A stretch of DNA of 43,391 nucleotides from Candidatus Thermoplasmatota archaeon (GTDB taxonomy: Archaea; Thermoplasmatota; Thermoplasmata; RBG-16-68-12; JAGMCJ01): NCBI GenBank assembly GCA_022848865.1, contig JAJISE010000013.1, forward strand, positions 1-43,391, read 5' to 3'. Positions 1 through 43,391 of this stretch are shown here, one piece after another. The notes beneath the pieces were generated by a model. It saw only the letters and a program-made list of their open reading frames with translations. It was not told the DNA's origin and did not search any database. Positions within the stretch are counted from its first letter, which is position 1; the number at the start of each line of letters is the position of its first letter. Both the position numbers and the translations under genes were made by a program.

Positions 1-526
1 CGGTCAGCACTTCCGCGATGCGCTTGGCGAACTCGACGCCCGCGTCAGAGACAGCGCCGATGTAGTTGGGCTTGTTGAAGAACACCATGCTCACGTGTCC
101 GTTCTCCACGAGCCCACCGGCGTAGTTCACGATGAAGCGAAGTGCGCGCTCCTCACCGAACGCGTCCGCGAGCATCTGCTCCGTGTCCATTCCGTTCTGG
201 TAGCTGACGAGGAAGGTGCCGGGCTCGACGACTCCCTTGAGACCGTCGATGACGCGCGGAAGGACGGAGGCCTTGACTGCCACAAAGACCACTTCGATCT
301 CCTTTCCCTTCAGCTCGGAGATATCGTAGCAGACGTCGGGAATGACTACCTTCAGGTCCTCCAGACCAGAAACTCTCAGCCCGTCGGTCCTGATGACATC
401 GAGATGATCCTTCACAATGTCAACGGGGTAGACAACATTGCCACCCTGCGCCAGGTGAGCGGCCAGAATCCCGCCGACCGGCCCGACGCCGACGATGGCT
501 GCCCGAAGCGGTTCTCCAGTACCCAT
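1..526 (-). CDS. Ketopantoate reductase-like protein (partial, 3' end outside window)
   Basis: Reading the minus strand from an ATG at 526 gives an open frame of 175 codons that runs off the left edge without a stop. It begins MGTGEPLRAAIVGVGPVGG, a Rossmann nucleotide-binding motif (GVGPVGG at residues 13-19). Further on come AVKAS and SYQNGMDTE, which are typical of the ApbA/PanE family (2-dehydropantoate 2-reductase, NADPH-dependent ketopantoate to pantoate, CoA biosynthesis). Only the N-terminal nucleotide-binding half is visible, so the C-terminal substrate domain and catalytic Lys/Glu cannot be checked and another family member is possible. It is divergent from the thiolase operon, with a TATA-like element at 559-568. 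Confidence 0.75.
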   Translation of the reverse strand, partial: MGTGEPLRAAIVGVGPVGGILAAHLAQGGNVVYPVDIVKDHLDVIRTDGLRVSGLEDLKVVIPDVCYDISELKGKEIEVVFVAVKASVLPRVIDGLKGVVEPGTFLVSYQNGMDTEQMLADAFGEERALRFIVNYAGGLVENGHVSMVFFNKPNYIGAVSDAGVEFAKRIAEVLT

Positions 527-558
527 GATACCCCCTGCGACTGATGGAATGCCGAATC

Positions 559-575
559 TATCAATAAGGTTTTCC
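559..575 (-). promoter_or_regulatory. BRE/TATA promoter of the ketopantoate reductase-like gene
   Basis: On the minus strand the sequence reads GGAAAACC followed by CTTATTGATA, a purine-rich BRE plus an AT-rich TATA element. Transcription would start about 25 bases downstream near 538, just ahead of the ATG at 526. Inferred from consensus only. Confidence 0.5.
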
Positions 576-585
576 CATCGGGACC

Positions 586-599
586 AAACGTTATTACGG
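586..599 (+). promoter_or_regulatory. TATA-like promoter of the thiolase operon
   Basis: AAACGTTATTACGG lies in the divergent spacer. A start about 25 bases downstream (near 620) would leave a short leader holding the Shine-Dalgarno AGGAGG at 632-637 before the ATG at 639. Confidence 0.4.
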
Positions 600-638
600 A
601 GTTGTGCTTCCTCTAATCCGCCTGAAAGGCCAGGAGGC

Positions 639-1817
639 ATGTCTTTGAAGAACGTCGCTATCGTTGCATGTGGTCTCGCCCCGTTCGGAGTGCGAAAGGC
701 CACTTGGAGAGAGCTCGTGCAGGAGGCGAGCAAGTCCCTGTTTGATGATGTGCAGAACCTTGACAAGAAGGACATCGACAGTCTTTTCGTCGGTGCGGCG
801 ATGCCAGAGCGCTTCGCATTCCAGTCGCACGTCGCGCCCCTCGTCGCGGAGCAGGTGGGAATCGTCCCGCACAAGGTCGTCACGAGGACGGAGCTCGCGT
901 GCTCCTCCGGTCAGTCCGCAGTGCGCACGGCCTGGGCGTCCATCGTCACGGGTCTTAGCGATATCGCTCTGTGCATGGGCGTGGAGAAGATGAACATGCC
1001 CAACATGCTGGAGACGCAGACGAGCATGGCCTGCGTCCTCGAGCGGGAATGGGACGGCGTGCAGGGAGCAAGCGCACCGCCCTTCTTCGCGATGTGCGCG
1101 CAGAGGCACATGCACAAGTACGGCACGACGGTGGAGCAGATGGCGATGGTCTCCGAGAAGAACCATCACTTCTCCACGACGAACCCGTACGCGCAGTTCC
1201 AGAAGGAGATCCCGGCCGAGAAGGTCCTCGGTTCACCCATGATCGCCCCGCCGCTGAGGCTCTTCGACTGCTCGGGGATAACGGACGGCGCCGCTGCCGT
1301 CATACTGACGTCGGAGGAGAGGGCGAAGGAGTTCACGGACACGCCCACTTACATCATCGGCTCGGGCCAGTGCTCCATGGCGAGCAACCTGGCCAACTAC
1401 AAGAGCCTGTCCACCTGGCACCCGCTGAAGATAGCCGCCAAGGAGGCCTACAGGTCCGCCAAGATCGGGCCGATGGACCTGGACTTCGCGGAGCTGCACG
1501 ACTGCTTCACCATCTCGGAGATAATCGAGTACGAGGACGCTGGCTTCTGCGAGAAGGGCGAGGGCGGCAAGTTCATCGAGGAGGGTCAGTCCAACATCGG
1601 AGGAAAGATGCCGATCAACACTAGAGGCGGTCTGCTGGGCACCGGGCATCCGCTCGGAGCTACGGGAATCGGTCAGATCGTGGAGGTCATGCAGCAGTTC
1701 AGGTCGACCGTGCCCAAGGAGAGGCTGGTAGACGGAGCGGAGATGGCCATGACGCACAACCTCAGCGGGGCGGCGAACGTTCACAGCATCCTCGTATTCG
1801 GGAGGTCGCCGACATGA
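639..1817 (+). CDS. Thiolase family protein (acetyl-CoA C-acetyltransferase type)
   Basis: A 392-residue thiolase of the archaeal SCP2-like type, which condenses two acetyl-CoA to acetoacetyl-CoA or cleaves 3-ketoacyl-CoA. The nucleophile is Cys88 in ELACSSGQS. His287 lies in ELHDCF and His337 in GTGHPLGATG, so the catalytic set is complete. The ATG at 639 was chosen because AGGAGG sits at 632-637; the open frame continues upstream to 495 but that part is not thiolase-like. The stop overlaps the next start (DUF35 protein at 1814) by four bases. In archaea this pair forms a complex that channels acetoacetyl-CoA, often with HMG-CoA synthase. Here the partners are instead 3-hydroxyacyl-CoA dehydrogenase and crotonase, so beta-oxidation, its reversal, or supply of the PHA pathway is more likely. 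Confidence 0.92.
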   Translation: MSLKNVAIVACGLAPFGVRKATWRELVQEASKSLFDDVQNLDKKDIDSLFVGAAMPERFAFQSHVAPLVAEQVGIVPHKVVTRTELACSSGQSAVRTAWASIVTGLSDIALCMGVEKMNMPNMLETQTSMACVLEREWDGVQGASAPPFFAMCAQRHMHKYGTTVEQMAMVSEKNHHFSTTNPYAQFQKEIPAEKVLGSPMIAPPLRLFDCSGITDGAAAVILTSEERAKEFTDTPTYIIGSGQCSMASNLANYKSLSTWHPLKIAAKEAYRSAKIGPMDLDFAELHDCFTISEIIEYEDAGFCEKGEGGKFIEEGQSNIGGKMPINTRGGLLGTGHPLGATGIGQIVEVMQQFRSTVPKERLVDGAEMAMTHNLSGAANVHSILVFGRSPT

Positions 1818-2251
1818 CGACGATAGTGCTGCCGTACATGCTGGATTTCTACCCGCTCCAGGACGAGGACAACACCCGGGTCCACCAGTTCTACGCGAGC
1901 CTGCGGGAGGGGAAGCTGACGACGACCAAGTGCAAGAACTGCGGTGGGCTCTTCTGGCCCCCGCGAGTCGCGTGTCCCGGATGCAACTCGGACCAGTTCG
2001 AGTGGGTCGAGCTTCCCGACGAGGGAGAGCTGTACGCCTTCACGGCGATGTTGCTGGGGGCTCCTTTGGGGATGGAGAAGGACGTTCCCTTCGTGCTCGG
2101 GATGGTGCTACTTGACGGCACGGAGTTCAAGGTCCTGTCGCGCATCGGAAACACGAAGTACGAGGACTGCGGCATCGGGATGCGCGTCAAGCTCGAGACG
2201 TACGAGCTCGAGGACGGGCGGGTCTGGTTCAGGTTCGTTCCTGTGGATTAG
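1814..2251 (+). CDS. DUF35 OB-fold/zinc-ribbon thiolase partner
   Basis: A 145-residue protein with an N-terminal rubredoxin-like zinc ribbon (CKNCGG, then CPGCNSDQ, giving CxxC...CxxC at about residues 38-58) followed by an OB-fold that starts near GELYAFTAM. This is the DUF35 (YgfJ-like) family. In methanogenic archaea the family bridges acetoacetyl-CoA thiolase and HMG-CoA synthase and binds CoA; it has no catalysis of its own. The four-base overlap with the thiolase gene supports translational coupling and a stable complex. All four ribbon cysteines are present. Confidence 0.9.
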
Positions 2252-2297
2252 AGAAACTAAGTTATACCACGTTCCATTTTCGGACACAGGGGAGGAA

Positions 2298-3161
2298 ATG
2301 AAAGTCGAAGACATCAAGAAGATATGCGTTCTTGGAGCCGGAACTATGGGTGCTGGCATCGCTCAGCTCTGCTCGGTGGCCGGCTACAAGGTCACAATGC
2401 GCGACATCGAACAGAAGTTCGTGGATGGCGGGTTCGACAGGATCAGCGGTCCACTGGGGAAGAGGGTAGCGAAGGGCAAGATGACGCAGGAGGACGTCGA
2501 CAAGATCCTCGGCAACATCGAGGGCACGACGGACATCGCTCATGCGGCAAAGGACGCGGACGTCGTCATCGAGGCCATCTTCGAGAACATGGAGATCAAG
2601 AAGGAACTCTTCAAGGAGATCGACGAGATTGTCCCGGACCACGTGATATTCGCGTCCAACACGTCATCGCTGAGCATCACTGAGCTCGCGTCCGCGACCA
2701 AGCGGCCGGACAGGTTCGTGGGAATGCACTTCTTCAACCCCGCACCGGTGATGAAGCTGATCGAGCTCATCCGCGGCTCCGAGACGTCGGACGAGACGCT
2801 GGAGACGATCAGGGAACTGAGCGTCAAGCTCGGGAAGGAGCCCATCGAGGTGAAGGAGACTCCCGGTTTCGTCGTCAACCGCCTGCTCGTGCCCATGCTC
2901 AACGAGGCGTTCAATCTCTTGGACGAGGGCGCGGCCTCGCCGGAGGACATAGACAAGGCGATGAAGTTCGGCGCGGGCTGGCCCATGGGTCCGTTCGAGT
3001 TGGCAGACTACACTGGCATCGACATAGGGCTCGACGTGATGGAGGTCCTCTTCCGCGAGACGGGAGACCCGAAGTTCCGGCCCGCCCCGCTGCTGCGCAA
3101 GTACGTGCGCGCAGGCCGCCTGGGACGCAAGACGAAGAAGGGCGTCTACGACTACGAGTAG
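2298..3161 (+). CDS. 3-hydroxyacyl-CoA (3-hydroxybutyryl-CoA) dehydrogenase
   Basis: A 287-residue NAD(P)-dependent dehydrogenase of the FadB/Hbd type, which interconverts acetoacetyl-CoA and (S)-3-hydroxybutyryl-CoA. The nucleotide loop GAGTMG is at residues 13-18. The catalytic set is in place: Ser in SNTSS near 120-124, His144 in [11 protein letters not shown], Glu156, and Asn194 in GFVVNRLL, with the family's 12- and 50-residue spacings. The length matches single-domain Hbd enzymes with no fused crotonase. The ATG at 2298 follows GGAGG at 2291-2295; the longer frame upstream overlaps the DUF35 gene and is not homologous. It is third in the thiolase operon and eight bases before the crotonase. 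Confidence 0.93.
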
Positions 3162-3169
3162 GTGAGAGC

Positions 3170-3946
3170 ATGGTTTTCGTCAAGAGAAGAAGGGAGAAGG
3201 ACATCGGCTGGATAACGATTGACAGGCCGGACGCGCTGAACGCACTGAACGCGACGGTGCTCAAGGAGCTGAAGGCTGCTGCGGACAAGATGGCGGCGGA
3301 CGAGAAGGTCAGCGTGGTTATCGTCACGGGCTCGGGCGACAAGGCCTTCGTGGCGGGCGCTGACATCAAGGAGATGCTGGGGAAAACGCCCCTCGAGATG
3401 AGGAGCTTCACCATGCTGGGACACGAGGCCATGAACGCCATCGCGAGGATGGAGAAGCCCGTCATCGCCGCAGTCAACGGATATGCGCTCGGCGGCGGGC
3501 TGGAGCTCGCTCTTGCGTGCGACATCAGGATAGCGTCCGAGAACGCGATGGTCGGCGTCCCGGAAGTGAAGCTGGGCATATTCCCTGGCTTTGGCGGGAC
3601 TCAGAGACTCACCAACGTTGTGGGCAAGGGCTGGGCCGCGGAGATGGTCTTCACAGGCAGGATGGTCACGGCCAAGGAGGCCCTTTCAATGGGACTCGTG
3701 AACAAGGTCGTCCCGCTCGAGGACCTGACGAAGGAAGTGAAGGGTCTCGCGGGCACGATAGCGAAGAACGGGCCGATAGGTGTTAGGCTCGCGAAGTCCG
3801 CAATCAACATGGCCCTCGAGGGCAGCCTCACTGATGGGCTTGCCTACGAGCGGGAACTCGTCTCTCTGGCGTTCTCGACCGAGGACAAGGAAGAGGGGAT
3901 GAAGGCATTCCTCGAGAAGAGGAAAGCGAACTTCAAGGGCAAGTAG
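3170..3946 (+). CDS. Enoyl-CoA hydratase (crotonase family)
   Basis: A 258-residue crotonase. The oxyanion-hole segment is GSGDKAFVAGADIKEM (about residues 54-69). The active-site glutamates are Glu112 in GGGLELALACD and Glu132 in GVPEVKLG, 20 residues apart as in rat mitochondrial hydratase, so syn-hydration of crotonyl-CoA to (S)-3-hydroxybutyryl-CoA is expected. It is the last gene of the four-gene operon, and its stop abuts the stop of the opposing SDR gene. With the dehydrogenase and thiolase it completes the acetyl-CoA/crotonyl-CoA interconversion, lacking only an acyl-CoA dehydrogenase within view. Confidence 0.92.
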   Translation: MVFVKRRREKDIGWITIDRPDALNALNATVLKELKAAADKMAADEKVSVVIVTGSGDKAFVAGADIKEMLGKTPLEMRSFTMLGHEAMNAIARMEKPVIAAVNGYALGGGLELALACDIRIASENAMVGVPEVKLGIFPGFGGTQRLTNVVGKGWAAEMVFTGRMVTAKEALSMGLVNKVVPLEDLTKEVKGLAGTIAKNGPIGVRLAKSAINMALEGSLTDGLAYERELVSLAFSTEDKEEGMKAFLEKRKANFKGK

Positions 3947-4681
3947 TCAGACTGTCAGGTACCCGCCATTCACGTGGATCGTCTCGCCGACGATGTAGTC
4001 GGCGTCTTCTGAGCACAGAAAGGAGACAGCGCCCGCTATGTCCTCTGGTCTGCCCAGTCTCCCCGCAGGAATGCCCCCGAACTTCTCCATCTTCTGCTCC
4101 TCGGTGTAGCCTCTAAGGATGGCAGTGAGAGTCGCTCCAGGTGCCACGGCGTTGACCCTTATGCCATGCCGCGCCACCTCGAGGGCGAGGGACTTGGTGA
4201 AGCCTATGACGCCGGCCTTGGAGGCTCCGTAGTGTGCGCCCTGCGTCGAGCCGCTGAAGCCGAGCATGCTGGATACATTCACTATGCGTCCCCAGCCCTC
4301 CTCCCTCATGTTCGGGACGGCATACTTGCAGCAGTTGTACATGCTGTCAAGGTTCGTGTGGATGACGCGATTCCAATCCCTCTTTGTCAGCTCATCGAAG
4401 GGCTTGCGCGGGTAGATCCCCGCATTATTCACGAGAACGAGTGGCACTCCGAGCTCCGATTCAGCCTGGGCGAACATCAGCAACACTTCATTCTCCTTGG
4501 AGACATCGGCCTGCACAACAACACCATTCATTCCAGCCCTTATGACCTCGGACAGGGTTCTTTCGGCCGAGCTCCTCCTGCTCCGGTAGTTTATCGCAAC
4601 GTGGAATCCGTCCCGCGCCAGCCTGATGGCGATGGCGCGTCCGATTCCCCGCGAGGCCCCTGTGACAAGCGCTACTGTCAT
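3947..4681 (-). CDS. SDR-family oxidoreductase, FabG/PhaB-like
   Basis: A 244-residue classical short-chain dehydrogenase. It has TGASRGIG at residues 7-14, NNAG at 85-88, Asn110, and the catalytic Ser138-Tyr151-Lys155 (YGASK). An Arg-rich stretch after the second strand (NYRSRRSS) suggests NADPH preference, as in 3-ketoacyl-ACP or acetoacetyl-CoA reductases. The C-terminus ends in HVNGGYLTV, as in FabG proteins. It starts four bases after the stop of the metallo-beta-lactamase gene and is probably co-transcribed with it. The substrate cannot be told from sequence; a second, more PhaB-like SDR is at 25743-26543. Confidence 0.88.
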   Translation of the reverse strand: MTVALVTGASRGIGRAIAIRLARDGFHVAINYRSRRSSAERTLSEVIRAGMNGVVVQADVSKENEVLLMFAQAESELGVPLVLVNNAGIYPRKPFDELTKRDWNRVIHTNLDSMYNCCKYAVPNMREEGWGRIVNVSSMLGFSGSTQGAHYGASKAGVIGFTKSLALEVARHGIRVNAVAPGATLTAILRGYTEEQKMEKFGGIPAGRLGRPEDIAGAVSFLCSEDADYIVGETIHVNGGYLTV

Positions 4682-4685
4682 CAGA

Positions 4686-5294
4686 TCACGGCTCCTTCAT
4701 GAACTCGATGAACTCCTCCAGGATCCTGTCCTCGAGCGTGTAGTTCTCCCGCACCTCCTCGCCTATCGTGGAGGACGGCTTGGGACCGTAGTCGTGCCCG
4801 GGCCACACCTCCATATCCTCGGGAAGCGCCTTGATCCTGTTGAGGCTGTCGTACATCTCCACGGGATCGCCGCCCGCCAGGTCTGTGCGACCGCACTCTC
4901 GGACGAAGAGCGTGTCGCCGGTCATGATCTTGCCGTCGACGATGACGCATATCCCGTCGGGCGTATGACCAGGCGTGTGCATTATCTCGATCGTAAGCCC
5001 GCCCAGTTGTATCCTCTGACCGTCCTTTACCGCGAGATCGATACTAACCCGCGACGATTCGTGGGCGACGACCTTTGCCCCCGTCTTCTTCGTCAGGTAG
5101 TCCGTTCCGAAGGTGTGGTCGGGATGAGAGTGGGTCAGGAAAACGTAGACGAGCTTGAACCCATTCTCTTTCAGACAGCGGAGGATGGTCCTCTGGTTCC
5201 CGGAGGTGTCCACCACGGCCGCCAGGCCAGAGCCTTCGTCACCGATGAGATACGAGAAGTTGTCCCCCCGCTTGCGGATCTGCTCGAATATCAT
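4686..5294 (-). CDS. Metallo-beta-lactamase fold hydrolase (glyoxalase II/ETHE1-like)
   Basis: A 202-residue MBL-fold protein. Metal ligands are visible: THSHPDH at 54-60 (HxHxDH), His110 in HTPGHT, Asp127 in TGDTLF and His167 in WPGHDYG. The segment RECGRTDL with a following GGD resembles glyoxalase II-like thioesterases and persulfide dioxygenases. It probably hydrolyses a thioester or handles a small thiol adduct, but the substrate is unknown. A BRE/TATA-like stretch (GAAAAGCAGATAAGG on the minus strand, about 5310-5325) suggests its own promoter. It lies 37 bases downstream of the coiled-coil protein gene and four bases ahead of the SDR gene. Confidence 0.88.
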   Translation of the reverse strand: MIFEQIRKRGDNFSYLIGDEGSGLAAVVDTSGNQRTILRCLKENGFKLVYVFLTHSHPDHTFGTDYLTKKTGAKVVAHESSRVSIDLAVKDGQRIQLGGLTIEIMHTPGHTPDGICVIVDGKIMTGDTLFVRECGRTDLAGGDPVEMYDSLNRIKALPEDMEVWPGHDYGPKPSSTIGEEVRENYTLEDRILEEFIEFMKEP

Positions 5295-5331
5295 CCGACT
5301 CGTGAAGGTGAGGCGACCTTATCTGCTTTTC

Positions 5332-8043
5332 CTACTTGATGCGCTCCAGGCTGAAGGCGCCTATGATGAGCCCGCGGTCCGTCCGTTTGTACTGGACCCA
5401 CTCGCGCGTCTGGACGTCGCACACGCCCTGGATTGACAGGAACGTCTTCGTGTCCTCCTCCTTGAACATGACCGCCCCGTCCATCTGGTGCTCGATGGTC
5501 TCGATCTCCCTCTGGTCGTGCATCCCCCTCTCGAGGGCGAACGCGCCCACGAAACGGGTCTGGCGAAGGTCATTGACCATCCTCTGGATGAAGTCGTACG
5601 CCTCGCTCGGCTCCGAGTGCGATAAGCTCGGCGACAGGCTGAGGTACGCTATCCGGAAGTACTCGTGCTCTTCCCCGAGGACCGCCTCGATCTCGTGCAG
5701 ACCTTCCAGTATGTTGCCCAGGTCCGCCGCCCCGTTGACCCTGTACACGCGCTTCTCCTTGTCGAACCCAACCGCATCAGGCGGGATCTGGGAGGTCGCG
5801 TCGATCCACTTGACGAGACCGATGCGCTCGTACTCGACGAACTCCACGAGGATCGGACCCATGTCCCTGGAGATCTCCTGCGGCGGCTTGGACGTCGTGA
5901 CGATGACGGCGGGGATGCCCTTTCTGAGGCCCTCCGCTATGAAGTTGAGTATGGCGACCTCCTTCCCGAGGAAGGACGGGCCGATGAAGAGAACGTTCGA
6001 ATTGAACGGAATGCCCCCGTACATGAGGTCGTCGAGCTTCGTGATGCCCGTCCTGACCTTCTCCACCTTCTTCTCCTCGATTACCTCTTCCTCCATGTCG
6101 GAGATGTCCTCCCTGAGCTTCTGCTGGAGCGCTTTCTCCCGCATCTCGAGCCCCTTCTCCCTCTGGTAGGTCACGTTCTTGAGCTCCCTCTCCTTCGTGC
6201 GGAGCCTCTCCTCGCGCACGCGAATCGCTCTCTCCCTCTCCCCGTGATCCGCCCCTTCAGCCGCGGCGCTCTGCGTCGCCTCGAGAGCCGTGAGCTTCAT
6301 CCTGGCCTCCTTCTCCTCGAGCGCCTTCTCGCGCTCGATCAGGGCCTTCATCCTCCCGCCAATGGACTTGGATTCCCCCTCGAGCCTCTCCTCCAGCTCG
6401 TTTATCGTCTTCTCCTTGTGCTGGATCTCCATCTCCTTGGTCTCCACCTCCTCCTTGAGCGAGTCGTAGTCGGTCACCTTCTTGCGGGCCTCAGCGGACA
6501 GCTGCCTGAGGTTCTCCTCCCTCTCCTTCAACTGCTGCGCATCCTCGGTCAGGGCGGTACTGCCCATCTCGAACGTCTCCCTCTCCTCCTGGAGCTTCGA
6601 CTCGCGGTCGGCCACCTCGACCTCCTTGAGGACATACGCCTCTTCCCTGACCTTCAGGTCCTCGAACCTCTCCGCGAGCGAGGACCCCCGCTCGTTCAGC
6701 TCGGACTTCCACTCCTCCAGCTCCGTCGTCGCGGAGTCCAGCTCGGCCTCCTTGTCCTTGAGCCGGGTCTCCCATTCCTCCAGGGTCGGGGCTTCGCCCC
6801 CGCTGGCAGGAACGCCGGCTGACGGTTCCCGCTCAAGAACGGCGAGCTCCTTCTCGCGAGCGATGATGTCGTCCCTCTTCTTGCCCAGTTCCGTGCGGGC
6901 CTGTTCGTGCCTATTCCTCTCCTTGCCCATCGCCTTCTCGAGGGACGTGAGCTCGCGCATCTTCGCATCATGCTGGATTTCCCGCCGCCGGAGCTTGCTC
7001 TCCCTTCTCTGGAGCGTGGCGGCCGTTCTCGTGAGGTCCTGCCTCACCCGCTTGGACTTCTCCGACTGCGCCTTGACCTCGCCCTTCACTATCTCCATCT
7101 CGCTCATCTTGGCGTCGGCGTCGGCCTTGATCGCCCCGATCCTCCTCTCCATCGCGAGGAACTCGTGCTCCTTCTTGTCGATATGCACCTGGAACTCGTG
7201 CATGTCCTTGCGCCGGGACTCGATGTACATGAGCGCTCTGGACAGCTCCTTGTCGTAGCTCTCCAGGTGGGCCTCCCTTGCCAGGAGGGCCTTCTCCCTT
7301 CGGTCGACCAGCGACTGGCGGGAGCTGAGCTCCTTCCCCAATGTGGACATCTTGTCACTGTTCGCGCGGATTATGTGCCGCTCCTGCGCGGACGTCGAGC
7401 TCGCGAGTACGTGGAGCATGGACCCGCTCAGCTGGTAGCTTATGGCGCTCCCGAGGTAGCCCATCACGAGGGGGAGGTAGCTTGGCGGGAGGGCGGATAC
7501 GATCATTATCATGCTGACAAGGACCATCGGGATCGTCGACGACCCTACGCTGGTCACCTTTCTCAGACCCTTCCCCCGCCAGGTCATCGCCATGGAGATC
7601 ATGGTGAGCGACAGGCCCAGCAGGGACACGGGGTATATCCAGGGCAGGTACTGGAACTGAAGGACACCGGACTCGGCCACGAGAACGATGACCAGGCCGA
7701 TGACCGGCACGGTCGTCCCGAGCACTGTGAGGATGAAATGCCCGCTCGTCCTCTCGTAGGAGTAGGGCTCCCATTTGAGCGCGAGTGCGGAAGCTCCAAC
7801 GCCGATGCCGATCATCATGGGGAGCGTCCAAAGAAGAAGAACCGCCGAGGAGAAAGGCGGGTCGGCGAATATCTCGGTGACTTCCATAAGGTATGCGAGT
7901 ATGGCGTTGAACGTGAGCACCATGGCGGCAATTACGCCGTAGCCGTGAGCCGCCCTTCCCATGCGAAGCTGCAGCCTCGCAGTCTCTGCGGCCATTGCGG
8001 CCCGCTCCGCTTTCTTGCGCTTATCGCGAGTACCACTGGCCAT
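5332..8043 (-). CDS. Membrane protein with long coiled coil and degenerate RecA/KaiC-like domain
   Basis: A 903-residue three-part protein. Residues about 35-215 hold roughly six hydrophobic helices. Residues about 230-655 are a highly charged heptad-rich coiled coil (Glu/Lys/Arg dense). Residues 663-903 form a RecA/KaiC-like domain that begins VRTGITKLDDLMYGGIP. Its Walker A is GPSFLGKE (688-695), with Glu where KaiC/RadA proteins have Thr or Ser. The Walker B strand (RIAYLSLS, about 797-804) lacks the usual aspartate. ATP hydrolysis is therefore doubtful. Domain order suggests a membrane-tethered stalk presenting a sensor or scaffold domain in the cytoplasm. It is divergent from the M18 peptidase gene. 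No specific function is known to me. Confidence 0.85.
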   Translation of the reverse strand: MASGTRDKRKKAERAAMAAETARLQLRMGRAAHGYGVIAAMVLTFNAILAYLMEVTEIFADPPFSSAVLLLWTLPMMIGIGVGASALALKWEPYSYERTSGHFILTVLGTTVPVIGLVIVLVAESGVLQFQYLPWIYPVSLLGLSLTMISMAMTWRGKGLRKVTSVGSSTIPMVLVSMIMIVSALPPSYLPLVMGYLGSAISYQLSGSMLHVLASSTSAQERHIIRANSDKMSTLGKELSSRQSLVDRREKALLAREAHLESYDKELSRALMYIESRRKDMHEFQVHIDKKEHEFLAMERRIGAIKADADAKMSEMEIVKGEVKAQSEKSKRVRQDLTRTAATLQRRESKLRRREIQHDAKMRELTSLEKAMGKERNRHEQARTELGKKRDDIIAREKELAVLEREPSAGVPASGGEAPTLEEWETRLKDKEAELDSATTELEEWKSELNERGSSLAERFEDLKVREEAYVLKEVEVADRESKLQEERETFEMGSTALTEDAQQLKEREENLRQLSAEARKKVTDYDSLKEEVETKEMEIQHKEKTINELEERLEGESKSIGGRMKALIEREKALEEKEARMKLTALEATQSAAAEGADHGERERAIRVREERLRTKERELKNVTYQREKGLEMREKALQQKLREDISDMEEEVIEEKKVEKVRTGITKLDDLMYGGIPFNSNVLFIGPSFLGKEVAILNFIAEGLRKGIPAVIVTTSKPPQEISRDMGPILVEFVEYERIGLVKWIDATSQIPPDAVGFDKEKRVYRVNGAADLGNILEGLHEIEAVLGEEHEYFRIAYLSLSPSLSHSEPSEAYDFIQRMVNDLRQTRFVGAFALERGMHDQREIETIEHQMDGAVMFKEEDTKTFLSIQGVCDVQTREWVQYKRTDRGLIIGAFSLERIK

Positions 8044-8175
8044 TCAATCATCCCTAATGATTCCCTTCAGACTATTGAATCGTGATTGGATTACTTAAGG
8101 ATATACGTTTCGTAATCGGATTTGATACTATGACGGTAACTTAATACGAGGAACTTGACTTACTCCTCAACATCT

Positions 8176-8189
8176 GGGGTGATGTTCTG
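8176..8189 (+). promoter_or_regulatory. Strong Shine-Dalgarno-like GGGGTGAT upstream of the M18 peptidase
   Basis: GGGGTGAT at 8176-8183 is a near-ideal anti-16S match. The next in-frame codons are GTT and CTG (8187), and the first ATG is 37 bases away. If used, translation would begin at CTG 8187 and add 11 residues (through KKKKLEDRL). A TATA-like CTTAATAC lies near 8140-8147. Confidence 0.35.
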
Positions 8190-8219
8190 GCAAAGAAGAA
8201 GAAGCTCGAAGATAGGCTG

Positions 8220-9620
8220 ATGGCGAAGAAGGAATCCGCCTGGAAGGGCATGAGCAGAACGATGAGGAAGAAGGTCTTCGATTACGCTGAGGGTTACAAG
8301 TCCTTCTTGGGCAAGGCGAAGACGGAGAGGAAAGCGGTCAATGAGATCGTCTCCCTGGCGGAGGAGAACGGGTTCGTCGAGATGGACTCCGCGAAGGACG
8401 TGAGACCGGGGACCCGCCTGTACTGCGTGAACAGGAACAAGAGCGCGGCGCTCTTCGTCGTGGGGAAGAGGCCCATAGCCGAGGGAATCAACATAGTGGC
8501 ATCGCACATCGACTCCCCGAGGCTCGACCTCAAGCAGAACCCCCTCTACGAGGATGCGGACTCGGAGGTCGCGCTCTTCAAGACGCACTACTACGGTGGC
8601 GTGAGGAAGTATCAGTGGGTCAACTGCCCGCTGGCGCTGCACGGAAAGGTCATCCTGGGAAGCGGCAAGGAAGTCGAGATGACGATCGGAGAGAAGGAGG
8701 ACGACCCGATCTTCATAATACCCGACCTGCTGCCCCATCTCGCGTATAACGTGCAGAACAAGAGGAAGCTGCCCGATGGCATCAGGGGAGAGGAGCTGAA
8801 CATCCTGGTCGGACACATCCCGATAGAGGACAAGAAGGTCAAGGAGAAGATCAAGCTCAGCGTCCTCAACCATCTGAACAAGGAGTACGGCATGACGGAG
8901 GAGGACTTCGTCAGCGCGGAGTTCGAGGCGGTTCCCGCGGGCCAGCCAAGGGACCTCGGGTTCGACAGGGGAATGCTCGTCGCGTACGGGCAGGACGACA
9001 GGGCGTGTGCGTACAGTTCCCTGACAGCGATGGTCGACCTGAAGACTCCCGCTAGGACCTGCCTCGCGTTCTTCTTCGACAAGGAGGAGATAGGGAGCGA
9101 GGGCGCCAGCGGCGTCCAGTCGAGGTTCTTCGATATCGTCCTCTCCGAGCTGATGGAGAAGATGGAGCCCGGCTACAGGGACATGGACCTGCGGAAGATG
9201 ATCGCAAGGTCGAAATCCCTCTCCGCAGACGTGGAGGTGGCCATTCACCCGACGTTCAAGGAGGTCCATGAGGCGACGAACGCAGCGCGCCTCGGAAGGG
9301 GGATCGCGATTACCAAGTACACGGGCGCGTTCGGAAAGGCACGCGCGAGCGACGCCAATGCCGAGTACGTGGGGCAGATAAGGAACCTGTTCAACCAGAA
9401 GAGGATACCGTGGCAGGCTGCCGAGTTGGGCAGGGTCGACGAGGGCGGCGGTGGAACGGTGGCGCTGTTCCTCGCCAGGCACAACCTCGACGTCCTCGAC
9501 TGCGGCCCGCCGCTCCTGGCGATGCACTCGCCGATGGAGGTCTCGAGCAAGGCGGACATCTATAACTCGTACAGGGCGTATCTCGCGTTCTTCCGGAGCG
9601 ACCTCGGCCCGACCGCGTGA
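8220..9620 (+). CDS. M18 family aminopeptidase
   Basis: A 466-residue dinuclear-zinc aminopeptidase of MEROPS family M18 (aspartyl aminopeptidase/aminopeptidase I), which trims N-terminal residues from cytosolic peptides. Visible landmarks: ASHIDSPRLDLK with ligands His96 and Asp98, HYYGGVRKYQW, DDRACAY, FFDKEEIGSEG (catalytic Glu and ligand Glu), DANAEY, GRVDEGGGGT and the C-terminal ligand His in MHSPME. The length fits the bacterial/archaeal branch. There is no signal peptide. The ATG at 8220 lacks a good ribosome site; GGGGTGAT at 8176 points to a possible upstream CTG start at 8187, and the extra residues (KKLEDRL) resemble N-termini I recall from M18 relatives. Confidence 0.92.
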   Translation: MAKKESAWKGMSRTMRKKVFDYAEGYKSFLGKAKTERKAVNEIVSLAEENGFVEMDSAKDVRPGTRLYCVNRNKSAALFVVGKRPIAEGINIVASHIDSPRLDLKQNPLYEDADSEVALFKTHYYGGVRKYQWVNCPLALHGKVILGSGKEVEMTIGEKEDDPIFIIPDLLPHLAYNVQNKRKLPDGIRGEELNILVGHIPIEDKKVKEKIKLSVLNHLNKEYGMTEEDFVSAEFEAVPAGQPRDLGFDRGMLVAYGQDDRACAYSSLTAMVDLKTPARTCLAFFFDKEEIGSEGASGVQSRFFDIVLSELMEKMEPGYRDMDLRKMIARSKSLSADVEVAIHPTFKEVHEATNAARLGRGIAITKYTGAFGKARASDANAEYVGQIRNLFNQKRIPWQAAELGRVDEGGGGTVALFLARHNLDVLDCGPPLLAMHSPMEVSSKADIYNSYRAYLAFFRSDLGPTA

Positions 9621-10508
9621 TTACTTCCGACGCCTCTCGATGTAGAGGGCAGCGAGTATCAGCGCGATGACCACGGCCACGGGGATCAGCCAGAAGAGCA
9701 GCGGCAGAACCTCGTCATCGGGCGACTGTGCCGCGGCGTACGTATACGAGAGCAGCTCCCACTGGCTGATCACGACAACGCCGCCTGTGCTCCTGTCGAT
9801 GCGCACGCCCGCGCCGACCTCATCGGAGTAGTAGTTGTCCTCCACGAGGCCGTTGGATTCCGTCCTGAGTATGTGATGCGTCTGGAACACGCCCGCCTGA
9901 ACTGTGATCTCGGCGTACTCGACACAGGAATAGGTGACGGCGACCGAGCCGCTCCAGTCCGTCGAGGTGTAGATCGGCGCGCTTCCCTCGATCTCCACGA
10001 GCATCGTCTCGTTCGACGTCCTCGTGAGCGTCACGTTCCCGCTGTCACCGACATCATAGGGATGTTGCCAGGCGTCCAGCACGACATCGCTGTGAGTCGT
10101 GTTCTGAATGCTGAGATAGAAGTTGAGAGGAACCCCCACGTCCATGAGACCGCGAAAGACGAGAGTGGTCTGGGACCTGACTATCTCCAAGCTCACGATG
10201 TCCCAATTCTCCAGTCCGACCATCGTCCAGTTGCCAGAGACGTTATGGCCCTCGAAGACGCCGATGAACGTCCCGTTGCCGATGATCTCGTTCCGAATTG
10301 TGTGGTACGGCGTGGAGTCGACGTATACCCTCTCGGTGTCCGTGATCGCCATTTCGAGCGTTCCGGCCAGGACGAACCCCAGAGAATGGGTCATGTTCGC
10401 CGAGTAGACCCAGCTATTGCCTTCCTCGTAGCTCGGCATTAGGACCTGTCCCTCCGCCAGTCCAGATGAGACTGAAAGGAGGGTCATCGCCGTCAATGCA
10501 AACACCAA
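9621..10508 (-). CDS. Exported, C-terminally membrane-anchored protein of unknown function
   Basis: A 295-residue protein with an N-terminal signal-like helix (VFALTAMTLLSVSSGLA), an extracellular portion rich in Thr/Ser/Asn with several Asn-x-Ser/Thr sequons, and a C-terminal transmembrane helix (about 268-288, FWLIPVAVVIALILAALYI) ending in the basic tail ERRRK. The body seems all-beta. I do not recognise a family. No ATG is available for the whole signal segment; TTG at 10508 or GTG at 10505 is the likely start. It lies 33 bases downstream of the 7TM-DUF835 gene on the same strand and may be co-transcribed. Confidence 0.75.
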   Translation of the reverse strand: MVFALTAMTLLSVSSGLAEGQVLMPSYEEGNSWVYSANMTHSLGFVLAGTLEMAITDTERVYVDSTPYHTIRNEIIGNGTFIGVFEGHNVSGNWTMVGLENWDIVSLEIVRSQTTLVFRGLMDVGVPLNFYLSIQNTTHSDVVLDAWQHPYDVGDSGNVTLTRTSNETMLVEIEGSAPIYTSTDWSGSVAVTYSCVEYAEITVQAGVFQTHHILRTESNGLVEDNYYSDEVGAGVRIDRSTGGVVVISQWELLSYTYAAAQSPDDEVLPLLFWLIPVAVVIALILAALYIERRRK

Positions 10509-10541
10509 ACACGCCCTGATGGAACCACGCTCCGGATCAGC

Positions 10542-11936
10542 TCAAGTCTTGGCCTTCTCCCTCACCGTCCCATTGACGAGGTTCTCGTTCTCGGAGGGGG
10601 CCTCCGCCACCGCGTCCCTCAGCGTTGGATGCCCCAGCTCGACAAAGTCCCTCTTGATGAGGGCGAACTCCTTCTCGTCCAGAGCATTCGGGTCCAAGGG
10701 CACTATCAGGATGGATTCCTCCATGGCCATCCTCTCGTTGAGGTCGTGAAGGAGCGTCAGAGACGATTGGAAGTCGTTGTGGGAGATTATGTACTCCAGG
10801 CCATCGAGGAGCACGACGGTCTTCTCGCCCTCGGCGACGAAGTGCTCGACCGCGATCGATATCCCTTCCAGCGGCCAGGGCCTTATCGTGTCCTTCCCCG
10901 TGGAAACCCTACTGAGCCAGAGAACGGGTGTCTTCTCCAGGCCGTATTCCGCCCTCACCCTCTGGGGCGGGAGTCGGGTGATGCAGAGGCCCTGGTACCC
11001 GTGAGTGACCAGGTCCTTGAAGGCGTCGAAGCTCAGGCTCGGGGAATCGTCGACGACAAGGTAGCTCAGCCCGTCGTGGAGTTCGAACCTCCGCTCGGTG
11101 CCCAGGTCCGCCTCCGTGATCGGTACGAGGAGCTCCTGCAGATAGCCTGGCCCCCTGACAGCGTAGGCGACGAGACCGAGCATCAGGATGCCGAACAGGA
11201 ACCCGATGCCCCTGAGGTCGACGGCCTGGCTGGGCAGAAGAACTTCGAACAGGAGTTCCGACAGCGTGTAGGAGACGATGCCAATGGCGATGAGGTACGT
11301 GTTGAGTGCCACGGACCGAGGCACTCTCGTCTTGACCAGATAGCTTGAGAGCTTGTATGGGATGAAGATCAGCGTCGCCACAGTAGCGAGGAGCAACATG
11401 CCTATGAACCAGAGAGGGAACACGAAGGTGAACGTGCCCCCGGCCTCGTGCAGGACGTCTACGGGCGCGATTGCCGTCGAGATGATGGCCGCGACCATTA
11501 CGACGAGGTAGAATATGTACGCGCTCGGGAACTCCTTACGGAGATTCCAGAAAAGGTCCCTCGCACCCTTCACGTCGGGGTTGGCGATGACCACGGCGAA
11601 CGCCCCGGCCGTTATGCCCATGAGCAGGTCGAAGGTCGCCTGGACCTTCTTGCCCACGGTCAGGAGGTTGCCGGAATCCGACTGGGCGATCGACGTGTAG
11701 ATGAAGAGATGAGCGGAGATGGCGCACACGAGGAAGAGAATCGAGAGCAAGAGAAGGGACTTGTGAAATCCCTTCATCGTCTTCTGCCTGAGCAGAGCGA
11801 TGACTATGATAACCGACATCGTCAGGGCCGCGAAGACAGTGACATACTGGAGTATTCCAATACCTCCATCTAGTGCTATCTGGTCGTCTTTCCACGCATT
11901 TCGCATCCTAAAAAGCATGCCGTTTCCGTTATCCAT
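10542..11936 (-). CDS. Seven-transmembrane protein with C-terminal DUF835 domain
   Basis: A 464-residue protein from the first ATG (11936). It has seven hydrophobic helices between about residues 24 and 290, then a cytoplasmic DUF835-type domain (about 305-435). Characteristic DUF835 features are SYLVVDDSPSLSFDAFKDLV, a central WLSRV strand, and VVLLDGLEYIISHNDF, where the Asp and Gly-Leu-Glu-Tyr are typical. DUF835 is found mainly in Thermoplasmata and Thermococci, often on sensor-like membrane proteins, and resembles a RecA-like fold without nucleotide motifs. TTG (11984) and GTG (11978) starts are also possible. It is divergent from the terpene-synthase-like gene, and the AT-rich AATATTAAT at 12016-12024 could serve both. 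Confidence 0.82.
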   Translation of the reverse strand: MDNGNGMLFRMRNAWKDDQIALDGGIGILQYVTVFAALTMSVIIVIALLRQKTMKGFHKSLLLLSILFLVCAISAHLFIYTSIAQSDSGNLLTVGKKVQATFDLLMGITAGAFAVVIANPDVKGARDLFWNLRKEFPSAYIFYLVVMVAAIISTAIAPVDVLHEAGGTFTFVFPLWFIGMLLLATVATLIFIPYKLSSYLVKTRVPRSVALNTYLIAIGIVSYTLSELLFEVLLPSQAVDLRGIGFLFGILMLGLVAYAVRGPGYLQELLVPITEADLGTERRFELHDGLSYLVVDDSPSLSFDAFKDLVTHGYQGLCITRLPPQRVRAEYGLEKTPVLWLSRVSTGKDTIRPWPLEGISIAVEHFVAEGEKTVVLLDGLEYIISHNDFQSSLTLLHDLNERMAMEESILIVPLDPNALDEKEFALIKRDFVELGHPTLRDAVAEAPSENENLVNGTVREKAKT

Positions 11937-12015
11937 AATGATAATCCAGGTAGTCCTGGACAGAGGGAGCGGACTCACTCTCAATAGAGATAATCAGTTT
12001 TGATTTCCGTCCGAG

Positions 12016-12024
12016 AATATTAAT
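12016..12024. promoter_or_regulatory. Shared AT-rich promoter element between divergent genes
   Basis: AATATTAAT contains the palindrome AATATT, so it can act as a TATA box in both directions. A + start near 12045 fits the ATG at 12077 with GGGAG at 12062-12066. A - start near 11995 fits the 7TM-DUF835 gene. Confidence 0.4.
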
Positions 12025-12076
12025 CCGTCTCTATTCGAATTCCTCACTTCGAGGAAGTTCTGGGAGATTCCGATTC

Positions 12077-13360
12077 ATGGCACAGAGGACTATTGAGCTC
12101 AGCTCCAACGATGTCGACATACTATCGGACATTGTAACGAAGCTGGGAGGTCATGCCAAGGGCCTCCTGAATGACGTGGACCTTGGCATCAGCAGGTCGA
12201 GGCTTTCGTGGCACATCGACGAGGTCCACCGCAACCTCACAAGGCTCAGAGAGTCGAACGGAGGTAGGACCATAGCTCTGAGACCGCCCGGGCTGAACAA
12301 CAGTCCCGTGCTGGACAACATGGGGGACACGTGGAACTACGTCCAGACGCTCAGATTCGCTGCCGGAGCCACCATGATCTCGCAGAGGTACCAGAGGTTC
12401 ATGTCCGCCGAGACCCTGAGGAGGTCCATGCTCGCGAAGATACTCTACAAGTGCCAGACGGGGATCCTGGACGACCTCGTGGACACTCACAGGTACTCAT
12501 ACATAGAGGCGAAGGACCTCTATCACCACGTTCTGTCCTCGATGACGGACCCGGACTTCGAGATGAACGCGTTCAAGAACAAGCTGACGTCGATGATGAA
12601 GCAGGAGCAGCTGGGCCTGTTCGACCTCGTGACGGACATAACGGCGAGCTTCAACGAGATGTTCGTCGAATCGCCGCACGGCCACGAGCTCTTCTATCAG
12701 ATGGACATCCTGGACGAGAGGGTCACGCTGGGTCAGGCGTTGACGATGTTCCAGAAGGAGGGTTCCCTGGACACCGTCAAGATCAGGAGGATCGCCTCGC
12801 GCTTCTACTCCCCCGCGGAGGACCTCGAATGGTATGACCGCTTGGCGAACTACGTGAGCGGGGGGACGAGGTACAATCTCATAGACATCTCGTTCTGCGA
12901 CAGCGCCCTCGACATGAACCAGATCAACACGCTTCTGGAGGGGTGGTTCTACTACGACGTCGTAATCGTGTACCTCAACAACATCGTGCACATATACCAG
13001 GACCTGAAGGAGGGCATAGCGAACCTGTCGCTGATATCCATGCGGGAGGAGGAGGTTTCCGGCCTCAAGACGCTGGCAGGGTACAATCCCAGGCTGACGA
13101 CGGACGACTACTCCGATCACATACGCAGGCTCGCCGGATACGCCTCGCGAGCTCTCGACGTGGTGACGAACGGATACGAAGACGAGACGCTCTACTACCC
13201 GTTCATCACGGTGATGATGCCCGTGGTGATGATGGCCGAGTGGATAGGGAAACAGGACTCCTTCATCGGTCTCTACCTGGACGAGCTGTCACCGGCCCTG
13301 CAGAGAGCGGCAGCGGAGGTCGCGGAGGTCGCACCCGAGCCCGCCGAGGCTGTCGTCTAG
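12077..13360 (+). CDS. All-alpha protein with class I isoprenoid/terpene synthase-like motifs
   Basis: A 427-residue, almost wholly helical protein with no signal peptide. Residues 132-136 are DDLVD, a perfect DDxxD, at the end of a hydrophobic helix (ILYKCQTGIL). Residues 301-309 are NNIVHIYQD, close to the second metal motif of class I terpene synthases (NDxxSxxxE) or prenyl synthases (DDxxD), followed by LKEGIANLSLI, which resembles the Gly-Glu/Asn-Leu-Val stretch after that motif. The 165-residue spacing is somewhat long for the family. A product cannot be named. The N-terminal 75 residues and the Ala/Glu/Pro tail are unlike known enzymes. The motifs are seen; membership in the fold is inference. 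It could also be a helical scaffold where the resemblance is chance. Confidence 0.6.
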   Translation: MAQRTIELSSNDVDILSDIVTKLGGHAKGLLNDVDLGISRSRLSWHIDEVHRNLTRLRESNGGRTIALRPPGLNNSPVLDNMGDTWNYVQTLRFAAGATMISQRYQRFMSAETLRRSMLAKILYKCQTGILDDLVDTHRYSYIEAKDLYHHVLSSMTDPDFEMNAFKNKLTSMMKQEQLGLFDLVTDITASFNEMFVESPHGHELFYQMDILDERVTLGQALTMFQKEGSLDTVKIRRIASRFYSPAEDLEWYDRLANYVSGGTRYNLIDISFCDSALDMNQINTLLEGWFYYDVVIVYLNNIVHIYQDLKEGIANLSLISMREEEVSGLKTLAGYNPRLTTDDYSDHIRRLAGYASRALDVVTNGYEDETLYYPFITVMMPVVMMAEWIGKQDSFIGLYLDELSPALQRAAAEVAEVAPEPAEAVV

Positions 13361-16300
13361 TTCTCTATTATCCAGTATCCTCTGCCTGGTTCCAGGAACT
13401 CGTTCGAAGCGTATTCTCTCAGGTAGTATGGCGGCGCCCCCGCATCGTATCCCTCGAGGGAGATGTACGGGACTCCCGCCAGAGCATCGCTCACGAGCCT
13501 CGGCACTGGGGACGGGTAGCCTACCAGATTCCATCCTGTGGTCAGTTGAATCGTGAACTGAGGGAGGACGGACCCCGCAAAGGTCAGGTCCGAGCTCGAG
13601 GTGATGCTGACCCACATGCCAATGGTGTAATCGGTGGTCGACATGGTGTTCACGTTCCTGAAGGCGGCAAAGGCCCTCCAGCCTGGTCCCGTAAAGGTCG
13701 GGTCGTACGCCCTGATGGAGCTGTACGAGGCCGTGGCCATATCCTTCCAGAACTCGGCGTCCGTCTGGTACAGCGGAACGGAGATCAGCTGCTCGCCCGG
13801 GCTCAGATTCATCACAATCTTGCCGCCTTGGCTCTCACTCGCTCCACAGTTCCCTGCGCTGTCATTCGCGCAGATGAAGTAGAAGTAGTCGGAAGGGTCG
13901 CCGTATCCAGCGCCTGCGTCCAGGTATCCGCTCGTGCCCGGCGGGAGGTCGGCGAGGAACTCGTATCCCAGGCCGTTCTTGTCGTAGGATGTTCCCCTGT
14001 ACAGCGCGTAGTTCGCGATGTCCGTGGCATCGTCCGGAGACGGTGTCCAGGAGACGCCCACATCCTGCAGTGACGGTCCTTCAAGGCTGCCAGTCACATC
14101 GGAAGCTGGGAGTGGTGGCACCGTATCGCCGTCCGTCACTTCCAGCACCACGTTCACCGGTGAGCCCCAGTTCCCCGCCGAGTCCATACCCCTAACGTAC
14201 AGGGTATGCATTCCTTCGCTCAGACCGTTGGCATCGACCAAGTAGTTCGCATCTTCAATCACAGAGTCGAGGGAGCCGTCCACAGCGGCCATCGGTGTTC
14301 CCTTTCCGATGCCGGGATCGGTGCCGACGTAGTATTCCACGGCATGCACGCTGCTCATGCCCGTCGTCTCGTCCGAGACCGTTGCGGTCAGGTCCGCGAG
14401 AGGCGTCCCCTCCGTGGGACTCGGACTCACACCGATACTGGTCACGACGGGCCCAACAGAGTCACCGGTCATGGAGTACTTCACGATCAGCTTGGGAGCA
14501 AAAGGCGTGGCGAAGCTTGTTCCCTCATAGCCCGACCTCCACGCGAATATCAGGCCATCGGTTATGGCCGGAGACCTTGGACCCTCTATCCTGAACGAGA
14601 TCTGCCCATTCGAGAGGTGAGACTCCAATAGGGCGAACTGGCCAGGCAGGAACTCGAATGTGTTCCACTGCATTTCGGCCATGTCCGGGTTGCTGAGTAT
14701 CGGGAATATGACTGCGTCCTCCACTGCGCCTTCGATGTCGGGGAAGGCGTGCGTTGTCCAGCCGGTATCGATAGAGGCGTTCAGGAGCCTAAGGCTCCAC
14801 TGGCCGAAGGTATCGGTATATATCCATCGATTCCCGTAGAACTGCACGGTGGCCTTGGTGATGGTCGCCCCCATTGGGAGGGGGTCCGTGGGGAACTGCG
14901 CGGCTCCGAGGTAGTCGACATCCATTGTTGGTGGGCGCCTGTTGCTATGCCCCACTAGAATCTCAGGATCGTCGAAGTGGTTCCCCGTAGGCTCCTCATC
15001 CCTCACCCAGCCCACATAGCCATATCCGGGTATCGTCGTGTATCCAGGTAGAGTGAGGAAGGAGTATTTCGTCCCGGAATTGTCATCCACCGCCTGGTTC
15101 CCAGCTATGTCAGAGGATGCGACTTCGAAGTAGTACCTTGTGTCAGGTGTCAAGCCCTCCAACAGGATGCTGTGGTGCTTCTCGAATGCGGCGTCCGATT
15201 CGTCACTCCCCAGGGCGGTGGTGAGACCGAAGGACACATCGCTGTCCGCCACTTCGTCGGTGTCCCAAGTTATGATGGCTGACGTTACATCCGGCATCGC
15301 CGCAACGTTCCTGATGACGGGTGGAAGACCGTCGGCAGTCGCGTACGCCTGCCTGAGACCAGCTGGCGACGCCTCTACATATGTGGCGGTTATGGTGTCT
15401 CCGTGCGCGACCGTCAGCTCACCGGGAATCGCGGGAACAGGCGTCGAGGCCAAGCCACCAACGAAGACGTTCGTGTCCAGGCCGGTCTCCACCAGGGGGA
15501 CGATTTCACCTGCGGGCTCGGAGGTGCTGTTGACAAGGACGTCCACGAAGTCCTGGACACCTGGATTCACGTTGAGGTCCGTATCGTAGAGCGAGACCCC
15601 GATCTGATCGGAAAGCAAGTAGTGCGTCCTATTGAGGTGGATCACTCCTTCACCGGGTGTGTGGATGCCCGCAATCTTCGCGAGGACCGCCACCGCGACC
15701 TGCGTCGTCTTGTGAACGAGGTCCATGTTCAGCTTGTCAATCGTGTCCGAGGTCGTGTGGTAGTTCGGTGTGTTGAAGACGGACTCGATCCCCATCATGG
15801 CCGGATAACCCTGCGCCCAGAAGGAGGCGTGGTCGCTAGCTCCCGCACCCGGGTTGATGTAGTCGGTCAGGTCGAGACCGATTGAATAGTCAATGTTCGC
15901 GTCGACGAACTCGTCAAGAATCCACGCGGACGGGAAATTGGAGAGTATGTCCAGGCCCAGCAGACCCGATGGATCGTAACCGACCATGTCGAACTGCAGG
16001 ACCATCCCAATGTCCATACCTTTGTCCTTGGCGTCCTTAGCATAAACCTCGCTTCCTACGAGTCCTATCTCCTCGGCAGTCCAACCTGCACATATGACAG
16101 TGGCATTGAGCTTGTACTCGCTCAGAACCCTGCAAGCTTCCATGGCAACGGCCGTCCCGCTGGCATCGTCATCTGCACCAGGAGCATCGTTCATCGGGTC
16201 AGTGCTGTAGGAATCATAGTGTCCAGACACGATGTAGACGGTTTTGTTGTTCGGATTGAAGGCGGGCAGCGTCCCGAGGACGTTCCTGTACGTTCGAGAG

Positions 16301-16611
16301 GAATACACGAAGTATTGCGACTCGTTGACAACGTTCGGATTGGAGCCCAGTTCCTCGAGGATGTAGGTCGCTGACTGGTTAAGTTCGTCCGTGTACGCGT
16401 ATCTCGTCGTGAAGTTCTGCAGGTCCCATATGTAATCAGTCACCTGAGACCTGGAAACATTCGCCACGATGGACGCGATCACGGGGTCATATGCGGCAGG
16501 TTCCTCTTCGGAAGGACTTGACACGACGTCACCAGTCCCGCCGAGCACAAAACCAAAGACGGAGAGAGACAAAACGATGAATATGCTGGCTAGCTTCTTG
16601 CCCACGGCCAT
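13357..16611 (-). CDS. Secreted M28 family metallopeptidase with Fn3 and C-terminal GWNLV domains
   Basis: A 1084-residue exported protein. A signal peptide spans residues 1-25. The M28 (aminopeptidase Y/S-like) domain is at about 45-320, with zinc ligands His131 (SGHYDSY), Asp148 (GADDDASG), Glu181 (TAEEIG, Glu180 catalytic), Asp208 (QFDMVGYD) and His285 (NYHTTSDT). Next come a fibronectin III-like domain (about 440-525, VRNVAAM to Y-F-E-V), a beta-sandwich region (about 545-705), an Ig-like region, another Fn3-like unit, and from about 930 a C-terminal domain with GEQLISVPL and GWNLVGYPSP half repeats that ends GRGYWIIEN. That domain recurs in the two next exported proteins. SD GAGGAGG precedes the ATG. 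The stop overlaps the convergent gene by four bases. Likely extracellular peptide scavenging. Confidence 0.88.
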   Translation of the reverse strand: MAVGKKLASIFIVLSLSVFGFVLGGTGDVVSSPSEEEPAAYDPVIASIVANVSRSQVTDYIWDLQNFTTRYAYTDELNQSATYILEELGSNPNVVNESQYFVYSSRTYRNVLGTLPAFNPNNKTVYIVSGHYDSYSTDPMNDAPGADDDASGTAVAMEACRVLSEYKLNATVICAGWTAEEIGLVGSEVYAKDAKDKGMDIGMVLQFDMVGYDPSGLLGLDILSNFPSAWILDEFVDANIDYSIGLDLTDYINPGAGASDHASFWAQGYPAMMGIESVFNTPNYHTTSDTIDKLNMDLVHKTTQVAVAVLAKIAGIHTPGEGVIHLNRTHYLLSDQIGVSLYDTDLNVNPGVQDFVDVLVNSTSEPAGEIVPLVETGLDTNVFVGGLASTPVPAIPGELTVAHGDTITATYVEASPAGLRQAYATADGLPPVIRNVAAMPDVTSAIITWDTDEVADSDVSFGLTTALGSDESDAAFEKHHSILLEGLTPDTRYYFEVASSDIAGNQAVDDNSGTKYSFLTLPGYTTIPGYGYVGWVRDEEPTGNHFDDPEILVGHSNRRPPTMDVDYLGAAQFPTDPLPMGATITKATVQFYGNRWIYTDTFGQWSLRLLNASIDTGWTTHAFPDIEGAVEDAVIFPILSNPDMAEMQWNTFEFLPGQFALLESHLSNGQISFRIEGPRSPAITDGLIFAWRSGYEGTSFATPFAPKLIVKYSMTGDSVGPVVTSIGVSPSPTEGTPLADLTATVSDETTGMSSVHAVEYYVGTDPGIGKGTPMAAVDGSLDSVIEDANYLVDANGLSEGMHTLYVRGMDSAGNWGSPVNVVLEVTDGDTVPPLPASDVTGSLEGPSLQDVGVSWTPSPDDATDIANYALYRGTSYDKNGLGYEFLADLPPGTSGYLDAGAGYGDPSDYFYFICANDSAGNCGASESQGGKIVMNLSPGEQLISVPLYQTDAEFWKDMATASYSSIRAYDPTFTGPGWRAFAAFRNVNTMSTTDYTIGMWVSITSSSDLTFAGSVLPQFTIQLTTGWNLVGYPSPVPRLVSDALAGVPYISLEGYDAGAPPYYLREYASNEFLEPGRGYWIIEN

Positions 16612-16712
16612 GGATACGCCTCCTCAGGGTAGCCATATCTATGTCCACATCGTATTTAGGATTGTTCCCCGTGGAAAGCATTAAGAAGTCCTCAGCCCAA
16701 TATCTAAACGAC

Positions 16713-17231
16713 ATGGCTGAGATGCAAAGCCGAGAGGATGTTCTTACAGAACTTGCCAAGAAATACGAACGGAACCCTGGTGGCTGGTCTGTCCTCGTGA
16801 GAGAGAACAGATCGGGCTACTCGGATTTCTTCATTTCAACGGCAGACGAGCTCTGGCAGTTGAAGGTGGACAGCCTGTACAGGCCTAACGCGAGGGCCAT
16901 GGGAATGAGAGTCGGGGGCAAGGAAGAGGCTCGAAAGGTCGCCTCTGATTCCACGCCCACATTCGGGTTCCGTTCCCTGCCACCCGACCTCCTGGAGAGG
17001 TTCCTTGGCGGGGACTTCGAGCGGGAGGAGTTCACCGAGATAATCGACAGAGTGCTCAAGGAGAAACCCGTGCGGCTCAGCGAGATAGACTCTCCGGGCT
17101 TGGTGCAGGGCCCGATCCAGTTCGGTTGGAAGGGGCACCTCTCGGACCAGCAGAAGCTCCTTGACTTGAAGCTCAAGCGAAGCCTGGACAGGAAACTCTT
17201 CGAGGAAGGGCTGGGCCTCGGCTATGCGTGA
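16713..17231 (+). CDS. Conserved hypothetical protein upstream of the Ras-like GTPase
   Basis: A 172-residue soluble protein beginning MAEMQSREDVLTELAKKYERNPGGW. I do not recognise a family. It has an N-terminal helix, a short beta segment (SVLVRENRSGYSDFFIS, then ELWQLKVDSLY) and a charged helical C-terminus. Start choice: the frame is open from an ATG at 16641, but a BRE/TATA-like GGAAAGCATTAAGA (about 16673-16686) predicts a transcript start near 16710, so a nearly leaderless ATG at 16713 is favoured. It is co-oriented with the GTPase gene, which has its own TATA box at 17253-17263. Confidence 0.7.
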   Translation: MAEMQSREDVLTELAKKYERNPGGWSVLVRENRSGYSDFFISTADELWQLKVDSLYRPNARAMGMRVGGKEEARKVASDSTPTFGFRSLPPDLLERFLGGDFEREEFTEIIDRVLKEKPVRLSEIDSPGLVQGPIQFGWKGHLSDQQKLLDLKLKRSLDRKLFEEGLGLGYA

Positions 17232-17252
17232 GATAGGACACAAGACCAACAT

Positions 17253-17263
17253 CATTAAATAGG
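17253..17263 (+). promoter_or_regulatory. TATA box of the Ras-like GTPase gene
   Basis: CATTAAATAGG in the 116-base spacer. A start near 17284 would give a leader of about 60 bases to the ATG at 17348, with a GAGGGGGAGAG purine tract (about 17322-17333) that is rather far upstream for a ribosome site. Confidence 0.5.
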
Positions 17264-17347
17264 AACGGCCCGATTTCCAAGGCAGTTCGGTTTGGAGCGG
17301 CCTTGGAGTGGAGGCACAACGCGAGGGGGAGAGATACGCCGGACGCA

Positions 17348-17911
17348 ATGGTTGTTAAGTTAAAGATATGTCTAGTCGGCGATTCCGCCGTCGGCAAGAC
17401 GAGCCTTGTTCGCCGCTACGTGAAGGACCAGTTCGATGACGGCTATCTCAAGACGGTGGGAGCGAAGATAGCCAAGAAGACGCTGGTAATCCCCTGGAAT
17501 GGTACCGAGATCAGAGTGGATATGATCCTCTGGGACATAGCGGGCATCGGTGGAAGGGAGTCCGTTCTCGGGAGAGGTTACCTTGCGGGGACTCAAGGTG
17601 TGCTGGCGGTGTGCGACGCCACGGACGACAAGACGATATCTGGTGTAACCGACTGGATCCAGACGGTGAGAGAGCTGGTTGGCGATGTCCCGGTACAGAT
17701 CGTCATCAACAAGGCCGATGCTCGCGACGCAGACGCTCCGGGGCTCTCGCTGAATGTTGACGGAAGCATCTCGTGCATCCGCGTGAGCGCCAAGACGGGC
17801 AGCAACGTCGAGAAGGCGTTCTACGACCTGGCAAGGAGCATCGTCCTCGAAGGGATCGCCCAGAGGATGGCCACAGAAGAAGGAAGGTCCGTTCTCCGTC
17901 CACAAGCTTAA
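17348..17911 (+). CDS. Ras/Rab-like small GTPase
   Basis: A 187-residue archaeal Ras-superfamily GTPase. G1 is GDSAVGKTS (residues 10-18), a threonine in KTVGAK serves as G2, G3 is WDIAGIGG, G4 is NKAD and G5 is SAKTG. In G3 the residue after Gly is Ile, where Ras has the catalytic Gln61, so intrinsic hydrolysis may be slow or use another mechanism. There is no C-terminal prenylation motif. The ATG at 17348 is chosen over a TTG at 17303 because the earlier residues precede the first beta strand with no similarity. The TATA element of the next gene overlaps its stop. A partner or pathway cannot be inferred beyond proximity to the gene at 16713. Confidence 0.87.
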   Translation: MVVKLKICLVGDSAVGKTSLVRRYVKDQFDDGYLKTVGAKIAKKTLVIPWNGTEIRVDMILWDIAGIGGRESVLGRGYLAGTQGVLAVCDATDDKTISGVTDWIQTVRELVGDVPVQIVINKADARDADAPGLSLNVDGSISCIRVSAKTGSNVEKAFYDLARSIVLEGIAQRMATEEGRSVLRPQA

Positions 17912-17914
17912 TAG
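17906..17914 (+). promoter_or_regulatory. TATA box of the TIGR03790-like gene, overlapping the GTPase stop
   Basis: GCTTAATAG includes the TAA stop of the GTPase gene. A transcription start about 25-30 bases on (near 17937) gives a nearly leaderless mRNA for the ATG at 17944. Confidence 0.5.
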
Positions 17915-17943
17915 CGGGTAGCTCCATTCTTTTCTTGCATCAC

Positions 17944-20421
17944 ATGGCTACCGCCCAGATGAGCTCAAAGATGGTCCTCTGTCTCCTCGTCGCGGTTCTT
18001 CTCACAGCCCCTTCCCTGATTGGGGGCGATGATCCCGACCGTGACGTCGCACCCTCTTCGTCCTTTCCGCCGGGAACGAGGTCGGCGCTCTCGGAGAGGT
18101 TCGCCGAGATGGTGGACTACAGCGACGTGATGGTCATCAGGAACCTGAACTCCCAGACGTCCATGGATATCGCGGACTACTTCACGAGCCAGAGAGGCAT
18201 CCCTTGGGAGCGGGTCTGCAACGTGACCATAGCGGCCACCGAGGTCATCAACCGGGCGACATTCGCCAACCTGAGGACGCAGGTCGAGGACTTCATGGTC
18301 ACGAATGGTCTCGTCGACGCGATAAACTACATCGTGACGACGAAGGGCGTCCCCCTCAAGGTCACCGACTCACCGTGGGAGAACGCCGCCTCCGTGGACT
18401 CCGAGCTGGCGCTCATCAACGACATCTACTCCGGCTCGATAGGGAACTTCCGTTGGCTCCTGAGCCCGTACTTCAACGCGTCCGCGCCCTTCTCTCACGC
18501 GGACTACAACTTCTACATCGTCAACAGGCTGACCGCCTACACCAAGGAGGAGGCGATGGGGCTGATCGACAAAGCCACGCTCGCGATAGGTAGAAAAGGA
18601 ACGTTCCTCTTGGACACGGACCCGCGCAGGGGCGGGACTTACGCGATAGGGAACGAGTGGATGATCGATGCCGACTACATCCTCCAGCAGAAAGGTTACG
18701 ATGTAATCCTGGACCAGACGAACGACTTCCTGACGAACTACTCCAACATTGCTGGCTACACCAGTTGGGGGAGCAATGACGGAAGCTGGTACTGGGCGGA
18801 GAACCCGAACGCGGGGTTCGAGACTGACGCCGACTTCGACGGCCTTCCGGACGACTGGTTCATCGAGGATCTGTCCGGAACCGCTGGCGTTTCGAGGAAC
18901 AGCACGGATGTGCGCTCTGGCAGCTGGTCGATCGGAATCACGCGGCCCGCCGCGGACAATGAGTACACGGCCGTCGTCCAGAACCTTACCGCCGAGCCGG
19001 ACAGACGGTACTTCGTCCGTGGATATGCGAACCTCTCGGGAGTGTCCGCCGGACATGGCGTGTTCCTCCAGTTGAGGATACTCAATGACTCCGGAGCGCC
19101 CGTGGCGGTGGTCAACACCACCGCTCGGACCGGGACCACGGCCGACTACATTTCACTTGGCCAGATCAAACTCGAACAAAGAAATGAGTCGAGGATCCAG
19201 ATCGTGGCGGTCTTCTCCAAATCCAGCGGCACGGTCGTGTTCGACGACGTCAGTCTCATAGACATCAAGCCGCACAACCAGTGGATCCCTGGAGCACTGG
19301 CGGAGACGTACGTGTCCACGGGCGGGAGGAGCTTCACATACGGAACAGCGTACGGCCAGTCCCTTGTCGCCGACCTCCTGCGGGATGGCGTCACTGGACT
19401 GAAGGGCTACGTCTACGAGCCGTACCTGGGTGCCGTGGCGCACCCGAATATCCTGTTCAAGGCGTACACAGAAGGGTACACACTCGCGGAGAGCTTCTCC
19501 ATGGCGTCCGAGATCAGTCTGAGCTGGATGGACGCGATCATAGGCGACCCGAAGCTGGCGCCGTACAACGTGAGCTATCTTCCTGACCTGAGCCTGAACG
19601 ACGGCAGCGTTCGGATGGACCCGAGCCCGGCGATAGTCAGAGACCAGATCGACATCGTGGCTGACATCTCCAATCTCGGCGAGTACCCTGCCACGGACGT
19701 GACCGTCTCCTTCTACGCGGGCGATCCCTGGAGCGGTGGCATACTCCTCGAGAACAGGAGCCTGGACATCTTTCACGGCTCTGTCAACACGACGTCCGTC
19801 ACGCTCCAGACCGCGAATCTCACTCTTGGCGAGCATCAGTTCTGCGCGTTCGTGGACTCGCCCGATAAGTATCTGGAAACGGATGAGTCCAACAACATCG
19901 CGTGCACGAACATCACGCTCGTCAGCGTGCATCTGAACGCAGGATGGAACCTCGTCTCGATCCCATATGTGGGGACCAATCGTAGCGTTGAGGCGGTCCT
20001 GGATTCCATCGACGGGAAGTACGACACCATTAGGCACTACAATAGCTCGGTGATTGTGGACCCGTGGAAGACGTTCAAGGCGGGAAGAGATGCCTCGCTC
20101 AACGAGCTCAGGTGGATAACGGACGAAACGGGATTCTGGATTCACATGAGGACGGAGGCGGACATAGTTGTCGGCGCGGAAGAGTTGCCCACCAAGTGGG
20201 TCAGACTGAAGTACGGCTGGAACCTCGTAGGTTATCCCTCCTTTTCGAACCGGACGATTCAGGATTCCCTGGCAGGGGTCCCGTGGACGCGGATAGAGGG
20301 CTTCGACCCGCTCGCGATGCCCCATCGCCTGAAGGTTCTCTCCCCCACCGATGTCCTGTCACCGGGGACGGCTATCTGGATAAAGGTCACCCAGGATTGC
20401 TGGTGGATAGTGGACGGTTGA
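17944..20421 (+). CDS. Secreted TIGR03790-like protein with CARDB and C-terminal GWNLV domains
   Basis: An 825-residue exported protein. The signal peptide is MVLCLLVAVLLTAPSLIGG (about 10-28). The main domain matches the pattern I know as TIGR03790: YSDVMVIRNLNS, IADYFTSQRGIPWERV, INYIVTTKGVPLKV, later GALAETYVSTGGRS, GLKGYVYEPYL, HPNILFKAYTEGYTLAESF and MDAIIGDPKLAPY. A carbohydrate-binding-like jelly roll is inserted (about 280-440, NPNAGFETDADFDGLPDDW to VVFDDVSLIDI). A CARDB domain follows, ending in DKYLETDESNNIA. The last 150 residues carry two GWNLV units (GWNLVSIPY, GWNLVGYPSF), as in the neighbouring M28 and PHP proteins. Function of the family is unknown. The ATG at 17944 begins the signal peptide; the longer frame lies over the GTPase gene. 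Confidence 0.85.
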   Translation: MATAQMSSKMVLCLLVAVLLTAPSLIGGDDPDRDVAPSSSFPPGTRSALSERFAEMVDYSDVMVIRNLNSQTSMDIADYFTSQRGIPWERVCNVTIAATEVINRATFANLRTQVEDFMVTNGLVDAINYIVTTKGVPLKVTDSPWENAASVDSELALINDIYSGSIGNFRWLLSPYFNASAPFSHADYNFYIVNRLTAYTKEEAMGLIDKATLAIGRKGTFLLDTDPRRGGTYAIGNEWMIDADYILQQKGYDVILDQTNDFLTNYSNIAGYTSWGSNDGSWYWAENPNAGFETDADFDGLPDDWFIEDLSGTAGVSRNSTDVRSGSWSIGITRPAADNEYTAVVQNLTAEPDRRYFVRGYANLSGVSAGHGVFLQLRILNDSGAPVAVVNTTARTGTTADYISLGQIKLEQRNESRIQIVAVFSKSSGTVVFDDVSLIDIKPHNQWIPGALAETYVSTGGRSFTYGTAYGQSLVADLLRDGVTGLKGYVYEPYLGAVAHPNILFKAYTEGYTLAESFSMASEISLSWMDAIIGDPKLAPYNVSYLPDLSLNDGSVRMDPSPAIVRDQIDIVADISNLGEYPATDVTVSFYAGDPWSGGILLENRSLDIFHGSVNTTSVTLQTANLTLGEHQFCAFVDSPDKYLETDESNNIACTNITLVSVHLNAGWNLVSIPYVGTNRSVEAVLDSIDGKYDTIRHYNSSVIVDPWKTFKAGRDASLNELRWITDETGFWIHMRTEADIVVGAEELPTKWVRLKYGWNLVGYPSFSNRTIQDSLAGVPWTRIEGFDPLAMPHRLKVLSPTDVLSPGTAIWIKVTQDCWWIVDG

Positions 20422-20425
20422 CGAC

Positions 20426-22321
20426 CTAGCCTTGGACGACCCACGTTGCGTTCGCGGAGACCTCGAACCAGTAACCCTGGAACGACTGTAATGTGTCGAG
20501 CGCGGTGTATCGCCTCAGGTAGTGCGGCGGAGCGCCGAGCGGACCTTCGACCCGCTCGAGCGGCATGCCCGCCATGAGATCGGCGACATCCGCCTCGACG
20601 AAGGAGGGATAGCTGACCAGATTCCAGCCCTCGCGGAGCTGGATCGTCGTCTGCACGGGGACCGCTCCCGCCAGAACGAAGTGGGAGTCCTGCGTGACGT
20701 TGACCCAATACCCGCTCGCGTGCGTCATGGACCTGAGCGCCGAGTAGACCTTGAAGCTGGAGAATGTCGTCCACCCGCTCGGGTCGTGCGTCCAGACGCG
20801 GTCGACGCTGACCGTCTGCAGGACGCTCAGCAGGCTGTCGTTCGCCGGCACGAGTGGATAGGATATCAGATGCTTCCCGCTAGCCAGGAACCGAGAGGTC
20901 TTGGCCGCCTCTCTCGTGTTGTTGTCCTCGTATCCCATCGTGTCGACCGCCCGCACGACGTAGAAGAAGTCCTCGTCGTTGCCGATCCCCGCACCCTCGT
21001 GAGTCCAGTTCGTGCTCACCGTCCTCGCGACGGGGTAGAGGAAGCTGAAGTTGTCGTAGGAATCGGACAAGTACACGTGATAGTGGTCCACGTCCGCGGC
21101 GGGCGATGGGTCCCAGGATAGGAACACGTCGCTCCCGCTCAGCTCGGCCATCAGGTTCGCGGGTGGGGCGGGAGGCGAGTTGAACGGCTCCAGATCGAAG
21201 AAGATCGGGTTCGTGAAGGCGACGTAGGTCTCCCCCCTGAGGAACCCGCCGTTGAACGTCCTGATCTCCGTCCTGTACCAGAAGTCCGTGTCCGCCAGCG
21301 TGGACTCCGTGACGGAGAACCATCCCGCTCCGACCGCCCACGACCCGATGACGGACCCGTTTCTGATCAGCCTCACCTGGGAGGACTCGTTGGCGTAGCC
21401 GGATATGCTCACGTTCAGCGTCGCGGGAGCGGACGACCGCACGGTCTCTCCGAGGATGTGCCCGTCGACCGTGAAGTTCAGCACGGGCCCGTCCGTGATG
21501 TACAGCCGCCCCTTCATGACCGCTTCGAGCAGTCCTTCGCGGCTGAGCTCCTCCACAAGGGCGACGTTCCGGGGGAAGCCGATGGCGCCTTGAAGATTGA
21601 GCAGGTCGCCCTCGTTCCAGTCGTTGAACCCGTTATGGGAGTCGCTGTCCCCGACTGCAATCTTCCGCACGCCGGCGTTGAGATAGCTCTCCCACTGGGA
21701 AACGGCATCGCTGTCCATCGTCGTGGGGAACGCCGCGTTGAACCCGCCATAACCGTGATAGATCTCCATCCCGTCGAAGTCCTCGTAGGTCCCGAAGTAC
21801 TGGTAGCGGTCCGGTGCGTCCGGAGCGAACGGGTGCGCCAGTATCGCCAGTCCTCCCTGCTTCCGGATGTCCTCGAAGATGTCGTTCATGTTCCTCCCTG
21901 GCCCGAGGTTCCAGGACACCAACTCGCTCAGACCCCATCCCAGGATGTGCCCGTCAGCGGTGGTCACCTCATCTCCGATCAGGCACAGGAAGTCGGCGGT
22001 GTTCTCGGCATCGCAAACGGACTGAGGCGGGACGACGTTGTGGTCCGTGACCACTATCCAGTTCAGGCTCCTGTTCTTCGCCACGTCCGAGTTCTGATGG
22101 ACTGTCGTCAACCCGTTCGAATACGTGGAGTGCATGTGACCGTCGCCGACGGCGGTGGAGTAGTTCGTCTCAGACGTCAGCGGCGCATAGGATTCGCCGG
22201 AAGGGGAAGTTCTCTCACCCTCAAATCCGAGCGATGGAGCGAACGAAATGATGATTAGAATCGAGAGGACGCTCGAGGTAAGCACAACGGAGAATCTCGA
22301 TGGACGGCGTAATCCACGCAT
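20426..22321 (-). CDS. Secreted PHP-domain metallophosphoesterase with C-terminal GWNLV domain
   Basis: A 631-residue exported protein with a signal/anchor at residues 11-33. The PHP domain (about 55-300) has metal ligands His62 and His64 (DGHMHSTYSNG), Asp93-His94 (TDHN), Glu118 (IGDEVTT), His124, His163 (AHPF), and Asp225/Asp227/His229 (GDSDSHN). This fits the CehA/McbA-type PHP phosphoesterases or amidohydrolases. An Fn3-like unit (about 375-470) follows, then the C-terminal domain with GKHLISYPLV and GWNLVSYPSF that ends TWVVQG. Its stop is four bases from that of the convergent TIGR03790-like gene. TATA (GATACTAATATCC on the minus strand, about 22342-22354) predicts a leaderless start at the ATG 22321. 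The substrate is unknown. Confidence 0.87.
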   Translation of the reverse strand: MRGLRRPSRFSVVLTSSVLSILIIISFAPSLGFEGERTSPSGESYAPLTSETNYSTAVGDGHMHSTYSNGLTTVHQNSDVAKNRSLNWIVVTDHNVVPPQSVCDAENTADFLCLIGDEVTTADGHILGWGLSELVSWNLGPGRNMNDIFEDIRKQGGLAILAHPFAPDAPDRYQYFGTYEDFDGMEIYHGYGGFNAAFPTTMDSDAVSQWESYLNAGVRKIAVGDSDSHNGFNDWNEGDLLNLQGAIGFPRNVALVEELSREGLLEAVMKGRLYITDGPVLNFTVDGHILGETVRSSAPATLNVSISGYANESSQVRLIRNGSVIGSWAVGAGWFSVTESTLADTDFWYRTEIRTFNGGFLRGETYVAFTNPIFFDLEPFNSPPAPPANLMAELSGSDVFLSWDPSPAADVDHYHVYLSDSYDNFSFLYPVARTVSTNWTHEGAGIGNDEDFFYVVRAVDTMGYEDNNTREAAKTSRFLASGKHLISYPLVPANDSLLSVLQTVSVDRVWTHDPSGWTTFSSFKVYSALRSMTHASGYWVNVTQDSHFVLAGAVPVQTTIQLREGWNLVSYPSFVEADVADLMAGMPLERVEGPLGAPPHYLRRYTALDTLQSFQGYWFEVSANATWVVQG

Positions 22322-22375
22322 TCAAGAAATCAGATTCGACTGTGGATATTAGTATCTTCCGTTGGAGCTGGCAAC

Positions 22376-23182
22376 TCAGGAGGTGAATTCGGGCTTCCTC
22401 CGCTCGAGAAAGGCCTTCATTCCCTCCTTCTGATCTGGAGTCTCGAAGAGAGAGGCCCATTCCTCCCTTTCTCTTTCGAAGCCCGCTTCGTACGAAGCCT
22501 CCACAGAACACCTTATCGCCCTTTTGGCGGCAAGGAGAGAGTCCCTGCTCATTGAGCACAGCTTTTCGATGATCTTGCTGATAAAATCCTCCAGAGAGTC
22601 GTCTGGAACCACTTTGTTGACGAGGCCCGCGTCCAACGCCTCGTGGGCATCTATTCTGGTCCCGAGATATATGATCTCGGCTGCCTTCCCTGGCCCGACC
22701 AGGCGGGTCAGCCTCTGGGTTCCTCCCCATCCCGGAATGACACCGATGTTGATCTCCGGCTGTGAGAAGACGCAGTTCTCGGATGCAACACGGATATCGC
22801 ATCCGCAGGCTATCTCCAATCCTCCACCTAGGACGTAGCCGCGCAGAACGGCAATCACGGGCGGCAGGTCTCGCTCGAGTTTCCTAACGAGGGATTGACC
22901 CAACTCGGAGAATTCCCTCGCCTCGGATGCGCTCTTGGCTTCCATTTCCACTATGTCTGCCCCCGCCGTGAATGCCTTGGCAGAGGAACTCCGGATGGAA
23001 ACGACCTTGATTGAGGAATCGCCCGCAATCTCATCCAGGACATCATGGAAATCTCGCATAACACTAGAGCTCAGTATGTTCAAACCATTCTCACTGGATA
23101 GAAGGATCGCTGCGTGGTCTTCGTACGTCGAGAGTCGAACCGAAGTCTGTTGTGATTGCATTATTTCCATCCCAGTCGTCAT
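22376..23182 (-). CDS. Enoyl-CoA hydratase (crotonase family), PHA operon
   Basis: A 268-residue crotonase. Both catalytic glutamates are present: Glu123 in GGGLEIACGCD and Glu143 in SQPEINIG. The oxyanion loop is SSSAKAFTAGADIVEM. GGGGGAG lies seven bases before the ATG. It is the last gene of the co-oriented PHA cluster, 20 bases after phaC. A crotonase gives the (S)-hydroxyacyl-CoA, while PHA synthase needs (R), so it is not a PhaJ (MaoC-fold) hydratase. It probably draws crotonyl-CoA or other enoyl-CoA into or out of the pool. It is a paralogue of the crotonase at 3170-3946, but the two differ in N-terminus and in the residues around the active site. Confidence 0.9.
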   Translation of the reverse strand: MTTGMEIMQSQQTSVRLSTYEDHAAILLSSENGLNILSSSVMRDFHDVLDEIAGDSSIKVVSIRSSSAKAFTAGADIVEMEAKSASEAREFSELGQSLVRKLERDLPPVIAVLRGYVLGGGLEIACGCDIRVASENCVFSQPEINIGVIPGWGGTQRLTRLVGPGKAAEIIYLGTRIDAHEALDAGLVNKVVPDDSLEDFISKIIEKLCSMSRDSLLAAKRAIRCSVEASYEAGFEREREEWASLFETPDQKEGMKAFLERRKPEFTS

Positions 23183-23202
23183 TGATATTCTCCCCCAGAT
23201 GC

Positions 23203-24267
23203 CTATCTAGACCTTCTCTTGAGCCAACTCGCGACCGCAGGCCACACTTCTCTGTGTGCTCTCCCGCCAACGGACAGCCCAACGTGTCCGGTGTTGCAAC
23301 TGATTGAGTCCCTCTGCTTTGAGGATACATGCTCCAATAGTGCTTCCGTGGACTCGGGGGGCACTATGTGGTCTTTCAAACCTGTTATCGTAAGAACCGG
23401 CATGCGGATCTTCCCAAGATCCACTCTTCTCCCGCAGACCCTCAACTCGCCAGATGTCAACTGATTCTGCTGATACCATTTCTCTATGAGGTCCATGTAG
23501 AAGGCACCTGTCATCGGAATGCCATCGTGAATCCACTTCTCCATGCGGAAGAAGGTCTCCGTGAACTCCTCGTTATCCGCGTTCTCCCAAAGGTCCAGGT
23601 ACTTGAGGTGGAGATTCCCCACGGGGTCGAGGGACTTGAACGTCCACGTGAAGAGCTCCATTGGCACGTTTCCGAAGGCGTCTACTAGCTTGCTCGCATC
23701 AATGTACTCTTCGTTGGTCCACACGTGAAGGAGAGAACCGTCACAGTGGAACTCTATGGGAGCGGCCATTATGACCAGATTCTGTATCTTCTCGGGATGG
23801 GTCGAGGCGTATATGCTCGCAAGTGTTCCTCCTATGCAGTATCCCATCAACGATATCTTCTCGAGTTCTTGGCTCTCCAGAATCCAGTCGACGACATCAT
23901 TCAGGTAGCCTTCCACATAGTCCTCCGTGCAGAGGTGCCTGTCTTCCTCTCCTGGTGACCCCCAGTAGACCATGTAGACGTCGATGCCCTTACTCAGCAG
24001 GGACTCGACAACGCTCCGCTTCGGCTCAAGGTCCAAGATGTATGGCTTGTTCAGGAGCGCATAAACGATGAGCAGAGGAGGTCCGGCTCGCTTTTTCCTG
24101 ACTGGACGATAGTGGTGCAGTTCCACCTTGTCCTTCCTCCAAACGACCTCCTTGGGGGTCGGTCCAACATCGACATCCAGAGGTCGCCATGGCAGCTGAA
24201 GAGAGTATGGCCAGCTCCCCGCTTCTTCTCCCCGCCAACGTGGTAGTTCATCTCTTTCTGCTGCCAA
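23203..24267 (-). CDS. phaC: Class III poly(3-hydroxyalkanoate) synthase catalytic subunit PhaC
   Basis: A 354-residue alpha/beta hydrolase that polymerises (R)-3-hydroxyacyl-CoA at the granule surface. The lipase-like box is GYCIGG with nucleophile Cys144; Asp299 is in GLKDHIVPP and His328 in NTGHVGLSVG. These positions nearly match class III PhaC of Allochromatium (149/302/331 from memory). The length (about 350) and a PhaE-like gene directly upstream support class III rather than class I. The start is a TTG at 24267 with GGGAGGGG eight to nine bases ahead; no in-frame ATG precedes the conserved region. It overlaps the PhaE-like gene by 20 bases, so translation is probably coupled. Confidence 0.93.
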   Translation of the reverse strand: MAAERDELPRWRGEEAGSWPYSLQLPWRPLDVDVGPTPKEVVWRKDKVELHHYRPVRKKRAGPPLLIVYALLNKPYILDLEPKRSVVESLLSKGIDVYMVYWGSPGEEDRHLCTEDYVEGYLNDVVDWILESQELEKISLMGYCIGGTLASIYASTHPEKIQNLVIMAAPIEFHCDGSLLHVWTNEEYIDASKLVDAFGNVPMELFTWTFKSLDPVGNLHLKYLDLWENADNEEFTETFFRMEKWIHDGIPMTGAFYMDLIEKWYQQNQLTSGELRVCGRRVDLGKIRMPVLTITGLKDHIVPPESTEALLEHVSSKQRDSISCNTGHVGLSVGGRAHREVWPAVASWLKRRSR

Positions 24268-24763
24268 GGTGGGATTCCCCTCCCTTCTTCGTTGACTCTG
24301 ACATCTTCTCCACTTGCTTCCTCAGCTCATACACTTCTTTGTGTATCTCCGACATTTCTCCACAAGTAACGAGTCCCATCGATTTCAGCGATTGGTCCTG
24401 GGCATCCTGCAAGAGGATCTTCCAATCGAGGAAGGCATCTAGATTTCTCGCGTAGAAGCGCAGGACAGAGGGCGTTCCCAGCATCTCGTCGACCATTTCG
24501 GAGTGTCGCCGTGCGAATTCACGATACTTCTCTCGAGATGTCGCGTCCTCTTGGTTGGGGAAATCTCCGAGGTTCTCCATCATTCTGCTGAAGTGCTCTC
24601 TCGCTATCCTGGCAACATCCGCACTGGCTTCCGCGGAGCTCTCATAGTAATCCCGCGCCCTCTCCAGAGCCTCCATGTTTTTCGTCATCATGAGCTGCCA
24701 ATCAATGGGTGATCCACTCCAGTTGCCTGCCTTCTTGGGTTCTCCGTGCTTACTGTCGCTCAT
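24248..24763 (-). CDS. PhaE-like PHA synthase subunit
   Basis: A 171-residue helical protein. The segment from about residue 68 (FPNQEDATSREKYREFARRH, then GTPSVLRFYARNLDAFLDW at 96-114) resembles PhaE, the activating subunit of class III PHA synthase. The C-terminal GEMSEIHKEVYELRKQVEKM (135-154) matches the short conserved tail in which the Tyr-Glu-Leu-Arg unit pairs with PhaC. At 171 residues it is about half the usual bacterial PhaE and closer to the short haloarchaeal form. ATG 24763 follows GGTG in CAGGTGT; the frame stays open to 25006, but that stretch lies over the preceding gene and is not PhaE-like. It overlaps phaC by 20 bases. Confidence 0.8.
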   Translation of the reverse strand: MSDSKHGEPKKAGNWSGSPIDWQLMMTKNMEALERARDYYESSAEASADVARIAREHFSRMMENLGDFPNQEDATSREKYREFARRHSEMVDEMLGTPSVLRFYARNLDAFLDWKILLQDAQDQSLKSMGLVTCGEMSEIHKEVYELRKQVEKMSESTKKGGESHLGSRKR

Positions 24764-24792
24764 TGGCATACACCTGCAAGGACGAGCCGAGT

Positions 24793-25725
24793 CTATCTGG
24801 ACTTCTCCAGCTTCTTCACTCTCTTGGTGAGCTCCTTCAATTGCTTCTTCAGATGCTCGTTCTCCTTTCGGGTCGAAAGGTCGAAGGCCTCCTGCCAAGG
24901 CTCTTGGGAATCGAAGTACCATTTCCAGAGCTCGTCGTAGTTGGTCCCGAAATTCCTCGTCAAGTGGATGACCTCCTTCTCCACTCTGGATAGATACTCG
25001 GACCATGCATTCTGAAGACCTTCGAATCCGCCGTTGTTGGAGGAGACTAGTGATCTCAGGTTATTTCCCATCGTGTCGGACTGCTTTCCCCAGAGCTCAA
25101 CGAAGTCCCTATAGCTTTCCCCGTCTGCCTCGAGAGAGTTCACGATCTGTCCCATCTTCGTGTAGAAGTCCGTCCAGGTCTCGGTCAGTTGATTCAACTC
25201 CTCTGACCCGTGCTCAGCGGTGTCTTCCATCCACTTCTGCATGTCAGATGTGAATCCCCGCCAGCTGTCATAGAGGATTGACTGCTCCCAATCGATCTGA
25301 CCGCCTGAGGCGAGAGCTGAGAGTTGACTGTTGAAATCCTTGGACGAATCCCTCCAGTTCTTCTGGAGATCCTCGTGCCGCTCCATCGTTGTGTTCATCA
25401 CGGATGTGAGCCTGTTGTACATCTTGTTCGAGTAGTTCCTCCAGATGTCATAGAGCTCTCTCAACTGAAGGTCCTCAGCATTTTTCGAGGCTCTTGAGCC
25501 AACGGTCTTGTAGAACTCAGTCCATTCGCTCGCGAAGTCCTCGTACGTCTTCCTTTGCTCTTCTGCGTTCTTGTCTATCCTGGAACCGATGCCCTCCTGG
25601 AAATCCGTCCACGCTTCGCAGAGCTGAAGATAGCCTTCAGAGACCTGTGCGATGGACTGGGAAAGGTCCTCATAGGGCATCCATTCCTCAGTTGCCTTTT
25701 TCTTCTTTGCCTTTTTCGTTGCCAT
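24793..25725 (-). CDS. Phasin-like or second PhaE-like granule protein
   Basis: A 310-residue helical protein. A lysine/alanine-rich N-terminus (MATKKAKKKKATEEW) is followed by repeated segments with spaced Trp and Tyr (EAWTDFQEGIG, SEWTEFYKTVG, ETWTDFYTKMG) at about residues 38, 68 and 190. A final coiled coil runs LKKQLKELTKRVKKLEK. The repeated EWTEFY-type motif suggests amphipathic helices that coat a hydrophobic surface. The position between the PhaB-like and PhaE-like genes supports a phasin or granule-bound role. Overlap with family Phasin_2 or PhaE models was not tested. The ATG at 25725 has GAGGTG nine bases upstream. Confidence 0.7.
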   Translation of the reverse strand: MATKKAKKKKATEEWMPYEDLSQSIAQVSEGYLQLCEAWTDFQEGIGSRIDKNAEEQRKTYEDFASEWTEFYKTVGSRASKNAEDLQLRELYDIWRNYSNKMYNRLTSVMNTTMERHEDLQKNWRDSSKDFNSQLSALASGGQIDWEQSILYDSWRGFTSDMQKWMEDTAEHGSEELNQLTETWTDFYTKMGQIVNSLEADGESYRDFVELWGKQSDTMGNNLRSLVSSNNGGFEGLQNAWSEYLSRVEKEVIHLTRNFGTNYDELWKWYFDSQEPWQEAFDLSTRKENEHLKKQLKELTKRVKKLEKSR

Positions 25726-25742
25726 TATCTAGCACCTCTTTC

Positions 25743-26543
25743 TCACAGATACATTCCACCATTGATATTGAGAACATGACCCGTGATGTAGTCAGCATCT
25801 TCAGAGGCGAGATATGCGACCGCTCGCGCAATCTCTCTCGGAAGGCCAAACCGCCCAAGCGGGATGTTGGTGAGTATCTTCTCCCTCACCTTCTGCGGTA
25901 TGCCGGACAACATGTCGGTCTCGATGAATCCCGGAGAGACAGCATTCACGGTTATTCCGTCTCTTGCGAGTTCCTTGGCAAGTGTCTTGGTCAATCCGAT
26001 GAGACCAGCCTTTGAAGCTGCGTAGTTGGCTTGGCCGATGTTACCCATCTGGCCTACGATCGAGGAGATATTGACTATCCTCGGACGCTTGGATTGCTTG
26101 AGGTGGTCGAGGAAAACCCGGGAACAGTTGAAAACGCCGTTGAGGTTCACGGAAATGACCTCTGTCCACGCGTCCTCATCCATCTTAGAGAACAACCCGT
26201 CTCTGTTTATCCCCGCGTTATTGACCAGAATGTCGACATTCCCCACGTGGGTCTCAACGCTTTCCCTCATTCTCTTCACCTGGTCTGTGTCGCCAACATC
26301 GGCGCAATAGACCCATGTGTTCTTCCCCAGGCTCTCTATCTCGACGGCAATCCTGTCTGCATCATCGTCGCTCGATCTGTAGTTTATAACGACATCCGCG
26401 CCCTCCTCTGCGAGTGCCCTGGCGATCTCCTTCCCAATGCCCCTGGACGCTCCCGTGACGAGAGCCAGAAGACCGTCTAGTCTACCCGACACGGGGCTTG
26501 TCTCCTCACCGCCTGAGATTCTGAAGAGCTCCTCGGTTTTCAA
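25743..26543 (-). CDS. Acetoacetyl-CoA/3-ketoacyl reductase, PhaB/FabG-type SDR
   Basis: A 266-residue short-chain dehydrogenase and first gene of the PHA cluster. The core starts near residue 25 with TGASRGIG; NNAGINRDGLFSKM and the catalytic Ser, Tyr and Lys (NISSIVGQMGNIGQANYAASKAG) follow. GNIGQANYAASKAG resembles PhaB (NRQKGQFGQANYSAAKAG in Cupriavidus, from memory), so acetoacetyl-CoA to (R)-3-hydroxybutyryl-CoA with NADPH is the best guess; FabG activity is the alternative. NYRSSDDD leaves the NADPH/NADH choice open. The start is a TTG at 26543, with an extra 24 N-terminal residues before the fold. The next gene starts 17 bases downstream. A palindrome lies at 26679-26696 upstream. Confidence 0.88.
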   Translation of the reverse strand: MKTEELFRISGGEETSPVSGRLDGLLALVTGASRGIGKEIARALAEEGADVVINYRSSDDDADRIAVEIESLGKNTWVYCADVGDTDQVKRMRESVETHVGNVDILVNNAGINRDGLFSKMDEDAWTEVISVNLNGVFNCSRVFLDHLKQSKRPRIVNISSIVGQMGNIGQANYAASKAGLIGLTKTLAKELARDGITVNAVSPGFIETDMLSGIPQKVREKILTNIPLGRFGLPREIARAVAYLASEDADYITGHVLNINGGMYL

Positions 26544-26678
26544 GATATCACGCTTCTGTCCGTCATCTCATGCTCCCTTGGCCTCGGTGTTCTCCCAGAA
26601 AGCATTCCCTCCGGGATAGACTGGCAGGGAGGTTCCGGTCTAAGCAGGTGAAGTCCCCACAAAAAGGATTGGGGTAAG

Positions 26679-26696
26679 ATTATCAATGCTGATAAT
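26679..26696. promoter_or_regulatory. 18-base palindrome upstream of the PHA operon
   Basis: ATTATCA-ATGC-TGATAAT: two perfect 7-base arms with a 4-base spacer, about 136 bases upstream of the PhaB-like start codon in a 240-base non-coding stretch. The size and symmetry fit an operator for a dimeric regulator. The nearby CCCCA...TGGGG (26655-26674) is a weaker inverted repeat. Binding is inferred. Confidence 0.4.
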
Positions 26697-26783
26697 AGAC
26701 CCCCGAGACACATGGCTGTCTCTTGCTCGCCATGACGCGGTGCGTCCTGACCCGTAGAACCCATGCCTCAACTCCTACCGAGT

Positions 26784-27023
26784 TCAGCTAATGAGTTCCG
26801 AGGGGTCGCTCATCGACGGCACCCCGCGGAGGATCTTGAACACGACGTCATGGTACTTAGCGAACTCCTGGATCCTGGTTATGGCCGTCATCTCGTCCGG
26901 TGAGAGAGGGCTGGCCATGCGCGTCATCTCGTGCGCGGTGCAGCAATGACCGTAGAACGGGTTGTACCGCTCACGCTGCACTGAAAGCTCCTCTCTCCTC
27001 ACCAGAATGACAAGCTCCTTCAC
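26784..27023 (-). CDS. Small protein of unknown function
   Basis: A 79-residue reading frame from a GTG at 27023, MKELVILVRREEL at the start and DVVFKILRGVPSMSDP near the end. It has two Cys-Cys residues (HCCTAHE at about 26-32) that could bind a metal or form a disulfide. Codon use resembles the neighbouring genes, with G or C in most third positions. It is divergent from the MFS gene. There is no strong Shine-Dalgarno. The family is not recognised, and it may still be non-coding. Confidence 0.5.
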   Translation of the reverse strand: MKELVILVRREELSVQRERYNPFYGHCCTAHEMTRMASPLSPDEMTAITRIQEFAKYHDVVFKILRGVPSMSDPSELIS

Positions 27024-27082
27024 ATCGTTATTGATTCGGGCGCGGGAACATTTGAAGATGTTGGTACGGTTCCCTGTAAATG

Positions 27083-27091
27083 GCTTAATAC
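27083..27091 (+). promoter_or_regulatory. TATA box of the MFS transporter gene
   Basis: GCTTAATAC preceded by CTGTAAATG. A start near 27113 coincides with the GTG start codon, so the transcript may be leaderless. Confidence 0.45.
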
Positions 27092-27112
27092 CCGCTCCGC
27101 ATATCCGAGGCG

Positions 27113-28210
27113 GTGCTCGGAAGGCTCGCTCGATTGATGACGTATGAGACCGTCCTGTCGCTCGCGTGGTTCTTCGCGGGCTCCTTTTCGCTCGTCTTCC
27201 TCATCCGCCAGGGCATGGAAGTCCAGCACGCGGCCTACTTCGTGGCAATCGGGTACCTGCTGACTGTGGTCTTCCTCCTCGTGTTCTCGAGGACGGGATT
27301 CCCCAGAGCGGACATCTCCATGGCCGTGGGCAGCCTCGTCATGGCGGGCTATTTCGCCTGCTTCCTCTACCTGCCCGACCTGGTACTGATCAACGTCGCA
27401 CCCGTGCTTCTCGCCCTCTACATCCCGGTCTTCTGGATCCCGTTCAACATCGCGATAATCCGCATGACGACTGTCAAGAACAGGGGTCTCATCATCAGCC
27501 TGACGTTCGTCATATTCCCGATCGTCTATTTCATCGGTCCGCTCGCGGGCGGGGCGACGATACAGAACTCCGGTTACGATGTCGTGTTCGCCGTGGCCCT
27601 CCTGCTGTTCGTGATGAACTCTGCACTCATTCTTCTCACGTGGAGAAAACGCGCCGAGAAGTACGCACCGAAGATGGACCTCACGGGCGCGTGGTCGTTC
27701 CCCTCCTCCGGTTTCTTCTTCGAGGGTATCCAGGAGGGCGTGTTCGCGGTCGCTATCCCGCTGGCCACGTTCTTCCTCGTTGGTGGCGAGTTCGACCTGG
27801 GGAAGATGCTCGCCGCCTTCGGTGTGGCGGGCGGTGTGATGTCGGTCGTGGCGGGCAAAATGTCCGACAAGAAGGGCAAGAGGAAGGTCTTCATCATCCT
27901 GGCGGCCCTCGTCTGCGGGCCGCTGCTCCTCCTCTCGGCATTCGTCTCTGACCCCCTGCTCTTCGGGCTCACGATCGGGGCGATCTACTTCTTCCTCCCG
28001 CTGCTTTGGATATTCCTCTTCGTCCTCGCGGTCGACAGGGCGGCCTCATCGCAGAACGCTATAATGGTGAGAGAGTTTATGCTGAACGCGGGGAGGACAG
28101 TGGGAGCGTTCCTGTGTCTGCTGGCCACTTTCTTCGTGAGTGTCCAGATGACCCTGATGATCGCCGGGATTTCCCTGCTCCTCGTCCCCTTGCTCGGACT
28201 CAAGAGGTGA
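27113..28210 (+). CDS. Major facilitator superfamily transporter
   Basis: A 365-residue integral membrane protein with about twelve hydrophobic helices. The cytoplasmic loop between helices 8 and 9 carries GKMSDKKGKRKV, resembling the MFS loop G-x-x-x-D-x-x-G-R-R/K of the second half. The first half has FPRADISM after helix 2, a weak version of the same loop. At 365 residues it is shorter than the usual 400-450. Substrate is unknown. The GTG at 27113 is chosen because of the TATA box at 27083; the ATG at 27137 is an alternative. Convergent with the SDR-DUF2867 gene. Confidence 0.83.
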   Translation: MLGRLARLMTYETVLSLAWFFAGSFSLVFLIRQGMEVQHAAYFVAIGYLLTVVFLLVFSRTGFPRADISMAVGSLVMAGYFACFLYLPDLVLINVAPVLLALYIPVFWIPFNIAIIRMTTVKNRGLIISLTFVIFPIVYFIGPLAGGATIQNSGYDVVFAVALLLFVMNSALILLTWRKRAEKYAPKMDLTGAWSFPSSGFFFEGIQEGVFAVAIPLATFFLVGGEFDLGKMLAAFGVAGGVMSVVAGKMSDKKGKRKVFIILAALVCGPLLLLSAFVSDPLLFGLTIGAIYFFLPLLWIFLFVLAVDRAASSQNAIMVREFMLNAGRTVGAFLCLLATFFVSVQMTLMIAGISLLLVPLLGLKR

Positions 28211-28228
28211 CCAGGCACGGCGAGCACA

Positions 28229-28259
28229 GGAAGTTCTAGCTGCTCGCTTTGGAACTTCC
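28229..28259. terminator. Stem-loop between convergent genes
   Basis: GGAAGTTC (28229-28236) and GAACTTCC (28252-28259) form an 8-base perfect stem with a 15-base loop, just after the MFS stop. No U-run follows, so it is not a classic intrinsic terminator, though the convergent location suits transcription ending or mRNA protection. Confidence 0.3.
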
Positions 28260-28328
28260 CTTCAGAGATGCGTACTGATTACGAGGAACGCGGATAGGGT
28301 GGCGATTCACATTGGGCCATCATCTAGC

Positions 28329-29747
28329 TCACTTCGACCTTTCCACGAGCGCATCCGCCAAGCTCCGGAAGACGGGGGCGTGAAAGGGAAAGATCGCGTA
28401 CCAATAGAGCCGACCGAGGATGCCGTTCGGGTAGAAGTATGATGTCTGCGTGAGCTTGCCCTCTGCCACCGTGAACTCAAGCCACGCCTTTCCAGGAAGC
28501 ACCATCTGGGAGACGAGCAAGAGTCTTCTCCCCTCCACGAGATCGGCCACCTTCCAGAAGTCTAGGCTGTCCCCTATCCTCAGTTTCTCTGGGTCCCTTC
28601 TGCCCCTGGTGAGTCCGTACCCGCCTAGCAGCTTGTCGATCACCCCTCTGATGCGCCAGAGCATGTTAAACCTCAGCCATCCTCTGTGACCGCCCAGATG
28701 AGTGATGGTGGAGAACACGTCCTCGGCTCTCACTTCCCCCAGGTCCATGGTCTGCGTGTCGATGAATACGGCCTCTGCGATGTCGCCGTCGACTATGTCG
28801 CTCACTTCGCCCGCGCTGCTGTCGGACCAGCGGCTGATCACCTGGTTCTCTTCTATCTCCCTCAGAGCTCTTCTCAAGGCCTCCTCGTACGACATGGGAA
28901 CGATGTCGGGGAAGTGTCTCCTTGCATTGTCGTTCTGCATGACCGTCTCCGACCTTATCCCTTCGATCAAGGCAGAGGCAATTCTGGTCGGGACCGGCGT
29001 GAGCATCATGAACCAGTAGGAGGAAAGCTTCAGCGTGGGCAAGAGCATCGGAATCAGGATCCTGCTCAGGCCCATCACATCGGAGGCCTGCTTGAGCATC
29101 TCTTGGAAGCTCATTCTCTCCGAGCCTATGTCGACGACCTGGTTGCCCTTGACAGACAGATCCTTCGCAGCCGTGAGATATTCGAGAACGTCATCCACCG
29201 CAATAGGCTGGGTCAGTGTCTTCACCCACATTGGTGGCGTCATCACGGGGAGCTTCTGCACGATGTTCCTGATTATCTCGAAGCTCGCGCTTCCGGAGCC
29301 GATGATGATGCCCGCCCGGAGCCATATCGTCTGGATCCTATCAGGACGAGAGCTCAGGACCTCGCCCACCTCGATCCTGCTCAGAAGGTGCTTGCTGGCG
29401 GTCTCCTTCACTCCGAGCCCTCCGAGGTATATGATTCTCCGCACGCCCGCCTCCGTGCAGGCGTCCAAGAAGTTCTGGGCGCTCAGCCTGTCAAGCTTCT
29501 CGTAGCCTCCTCCGGCCTCCATTGAGTGGATGAGGTAGTAGGCGACGTCCACGCCCTTGACCGCCTCTCTGAGGGAGTCCTTGTTGAACGTGTCCCCTTC
29601 GACGACCTCCGCCCCCGCACTCGTGTCGGTCGTGACCTTCCTCGAGTCCCGCACGAAGAGCCGCAGCTCCACATCCACATCCTCATGGAGTCGCTGGGTC
29701 AGCCTCCTACCTATGTATCCCGTCGCGCCTGTGAGCAGCACCTTCAA
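28329..29747 (-). CDS. NAD(P)-binding atypical SDR with C-terminal DUF2867 domain
   Basis: A 472-residue two-part protein. Residues 1-300 form an extended SDR fold with TGATGYIGRRL (7-17), typical of the NmrA/UDP-sugar epimerase-like group. DVAYYLIHSM and RIIYLGGLGV follow, then LRAGIIIGSGSASFEIIRN. There is no clear YxxxK in the usual place, so it may be a binding protein or use another chemistry. Residues about 330-472 resemble DUF2867 (SRP/START-like), with ITHLGGHRGW, GDSLDFWKV and the C-terminal FYPNGILGRLYWYAIFPFH. TTG at 29747 is the start, with GGTG about 9 bases upstream. Physiological role unknown; lipid or quinone chemistry is possible. Confidence 0.85.
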   Translation of the reverse strand: MKVLLTGATGYIGRRLTQRLHEDVDVELRLFVRDSRKVTTDTSAGAEVVEGDTFNKDSLREAVKGVDVAYYLIHSMEAGGGYEKLDRLSAQNFLDACTEAGVRRIIYLGGLGVKETASKHLLSRIEVGEVLSSRPDRIQTIWLRAGIIIGSGSASFEIIRNIVQKLPVMTPPMWVKTLTQPIAVDDVLEYLTAAKDLSVKGNQVVDIGSERMSFQEMLKQASDVMGLSRILIPMLLPTLKLSSYWFMMLTPVPTRIASALIEGIRSETVMQNDNARRHFPDIVPMSYEEALRRALREIEENQVISRWSDSSAGEVSDIVDGDIAEAVFIDTQTMDLGEVRAEDVFSTITHLGGHRGWLRFNMLWRIRGVIDKLLGGYGLTRGRRDPEKLRIGDSLDFWKVADLVEGRRLLLVSQMVLPGKAWLEFTVAEGKLTQTSYFYPNGILGRLYWYAIFPFHAPVFRSLADALVERSK

Positions 29748-29845
29748 GCCCGTGCACCTTCAAGATTAGAAGATGCGCTCTCGTACTTATCATCAACTAA
29801 GGCAGAACCGAGATGCCAACTGGTGCTTGCTGGCCCCCTGTGGCC

Positions 29846-32317
29846 CTAGACGCCAGCCCTCTGAATCCCATCCATATTGAAGAGGGCTTCCTTCACCTTC
29901 TCCGATTCCATCTCGAGTCTCAGGTCTTCCAGGATGTCCATGGCCTTGTTCAGGTAGTCCTTCTCCTTCTCCGCATCCCCGTTCTCCTTCCACATCATTC
30001 CGTACTCGAAGTAGGAGTCTGCTAGTTCCTTCTCCGTCCCGATCTCTTCGCATATCCTGAGGCTCTCCTCGAAGTTCTCGATCGATTCTCTCCACCTCTT
30101 CTGCTCGCGATATATCATGCCGAAGACCCTTTTCGCGTGGGCGATGCCATCCTTGGCGCCCACCTCTTCTGACACCTCGGACGCCCTGGCGCAGAAGTCC
30201 AGGGCTTTCTGGAAGTCCTTCTTCTTGAGATATACTTCCGCGATCTTGATGGAATAGTAAGCCGCCAATATGCGGTCCTCAATCTCCTCTGACATCTTCA
30301 GGCCCTTCTCGCAGTACCTGAGAGCCCTACCGTATTCCCCCCGGCTGAAATGAGCGTTGCAGACGTTGTTGAGGGCGAGAGCTTCCTCGCTTTCCCCGCT
30401 CTCCACGACGTCGGGCTTCTTGGCCTCGATCTCCTCGTCCCGTTCCGCTTCTCTTATGCCGAGGCTCCTGATCTTAGCCCTTATCCTGGCCCTCTTCGTC
30501 CTTCCCTCGGCCACGTCCAATGCACTCTCGTAGGATTCTCTGCTCTTCTCGTAATCTCCGATCACGCTGTACGCATCTCCCAGACCGTCGAGAGTCTCCA
30601 CTCTTCTCTGCTCCTCCTCTTCGATCTCCAGGGACTCGTCGTAGAACCTTATCGCCTCGTCGGTCGAGTAGTCCTTCTCCGCCGCCTTGATGAGGTACAG
30701 AAGCGCCTTGTCCCCGCTCCCGGAACGATGGTAGTGGAATGCCAGGTCTCCAGCCACCTCATCGAGATCGTCCTTGTTCAGCTCCTCGATGGACTCGGCG
30801 ATGACCGCGTGATATTCCGTCCTCAGTTCCCGCGGCATCTCGGAGTAGAGCACTTCCTTTATCATTGAGTGGTCGAACACATAGCTGCCATTGCCAGAAT
30901 GAATCAACCTGTGTCTCTGGTCCAACCGCCTGAGAGCCTTGAGCAGATCTATCCTTCCGTTCCTCATTGCAGAGGCCAGGACCTTGGATGTGAACTCTGC
31001 ACCGATGATCGAGGCCCAGTCAAGTGTCTCCCTCGGCTCCTCTTTCACTCGGTCCAGCCTTCTCAGGATCAGGTCGTATATCTTGGAGGGGATGCTGACA
31101 TCCCGGATGTCTTTGACCAACCTCCAGGCCCCGTCCTGAGCCTCGATTATCCCCTCTTCTACGAACGATTTCACTAGCTCTATCAAGAACAGCGGATTCC
31201 CCTCAGTCTTCTGATATATCCGCTTCCTGAAGTCATCACTGAAGTCGGTTGCCCCGAGGAGGGATGTCAGGAACTCCATCGTGTACTTGTCGGGCAGTCT
31301 CTGCAGCTCCATCTTCTCGTGCAGGTCCTCACGACTCATCAGACGCATGGTCTCGACGAGAGGATGACCGTTCTCATCCTCCACGACAAGGTCCTCGGGC
31401 CTGTAGGTGCCCAGAATGAGGAGGGGGCTCTCCCGCGTCCTTCCCGCGAGATGATGCATCAGCGCCAGGGAGGACGGGTCTGCCCACTGCAGGTCCTCGA
31501 TGCACAGGAGCGTCGGCGTGTCGCGGGCCTGCCTGATCATCCCCAAGGAGACGTTCTCGAATAGCGAGTCCCTCCTCGCCTCCGTGTCCTCTTTCCCGTG
31601 GAAGATGCCATCGTACTTGCCTGAAGTGATGAGTGCCTCGAGGATCCTCTCGATACCCTCCACCTTCTCGCCGTCTCCGTCCCAGTTCGTCAGTTCATTG
31701 CCGTAGTTGCTGTCAACCTCCGAGAGTATGTCGCCCATGTCGCTTATCAGGGACTCGTTCTCCCGACCCGTGAGTATCACCACGAGATTCGCGATCCTCC
31801 CGCCCTCTATGAGGATGGTGCAGTCGCCGTAGCCGAGTCTGTTCAACGTGTCCCGCGTCTCCTCACCAGTGAGCATGGACAATGAGTCCTTCACGAAGCT
31901 CCCAACGGCGGAGAGCATCGAGGCGAATATGTCCGAGTCGAGCTCCGTCTCTTCCCTCAGCACCTCTTCTATCGACAGGCCTGTGTCCTCCACTAGATAG
32001 ACGGCCTCTACCCTCGGCGCTTCCTCTGCAAGAAGGTAACCTAGGTCCTTGGACCTCAGGGCCTCCACGAAAGACATGTAAGGTCTGAGGGATTCGTACA
32101 TGCAGTTACCAGACATCACCTGGAAGCCCTCCGATCGGGCGATGGACTTCAGCTCCTCCACGAGCGTGGTCTTGCCTACGCCTGCTTCCCCTGAGATCAG
32201 GAGGGTGTTCCCGCGTCCTTCTGCGACTCCATCGAGGTATGCCTCCAGCTCCCTGAGCTCTTGCTCTCTACCCACTATGTGGGGATGAAAATCGAGCTGT
32301 GGCATAGACTCCCCCAT
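29846..32317 (-). CDS. STAND-type AAA ATPase with inserted roadblock-like domain and TPRs
   Basis: An 823-residue protein from the ATG at 32317. VGREQELRELEAYLDG (15-30) precedes Walker A GEAGVGKTT (43-51). Between Walker A and Walker B (LLCIEDLQWAD, 270-280) lies an inserted domain of about 130 residues (105-235) with ...ELDSDIFASMLSAVGSFVKDSL and CTILIEGGRIANLVVILTG, resembling the roadblock/LC7-like module in archaeal sensors. LGTYRPED (sensor 1) and EGNPLFLIELVKSF follow. Residues 530-810 are TPR-like helices (VIGDYEKSRESYESAL, SRGEYGRALRYCEKGL, KKKDFQKALDFCARAS, EQKRWRESIENFEESL). Probably a signalling scaffold that oligomerises on ATP binding. Start chosen by the BRE/TATA at 32337-32352; an extra 26 residues upstream are possible. 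Confidence 0.83.
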   Translation of the reverse strand: MGESMPQLDFHPHIVGREQELRELEAYLDGVAEGRGNTLLISGEAGVGKTTLVEELKSIARSEGFQVMSGNCMYESLRPYMSFVEALRSKDLGYLLAEEAPRVEAVYLVEDTGLSIEEVLREETELDSDIFASMLSAVGSFVKDSLSMLTGEETRDTLNRLGYGDCTILIEGGRIANLVVILTGRENESLISDMGDILSEVDSNYGNELTNWDGDGEKVEGIERILEALITSGKYDGIFHGKEDTEARRDSLFENVSLGMIRQARDTPTLLCIEDLQWADPSSLALMHHLAGRTRESPLLILGTYRPEDLVVEDENGHPLVETMRLMSREDLHEKMELQRLPDKYTMEFLTSLLGATDFSDDFRKRIYQKTEGNPLFLIELVKSFVEEGIIEAQDGAWRLVKDIRDVSIPSKIYDLILRRLDRVKEEPRETLDWASIIGAEFTSKVLASAMRNGRIDLLKALRRLDQRHRLIHSGNGSYVFDHSMIKEVLYSEMPRELRTEYHAVIAESIEELNKDDLDEVAGDLAFHYHRSGSGDKALLYLIKAAEKDYSTDEAIRFYDESLEIEEEEQRRVETLDGLGDAYSVIGDYEKSRESYESALDVAEGRTKRARIRAKIRSLGIREAERDEEIEAKKPDVVESGESEEALALNNVCNAHFSRGEYGRALRYCEKGLKMSEEIEDRILAAYYSIKIAEVYLKKKDFQKALDFCARASEVSEEVGAKDGIAHAKRVFGMIYREQKRWRESIENFEESLRICEEIGTEKELADSYFEYGMMWKENGDAEKEKDYLNKAMDILEDLRLEMESEKVKEALFNMDGIQRAGV

Positions 32318-32336
32318 TTCATCATCTAGTATCATC

Positions 32337-32352
32337 TTATATATCTTTTCCC
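32337..32352 (-). promoter_or_regulatory. Strong BRE/TATA promoter of the STAND ATPase gene
   Basis: On the minus strand GGGAAAAG is followed by ATATATAA, one of the best archaeal promoter matches in the window. The predicted start near 32315 falls on the ATG at 32317, so a leaderless mRNA is expected. Confidence 0.6.
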
Positions 32353-32410
32353 TGCGGGATGCTGGCTTTCTTGGGATCCGCCCGAACCCCGCCATCGGGA
32401 TGCATGAAGT

Positions 32411-32690
32411 GCCAGGTGACCGTCGTAAGCCCCCTTCTGTTCCGACGGCATTCGACTAAGCGTCCTACCTGCTTTCGCTATTTGGACTTGCTCCGGTGGG
32501 GAGTCGCCGTCTCACCAAATCCGCTGGAGACCTCATCGCCTGGCGAATCATCGCATTATCCAGCGGCTGTGTCGTTTCTGCGCCCTTGCCTGCCCTCTCG
32601 GACAACTGGCTTGAACCAGTCCACCTTCTGAAGGAGGGGGGACTTTCCTCAGCGCCCGAAGGCACCGTCAGCCGTCCACGGTCTCCTGGC
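32411..32690 (-). ncRNA. rnpB: RNase P RNA, archaeal
   Basis: The minus strand of this 280-base non-coding region carries RNase P RNA landmarks: GCTGAGGAAAGTCC near the 5' end (CR I), CAGAAACGACACAG (CR II/III region), GGAGCAAGTCCAAATAG (CR IV) and ACAGAAGGGGGCTTACGA near the 3' end (CR V). The ends pair as helix P1: 5' CCAGG-A-GACCG (about 32689-32679) with CGGTC-A-CCTGG (about 32422-32412), with one A-A mismatch. TTCG closes one stem and GTTCAA another. The length fits small archaeal molecules. BRE/TATA at 32711-32727 predicts a start near 32690. It catalyses tRNA 5' maturation with protein partners not seen here. Confidence 0.93.
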
Positions 32691-32709
32691 GTATATACAA
32701 ACGACCCGC

Positions 32710-33435
32710 TCACATAAAGCTTTTTCGCGAGGTGACCGATCTCAGGACAGGGATGCTTTCCAGCTTCTCTTCATCGAGCCTCTCCCAGAGGATCCCGTTG
32801 GGCTTCTCCCTCCTCTCGCACTCGATGACCTCCCTCCTCGTGACAATGAAATCGATCGGGACATCATGCTCGACCATCGGAATGTCAACGTCAACGACCT
32901 GGACCGCGTGGACCGTCGTTAGAATCGGCGTGTCCTCATCCACAATCCCGAACTCCCGCCCGATTGCATACTCCAGGTCCGAGTAGCCGCCGCCCTTCCC
33001 AACCCTCCCGCCTGAGCGGTTCACGGCGACCGAGCCCGCTACGACGATGTCAACAGGATTCATCTCTCGCGGATGCACCGCCCGCCCGTACTTGAACGCG
33101 CCTCGGATGGTCGATGCCTTTCGCGGGGACTCGATGTAGTTCGGGTCGACGCGGATGAAGCACTTCTCCTCCCTCAGGCGGGGGACGGCCATGTATATCG
33201 TCTTCCCGCTCTGCAGCGCCATCTCCCTGAGCGGTCTCTGCGGGCTGTCGGGGTTGCACTTCACGAACCTCGCATCCCGCCAGGATTCCAGCTCCTCCAC
33301 CTTCTTGGCGGCCACGTCGGCGCCCTTGAAGTTGGGAATGCGTCCGAGAACCGGGCGGGGGAATAGAGCGATGTCCTTCTCCTCCATGACGTCCCAGATC
33401 ATCTCCCGGATCTCGTCCTTGTCCATCGCTCTCAC
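32710..33435 (-). CDS. 5-formyltetrahydrofolate cyclo-ligase family protein
   Basis: A 241-residue protein of the MTHFS/5-FCL family. The nucleotide-binding signature is GKGGGYSDLE (residues about 145-154), and Arg-x-x-x-Lys in the loop at VNRSGGRVGKG matches the family. An N-terminal helical start (MRAMDKDEIREMIWDVMEEK) precedes the fold. Canonical enzymes remake 5,10-methenyl-THF from 5-formyl-THF with ATP; archaeal members may instead act on other formyl-pterins or small acids, so the exact substrate is uncertain. GTG 33435 overlaps the TyrRS stop by four bases; ATG 33426 is the alternative start. Confidence 0.83.
   Translation of the reverse strand: MRAMDKDEIREMIWDVMEEKDIALFPRPVLGRIPNFKGADVAAKKVEELESWRDARFVKCNPDSPQRPLREMALQSGKTIYMAVPRLREEKCFIRVDPNYIESPRKASTIRGAFKYGRAVHPREMNPVDIVVAGSVAVNRSGGRVGKGGGYSDLEYAIGREFGIVDEDTPILTTVHAVQVVDVDIPMVEHDVPIDFIVTRREVIECERREKPNGILWERLDEEKLESIPVLRSVTSRKSFM
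32711..32727 (-). promoter_or_regulatory. BRE/TATA promoter of RNase P RNA
   Basis: Minus strand CGAAAAA then GCTTTATGTG. It lies over the last codons of the upstream cyclo-ligase-like gene. About 25 bases downstream is 32690, the first base of the predicted P1 helix. Confidence 0.6.
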
Positions 33436-34475
33436 GATGTCAGCTCGACTATCTTCTCATAGTTGTCCGGGTTCCTCTCGAAGTAAGCGCGCACGGGTTC
33501 CATGATCTCGTTCAGGTACCGCGTCGTCGCGTTCTTCAGGTCGCTCGGGTGCAGCTCCCTTCCGCCAAACGCCTTTCTAAGTTCCTCGTAGCTCCTGAAG
33601 GAGACGTCCCCGCCGAACTTCTCCTCCCGCTCGACCCTGAACTCCTCGACCGCCGGAAGGATGATGAGCCTGCATATCTCCAGGACGGGGTTGTCCTCGA
33701 CGTCTCCCTCCGGGCAGAACGCCTTCTTGATCTTCTGCTCCACGACTTCGGGCGTCTCGTGAATGGATATGAACGTCTCCGGCTTGGACTTGCTCATCTT
33801 CGCCTCGAAGGAGTCCATGCGCCCTCCACCCTGCAGGCCCGCCAAGAGCGGCGTGTGCACGGCGACAGGCTTCCTCGCGCCTATCTTCCCCGCCACGTCC
33901 CGCAGGAGCATGTGCGCGTGCCTCTGATCCATCCCGCCCAGGGCTATGTCCAGGTCCAGCTCCACGATGTCGGCGGCCTGCATCGCCGGGTAGATGAGCT
34001 TGGAGGCGTCCATGTCGGCGTCCTCCTCCTTGCGGCCCATGATTGTCATCGCCCGCCGCATGCGCGACACGGTCGCGTTCTTGGATATGGACAGCACCTT
34101 CTGCCAGTACTCCCGCCTGCCCACCAGCTCGTGCGCGAAGAGGAACTCCGTCCTTGCCGGGTCAACGCCGAGCGCGATGAAGCAGTCCCGCACGTAGTCC
34201 CCGCATATCTTGATGCTCTCCAGCGTCCCGTCGAGCTTGTCATTGATGTAGGCGTGCCAGTCCGCGAGCAGGATCGTCGTGTCCAGACCCGCCTCGGAGA
34301 AGTCGATGATCTTGCGCGCCACGACGAAGCCCTGGCCGATGTGAACGATCCCCGAGGGTTCGAACCCAACGTAGGAGCGTATCTTCTCCTTCTCGTCGAG
34401 GAGCGACGCTAGCTCCTCCTCCGTGATGATCTCTTCCGCTCCCCTCGAGATGAGGTCGAACCTAGAACCAGCCAT
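33432..34475 (-). CDS. tyrS: Tyrosyl-tRNA synthetase, archaeal type
   Basis: A 347-residue class I synthetase that charges tRNA-Tyr. GFEPSGIVHIGQ is the HIGH-like region, with Gln in place of the second His. LLADWHAYINDK follows, then AMQAADIVELDLDIALGGMDQRHAHM and KMSKSKPETFISIHE (intact KMSKS). The C-terminal FGGDVSFRSYEELRKAFGGRELHPSDLKN is typical of archaeal/eukaryotic enzymes. ATG 34475 is chosen because BRE/TATA (34497-34512) predicts a transcript start at about 34476; an ATG at 34517 would add 14 residues upstream. It is co-directional with and overlaps the cyclo-ligase-like gene. Confidence 0.93.
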   Translation of the reverse strand: MAGSRFDLISRGAEEIITEEELASLLDEKEKIRSYVGFEPSGIVHIGQGFVVARKIIDFSEAGLDTTILLADWHAYINDKLDGTLESIKICGDYVRDCFIALGVDPARTEFLFAHELVGRREYWQKVLSISKNATVSRMRRAMTIMGRKEEDADMDASKLIYPAMQAADIVELDLDIALGGMDQRHAHMLLRDVAGKIGARKPVAVHTPLLAGLQGGGRMDSFEAKMSKSKPETFISIHETPEVVEQKIKKAFCPEGDVEDNPVLEICRLIILPAVEEFRVEREEKFGGDVSFRSYEELRKAFGGRELHPSDLKNATTRYLNEIMEPVRAYFERNPDNYEKIVELTS

Positions 34476-34496
34476 GTTATCGTGCAAGAGCAAGGT

Positions 34497-34512
34497 CGAT
34501 TTAAGACTTTTC
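34497..34512 (-). promoter_or_regulatory. BRE/TATA promoter of tyrS
   Basis: Minus strand GAAAAGT then CTTAAATCG, within the last codons of the upstream zinc-ribbon gene. The predicted start (about 34476) falls at the tyrS ATG, so the message should be leaderless. Confidence 0.6.
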
Positions 34513-34761
34513 TTCATCTCCCTTGAGCTTCTTGGTGACGCCTTTCACGAAACCTTTCGTCTTCCTTCCCGCGTCCTTGACAACGGGCTTCGTCTTATCG
34601 TAGGCCTTCTTAGTAAGATCCACAGCGCCCTCGACGACCTCGCCAGTGACGCGTGCAGCGTCGTCCACGAACTGCTCCGATTTCGACTTGATCTGTTCCC
34701 CGCAGTCTGGACAGAAGGCGGCCTTCTCCTCGACCTCAGCTCCGCATTTCTGACAATACAT
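34501..34761 (-). CDS. Zinc-ribbon protein with lysine-rich helical tail
   Basis: An 86-residue protein. MYCQKCGAEVEEKAAFCPDCGEQ gives CxxC-x10-CxxC at residues 3-6 and 17-20, a zinc-ribbon fold. A positively charged helix follows (about 30-86), with a repeated KxTKxxVK-type pattern, suggesting nucleic-acid or protein contact. BRE/TATA-like sequence at 34786-34802 (GCGAAAACTC, then TCTTTAGGAG) predicts a start near the ATG. The downstream tyrS promoter lies inside its 3' end. Function is unknown. Confidence 0.8.
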   Translation of the reverse strand: MYCQKCGAEVEEKAAFCPDCGEQIKSKSEQFVDDAARVTGEVVEGAVDLTKKAYDKTKPVVKDAGRKTKGFVKGVTKKLKGDEEKS

Positions 34762-34785
34762 TGTATCGAGACATAATCTCGCACG

Positions 34786-34802
34786 CTCCTAAAGAGTTTT
34801 CG
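34786..34802 (-). promoter_or_regulatory. BRE/TATA promoter of the zinc-ribbon gene
   Basis: Minus strand GCGAAAACTC then TCTTTAGGAG. Predicted start about 34766, five bases ahead of the ATG at 34761. Confidence 0.5.
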
Positions 34803-34823
34803 CGCGCAGGTCCTGGTCTCTGA

Positions 34824-34839
34824 CGAAAGTGTTAATTGG
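34824..34839 (+). promoter_or_regulatory. BRE/TATA promoter of the gene at 34861
   Basis: CGAAAGT then GTTAATTGG. Predicted start about 34860, one base before the ATG, so the transcript should be leaderless. It diverges from the zinc-ribbon gene's promoter 25 bases away. Confidence 0.55.
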
Positions 34840-34860
34840 CGGCTCCCGTATTGAACCGCA

Positions 34861-36396
34861 ATGAAGCGGGGCACGGTCCGCACGAAGGCCAGGACAGCAG
34901 CCAAGAAGAAGGAGAGGGAGCTCATCGCGAGGGTGAAGAGGCTCCGCGACGGGCCAGACCCCGTGATCCCGGAATGCGGGGGAGAGTGCAGGAAGTGCCC
35001 GTTCGAGAAGTGGAGGGCAAGGCTGCTCAAGCAGCTGAAGTACAAGGACAACAAGAGGAAGCTGAGCGGGCTCGCCAACCTCGGGCCGGACTTCTCGAAG
35101 GCCTACGCGGCCGCCCTGCTGCTTGCGACGCAGGACAAGGCGCCCTACCTGGCTGTTGCACACGTGGGCAACAAGGACCTGGCGTACGCGCAGCGCGGGA
35201 AGGCGAAGAAGGAGATGCTGATCGGCTTCCAGCACTATCACGACCCGGACGCGCGGCTCCTGGCGGTGGCCGACATCGCGCGCAAGAACGGGCTGTACAT
35301 ATTCTCGATGAAGGACAAGATGGTCTGCACCGGGACGAGCGGGAAGCCGCCGGAGGAGTACGTGACAGAGACTGTCGCCAGGATGAGGTATCCGTTCCAG
35401 AAGAGCGCGGACGGCTACGCCGCCCTGGACCCCGCCGATGACACGGTTCTGAGCGTCAAATGGATCCCCGCCAAGATCTCGCTGAAGGTCTCCCGCCACA
35501 GGTCCAGCACGAAGCGGAACATCGCGAGCGTCATACTGAACCGCATGCTCCACCCGCAGGCTGACACAGTATTCGACATACGCGTCCAACCGGGGTTCAA
35601 GCACACGAACGGGGGCAAGGACTGCCCGCTCAATAAGCTCACCAAGGTCAGCGATCACTGGAGGGCGGAATACGTTGGCGGGCGCATCTCGGACAGGGAA
35701 GCGATCGACAACCACGTGGAGGACGTGAGGGAGAAGGCGGAGGCGATGAGCAGGCGGATCTTCGCGGTCGGGATGACGTGCTTCGACGACGACTCCAAGG
35801 CTTTCATCGAATCGCTCAGGCCGAACAAGGTCGAGCGGGAGGCTCTGCAGGCGCTCCTTGACAACCTGGACGAGAACGTCATCGTGGACGAGGCCACTCC
35901 CGCCAAGGTTCTCGACATGTACTGGAAGGAAGCTGGGAAGGAGGTCCTCGAGGCGGTGCTCGGTGACGAGGACGCTGCCGAGGAGTTCTACGAGCGATCG
36001 CTGAAGTCGAAGGAGACGCCGTCGCGATTCGTGCGGGAGGCCTTTCGGTCCGCTCAGCGCGAGAGGATACTGGCGGACCTGCCGGAGTACGAGAGGCTCC
36101 CGCCAGTCGCGAGGTTCTGCGACCGCATCACTCGCATCCACAGGACGAAGGGATCGGACGCGGCCGTGATGGAGATACGAGGGACCCAGTCCAGGAAGAA
36201 GGAGTTCAAGGCTCTGGAGTACGCCTTCCTTCTCGCTCTCGGCGCGGGCAGGGGCGACGAGTGGAGGTACTCAGAGGACGAGCTGGGATTCGGGGCGCAT
36301 CTCAAGTCGAAAGCGGAGGCGCTGCTGTCCGCCGAGCCCGAGGGATATGACGCTTCTTTGCGGAGTCTGTTGACCGCGAGCGGGCACTCTTTCTAG
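34861..36396 (+). CDS. Conserved archaeal-type protein with CxxxCxxC motif
   Basis: A 511-residue soluble protein. A basic N-terminus (MKRGTVRTKARTAAKKKER) is followed by CGGECRKC (Cys39, Cys43, Cys46), probably binding iron-sulfur or zinc. The central part holds repeated helix/strand units (KRNIASVILNRMLHPQADTVF, then GGKDCPLNKLTKVSDHW), and the C-terminal third is helical. I do not recognise the family. CxxxCxxC matches the radical SAM spacing, but the rest lacks the Gly-rich and strand pattern of that fold. The basic head suggests RNA binding, and the neighbourhood (TyrRS, RNase P RNA, Taw2, ProRS) suggests a translation or tRNA role; both are inference. Confidence 0.7.
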   Translation: MKRGTVRTKARTAAKKKERELIARVKRLRDGPDPVIPECGGECRKCPFEKWRARLLKQLKYKDNKRKLSGLANLGPDFSKAYAAALLLATQDKAPYLAVAHVGNKDLAYAQRGKAKKEMLIGFQHYHDPDARLLAVADIARKNGLYIFSMKDKMVCTGTSGKPPEEYVTETVARMRYPFQKSADGYAALDPADDTVLSVKWIPAKISLKVSRHRSSTKRNIASVILNRMLHPQADTVFDIRVQPGFKHTNGGKDCPLNKLTKVSDHWRAEYVGGRISDREAIDNHVEDVREKAEAMSRRIFAVGMTCFDDDSKAFIESLRPNKVEREALQALLDNLDENVIVDEATPAKVLDMYWKEAGKEVLEAVLGDEDAAEEFYERSLKSKETPSRFVREAFRSAQRERILADLPEYERLPPVARFCDRITRIHRTKGSDAAVMEIRGTQSRKKEFKALEYAFLLALGAGRGDEWRYSEDELGFGAHLKSKAEALLSAEPEGYDASLRSLLTASGHSF

Positions 36397-36542
36397 CCGA
36401 TTGCCGATGAAGGCCGAAAGGTCACGAAGGTGGATTCGGCGTCTCTGTCTGCTAGAAGTGACGTGAAGGTCTCTTGATTGCGTTCCTTCAGCTTCCACTC
36501 ACGATAAGGAATAATGCTGACGACTCCTCCACACGATCACCC

Positions 36543-36579
36543 ATCTCTGGACCTGGGAAATGAGAATGAATCCAGAGAT
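36543..36579. repeat. Long-armed inverted repeat upstream of the gene at 36656
   Basis: ATCTCTGGA (36543-36551) and TCCAGAGAT (36571-36579) are perfect 9-base arms with a 19-base loop. The repeat lies in the non-coding 36397-36655 stretch, just before the TATA-like CGATTATATCG (36600-36610). It could be a terminator hairpin for the upstream gene (though about 150 bases from its stop) or an operator. Confidence 0.35.
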
Positions 36580-36655
36580 ATGGAATGGTTTCGAGGGAAA
36601 CGATTATATCGTCACGATCAGTGGTGATACATGTCAACAAGCTGGAGGGGAAGAT

Positions 36656-37183
36656 GTGTCGGCGCCTCGGGATCAACAAGTGGAATTGACCGAACCCGAG
36701 ACTTCCGGGACTCGGGAAACAGCGCGTTTGCTTAATCTGGGATTGAAAGCGGCGCTCTCCGTCGCCTTTGTTTCAGTCGTGTGCGCCGTGATCCTGTTCG
36801 TAGCATTCTCCGCTCCCTCTAGTACATTCCATCCGTGGAATGGTTATGCACCGACTGTCGATATGGTTACTACTCCGACCTCGGAGGGATATGAGGTCGA
36901 AATTCAGGCGCCAAGCAGAATGGAAGCACTGAGCGCCTTCAAGGTCTCTGTCCTGAAGGACGGGATCCCGTGGGGATCCCCGAGCGTAGTGTGGCAGGGA
37001 GCGTGTGGTACCGGTTGGGCAGGCGAGTATCTGAACTTCACCGACCTGACGAGCGATGGCAAGCTGACGGGTGGGGACTTCTTCACGCTTGAGAACTTGA
37101 CATCTGGTTCGCAGTACGAGGTCATACTGATCTGGGCGGCGAACGACAACAAGATAACCAGCGAAGTCATCAACGTGCCGTAG
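36656..37183 (+). CDS. Single-pass membrane protein with extracellular beta domain
   Basis: A 175-residue protein from GTG 36656, preceded by GGAGGGG (36644-36650). The N-terminus is acidic and short (SAPRDQQVELTEPETSGTRE), then one transmembrane helix (about 33-52, ALSVAFVSVVCAVILFVAFS), then an extracellular beta-rich part with VDMVTTPTSEGYEVEIQAPSR and an Asn-x-Thr sequon. The arrangement recalls archaeal pilin-like precursors (DUF1628), but no clear class III peptidase site was found. An ATG at 36560 would add 32 residues that do not look coding. Family not recognised. Confidence 0.65.
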   Translation: MSAPRDQQVELTEPETSGTRETARLLNLGLKAALSVAFVSVVCAVILFVAFSAPSSTFHPWNGYAPTVDMVTTPTSEGYEVEIQAPSRMEALSAFKVSVLKDGIPWGSPSVVWQGACGTGWAGEYLNFTDLTSDGKLTGGDFFTLENLTSGSQYEVILIWAANDNKITSEVINVP

Positions 37184-37225
37184 TCCTCTCATCGAGCGTT
37201 GAATCTAGATGCGCAGGGGAATGTG

Positions 37226-38242
37226 CTATCGGATTTCCGCGTCCACGACAACGTGATAGACGTTTGGCGAATACGATTTGATTCTCCTGACAACGGCATT
37301 CTCAACTCTGCGGCCTTCTTCGTGTGCCTCTTCCTTGAGGACCCTGATCGGTCTTTCTGCCATCTCATCCTTGTGGCACGCCTCGTGATAGTGGATGATG
37401 CCCTTCTCGCCGACCACTCTCATCGCCTTTCCCAGGTACTCCTTCCCCCAGAGATAGCCCATGATGACCCTATCAGCGACCCCCTCGGGCGCAACGTCCT
37501 TGCAGTCACCGAGGAGCGGTTCGACCTCGTGCACCCGGTTCAAGCGGATGTTCTCCTCCAGATAGCTGAAGGCGGCCGTGTTGATCTCGCACGCGTAGAC
37601 CTTGCGCGGCTTCGAGTGAACTGCGATCGGAAGCGAGAAGTACCCTATCCCAGCGAACATGTCCACGATCGTCTCGGCCGGCTTGCATATTCTCGCCATC
37701 CGTATCCGCTCGTGTATGTTCCCGGATGAGAACATGACCTTCATCACATCCAGCTTGAAGAGCACCCCGTTCTCCTTGTGAACCGTCGTCGTCTCGCTGC
37801 CAAGTATCAGTCTGAGATCTGGCTCCCTGAGCTCCCCGCCAATGCCGCCAACGTCCTCGAGGACGGACTTCGCTCCCAGGACTCGGGCGTACGTCTCGGC
37901 GATTTCATCGTCGTATTCCCTGAGCGAGGAATCGAGCTTCAGCACGAGTACGTCTCCGATGAGCTCCCACCTTCGCGGTAGCTTCTCCTTGGCGAGGGCG
38001 GGCAGGTCCAGACCGTTCGCGATGACATGGAACGGTATCTCTTGTTCCTTGATGAGCGGAAAGGAGGGCATCTCCACGATCTCGCCCTCGATGCCGGGGA
38101 GCTCGAAGTCATCTCGCAGAAGGGGGATCATCACCGCACCGTCCCGCTCGACTATCCTCATTGTACTGTCGACCGCTCCGCAATCCCGAAGAGCCAACCT
38201 AGCCTCCTCGGCCGCCTCTTTAGCCACGCGAAGCACACGCAC
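37226..38242 (-). CDS. taw2: Taw2/Trm5-family tRNA(Phe) wyosine enzyme
   Basis: A 338-residue SAM-dependent enzyme of the TYW2/Trm5 group. The SAM site is DMFAGIGYFSLPIA, followed by CEINTAAFSYLEENIRLN and GDCKDVAP. The motif after the fourth strand reads VIMGYLWGKEYL with IIHYHE, which is the TYW2/Taw2 pattern; Trm5 methyltransferases have an NLP motif instead. Taw2 moves the aminocarboxypropyl group of SAM to 4-demethylwyosine-37 of tRNA-Phe. The GTG at 38242 is chosen because TATA (38261-38270) predicts a leaderless start; GTG 38236 is the alternative. Confidence 0.87.
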   Translation of the reverse strand: MRVLRVAKEAAEEARLALRDCGAVDSTMRIVERDGAVMIPLLRDDFELPGIEGEIVEMPSFPLIKEQEIPFHVIANGLDLPALAKEKLPRRWELIGDVLVLKLDSSLREYDDEIAETYARVLGAKSVLEDVGGIGGELREPDLRLILGSETTTVHKENGVLFKLDVMKVMFSSGNIHERIRMARICKPAETIVDMFAGIGYFSLPIAVHSKPRKVYACEINTAAFSYLEENIRLNRVHEVEPLLGDCKDVAPEGVADRVIMGYLWGKEYLGKAMRVVGEKGIIHYHEACHKDEMAERPIRVLKEEAHEEGRRVENAVVRRIKSYSPNVYHVVVDAEIR

Positions 38243-38260
38243 GGACAGGAATCGGGCTCC

Positions 38261-38270
38261 CGTGATATAG
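38261..38270 (-). promoter_or_regulatory. TATA box of taw2
   Basis: Minus strand CTATATCACG. Predicted start near 38240, at the GTG start codon. It lies in the 54-base spacer after the MarC stop. Confidence 0.5.
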
Positions 38271-38296
38271 GGTTGCTGTTGGAGCGCCCCGCGAAC

Positions 38297-38935
38297 CTAG
38301 CCGAACAGTTCTATGGCACCGAACACGCCAACGAGAATGATCTGCATGGCAATCGCCGCGAGTATCAGACCCATTATCCTCGAGAACGCGAGGGCGCCTA
38401 TGCGCCCCATTCTCTTCGTGATCCTGTCACTGTACAGGAGGAGGAAATAGGAGGCCGCCATAGTTCCCAATATCGCCGCCACTATCACCACGGCCTTGAC
38501 AAGGTCCAGGGTCGGCGACGAGGCCTCTGCCATGAAGACCATCACGGTCGTTATCGACCCAGGTCCCGCGAACATCGGGACCCCCAACGGGACCGCCCCG
38601 ACGACTTCCTGCTCCATAGCCTCGGACCTGTCCCTGTCAGTGAGCTTCGTACCAGGCCTCCCTCCCCAGAGCATGACGAAAGCGATCGAGAAAAGGAGAA
38701 TCCCGCCAGCGATCCTGAAGGCAGGTATGGACGTGTGGAAGATCATGAATATGTAGTTGCCCAGGAGCGCGAAGACGAGGAGCGTCACAGAGGCGACCAG
38801 TATGACCTTGTTGATCACCTTCCTCCTGAGCTCCGGGGTGTACCCCTCCGTGAGCGCGACGAAGAACGTGAGATTGCCCACTGGGTTGACTATGGCGAAT
38901 ATCGCTGCGAAGGCCGAGAGGGCGAAGTCTACCAT
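38297..38935 (-). CDS. MarC-family integral membrane protein
   Basis: A 212-residue protein with six hydrophobic helices. AAIFAIVNPVGNLTFFVALT near the N-terminus and PLGVPMFAGPGSITTVM in the middle are hallmarks of the MarC/UPF0056 family, whose substrate is unknown (the old antibiotic-resistance link was not upheld). ATG 38935 is preferred because TATA (38961-38970) predicts a start near 38940; a GTG at 38959 would fall ahead of the transcript. Confidence 0.9.
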   Translation of the reverse strand: MVDFALSAFAAIFAIVNPVGNLTFFVALTEGYTPELRRKVINKVILVASVTLLVFALLGNYIFMIFHTSIPAFRIAGGILLFSIAFVMLWGGRPGTKLTDRDRSEAMEQEVVGAVPLGVPMFAGPGSITTVMVFMAEASSPTLDLVKAVVIVAAILGTMAASYFLLLYSDRITKRMGRIGALAFSRIMGLILAAIAMQIILVGVFGAIELFG

Positions 38936-38960
38936 TGCGGAGGACTCACTTCCACTCACC

Positions 38961-38970
38961 TATTTAAGCG
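38961..38970 (-). promoter_or_regulatory. TATA box of the MarC gene
   Basis: Minus strand CGCTTAAATA. Predicted start about 38940, five bases before the ATG at 38935. Confidence 0.5.
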
Positions 38971-39029
38971 TGACACAGGCGAGCGCCCTTTCACAAACTA
39001 TTTGTGCAAAGAAATATTATCGAGTTCAG

Positions 39030-39839
39030 ATGCGCCTCCAGGCTGTCGTGCTTTTGCTCTCGCTTATGCTTCTACTCCCATACGTGGCGGCCGCCGATGA
39101 CCCGACGCGCGTCGATCGTGTGAACAAGCTCCTGTCCAACTTCAGCACGCCCCAGCTCGCTCCCGGTGAATCGGGCACGTTCAGCTTCGATGTCGTCAAC
39201 ACCAACGAGAACAACATGACCAACATCTCGCTGACGATGAGCATCTACATGTTCGCGACGGCGGAGGAGACGAAGGACGTGGACGACAACTGGAGCACGC
39301 CACTCATAAGGAACAATCAGGAGCAGGCGTTCACCTTCCCGACGTTTGGCGTGAACGGCACCCTGGTGGAGAACAACACCAGGACGGTCAGCGTGGAGAT
39401 CGTCACGTCCGTGCACACGGTCCGCGGTGGGGTCTTCGACCAGGGGACCTACTTCGTGCGGTTCCGGATGGAGTTCGACTACGACAACGAGAGCTACCTG
39501 ATGGCATCCAGGGGCTACTTCACGGACCAGATGTGGGAGGACGCAACGAACGACACGAACGTGGCCAACTGCGACCCCGCCGACAGGAAGGGGGACATCT
39601 GCCTCACCTACCTGGGCGTGGACGGGATCATCCCCGACTCGAGCTTCGGCGTCAAGGAGCCCATGCCCATGTGGCCATTCTACACGTTCGTCGTCCTGGC
39701 GGCGTTCTTCCTCTTCCTGGCGCTGATGTTCCACCTGGAGGAGAACCCCGGCACTTGGCCCTGGATGGAGCGGAAGTGGAGGCGCTTCCGCGGGCTATGG
39801 AGGCAGACGTTCCAGAAACCGAAAAGACCGAAGAAGTGA
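39030..39839 (+). CDS. Exported, C-terminally anchored beta-sandwich protein
   Basis: A 269-residue protein with signal peptide MRLQAVVLLLSLMLLLPYVAAA, then an extracellular beta-sandwich resembling CARDB/NEW3 domains (QLAPGESGTFSFDVVNTNENN), many Asn-x-Ser/Thr sequons, one transmembrane helix (about 213-233, WPFYTFVVLAAFFLFLALMFH) and a very basic cytoplasmic tail (WRRFRGLWRQTFQKPKRPKK). Function unknown. The ATG at 39030 begins the signal peptide; the longer frame upstream lies over the MarC gene. TATA-like AACTATTTG (about 38997-39005) suits this start. Confidence 0.78.
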   Translation: MRLQAVVLLLSLMLLLPYVAAADDPTRVDRVNKLLSNFSTPQLAPGESGTFSFDVVNTNENNMTNISLTMSIYMFATAEETKDVDDNWSTPLIRNNQEQAFTFPTFGVNGTLVENNTRTVSVEIVTSVHTVRGGVFDQGTYFVRFRMEFDYDNESYLMASRGYFTDQMWEDATNDTNVANCDPADRKGDICLTYLGVDGIIPDSSFGVKEPMPMWPFYTFVVLAAFFLFLALMFHLEENPGTWPWMERKWRRFRGLWRQTFQKPKRPKK

Positions 39840-39842
39840 AAG

Positions 39843-39852
39843 CTTTATAGCC
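39843..39852 (+). promoter_or_regulatory. TATA box of the small membrane protein gene
   Basis: CTTTATAGCC preceded by GTGAAAG (BRE-like), immediately after the stop of the previous gene. Predicted start about 39873, two bases from the ATG. Confidence 0.55.
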
Positions 39853-39874
39853 ACGCCTACATAATACCCAGCCG

Positions 39875-40084
39875 ATGAAAGAAGAGGGCACGGGGTTCCC
39901 GCGCGGCGTCGCCGTCGCATTCTACGCCTTTCTGTTAATCCTGGGGATATTCTTCTACCTCGCTTGGGGCATAATCTTCGGAAGCTGGGACGTCACCCGC
40001 CCCGAGAACGTGGGCGTCTACGCCCTCACGGTCATCCTCGTGGGGTTCGGCATAGTCGGCCTCCTGCTCTACTCCAGGCGCTAG
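39875..40084 (+). CDS. Small two-helix membrane protein
   Basis: A 69-residue protein with two transmembrane helices (about 10-34 and 47-65) separated by GSWDVTRPENVG and ending in SRR. It has its own promoter at 39843. The stop overlaps that of the convergent prolyl-tRNA synthetase by four bases. Family not recognised. Confidence 0.72.
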   Translation: MKEEGTGFPRGVAVAFYAFLLILGIFFYLAWGIIFGSWDVTRPENVGVYALTVILVGFGIVGLLLYSRR

Positions 40085-41478
40085 TATGTCCTGGCCACGT
40101 ACGCCGCTGTTTTCGCCGGTTTCCCGCACACGATGCAGTCGCCCTCGAACTCCTCGCCGTCGTAGAGCGTGCCGAGAACGGACATGCCCGTGACGTCCTC
40201 GATCTCGTGCCCGCAGGACTCCTCCCCGCACCAACCCATGCGGTTTATCCCGGCCTTCGCGTCCTTCAGCTCCTCGATCGGGAGGATGCCCTTCGCAAGC
40301 TCGTCCGAAGCGCGGTCCCACAGCTCCTTCTGGATGTCCTCCAGGAGCCTCTGGACCGTCACTGTCAAATCTCCCTGCGGTACCGCCTCCTTCTTCATGC
40401 TGTGCCTCTGCACAAGAGTCACGGTGCCGTCCTTCATCTCGTTCGAGCCGAACTCGATCCTGAGCGGGACTCCCTTCCTCTCCCACTCGTAGAACTTCGC
40501 GCCGGGCCTTATGTCGCGGTCATCGACGTCCGTGCGGACACCGCATCCGAGGAGCTGCATGTTCAGGTCCCTCGCGGCCATCAGTATCTCCTCCTGCGAG
40601 CCCTTCTCCGGGATGGGCACGACTATCGCCTGGATCGGCGCTATCTTCGGCGGGAGGATCACCCCGCGGTCGTCCCCGTGTATCTCGATGACACCGCCGA
40701 GGAGCCGCTCGGAGAGCCCGAAGGTCGTCTGGTGCACGTACTTGTGCTCCCCGCTCTCGTCCTCGTACTTGATGTCGTATGCCCGCGAGAAGTTGTCCTT
40801 GTACTGGTGGATCCCGCCGTTCTGGATCGCCCTGCCCGTCGGCATGAGCGAGTCCACGGCCACCGTGTAGTCCGCACCCGCGAACTTGTCCCAGTCCGGG
40901 CGCTTCATCTTCAGGTAGGGGACGCAGAACGTCCGCGCGAGGCTGTCCATTATCTCGAGGTTCTCCTTGATCTGGTCCTCGGCCTCCTCGTACGTCGCGT
41001 GGCACGTGTGCGACTCGAAGAAGTGTATCTCCCGCACGCGGATGAACGTCCTCGTCTGCTTTGTCTCGTAGCGGTAGACCTCGACTATCTGGTACGTCTT
41101 CAGCGGGAGGTCGGCGTGCGACCTTATCCACAGGTTGAACATCGGGTACATCGCCGTCTCGCTCGTCGGCCTGAGCAGCAGGCGGACATCGAGCGGGTTG
41201 AGCCCGGCGTGCGTTATCCAGTAGACGCCCTCCTCGAAGCCCTTTATGTGCTGGGCCTCCTTGGCGAACTCCCCCTCGGGAACGAGCACGGGGAAGTGGA
41301 CCTCGCCGTGGTCCGTCCTGTCAAGCTCGGCGCGGATGAACCCGTCCATGCGGGTCATGATCTTCCAGCCGTAGGGCGTCCAGACGTTCATCCCCTTTAT
41401 CGGGTACCGCTTGTCGCAGATCTCCGCGTTCTGGATGACCTCGTCGTACCACTCGCTGAACTCGTCTCTCTTTCTCAT
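40081..41478 (-). CDS. proS: Prolyl-tRNA synthetase, archaeal type
   Basis: A 465-residue class II synthetase of the archaeal/eukaryotic-like type, without the bacterial editing insertion. It has YPIKGMNVWTPYGWKIM, the class II motif region RPTSETAMYPMFNLW, motif 2 FIRVREIHFFESHT, and TTFGLSERLLGGVIEIHGDDRGVILPPKIAP near motif 3. The C-terminal part has CGEESCGHE and CIVCGKP, which form the zinc-binding C-terminal domain typical of this form. TATA (41501-41513) predicts a near-leaderless start at the ATG 41478. Confidence 0.95.
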   Translation of the reverse strand: MRKRDEFSEWYDEVIQNAEICDKRYPIKGMNVWTPYGWKIMTRMDGFIRAELDRTDHGEVHFPVLVPEGEFAKEAQHIKGFEEGVYWITHAGLNPLDVRLLLRPTSETAMYPMFNLWIRSHADLPLKTYQIVEVYRYETKQTRTFIRVREIHFFESHTCHATYEEAEDQIKENLEIMDSLARTFCVPYLKMKRPDWDKFAGADYTVAVDSLMPTGRAIQNGGIHQYKDNFSRAYDIKYEDESGEHKYVHQTTFGLSERLLGGVIEIHGDDRGVILPPKIAPIQAIVVPIPEKGSQEEILMAARDLNMQLLGCGVRTDVDDRDIRPGAKFYEWERKGVPLRIEFGSNEMKDGTVTLVQRHSMKKEAVPQGDLTVTVQRLLEDIQKELWDRASDELAKGILPIEELKDAKAGINRMGWCGEESCGHEIEDVTGMSVLGTLYDGEEFEGDCIVCGKPAKTAAYVARTY

Positions 41479-41500
41479 GGGCTTCCCTCACAAAGCGTAC

Positions 41501-41513
41501 GCTGTTTAAATGG
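41501..41513 (-). promoter_or_regulatory. TATA box of proS
   Basis: Minus strand CCATTTAAACAGC. Predicted start about 41481, three bases from the ATG at 41478. Confidence 0.55.
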
Positions 41514-41551
41514 ATTTTGGTGCGGGTCCGAAATATGGGAGAGGTGTGGGG

Positions 41552-43391
41552 CTAGACCTTAGCTCCACACATGAAGCACTCTGCGTCGTCGGCTGCTAGG
41601 ACCGTCCCGCAGTTGGCGCACTCCTTCATATCGGCGCCCTCCTCCTTGGCCTCCTCGGCCGCGGCGGGAGCCGCTTCGGGTTCTTCCTCGGGCGGCGGAA
41701 TCTCTTCCTCCTCCTCGACCGGAGCTTCCTCTTCCTCCTCTGGCTTCTTCCTCTTCGCCAGCAGGATGATGACGAGGATCACGATGATTATGATGATGAG
41801 GAGTATCCACCAGTACTGGCTGAGGAAGTCCAGCTCCTCCTTCTCAGTCACAGTTATGGTTAGTGTGACTGTGTCGGAGAGCAGGCCATCGGAGACCGTG
41901 AGGATCACCGTGTAGGTGTCCGCTGTGGAGTAGCTGTGAGAGGCTGTTTCAGTGGTACCGGCGGCAGTTCCATCTCCCCAATTCCAGGAGAATGTCAGCG
42001 GGTCATCATCCGGGTCGGACGAGCCGGTTCCGTCGAAGTTGATCGTCTGTCCCTCTTCGGCCTCTGTCCGGTCTGCTGTTGCGACTGCATCCGGCGCCAG
42101 ATTGTCGGGTGCGGCGGTCGTGAAGGCCCAGATGACCGAGCACACAGGCAGCTCCCAACCGTCATCGGCGCAAACCTTCCAATAGTAGCCTGTTGACTCT
42201 GTGAGTGCTGTAGTTATGGTTACTTCCGTATCTGTCGTCGTCCCCTCCTGAAGGAATGGTGTGGTGACCGTTGTCTCGTTGTCGAGATACCAGTAGTAGG
42301 ATATCTCATCGCCGTTGGGGTCAACAACAGCGGACCAGTTCAGAAGAGGCGTTGTCGGGACATCCACGGCGTTGTTCGCTGGATCATCAAGCTGTGGTGC
42401 GGGTGGTGGGGCGCTCATATTGAACGCAAGCTCAGACCAGCCACTCCATTCAATGCCATCGGACGCGTTCACCCTGAAGTAGTAGGATTCTCCCAGTACG
42501 AGCGTTGTGCCAGCGTAGGTCGTTGTGTTGACGGAAGTCGTGTCCGAGTCGCTCCACATCTGAGTACCTGTCCCATCGGGGTCTGTCCAGACCTCGACCG
42601 CGTACTCAGCCTGTGAATCGCCGTCGGGATCCGTGAATGTCCAGTTGAAGGTCGGCTGGCTAACTATTATGTGCATGCGGTCATCAACATCGGCGACCAT
42701 GAATCCCTCGACCATGAGGTCTGTTGGCAGGTCGGGCGGAGTGTTCGCGCAGAAACCGAAGTCATTGCTCCAGGGAGAGTATTCCCAACTGTCCGTTGCG
42801 CGGACATGCCACACGTAGCACTTGCCACCTTCTGTGGTGAAGGACGCGGAAGTCGTTCCTGCTGTGGTTTCGCTCCAGACTGGCGAACCGTCAGTCTCGT
42901 TCACCTCAACTTCGTAGTCGATGGCGTCGGCGTCAGCATCCGTAGATGGATCCCATCCCACTGTCTGGGTCGCGGAGGGCACCAAGACCGCTCCGTCAGC
43001 TGGAGTCGTCGGCGTGGGTACAGTCGGCGGGCAGTTCATGGCGAACATTATCTCCGACCAGTCCGCGGAGTCAGCCCACAAGTGCTTGTCGTCAGCTGTG
43101 AGAACGCCGAAGTAGTACGTCTCGCAGGGCTGGGGGTTTATCCCACCGCCAAAGACGATTGATTCCATCATATAGGCCTGTGGCGCCGGGTCCCAGATGA
43201 CTGTGCCAGTTCCCCCTGGACCAGTCGAGACAATCACGTCGATGTCTCCCTGCGTGTCGCCAACGTCTGGATCGTTGAACGTCCAGCTGAAGGTTGGCGT
43301 CGGGTTCAGCAGATGTGTGATCTCCGGAGCGGCAGTGAATGTGTCAACCGCGAGGTCCGTCGCAGCTGTTGGCGGCTGGTTCGGAACCTCG
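41552..43391 (-). CDS. Fn3/PKD surface protein with cytoplasmic zinc ribbon (partial)
   Basis: An open frame of more than 610 codons that runs off the right edge; its N-terminus is outside. Several fibronectin III-like repeats share PTF-W-TF-DPDGD and Y-EV-W-DPDG patterns. A PKD domain follows (SSDPDDDPLTFSWNWGDGTA). Then come one transmembrane helix (WWILLIIIIIVILVIILLA), a glutamate/proline-rich linker and a terminal zinc ribbon ECANCGTVLAADDAECFMCGAK (CxxC-x10-CxxC). Repeats should be outside, linker and ribbon inside. The protein resembles a large surface adhesin with a cytoplasmic regulatory or binding tail. Its full repeat number is unknown. Confidence 0.82.
   Translation of the reverse strand, partial: EVPNQPPTAATDLAVDTFTAAPEITHLLNPTPTFSWTFNDPDVGDTQGDIDVIVSTGPGGTGTVIWDPAPQAYMMESIVFGGGINPQPCETYYFGVLTADDKHLWADSADWSEIMFAMNCPPTVPTPTTPADGAVLVPSATQTVGWDPSTDADADAIDYEVEVNETDGSPVWSETTAGTTSASFTTEGGKCYVWHVRATDSWEYSPWSNDFGFCANTPPDLPTDLMVEGFMVADVDDRMHIIVSQPTFNWTFTDPDGDSQAEYAVEVWTDPDGTGTQMWSDSDTTSVNTTTYAGTTLVLGESYYFRVNASDGIEWSGWSELAFNMSAPPPAPQLDDPANNAVDVPTTPLLNWSAVVDPNGDEISYYWYLDNETTVTTPFLQEGTTTDTEVTITTALTESTGYYWKVCADDGWELPVCSVIWAFTTAAPDNLAPDAVATADRTEAEEGQTINFDGTGSSDPDDDPLTFSWNWGDGTAAGTTETASHSYSTADTYTVILTVSDGLLSDTVTLTITVTEKEELDFLSQYWWILLIIIIIVILVIILLAKRKKPEEEEEAPVEEEEEIPPPEEEPEAAPAAAEEAKEEGADMKECANCGTVLAADDAECFMCGAKV

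Follow-up and report, generated by a model that had tools for sequence, protein, structure and literature searches.

The locus described here raises the question of whether a 427-residue archaeal protein with a DDxxD motif and a less regular second motif is a distant class I terpene synthase, as an initial annotation had proposed, and, if so, to which branch of these enzymes it belongs. The window, by which we mean the whole stretch of 43,391 nucleotides that was analyzed, comes from a genome of 2,026,789 bases in 136 contigs. Its host order, RBG-16-68-12 in GTDB, is Ca. Angelarchaeales (PMC9038741) and also bears the name Ca. Yaplasmales. The open frame lies on the forward strand, with an ATG at 12077 and a stop ending at 13360, and encodes 427 amino acids. 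Comparisons inside the window's genus gave a dN/dS of approximately 0.1-0.16, indicating that the gene is under purifying selection. The features of the locus are given below, where BalTS is a bacterial class IB enzyme and P0002 is a second class I-like protein of the same genome.

10542..11984, reverse strand: membrane protein with a C-terminal DUF835 domain, the divergent neighbor, kept beside the gene across the order
12077..13360, forward strand: putative class IB-like isoprenoid synthase gene, 427 aa, from its frame, homologs, conservation, predicted fold and dN/dS
12470..12484, forward strand: motif 1, DDLVD, residues 132-136; D132, D133 and D136 invariant (26 homologs); aligns with DYLDNLCD of BalTS
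12830..12832, forward strand: W252, in register with the class IB Trp and, in both, 49 residues ahead of motif 2
12977..13003, forward strand: motif 2, NNIVHIYQD, residues 301-309; aligns with DYFIDQEED of BalTS and NDVHTIDRE of P0002
13013..13024, forward strand: G313 and N316, 3' of motif 2; G313 in 25 of 26 homologs, N316 invariant

Homologs and distribution of the family

Neither the 427-residue protein nor any of the 26 family members matched a Pfam or NCBIfam model, the terpene synthase models included. Searches of PDB sequences, performed with the single protein and with a profile, returned designed repeat proteins, a ROP variant, HSP90 and further matches attributable to chance, and nothing else. 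An N-terminal winged-helix regulator was considered and dropped, its sole hint being an ArsR chain at an E of 1.2 in the PDB sequence search.

The family was detected in 34 of 37 genomes of RBG-16-68-12 and in 10 of the 11 high-quality ones. Outside the order, 24 genomes of the same class gave no match, and 390 genomes drawn across the phylum returned three matches, each inside RBG-16-68-12. Among the genomes sampled, the family is restricted to this one archaeal order. The named relatives are MAGs from several environments, labelled Thermoplasmata, Methanomassiliicoccales or Euryarchaeota. Homologs maintain high identity inside the genus (90-99%) and 44-57% identity in other families of the order, and several f4 and f5 genomes hold a second, diverged copy (23-33% identity). 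At the paralog loci L032, L033, L035, L036, L037 and L038, the copy is adjoined by a gene whose winged-helix N-terminus is HVO_A0261-like or MarR-like; the C-terminal half of this gene is conserved, and its product is possibly a ligand-responsive regulator.

Motif conservation and predicted fold

The elements on which the initial annotation was based, namely DDxxD at residues 132-136, NNIVHIYQD at 301-309 and, right after it, LKEGIANLSLI (residues 310-320), are all present in the translation. A DDxxD by itself turns up in 17% of composition shuffles (P ~0.17) and is therefore weak evidence when taken alone. DDxxD together with a relaxed second motif occurred in 0.2% of composition shuffles, the pattern having been set after the protein was seen. 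Conservation was evaluated over 26 homologs (20 orthologs and 6 paralogs, down to 23% identity). Seven columns are invariant in this set (D132, D133, D136, A145, W290, D309 and N316), and four of the seven fall within the 14 motif positions of the initial annotation (hypergeometric P 2.4e-5). As judged from this alignment, the conservation of the motif residues is not a matter of chance, unlike the occurrence of DDxxD, and it is the conservation that carries the weight.

The expectation that homologs would retain the motif residues was borne out at the key positions, whereas the suggestion that the Asn, His and Asp changes in motif 2 signal a lost reaction found no support. In 26 of 26 homologs, residue 309 is D and residue 301 is one of N, D and E. 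Residue 305 varies among S, G, N, H, D and T; histidine is confined to the window's genus, and its relatives have S, G, N, D or T. We dropped His305 as a mark of lost activity because it is seen only in that genus, and lost activity is unlikely given that the aspartates of the metal-binding type are invariant. Since residue 302 is N, H or T in the family, 309 is D and 305 varies, the canonical NDxxS/TxxxE pattern is not matched. The region just ahead of motif 1 separates the two copies: residue 129 is glycine in all 20 orthologs and aspartate in all 6 paralogs, resulting in GxxDDxxD in the former versus DxxDDxxD in the latter.

An AlphaFold2 model built from the family alignment (pLDDT 89.5, pTM 0.91) is all-helical save two 3-residue strands. 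In this model, helix 111-137 has motif 1 at its end, and motif 2 starts at the end of helix 280-303, with a chain break before helix 306-311. A Foldseek search against the PDB gave three matches with an E below 0.001, every one of them BalTS (5yo8, 6loo), with E values of about 3.4e-5 to 5e-5, a probability of 1.00 and a target-normalized TM of 0.65-0.66. The superposition rmsd was approximately 11 A over the full alignment, so the match to BalTS concerns the fold and not its detail. FPP synthases and other terpene synthases followed BalTS in the ranking, and all 50 among the PDB fold matches listed are enzymes of the isoprenoid synthase fold. A search of a viral structure library with the same model gave no match. 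The all-helical model and its matches to BalTS, FPP synthases and terpene synthases support the class I isoprenoid synthase fold for this protein, which was the fold anticipated from the motifs.

The reading of NNIVHIYQD as a near match to the second metal motif gained independent backing from P0002 (G000:C42:5205-6182, forward strand, locus L092), which is encoded outside the window and carries canonical DDxxD and NDxxTxxxE motifs as DDAAD and NDVHTIDRE. The homologs of P0002 come from two groups only, the window's genus and family f2, and D90, D91, D94, N230, D231, T234 and E238 are invariant in nine of them. The P0002 model (pLDDT 75.7) has terpene synthases and FPP synthases as its fold matches, and its similarity to PF19086 (E 5e-4) falls short of the curated cut-off. 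Alignment of the P0002 profile with the 427-residue family covered 97 columns (P 0.0075) and placed N301, H305 and D309 on N230, T234 and E238, the positions of an NDxxTxxxE motif. Directly upstream of P0002 are UbiD, KaiC-like and 7TM-DUF835 genes.

Comparison with class IB and other isoprenoid enzymes

The nearest solved relatives by fold are class IB or "large-terpene" synthases, the group of BalTS of Bacillus alcalophilus (5yo8, 6loo) and YtpB of B. subtilis (PF10776/DUF2600). BalTS carries the motifs DYLDNLxD and DY(F,L,W)IDxxED while YtpB is without canonical motifs, and these YtpB-type (class IB) enzymes, described from Bacillus, are reported not to resemble other terpene synthases in sequence (PMC7839719). 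DUF2600 sequences for comparison were collected with a YtpB sequence as probe, and the conclusions use only the PDB and plasmid sequences that it returned; the plasmids held one full-length and one partial sequence, and viral contigs gave no further DUF2600 sequence. An hhalign comparison of the family with BalTS and an Anoxybacillus homolog, the only two DUF2600 sequences in the profile, aligned 211 columns (P 0.0062) and put both motifs and W252 in register. The score of this two-sequence comparison was 28.9, versus a maximum of 23.3 among 200 column shuffles. In the merged alignment, Q220, K227, E228, W252, motif 2 and N316 fall at matching positions, with N316 aligned to an Asn that the two class IB sequences share. 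In this alignment the likeness runs from the first motif, where DYLDNLxD corresponds to [G/D]xxDDxxD and the paralogs retain the first Asp, to a second motif in register, with the Asn that comes after it and the Trp that precedes it by 49 residues.

The two groups also differ. Identity between class IB and the archaeal family is 10-11%, and the literal motifs DYLDNLxD and DY(F,L,W)IDxxED are absent from the family. The class IB second motif reads DxxxDxxED, whereas the archaeal one is reduced to N/D/E, a variable residue 305 and a final Asp (N/D/E-xxx-variable-xxx-D). The archaeal protein is also approximately 45 residues longer at its N-terminus. The N-terminal extension noted in the initial annotation does exist, but it is modest: DDxxD starts at residue 132 and its BalTS counterpart is Asp 88, counted in the aligned part of the solved chain. 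The family is archaeal and is not recognized by the DUF2600 model; no member matched PF10776 even at an E of 10, the host genome gave no PF10776 match, and the sampled genomes of the phylum contained nothing above cut-off for PF10776 or PF19086. Because the Pfam model misses the family, we call it class IB-like without assigning it to DUF2600.

Other isoprenoid enzymes resemble the family less closely. Canonical class I terpene synthases (PF19086; DDxxD, NDxxSxxxE) share the fold, the DDxxD and the spacing of motif 2, but residues 302 and 305 of the family depart from NDxxS/T and the fold matches are weaker than those to BalTS. The initial proposal of a distant class I terpene synthase is supported by fold and motifs, with the amendment that the nearest solved relatives are class IB/DUF2600 enzymes and not canonical ones. 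The trans-polyprenyl diphosphate synthases (PF00348) are alike in fold and DDxxD and are encoded beside the family gene in most relatives; the family, however, has a single DDxxD, its second motif is not DDxxD, and it shows no PF00348 match. As a control, hhalign of the family against polyprenyl synthetases gave no significant alignment (P 0.24). Squalene/phytoene synthases (PF00494) share the superfamily fold, with a weak fold match to human squalene synthase 1ezf; the corresponding hhalign control was also without significant alignment (P 0.43), and the host genome has no PF00494 match.

Gene neighborhood and candidate function

The DUF835 membrane protein gene is divergent from the family gene wherever the contig reaches far enough, with a small ORF between the two at L069. 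The host genome contains approximately 14 DUF835 matches, and their number alone does not account for the constant pairing. Downstream of the DUF835 gene in the window is a gene for a secreted-type protein (9621-10508, reverse strand), and these two genes (9621-10508 and 10542-11984, both reverse strand) appear as a single fused ORF of 742-770 aa in f2 (e.g. L048). At 16 loci a polyprenyl diphosphate synthase gene lies 3' of the family gene on the same strand, approximately 13-136 bases on; at L056 and L068 a KaiC-like gene stands between them. The polyprenyl diphosphate synthase gene is followed by a geranylgeranyl reductase gene and then a beta-CASP nuclease gene, and several loci have a second GGR-like gene and a TrmB regulator nearby. 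The arrangement differs in f2 and in the window's genus, where the isoprenoid gene block is elsewhere. In the host genome the polyprenyl synthetase ortholog is on contig C20, and in the window the 3' end of the family gene faces a convergent gene for an M28 peptidase.

On balance, we favor a divergent class IB-like class I enzyme that would carry out Mg2+-dependent ionization of a polyprenyl diphosphate of at least C20, followed by cyclization or quenching; it is probably a terpene cyclase acting on a C20 or longer chain. In such an enzyme, Mg2+ and the diphosphate are most likely held by residues of two helices, D132, D133 and D136 belonging to the first and N301, residue 305 and D309 to the second. 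The polyprenyl diphosphate would be ionized and the carbocation closed or quenched, yielding a terpene. The polyprenyl diphosphate synthase encoded alongside in most relatives probably supplies the substrate, a chain of C20 or more, and the neighboring geranylgeranyl reductase may then reduce the product. In favor of this reading are the high confidence of the model, for which BalTS provides the sole PDB matches at an E below 0.001, and the invariance of the motif aspartates down to 23% identity. The alignment of motif 2 with the NDxxTxxxE of P0002, the synteny with isoprenoid genes and the purifying selection point the same way. The profile alignment with BalTS counts on both sides, in favor for the correspondence that it suggests and against for its two sequences and P of 0.006. 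Also against this reading are the missing DUF2600 match, the reduced second motif, the separation of the isoprenoid genes from the family gene in the window's own genus and the near-universal presence of the gene in the order, which is unusual for a secondary-metabolite cyclase.

That near-core distribution suggests a basic function and favors the main rival, a class I prenyltransferase that joins two prenyl units or prenylates another acceptor for lipids or quinones. The fold family is the same, FPP synthases come next among the fold matches, and the gene is grouped with lipid-precursor genes. We nevertheless consider it unlikely, since a separate polyprenyl synthetase gene already adjoins, the profiles show no similarity to polyprenyl synthetases or SQS/PSY, and the closest fold is that of a terpene synthase. 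Still less probable is a non-catalytic protein, either a partner or regulator of the polyprenyl synthetase or a sensor of prenyl diphosphates acting with the DUF835 membrane protein. Such a role would accommodate the constant DUF835 pairing, the linkage to the polyprenyl synthetase gene and the variable residue 305, and some polyprenyl synthases are heteromers in which size control falls to a subunit of its own (PMC7839719); but conservation in the family peaks at the metal-binding aspartates, needless in a pure scaffold, and the gene is kept in f1 and f2 without an adjacent synthetase. An unrelated helical protein with motifs by chance, for which the frequency of DDxxD in shuffles and the lack of Pfam or NCBIfam matches could be cited, is highly improbable given that the conserved residues are the motif residues, that the listed fold matches all have the isoprenoid synthase fold and that relatives show isoprenoid synteny.

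For the class IB-like enzyme, the class I isoprenoid synthase with class IB-like features is the known part, and an archaeal, order-wide branch absent from Pfam and NCBIfam is the new one. Tentatively, and with less confidence than in the enzyme assignment itself, we propose that it forms an order-own branch of class I terpene synthases, kin to bacterial class IB, near-core and linked to polyprenyl diphosphate synthesis and reduction, that would make a cyclic terpenoid lipid new to archaea. A divergent archaeal branch would widen class IB and give sequences between class IB and the canonical enzymes, and the DxxDDxxD paralogs and GxxDDxxD orthologs offer a usable natural series. The order reportedly reaches up to ~11% of the community in certain layers of deep-sea sediment (PMC9239135). 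Given this abundance, the near-universal gene and the isoprenoid genes alongside in most relatives, the enzyme could supply the order with a membrane or quinone-type terpenoid, a possible biomarker. The phrase 'archaeal terpene synthase' was not found in a search of the open-access literature, and two papers on the order (PMC9239135 and PMC9038741) make no mention of terpenes or isoprenoids.

Several other genes of the window merit mention. A PhaC-like synthase and a PhaE-like subunit are encoded at 23203-25725 (reverse strand), followed by a short-chain dehydrogenase at 25743-26543; these are genes for polyhydroxyalkanoate synthesis in an archaeon of RBG-16-68-12. The reverse-strand frame at 5332-8043 encodes a 903-aa protein with a C-terminal KaiC-like ATPase domain and, as read from its sequence, apparent N-terminal membrane helices and a long charged coiled-coil-like region. 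An archaeal Ras-family small GTPase (PF00071, E 6e-26) is encoded at 17303-17911 on the forward strand.
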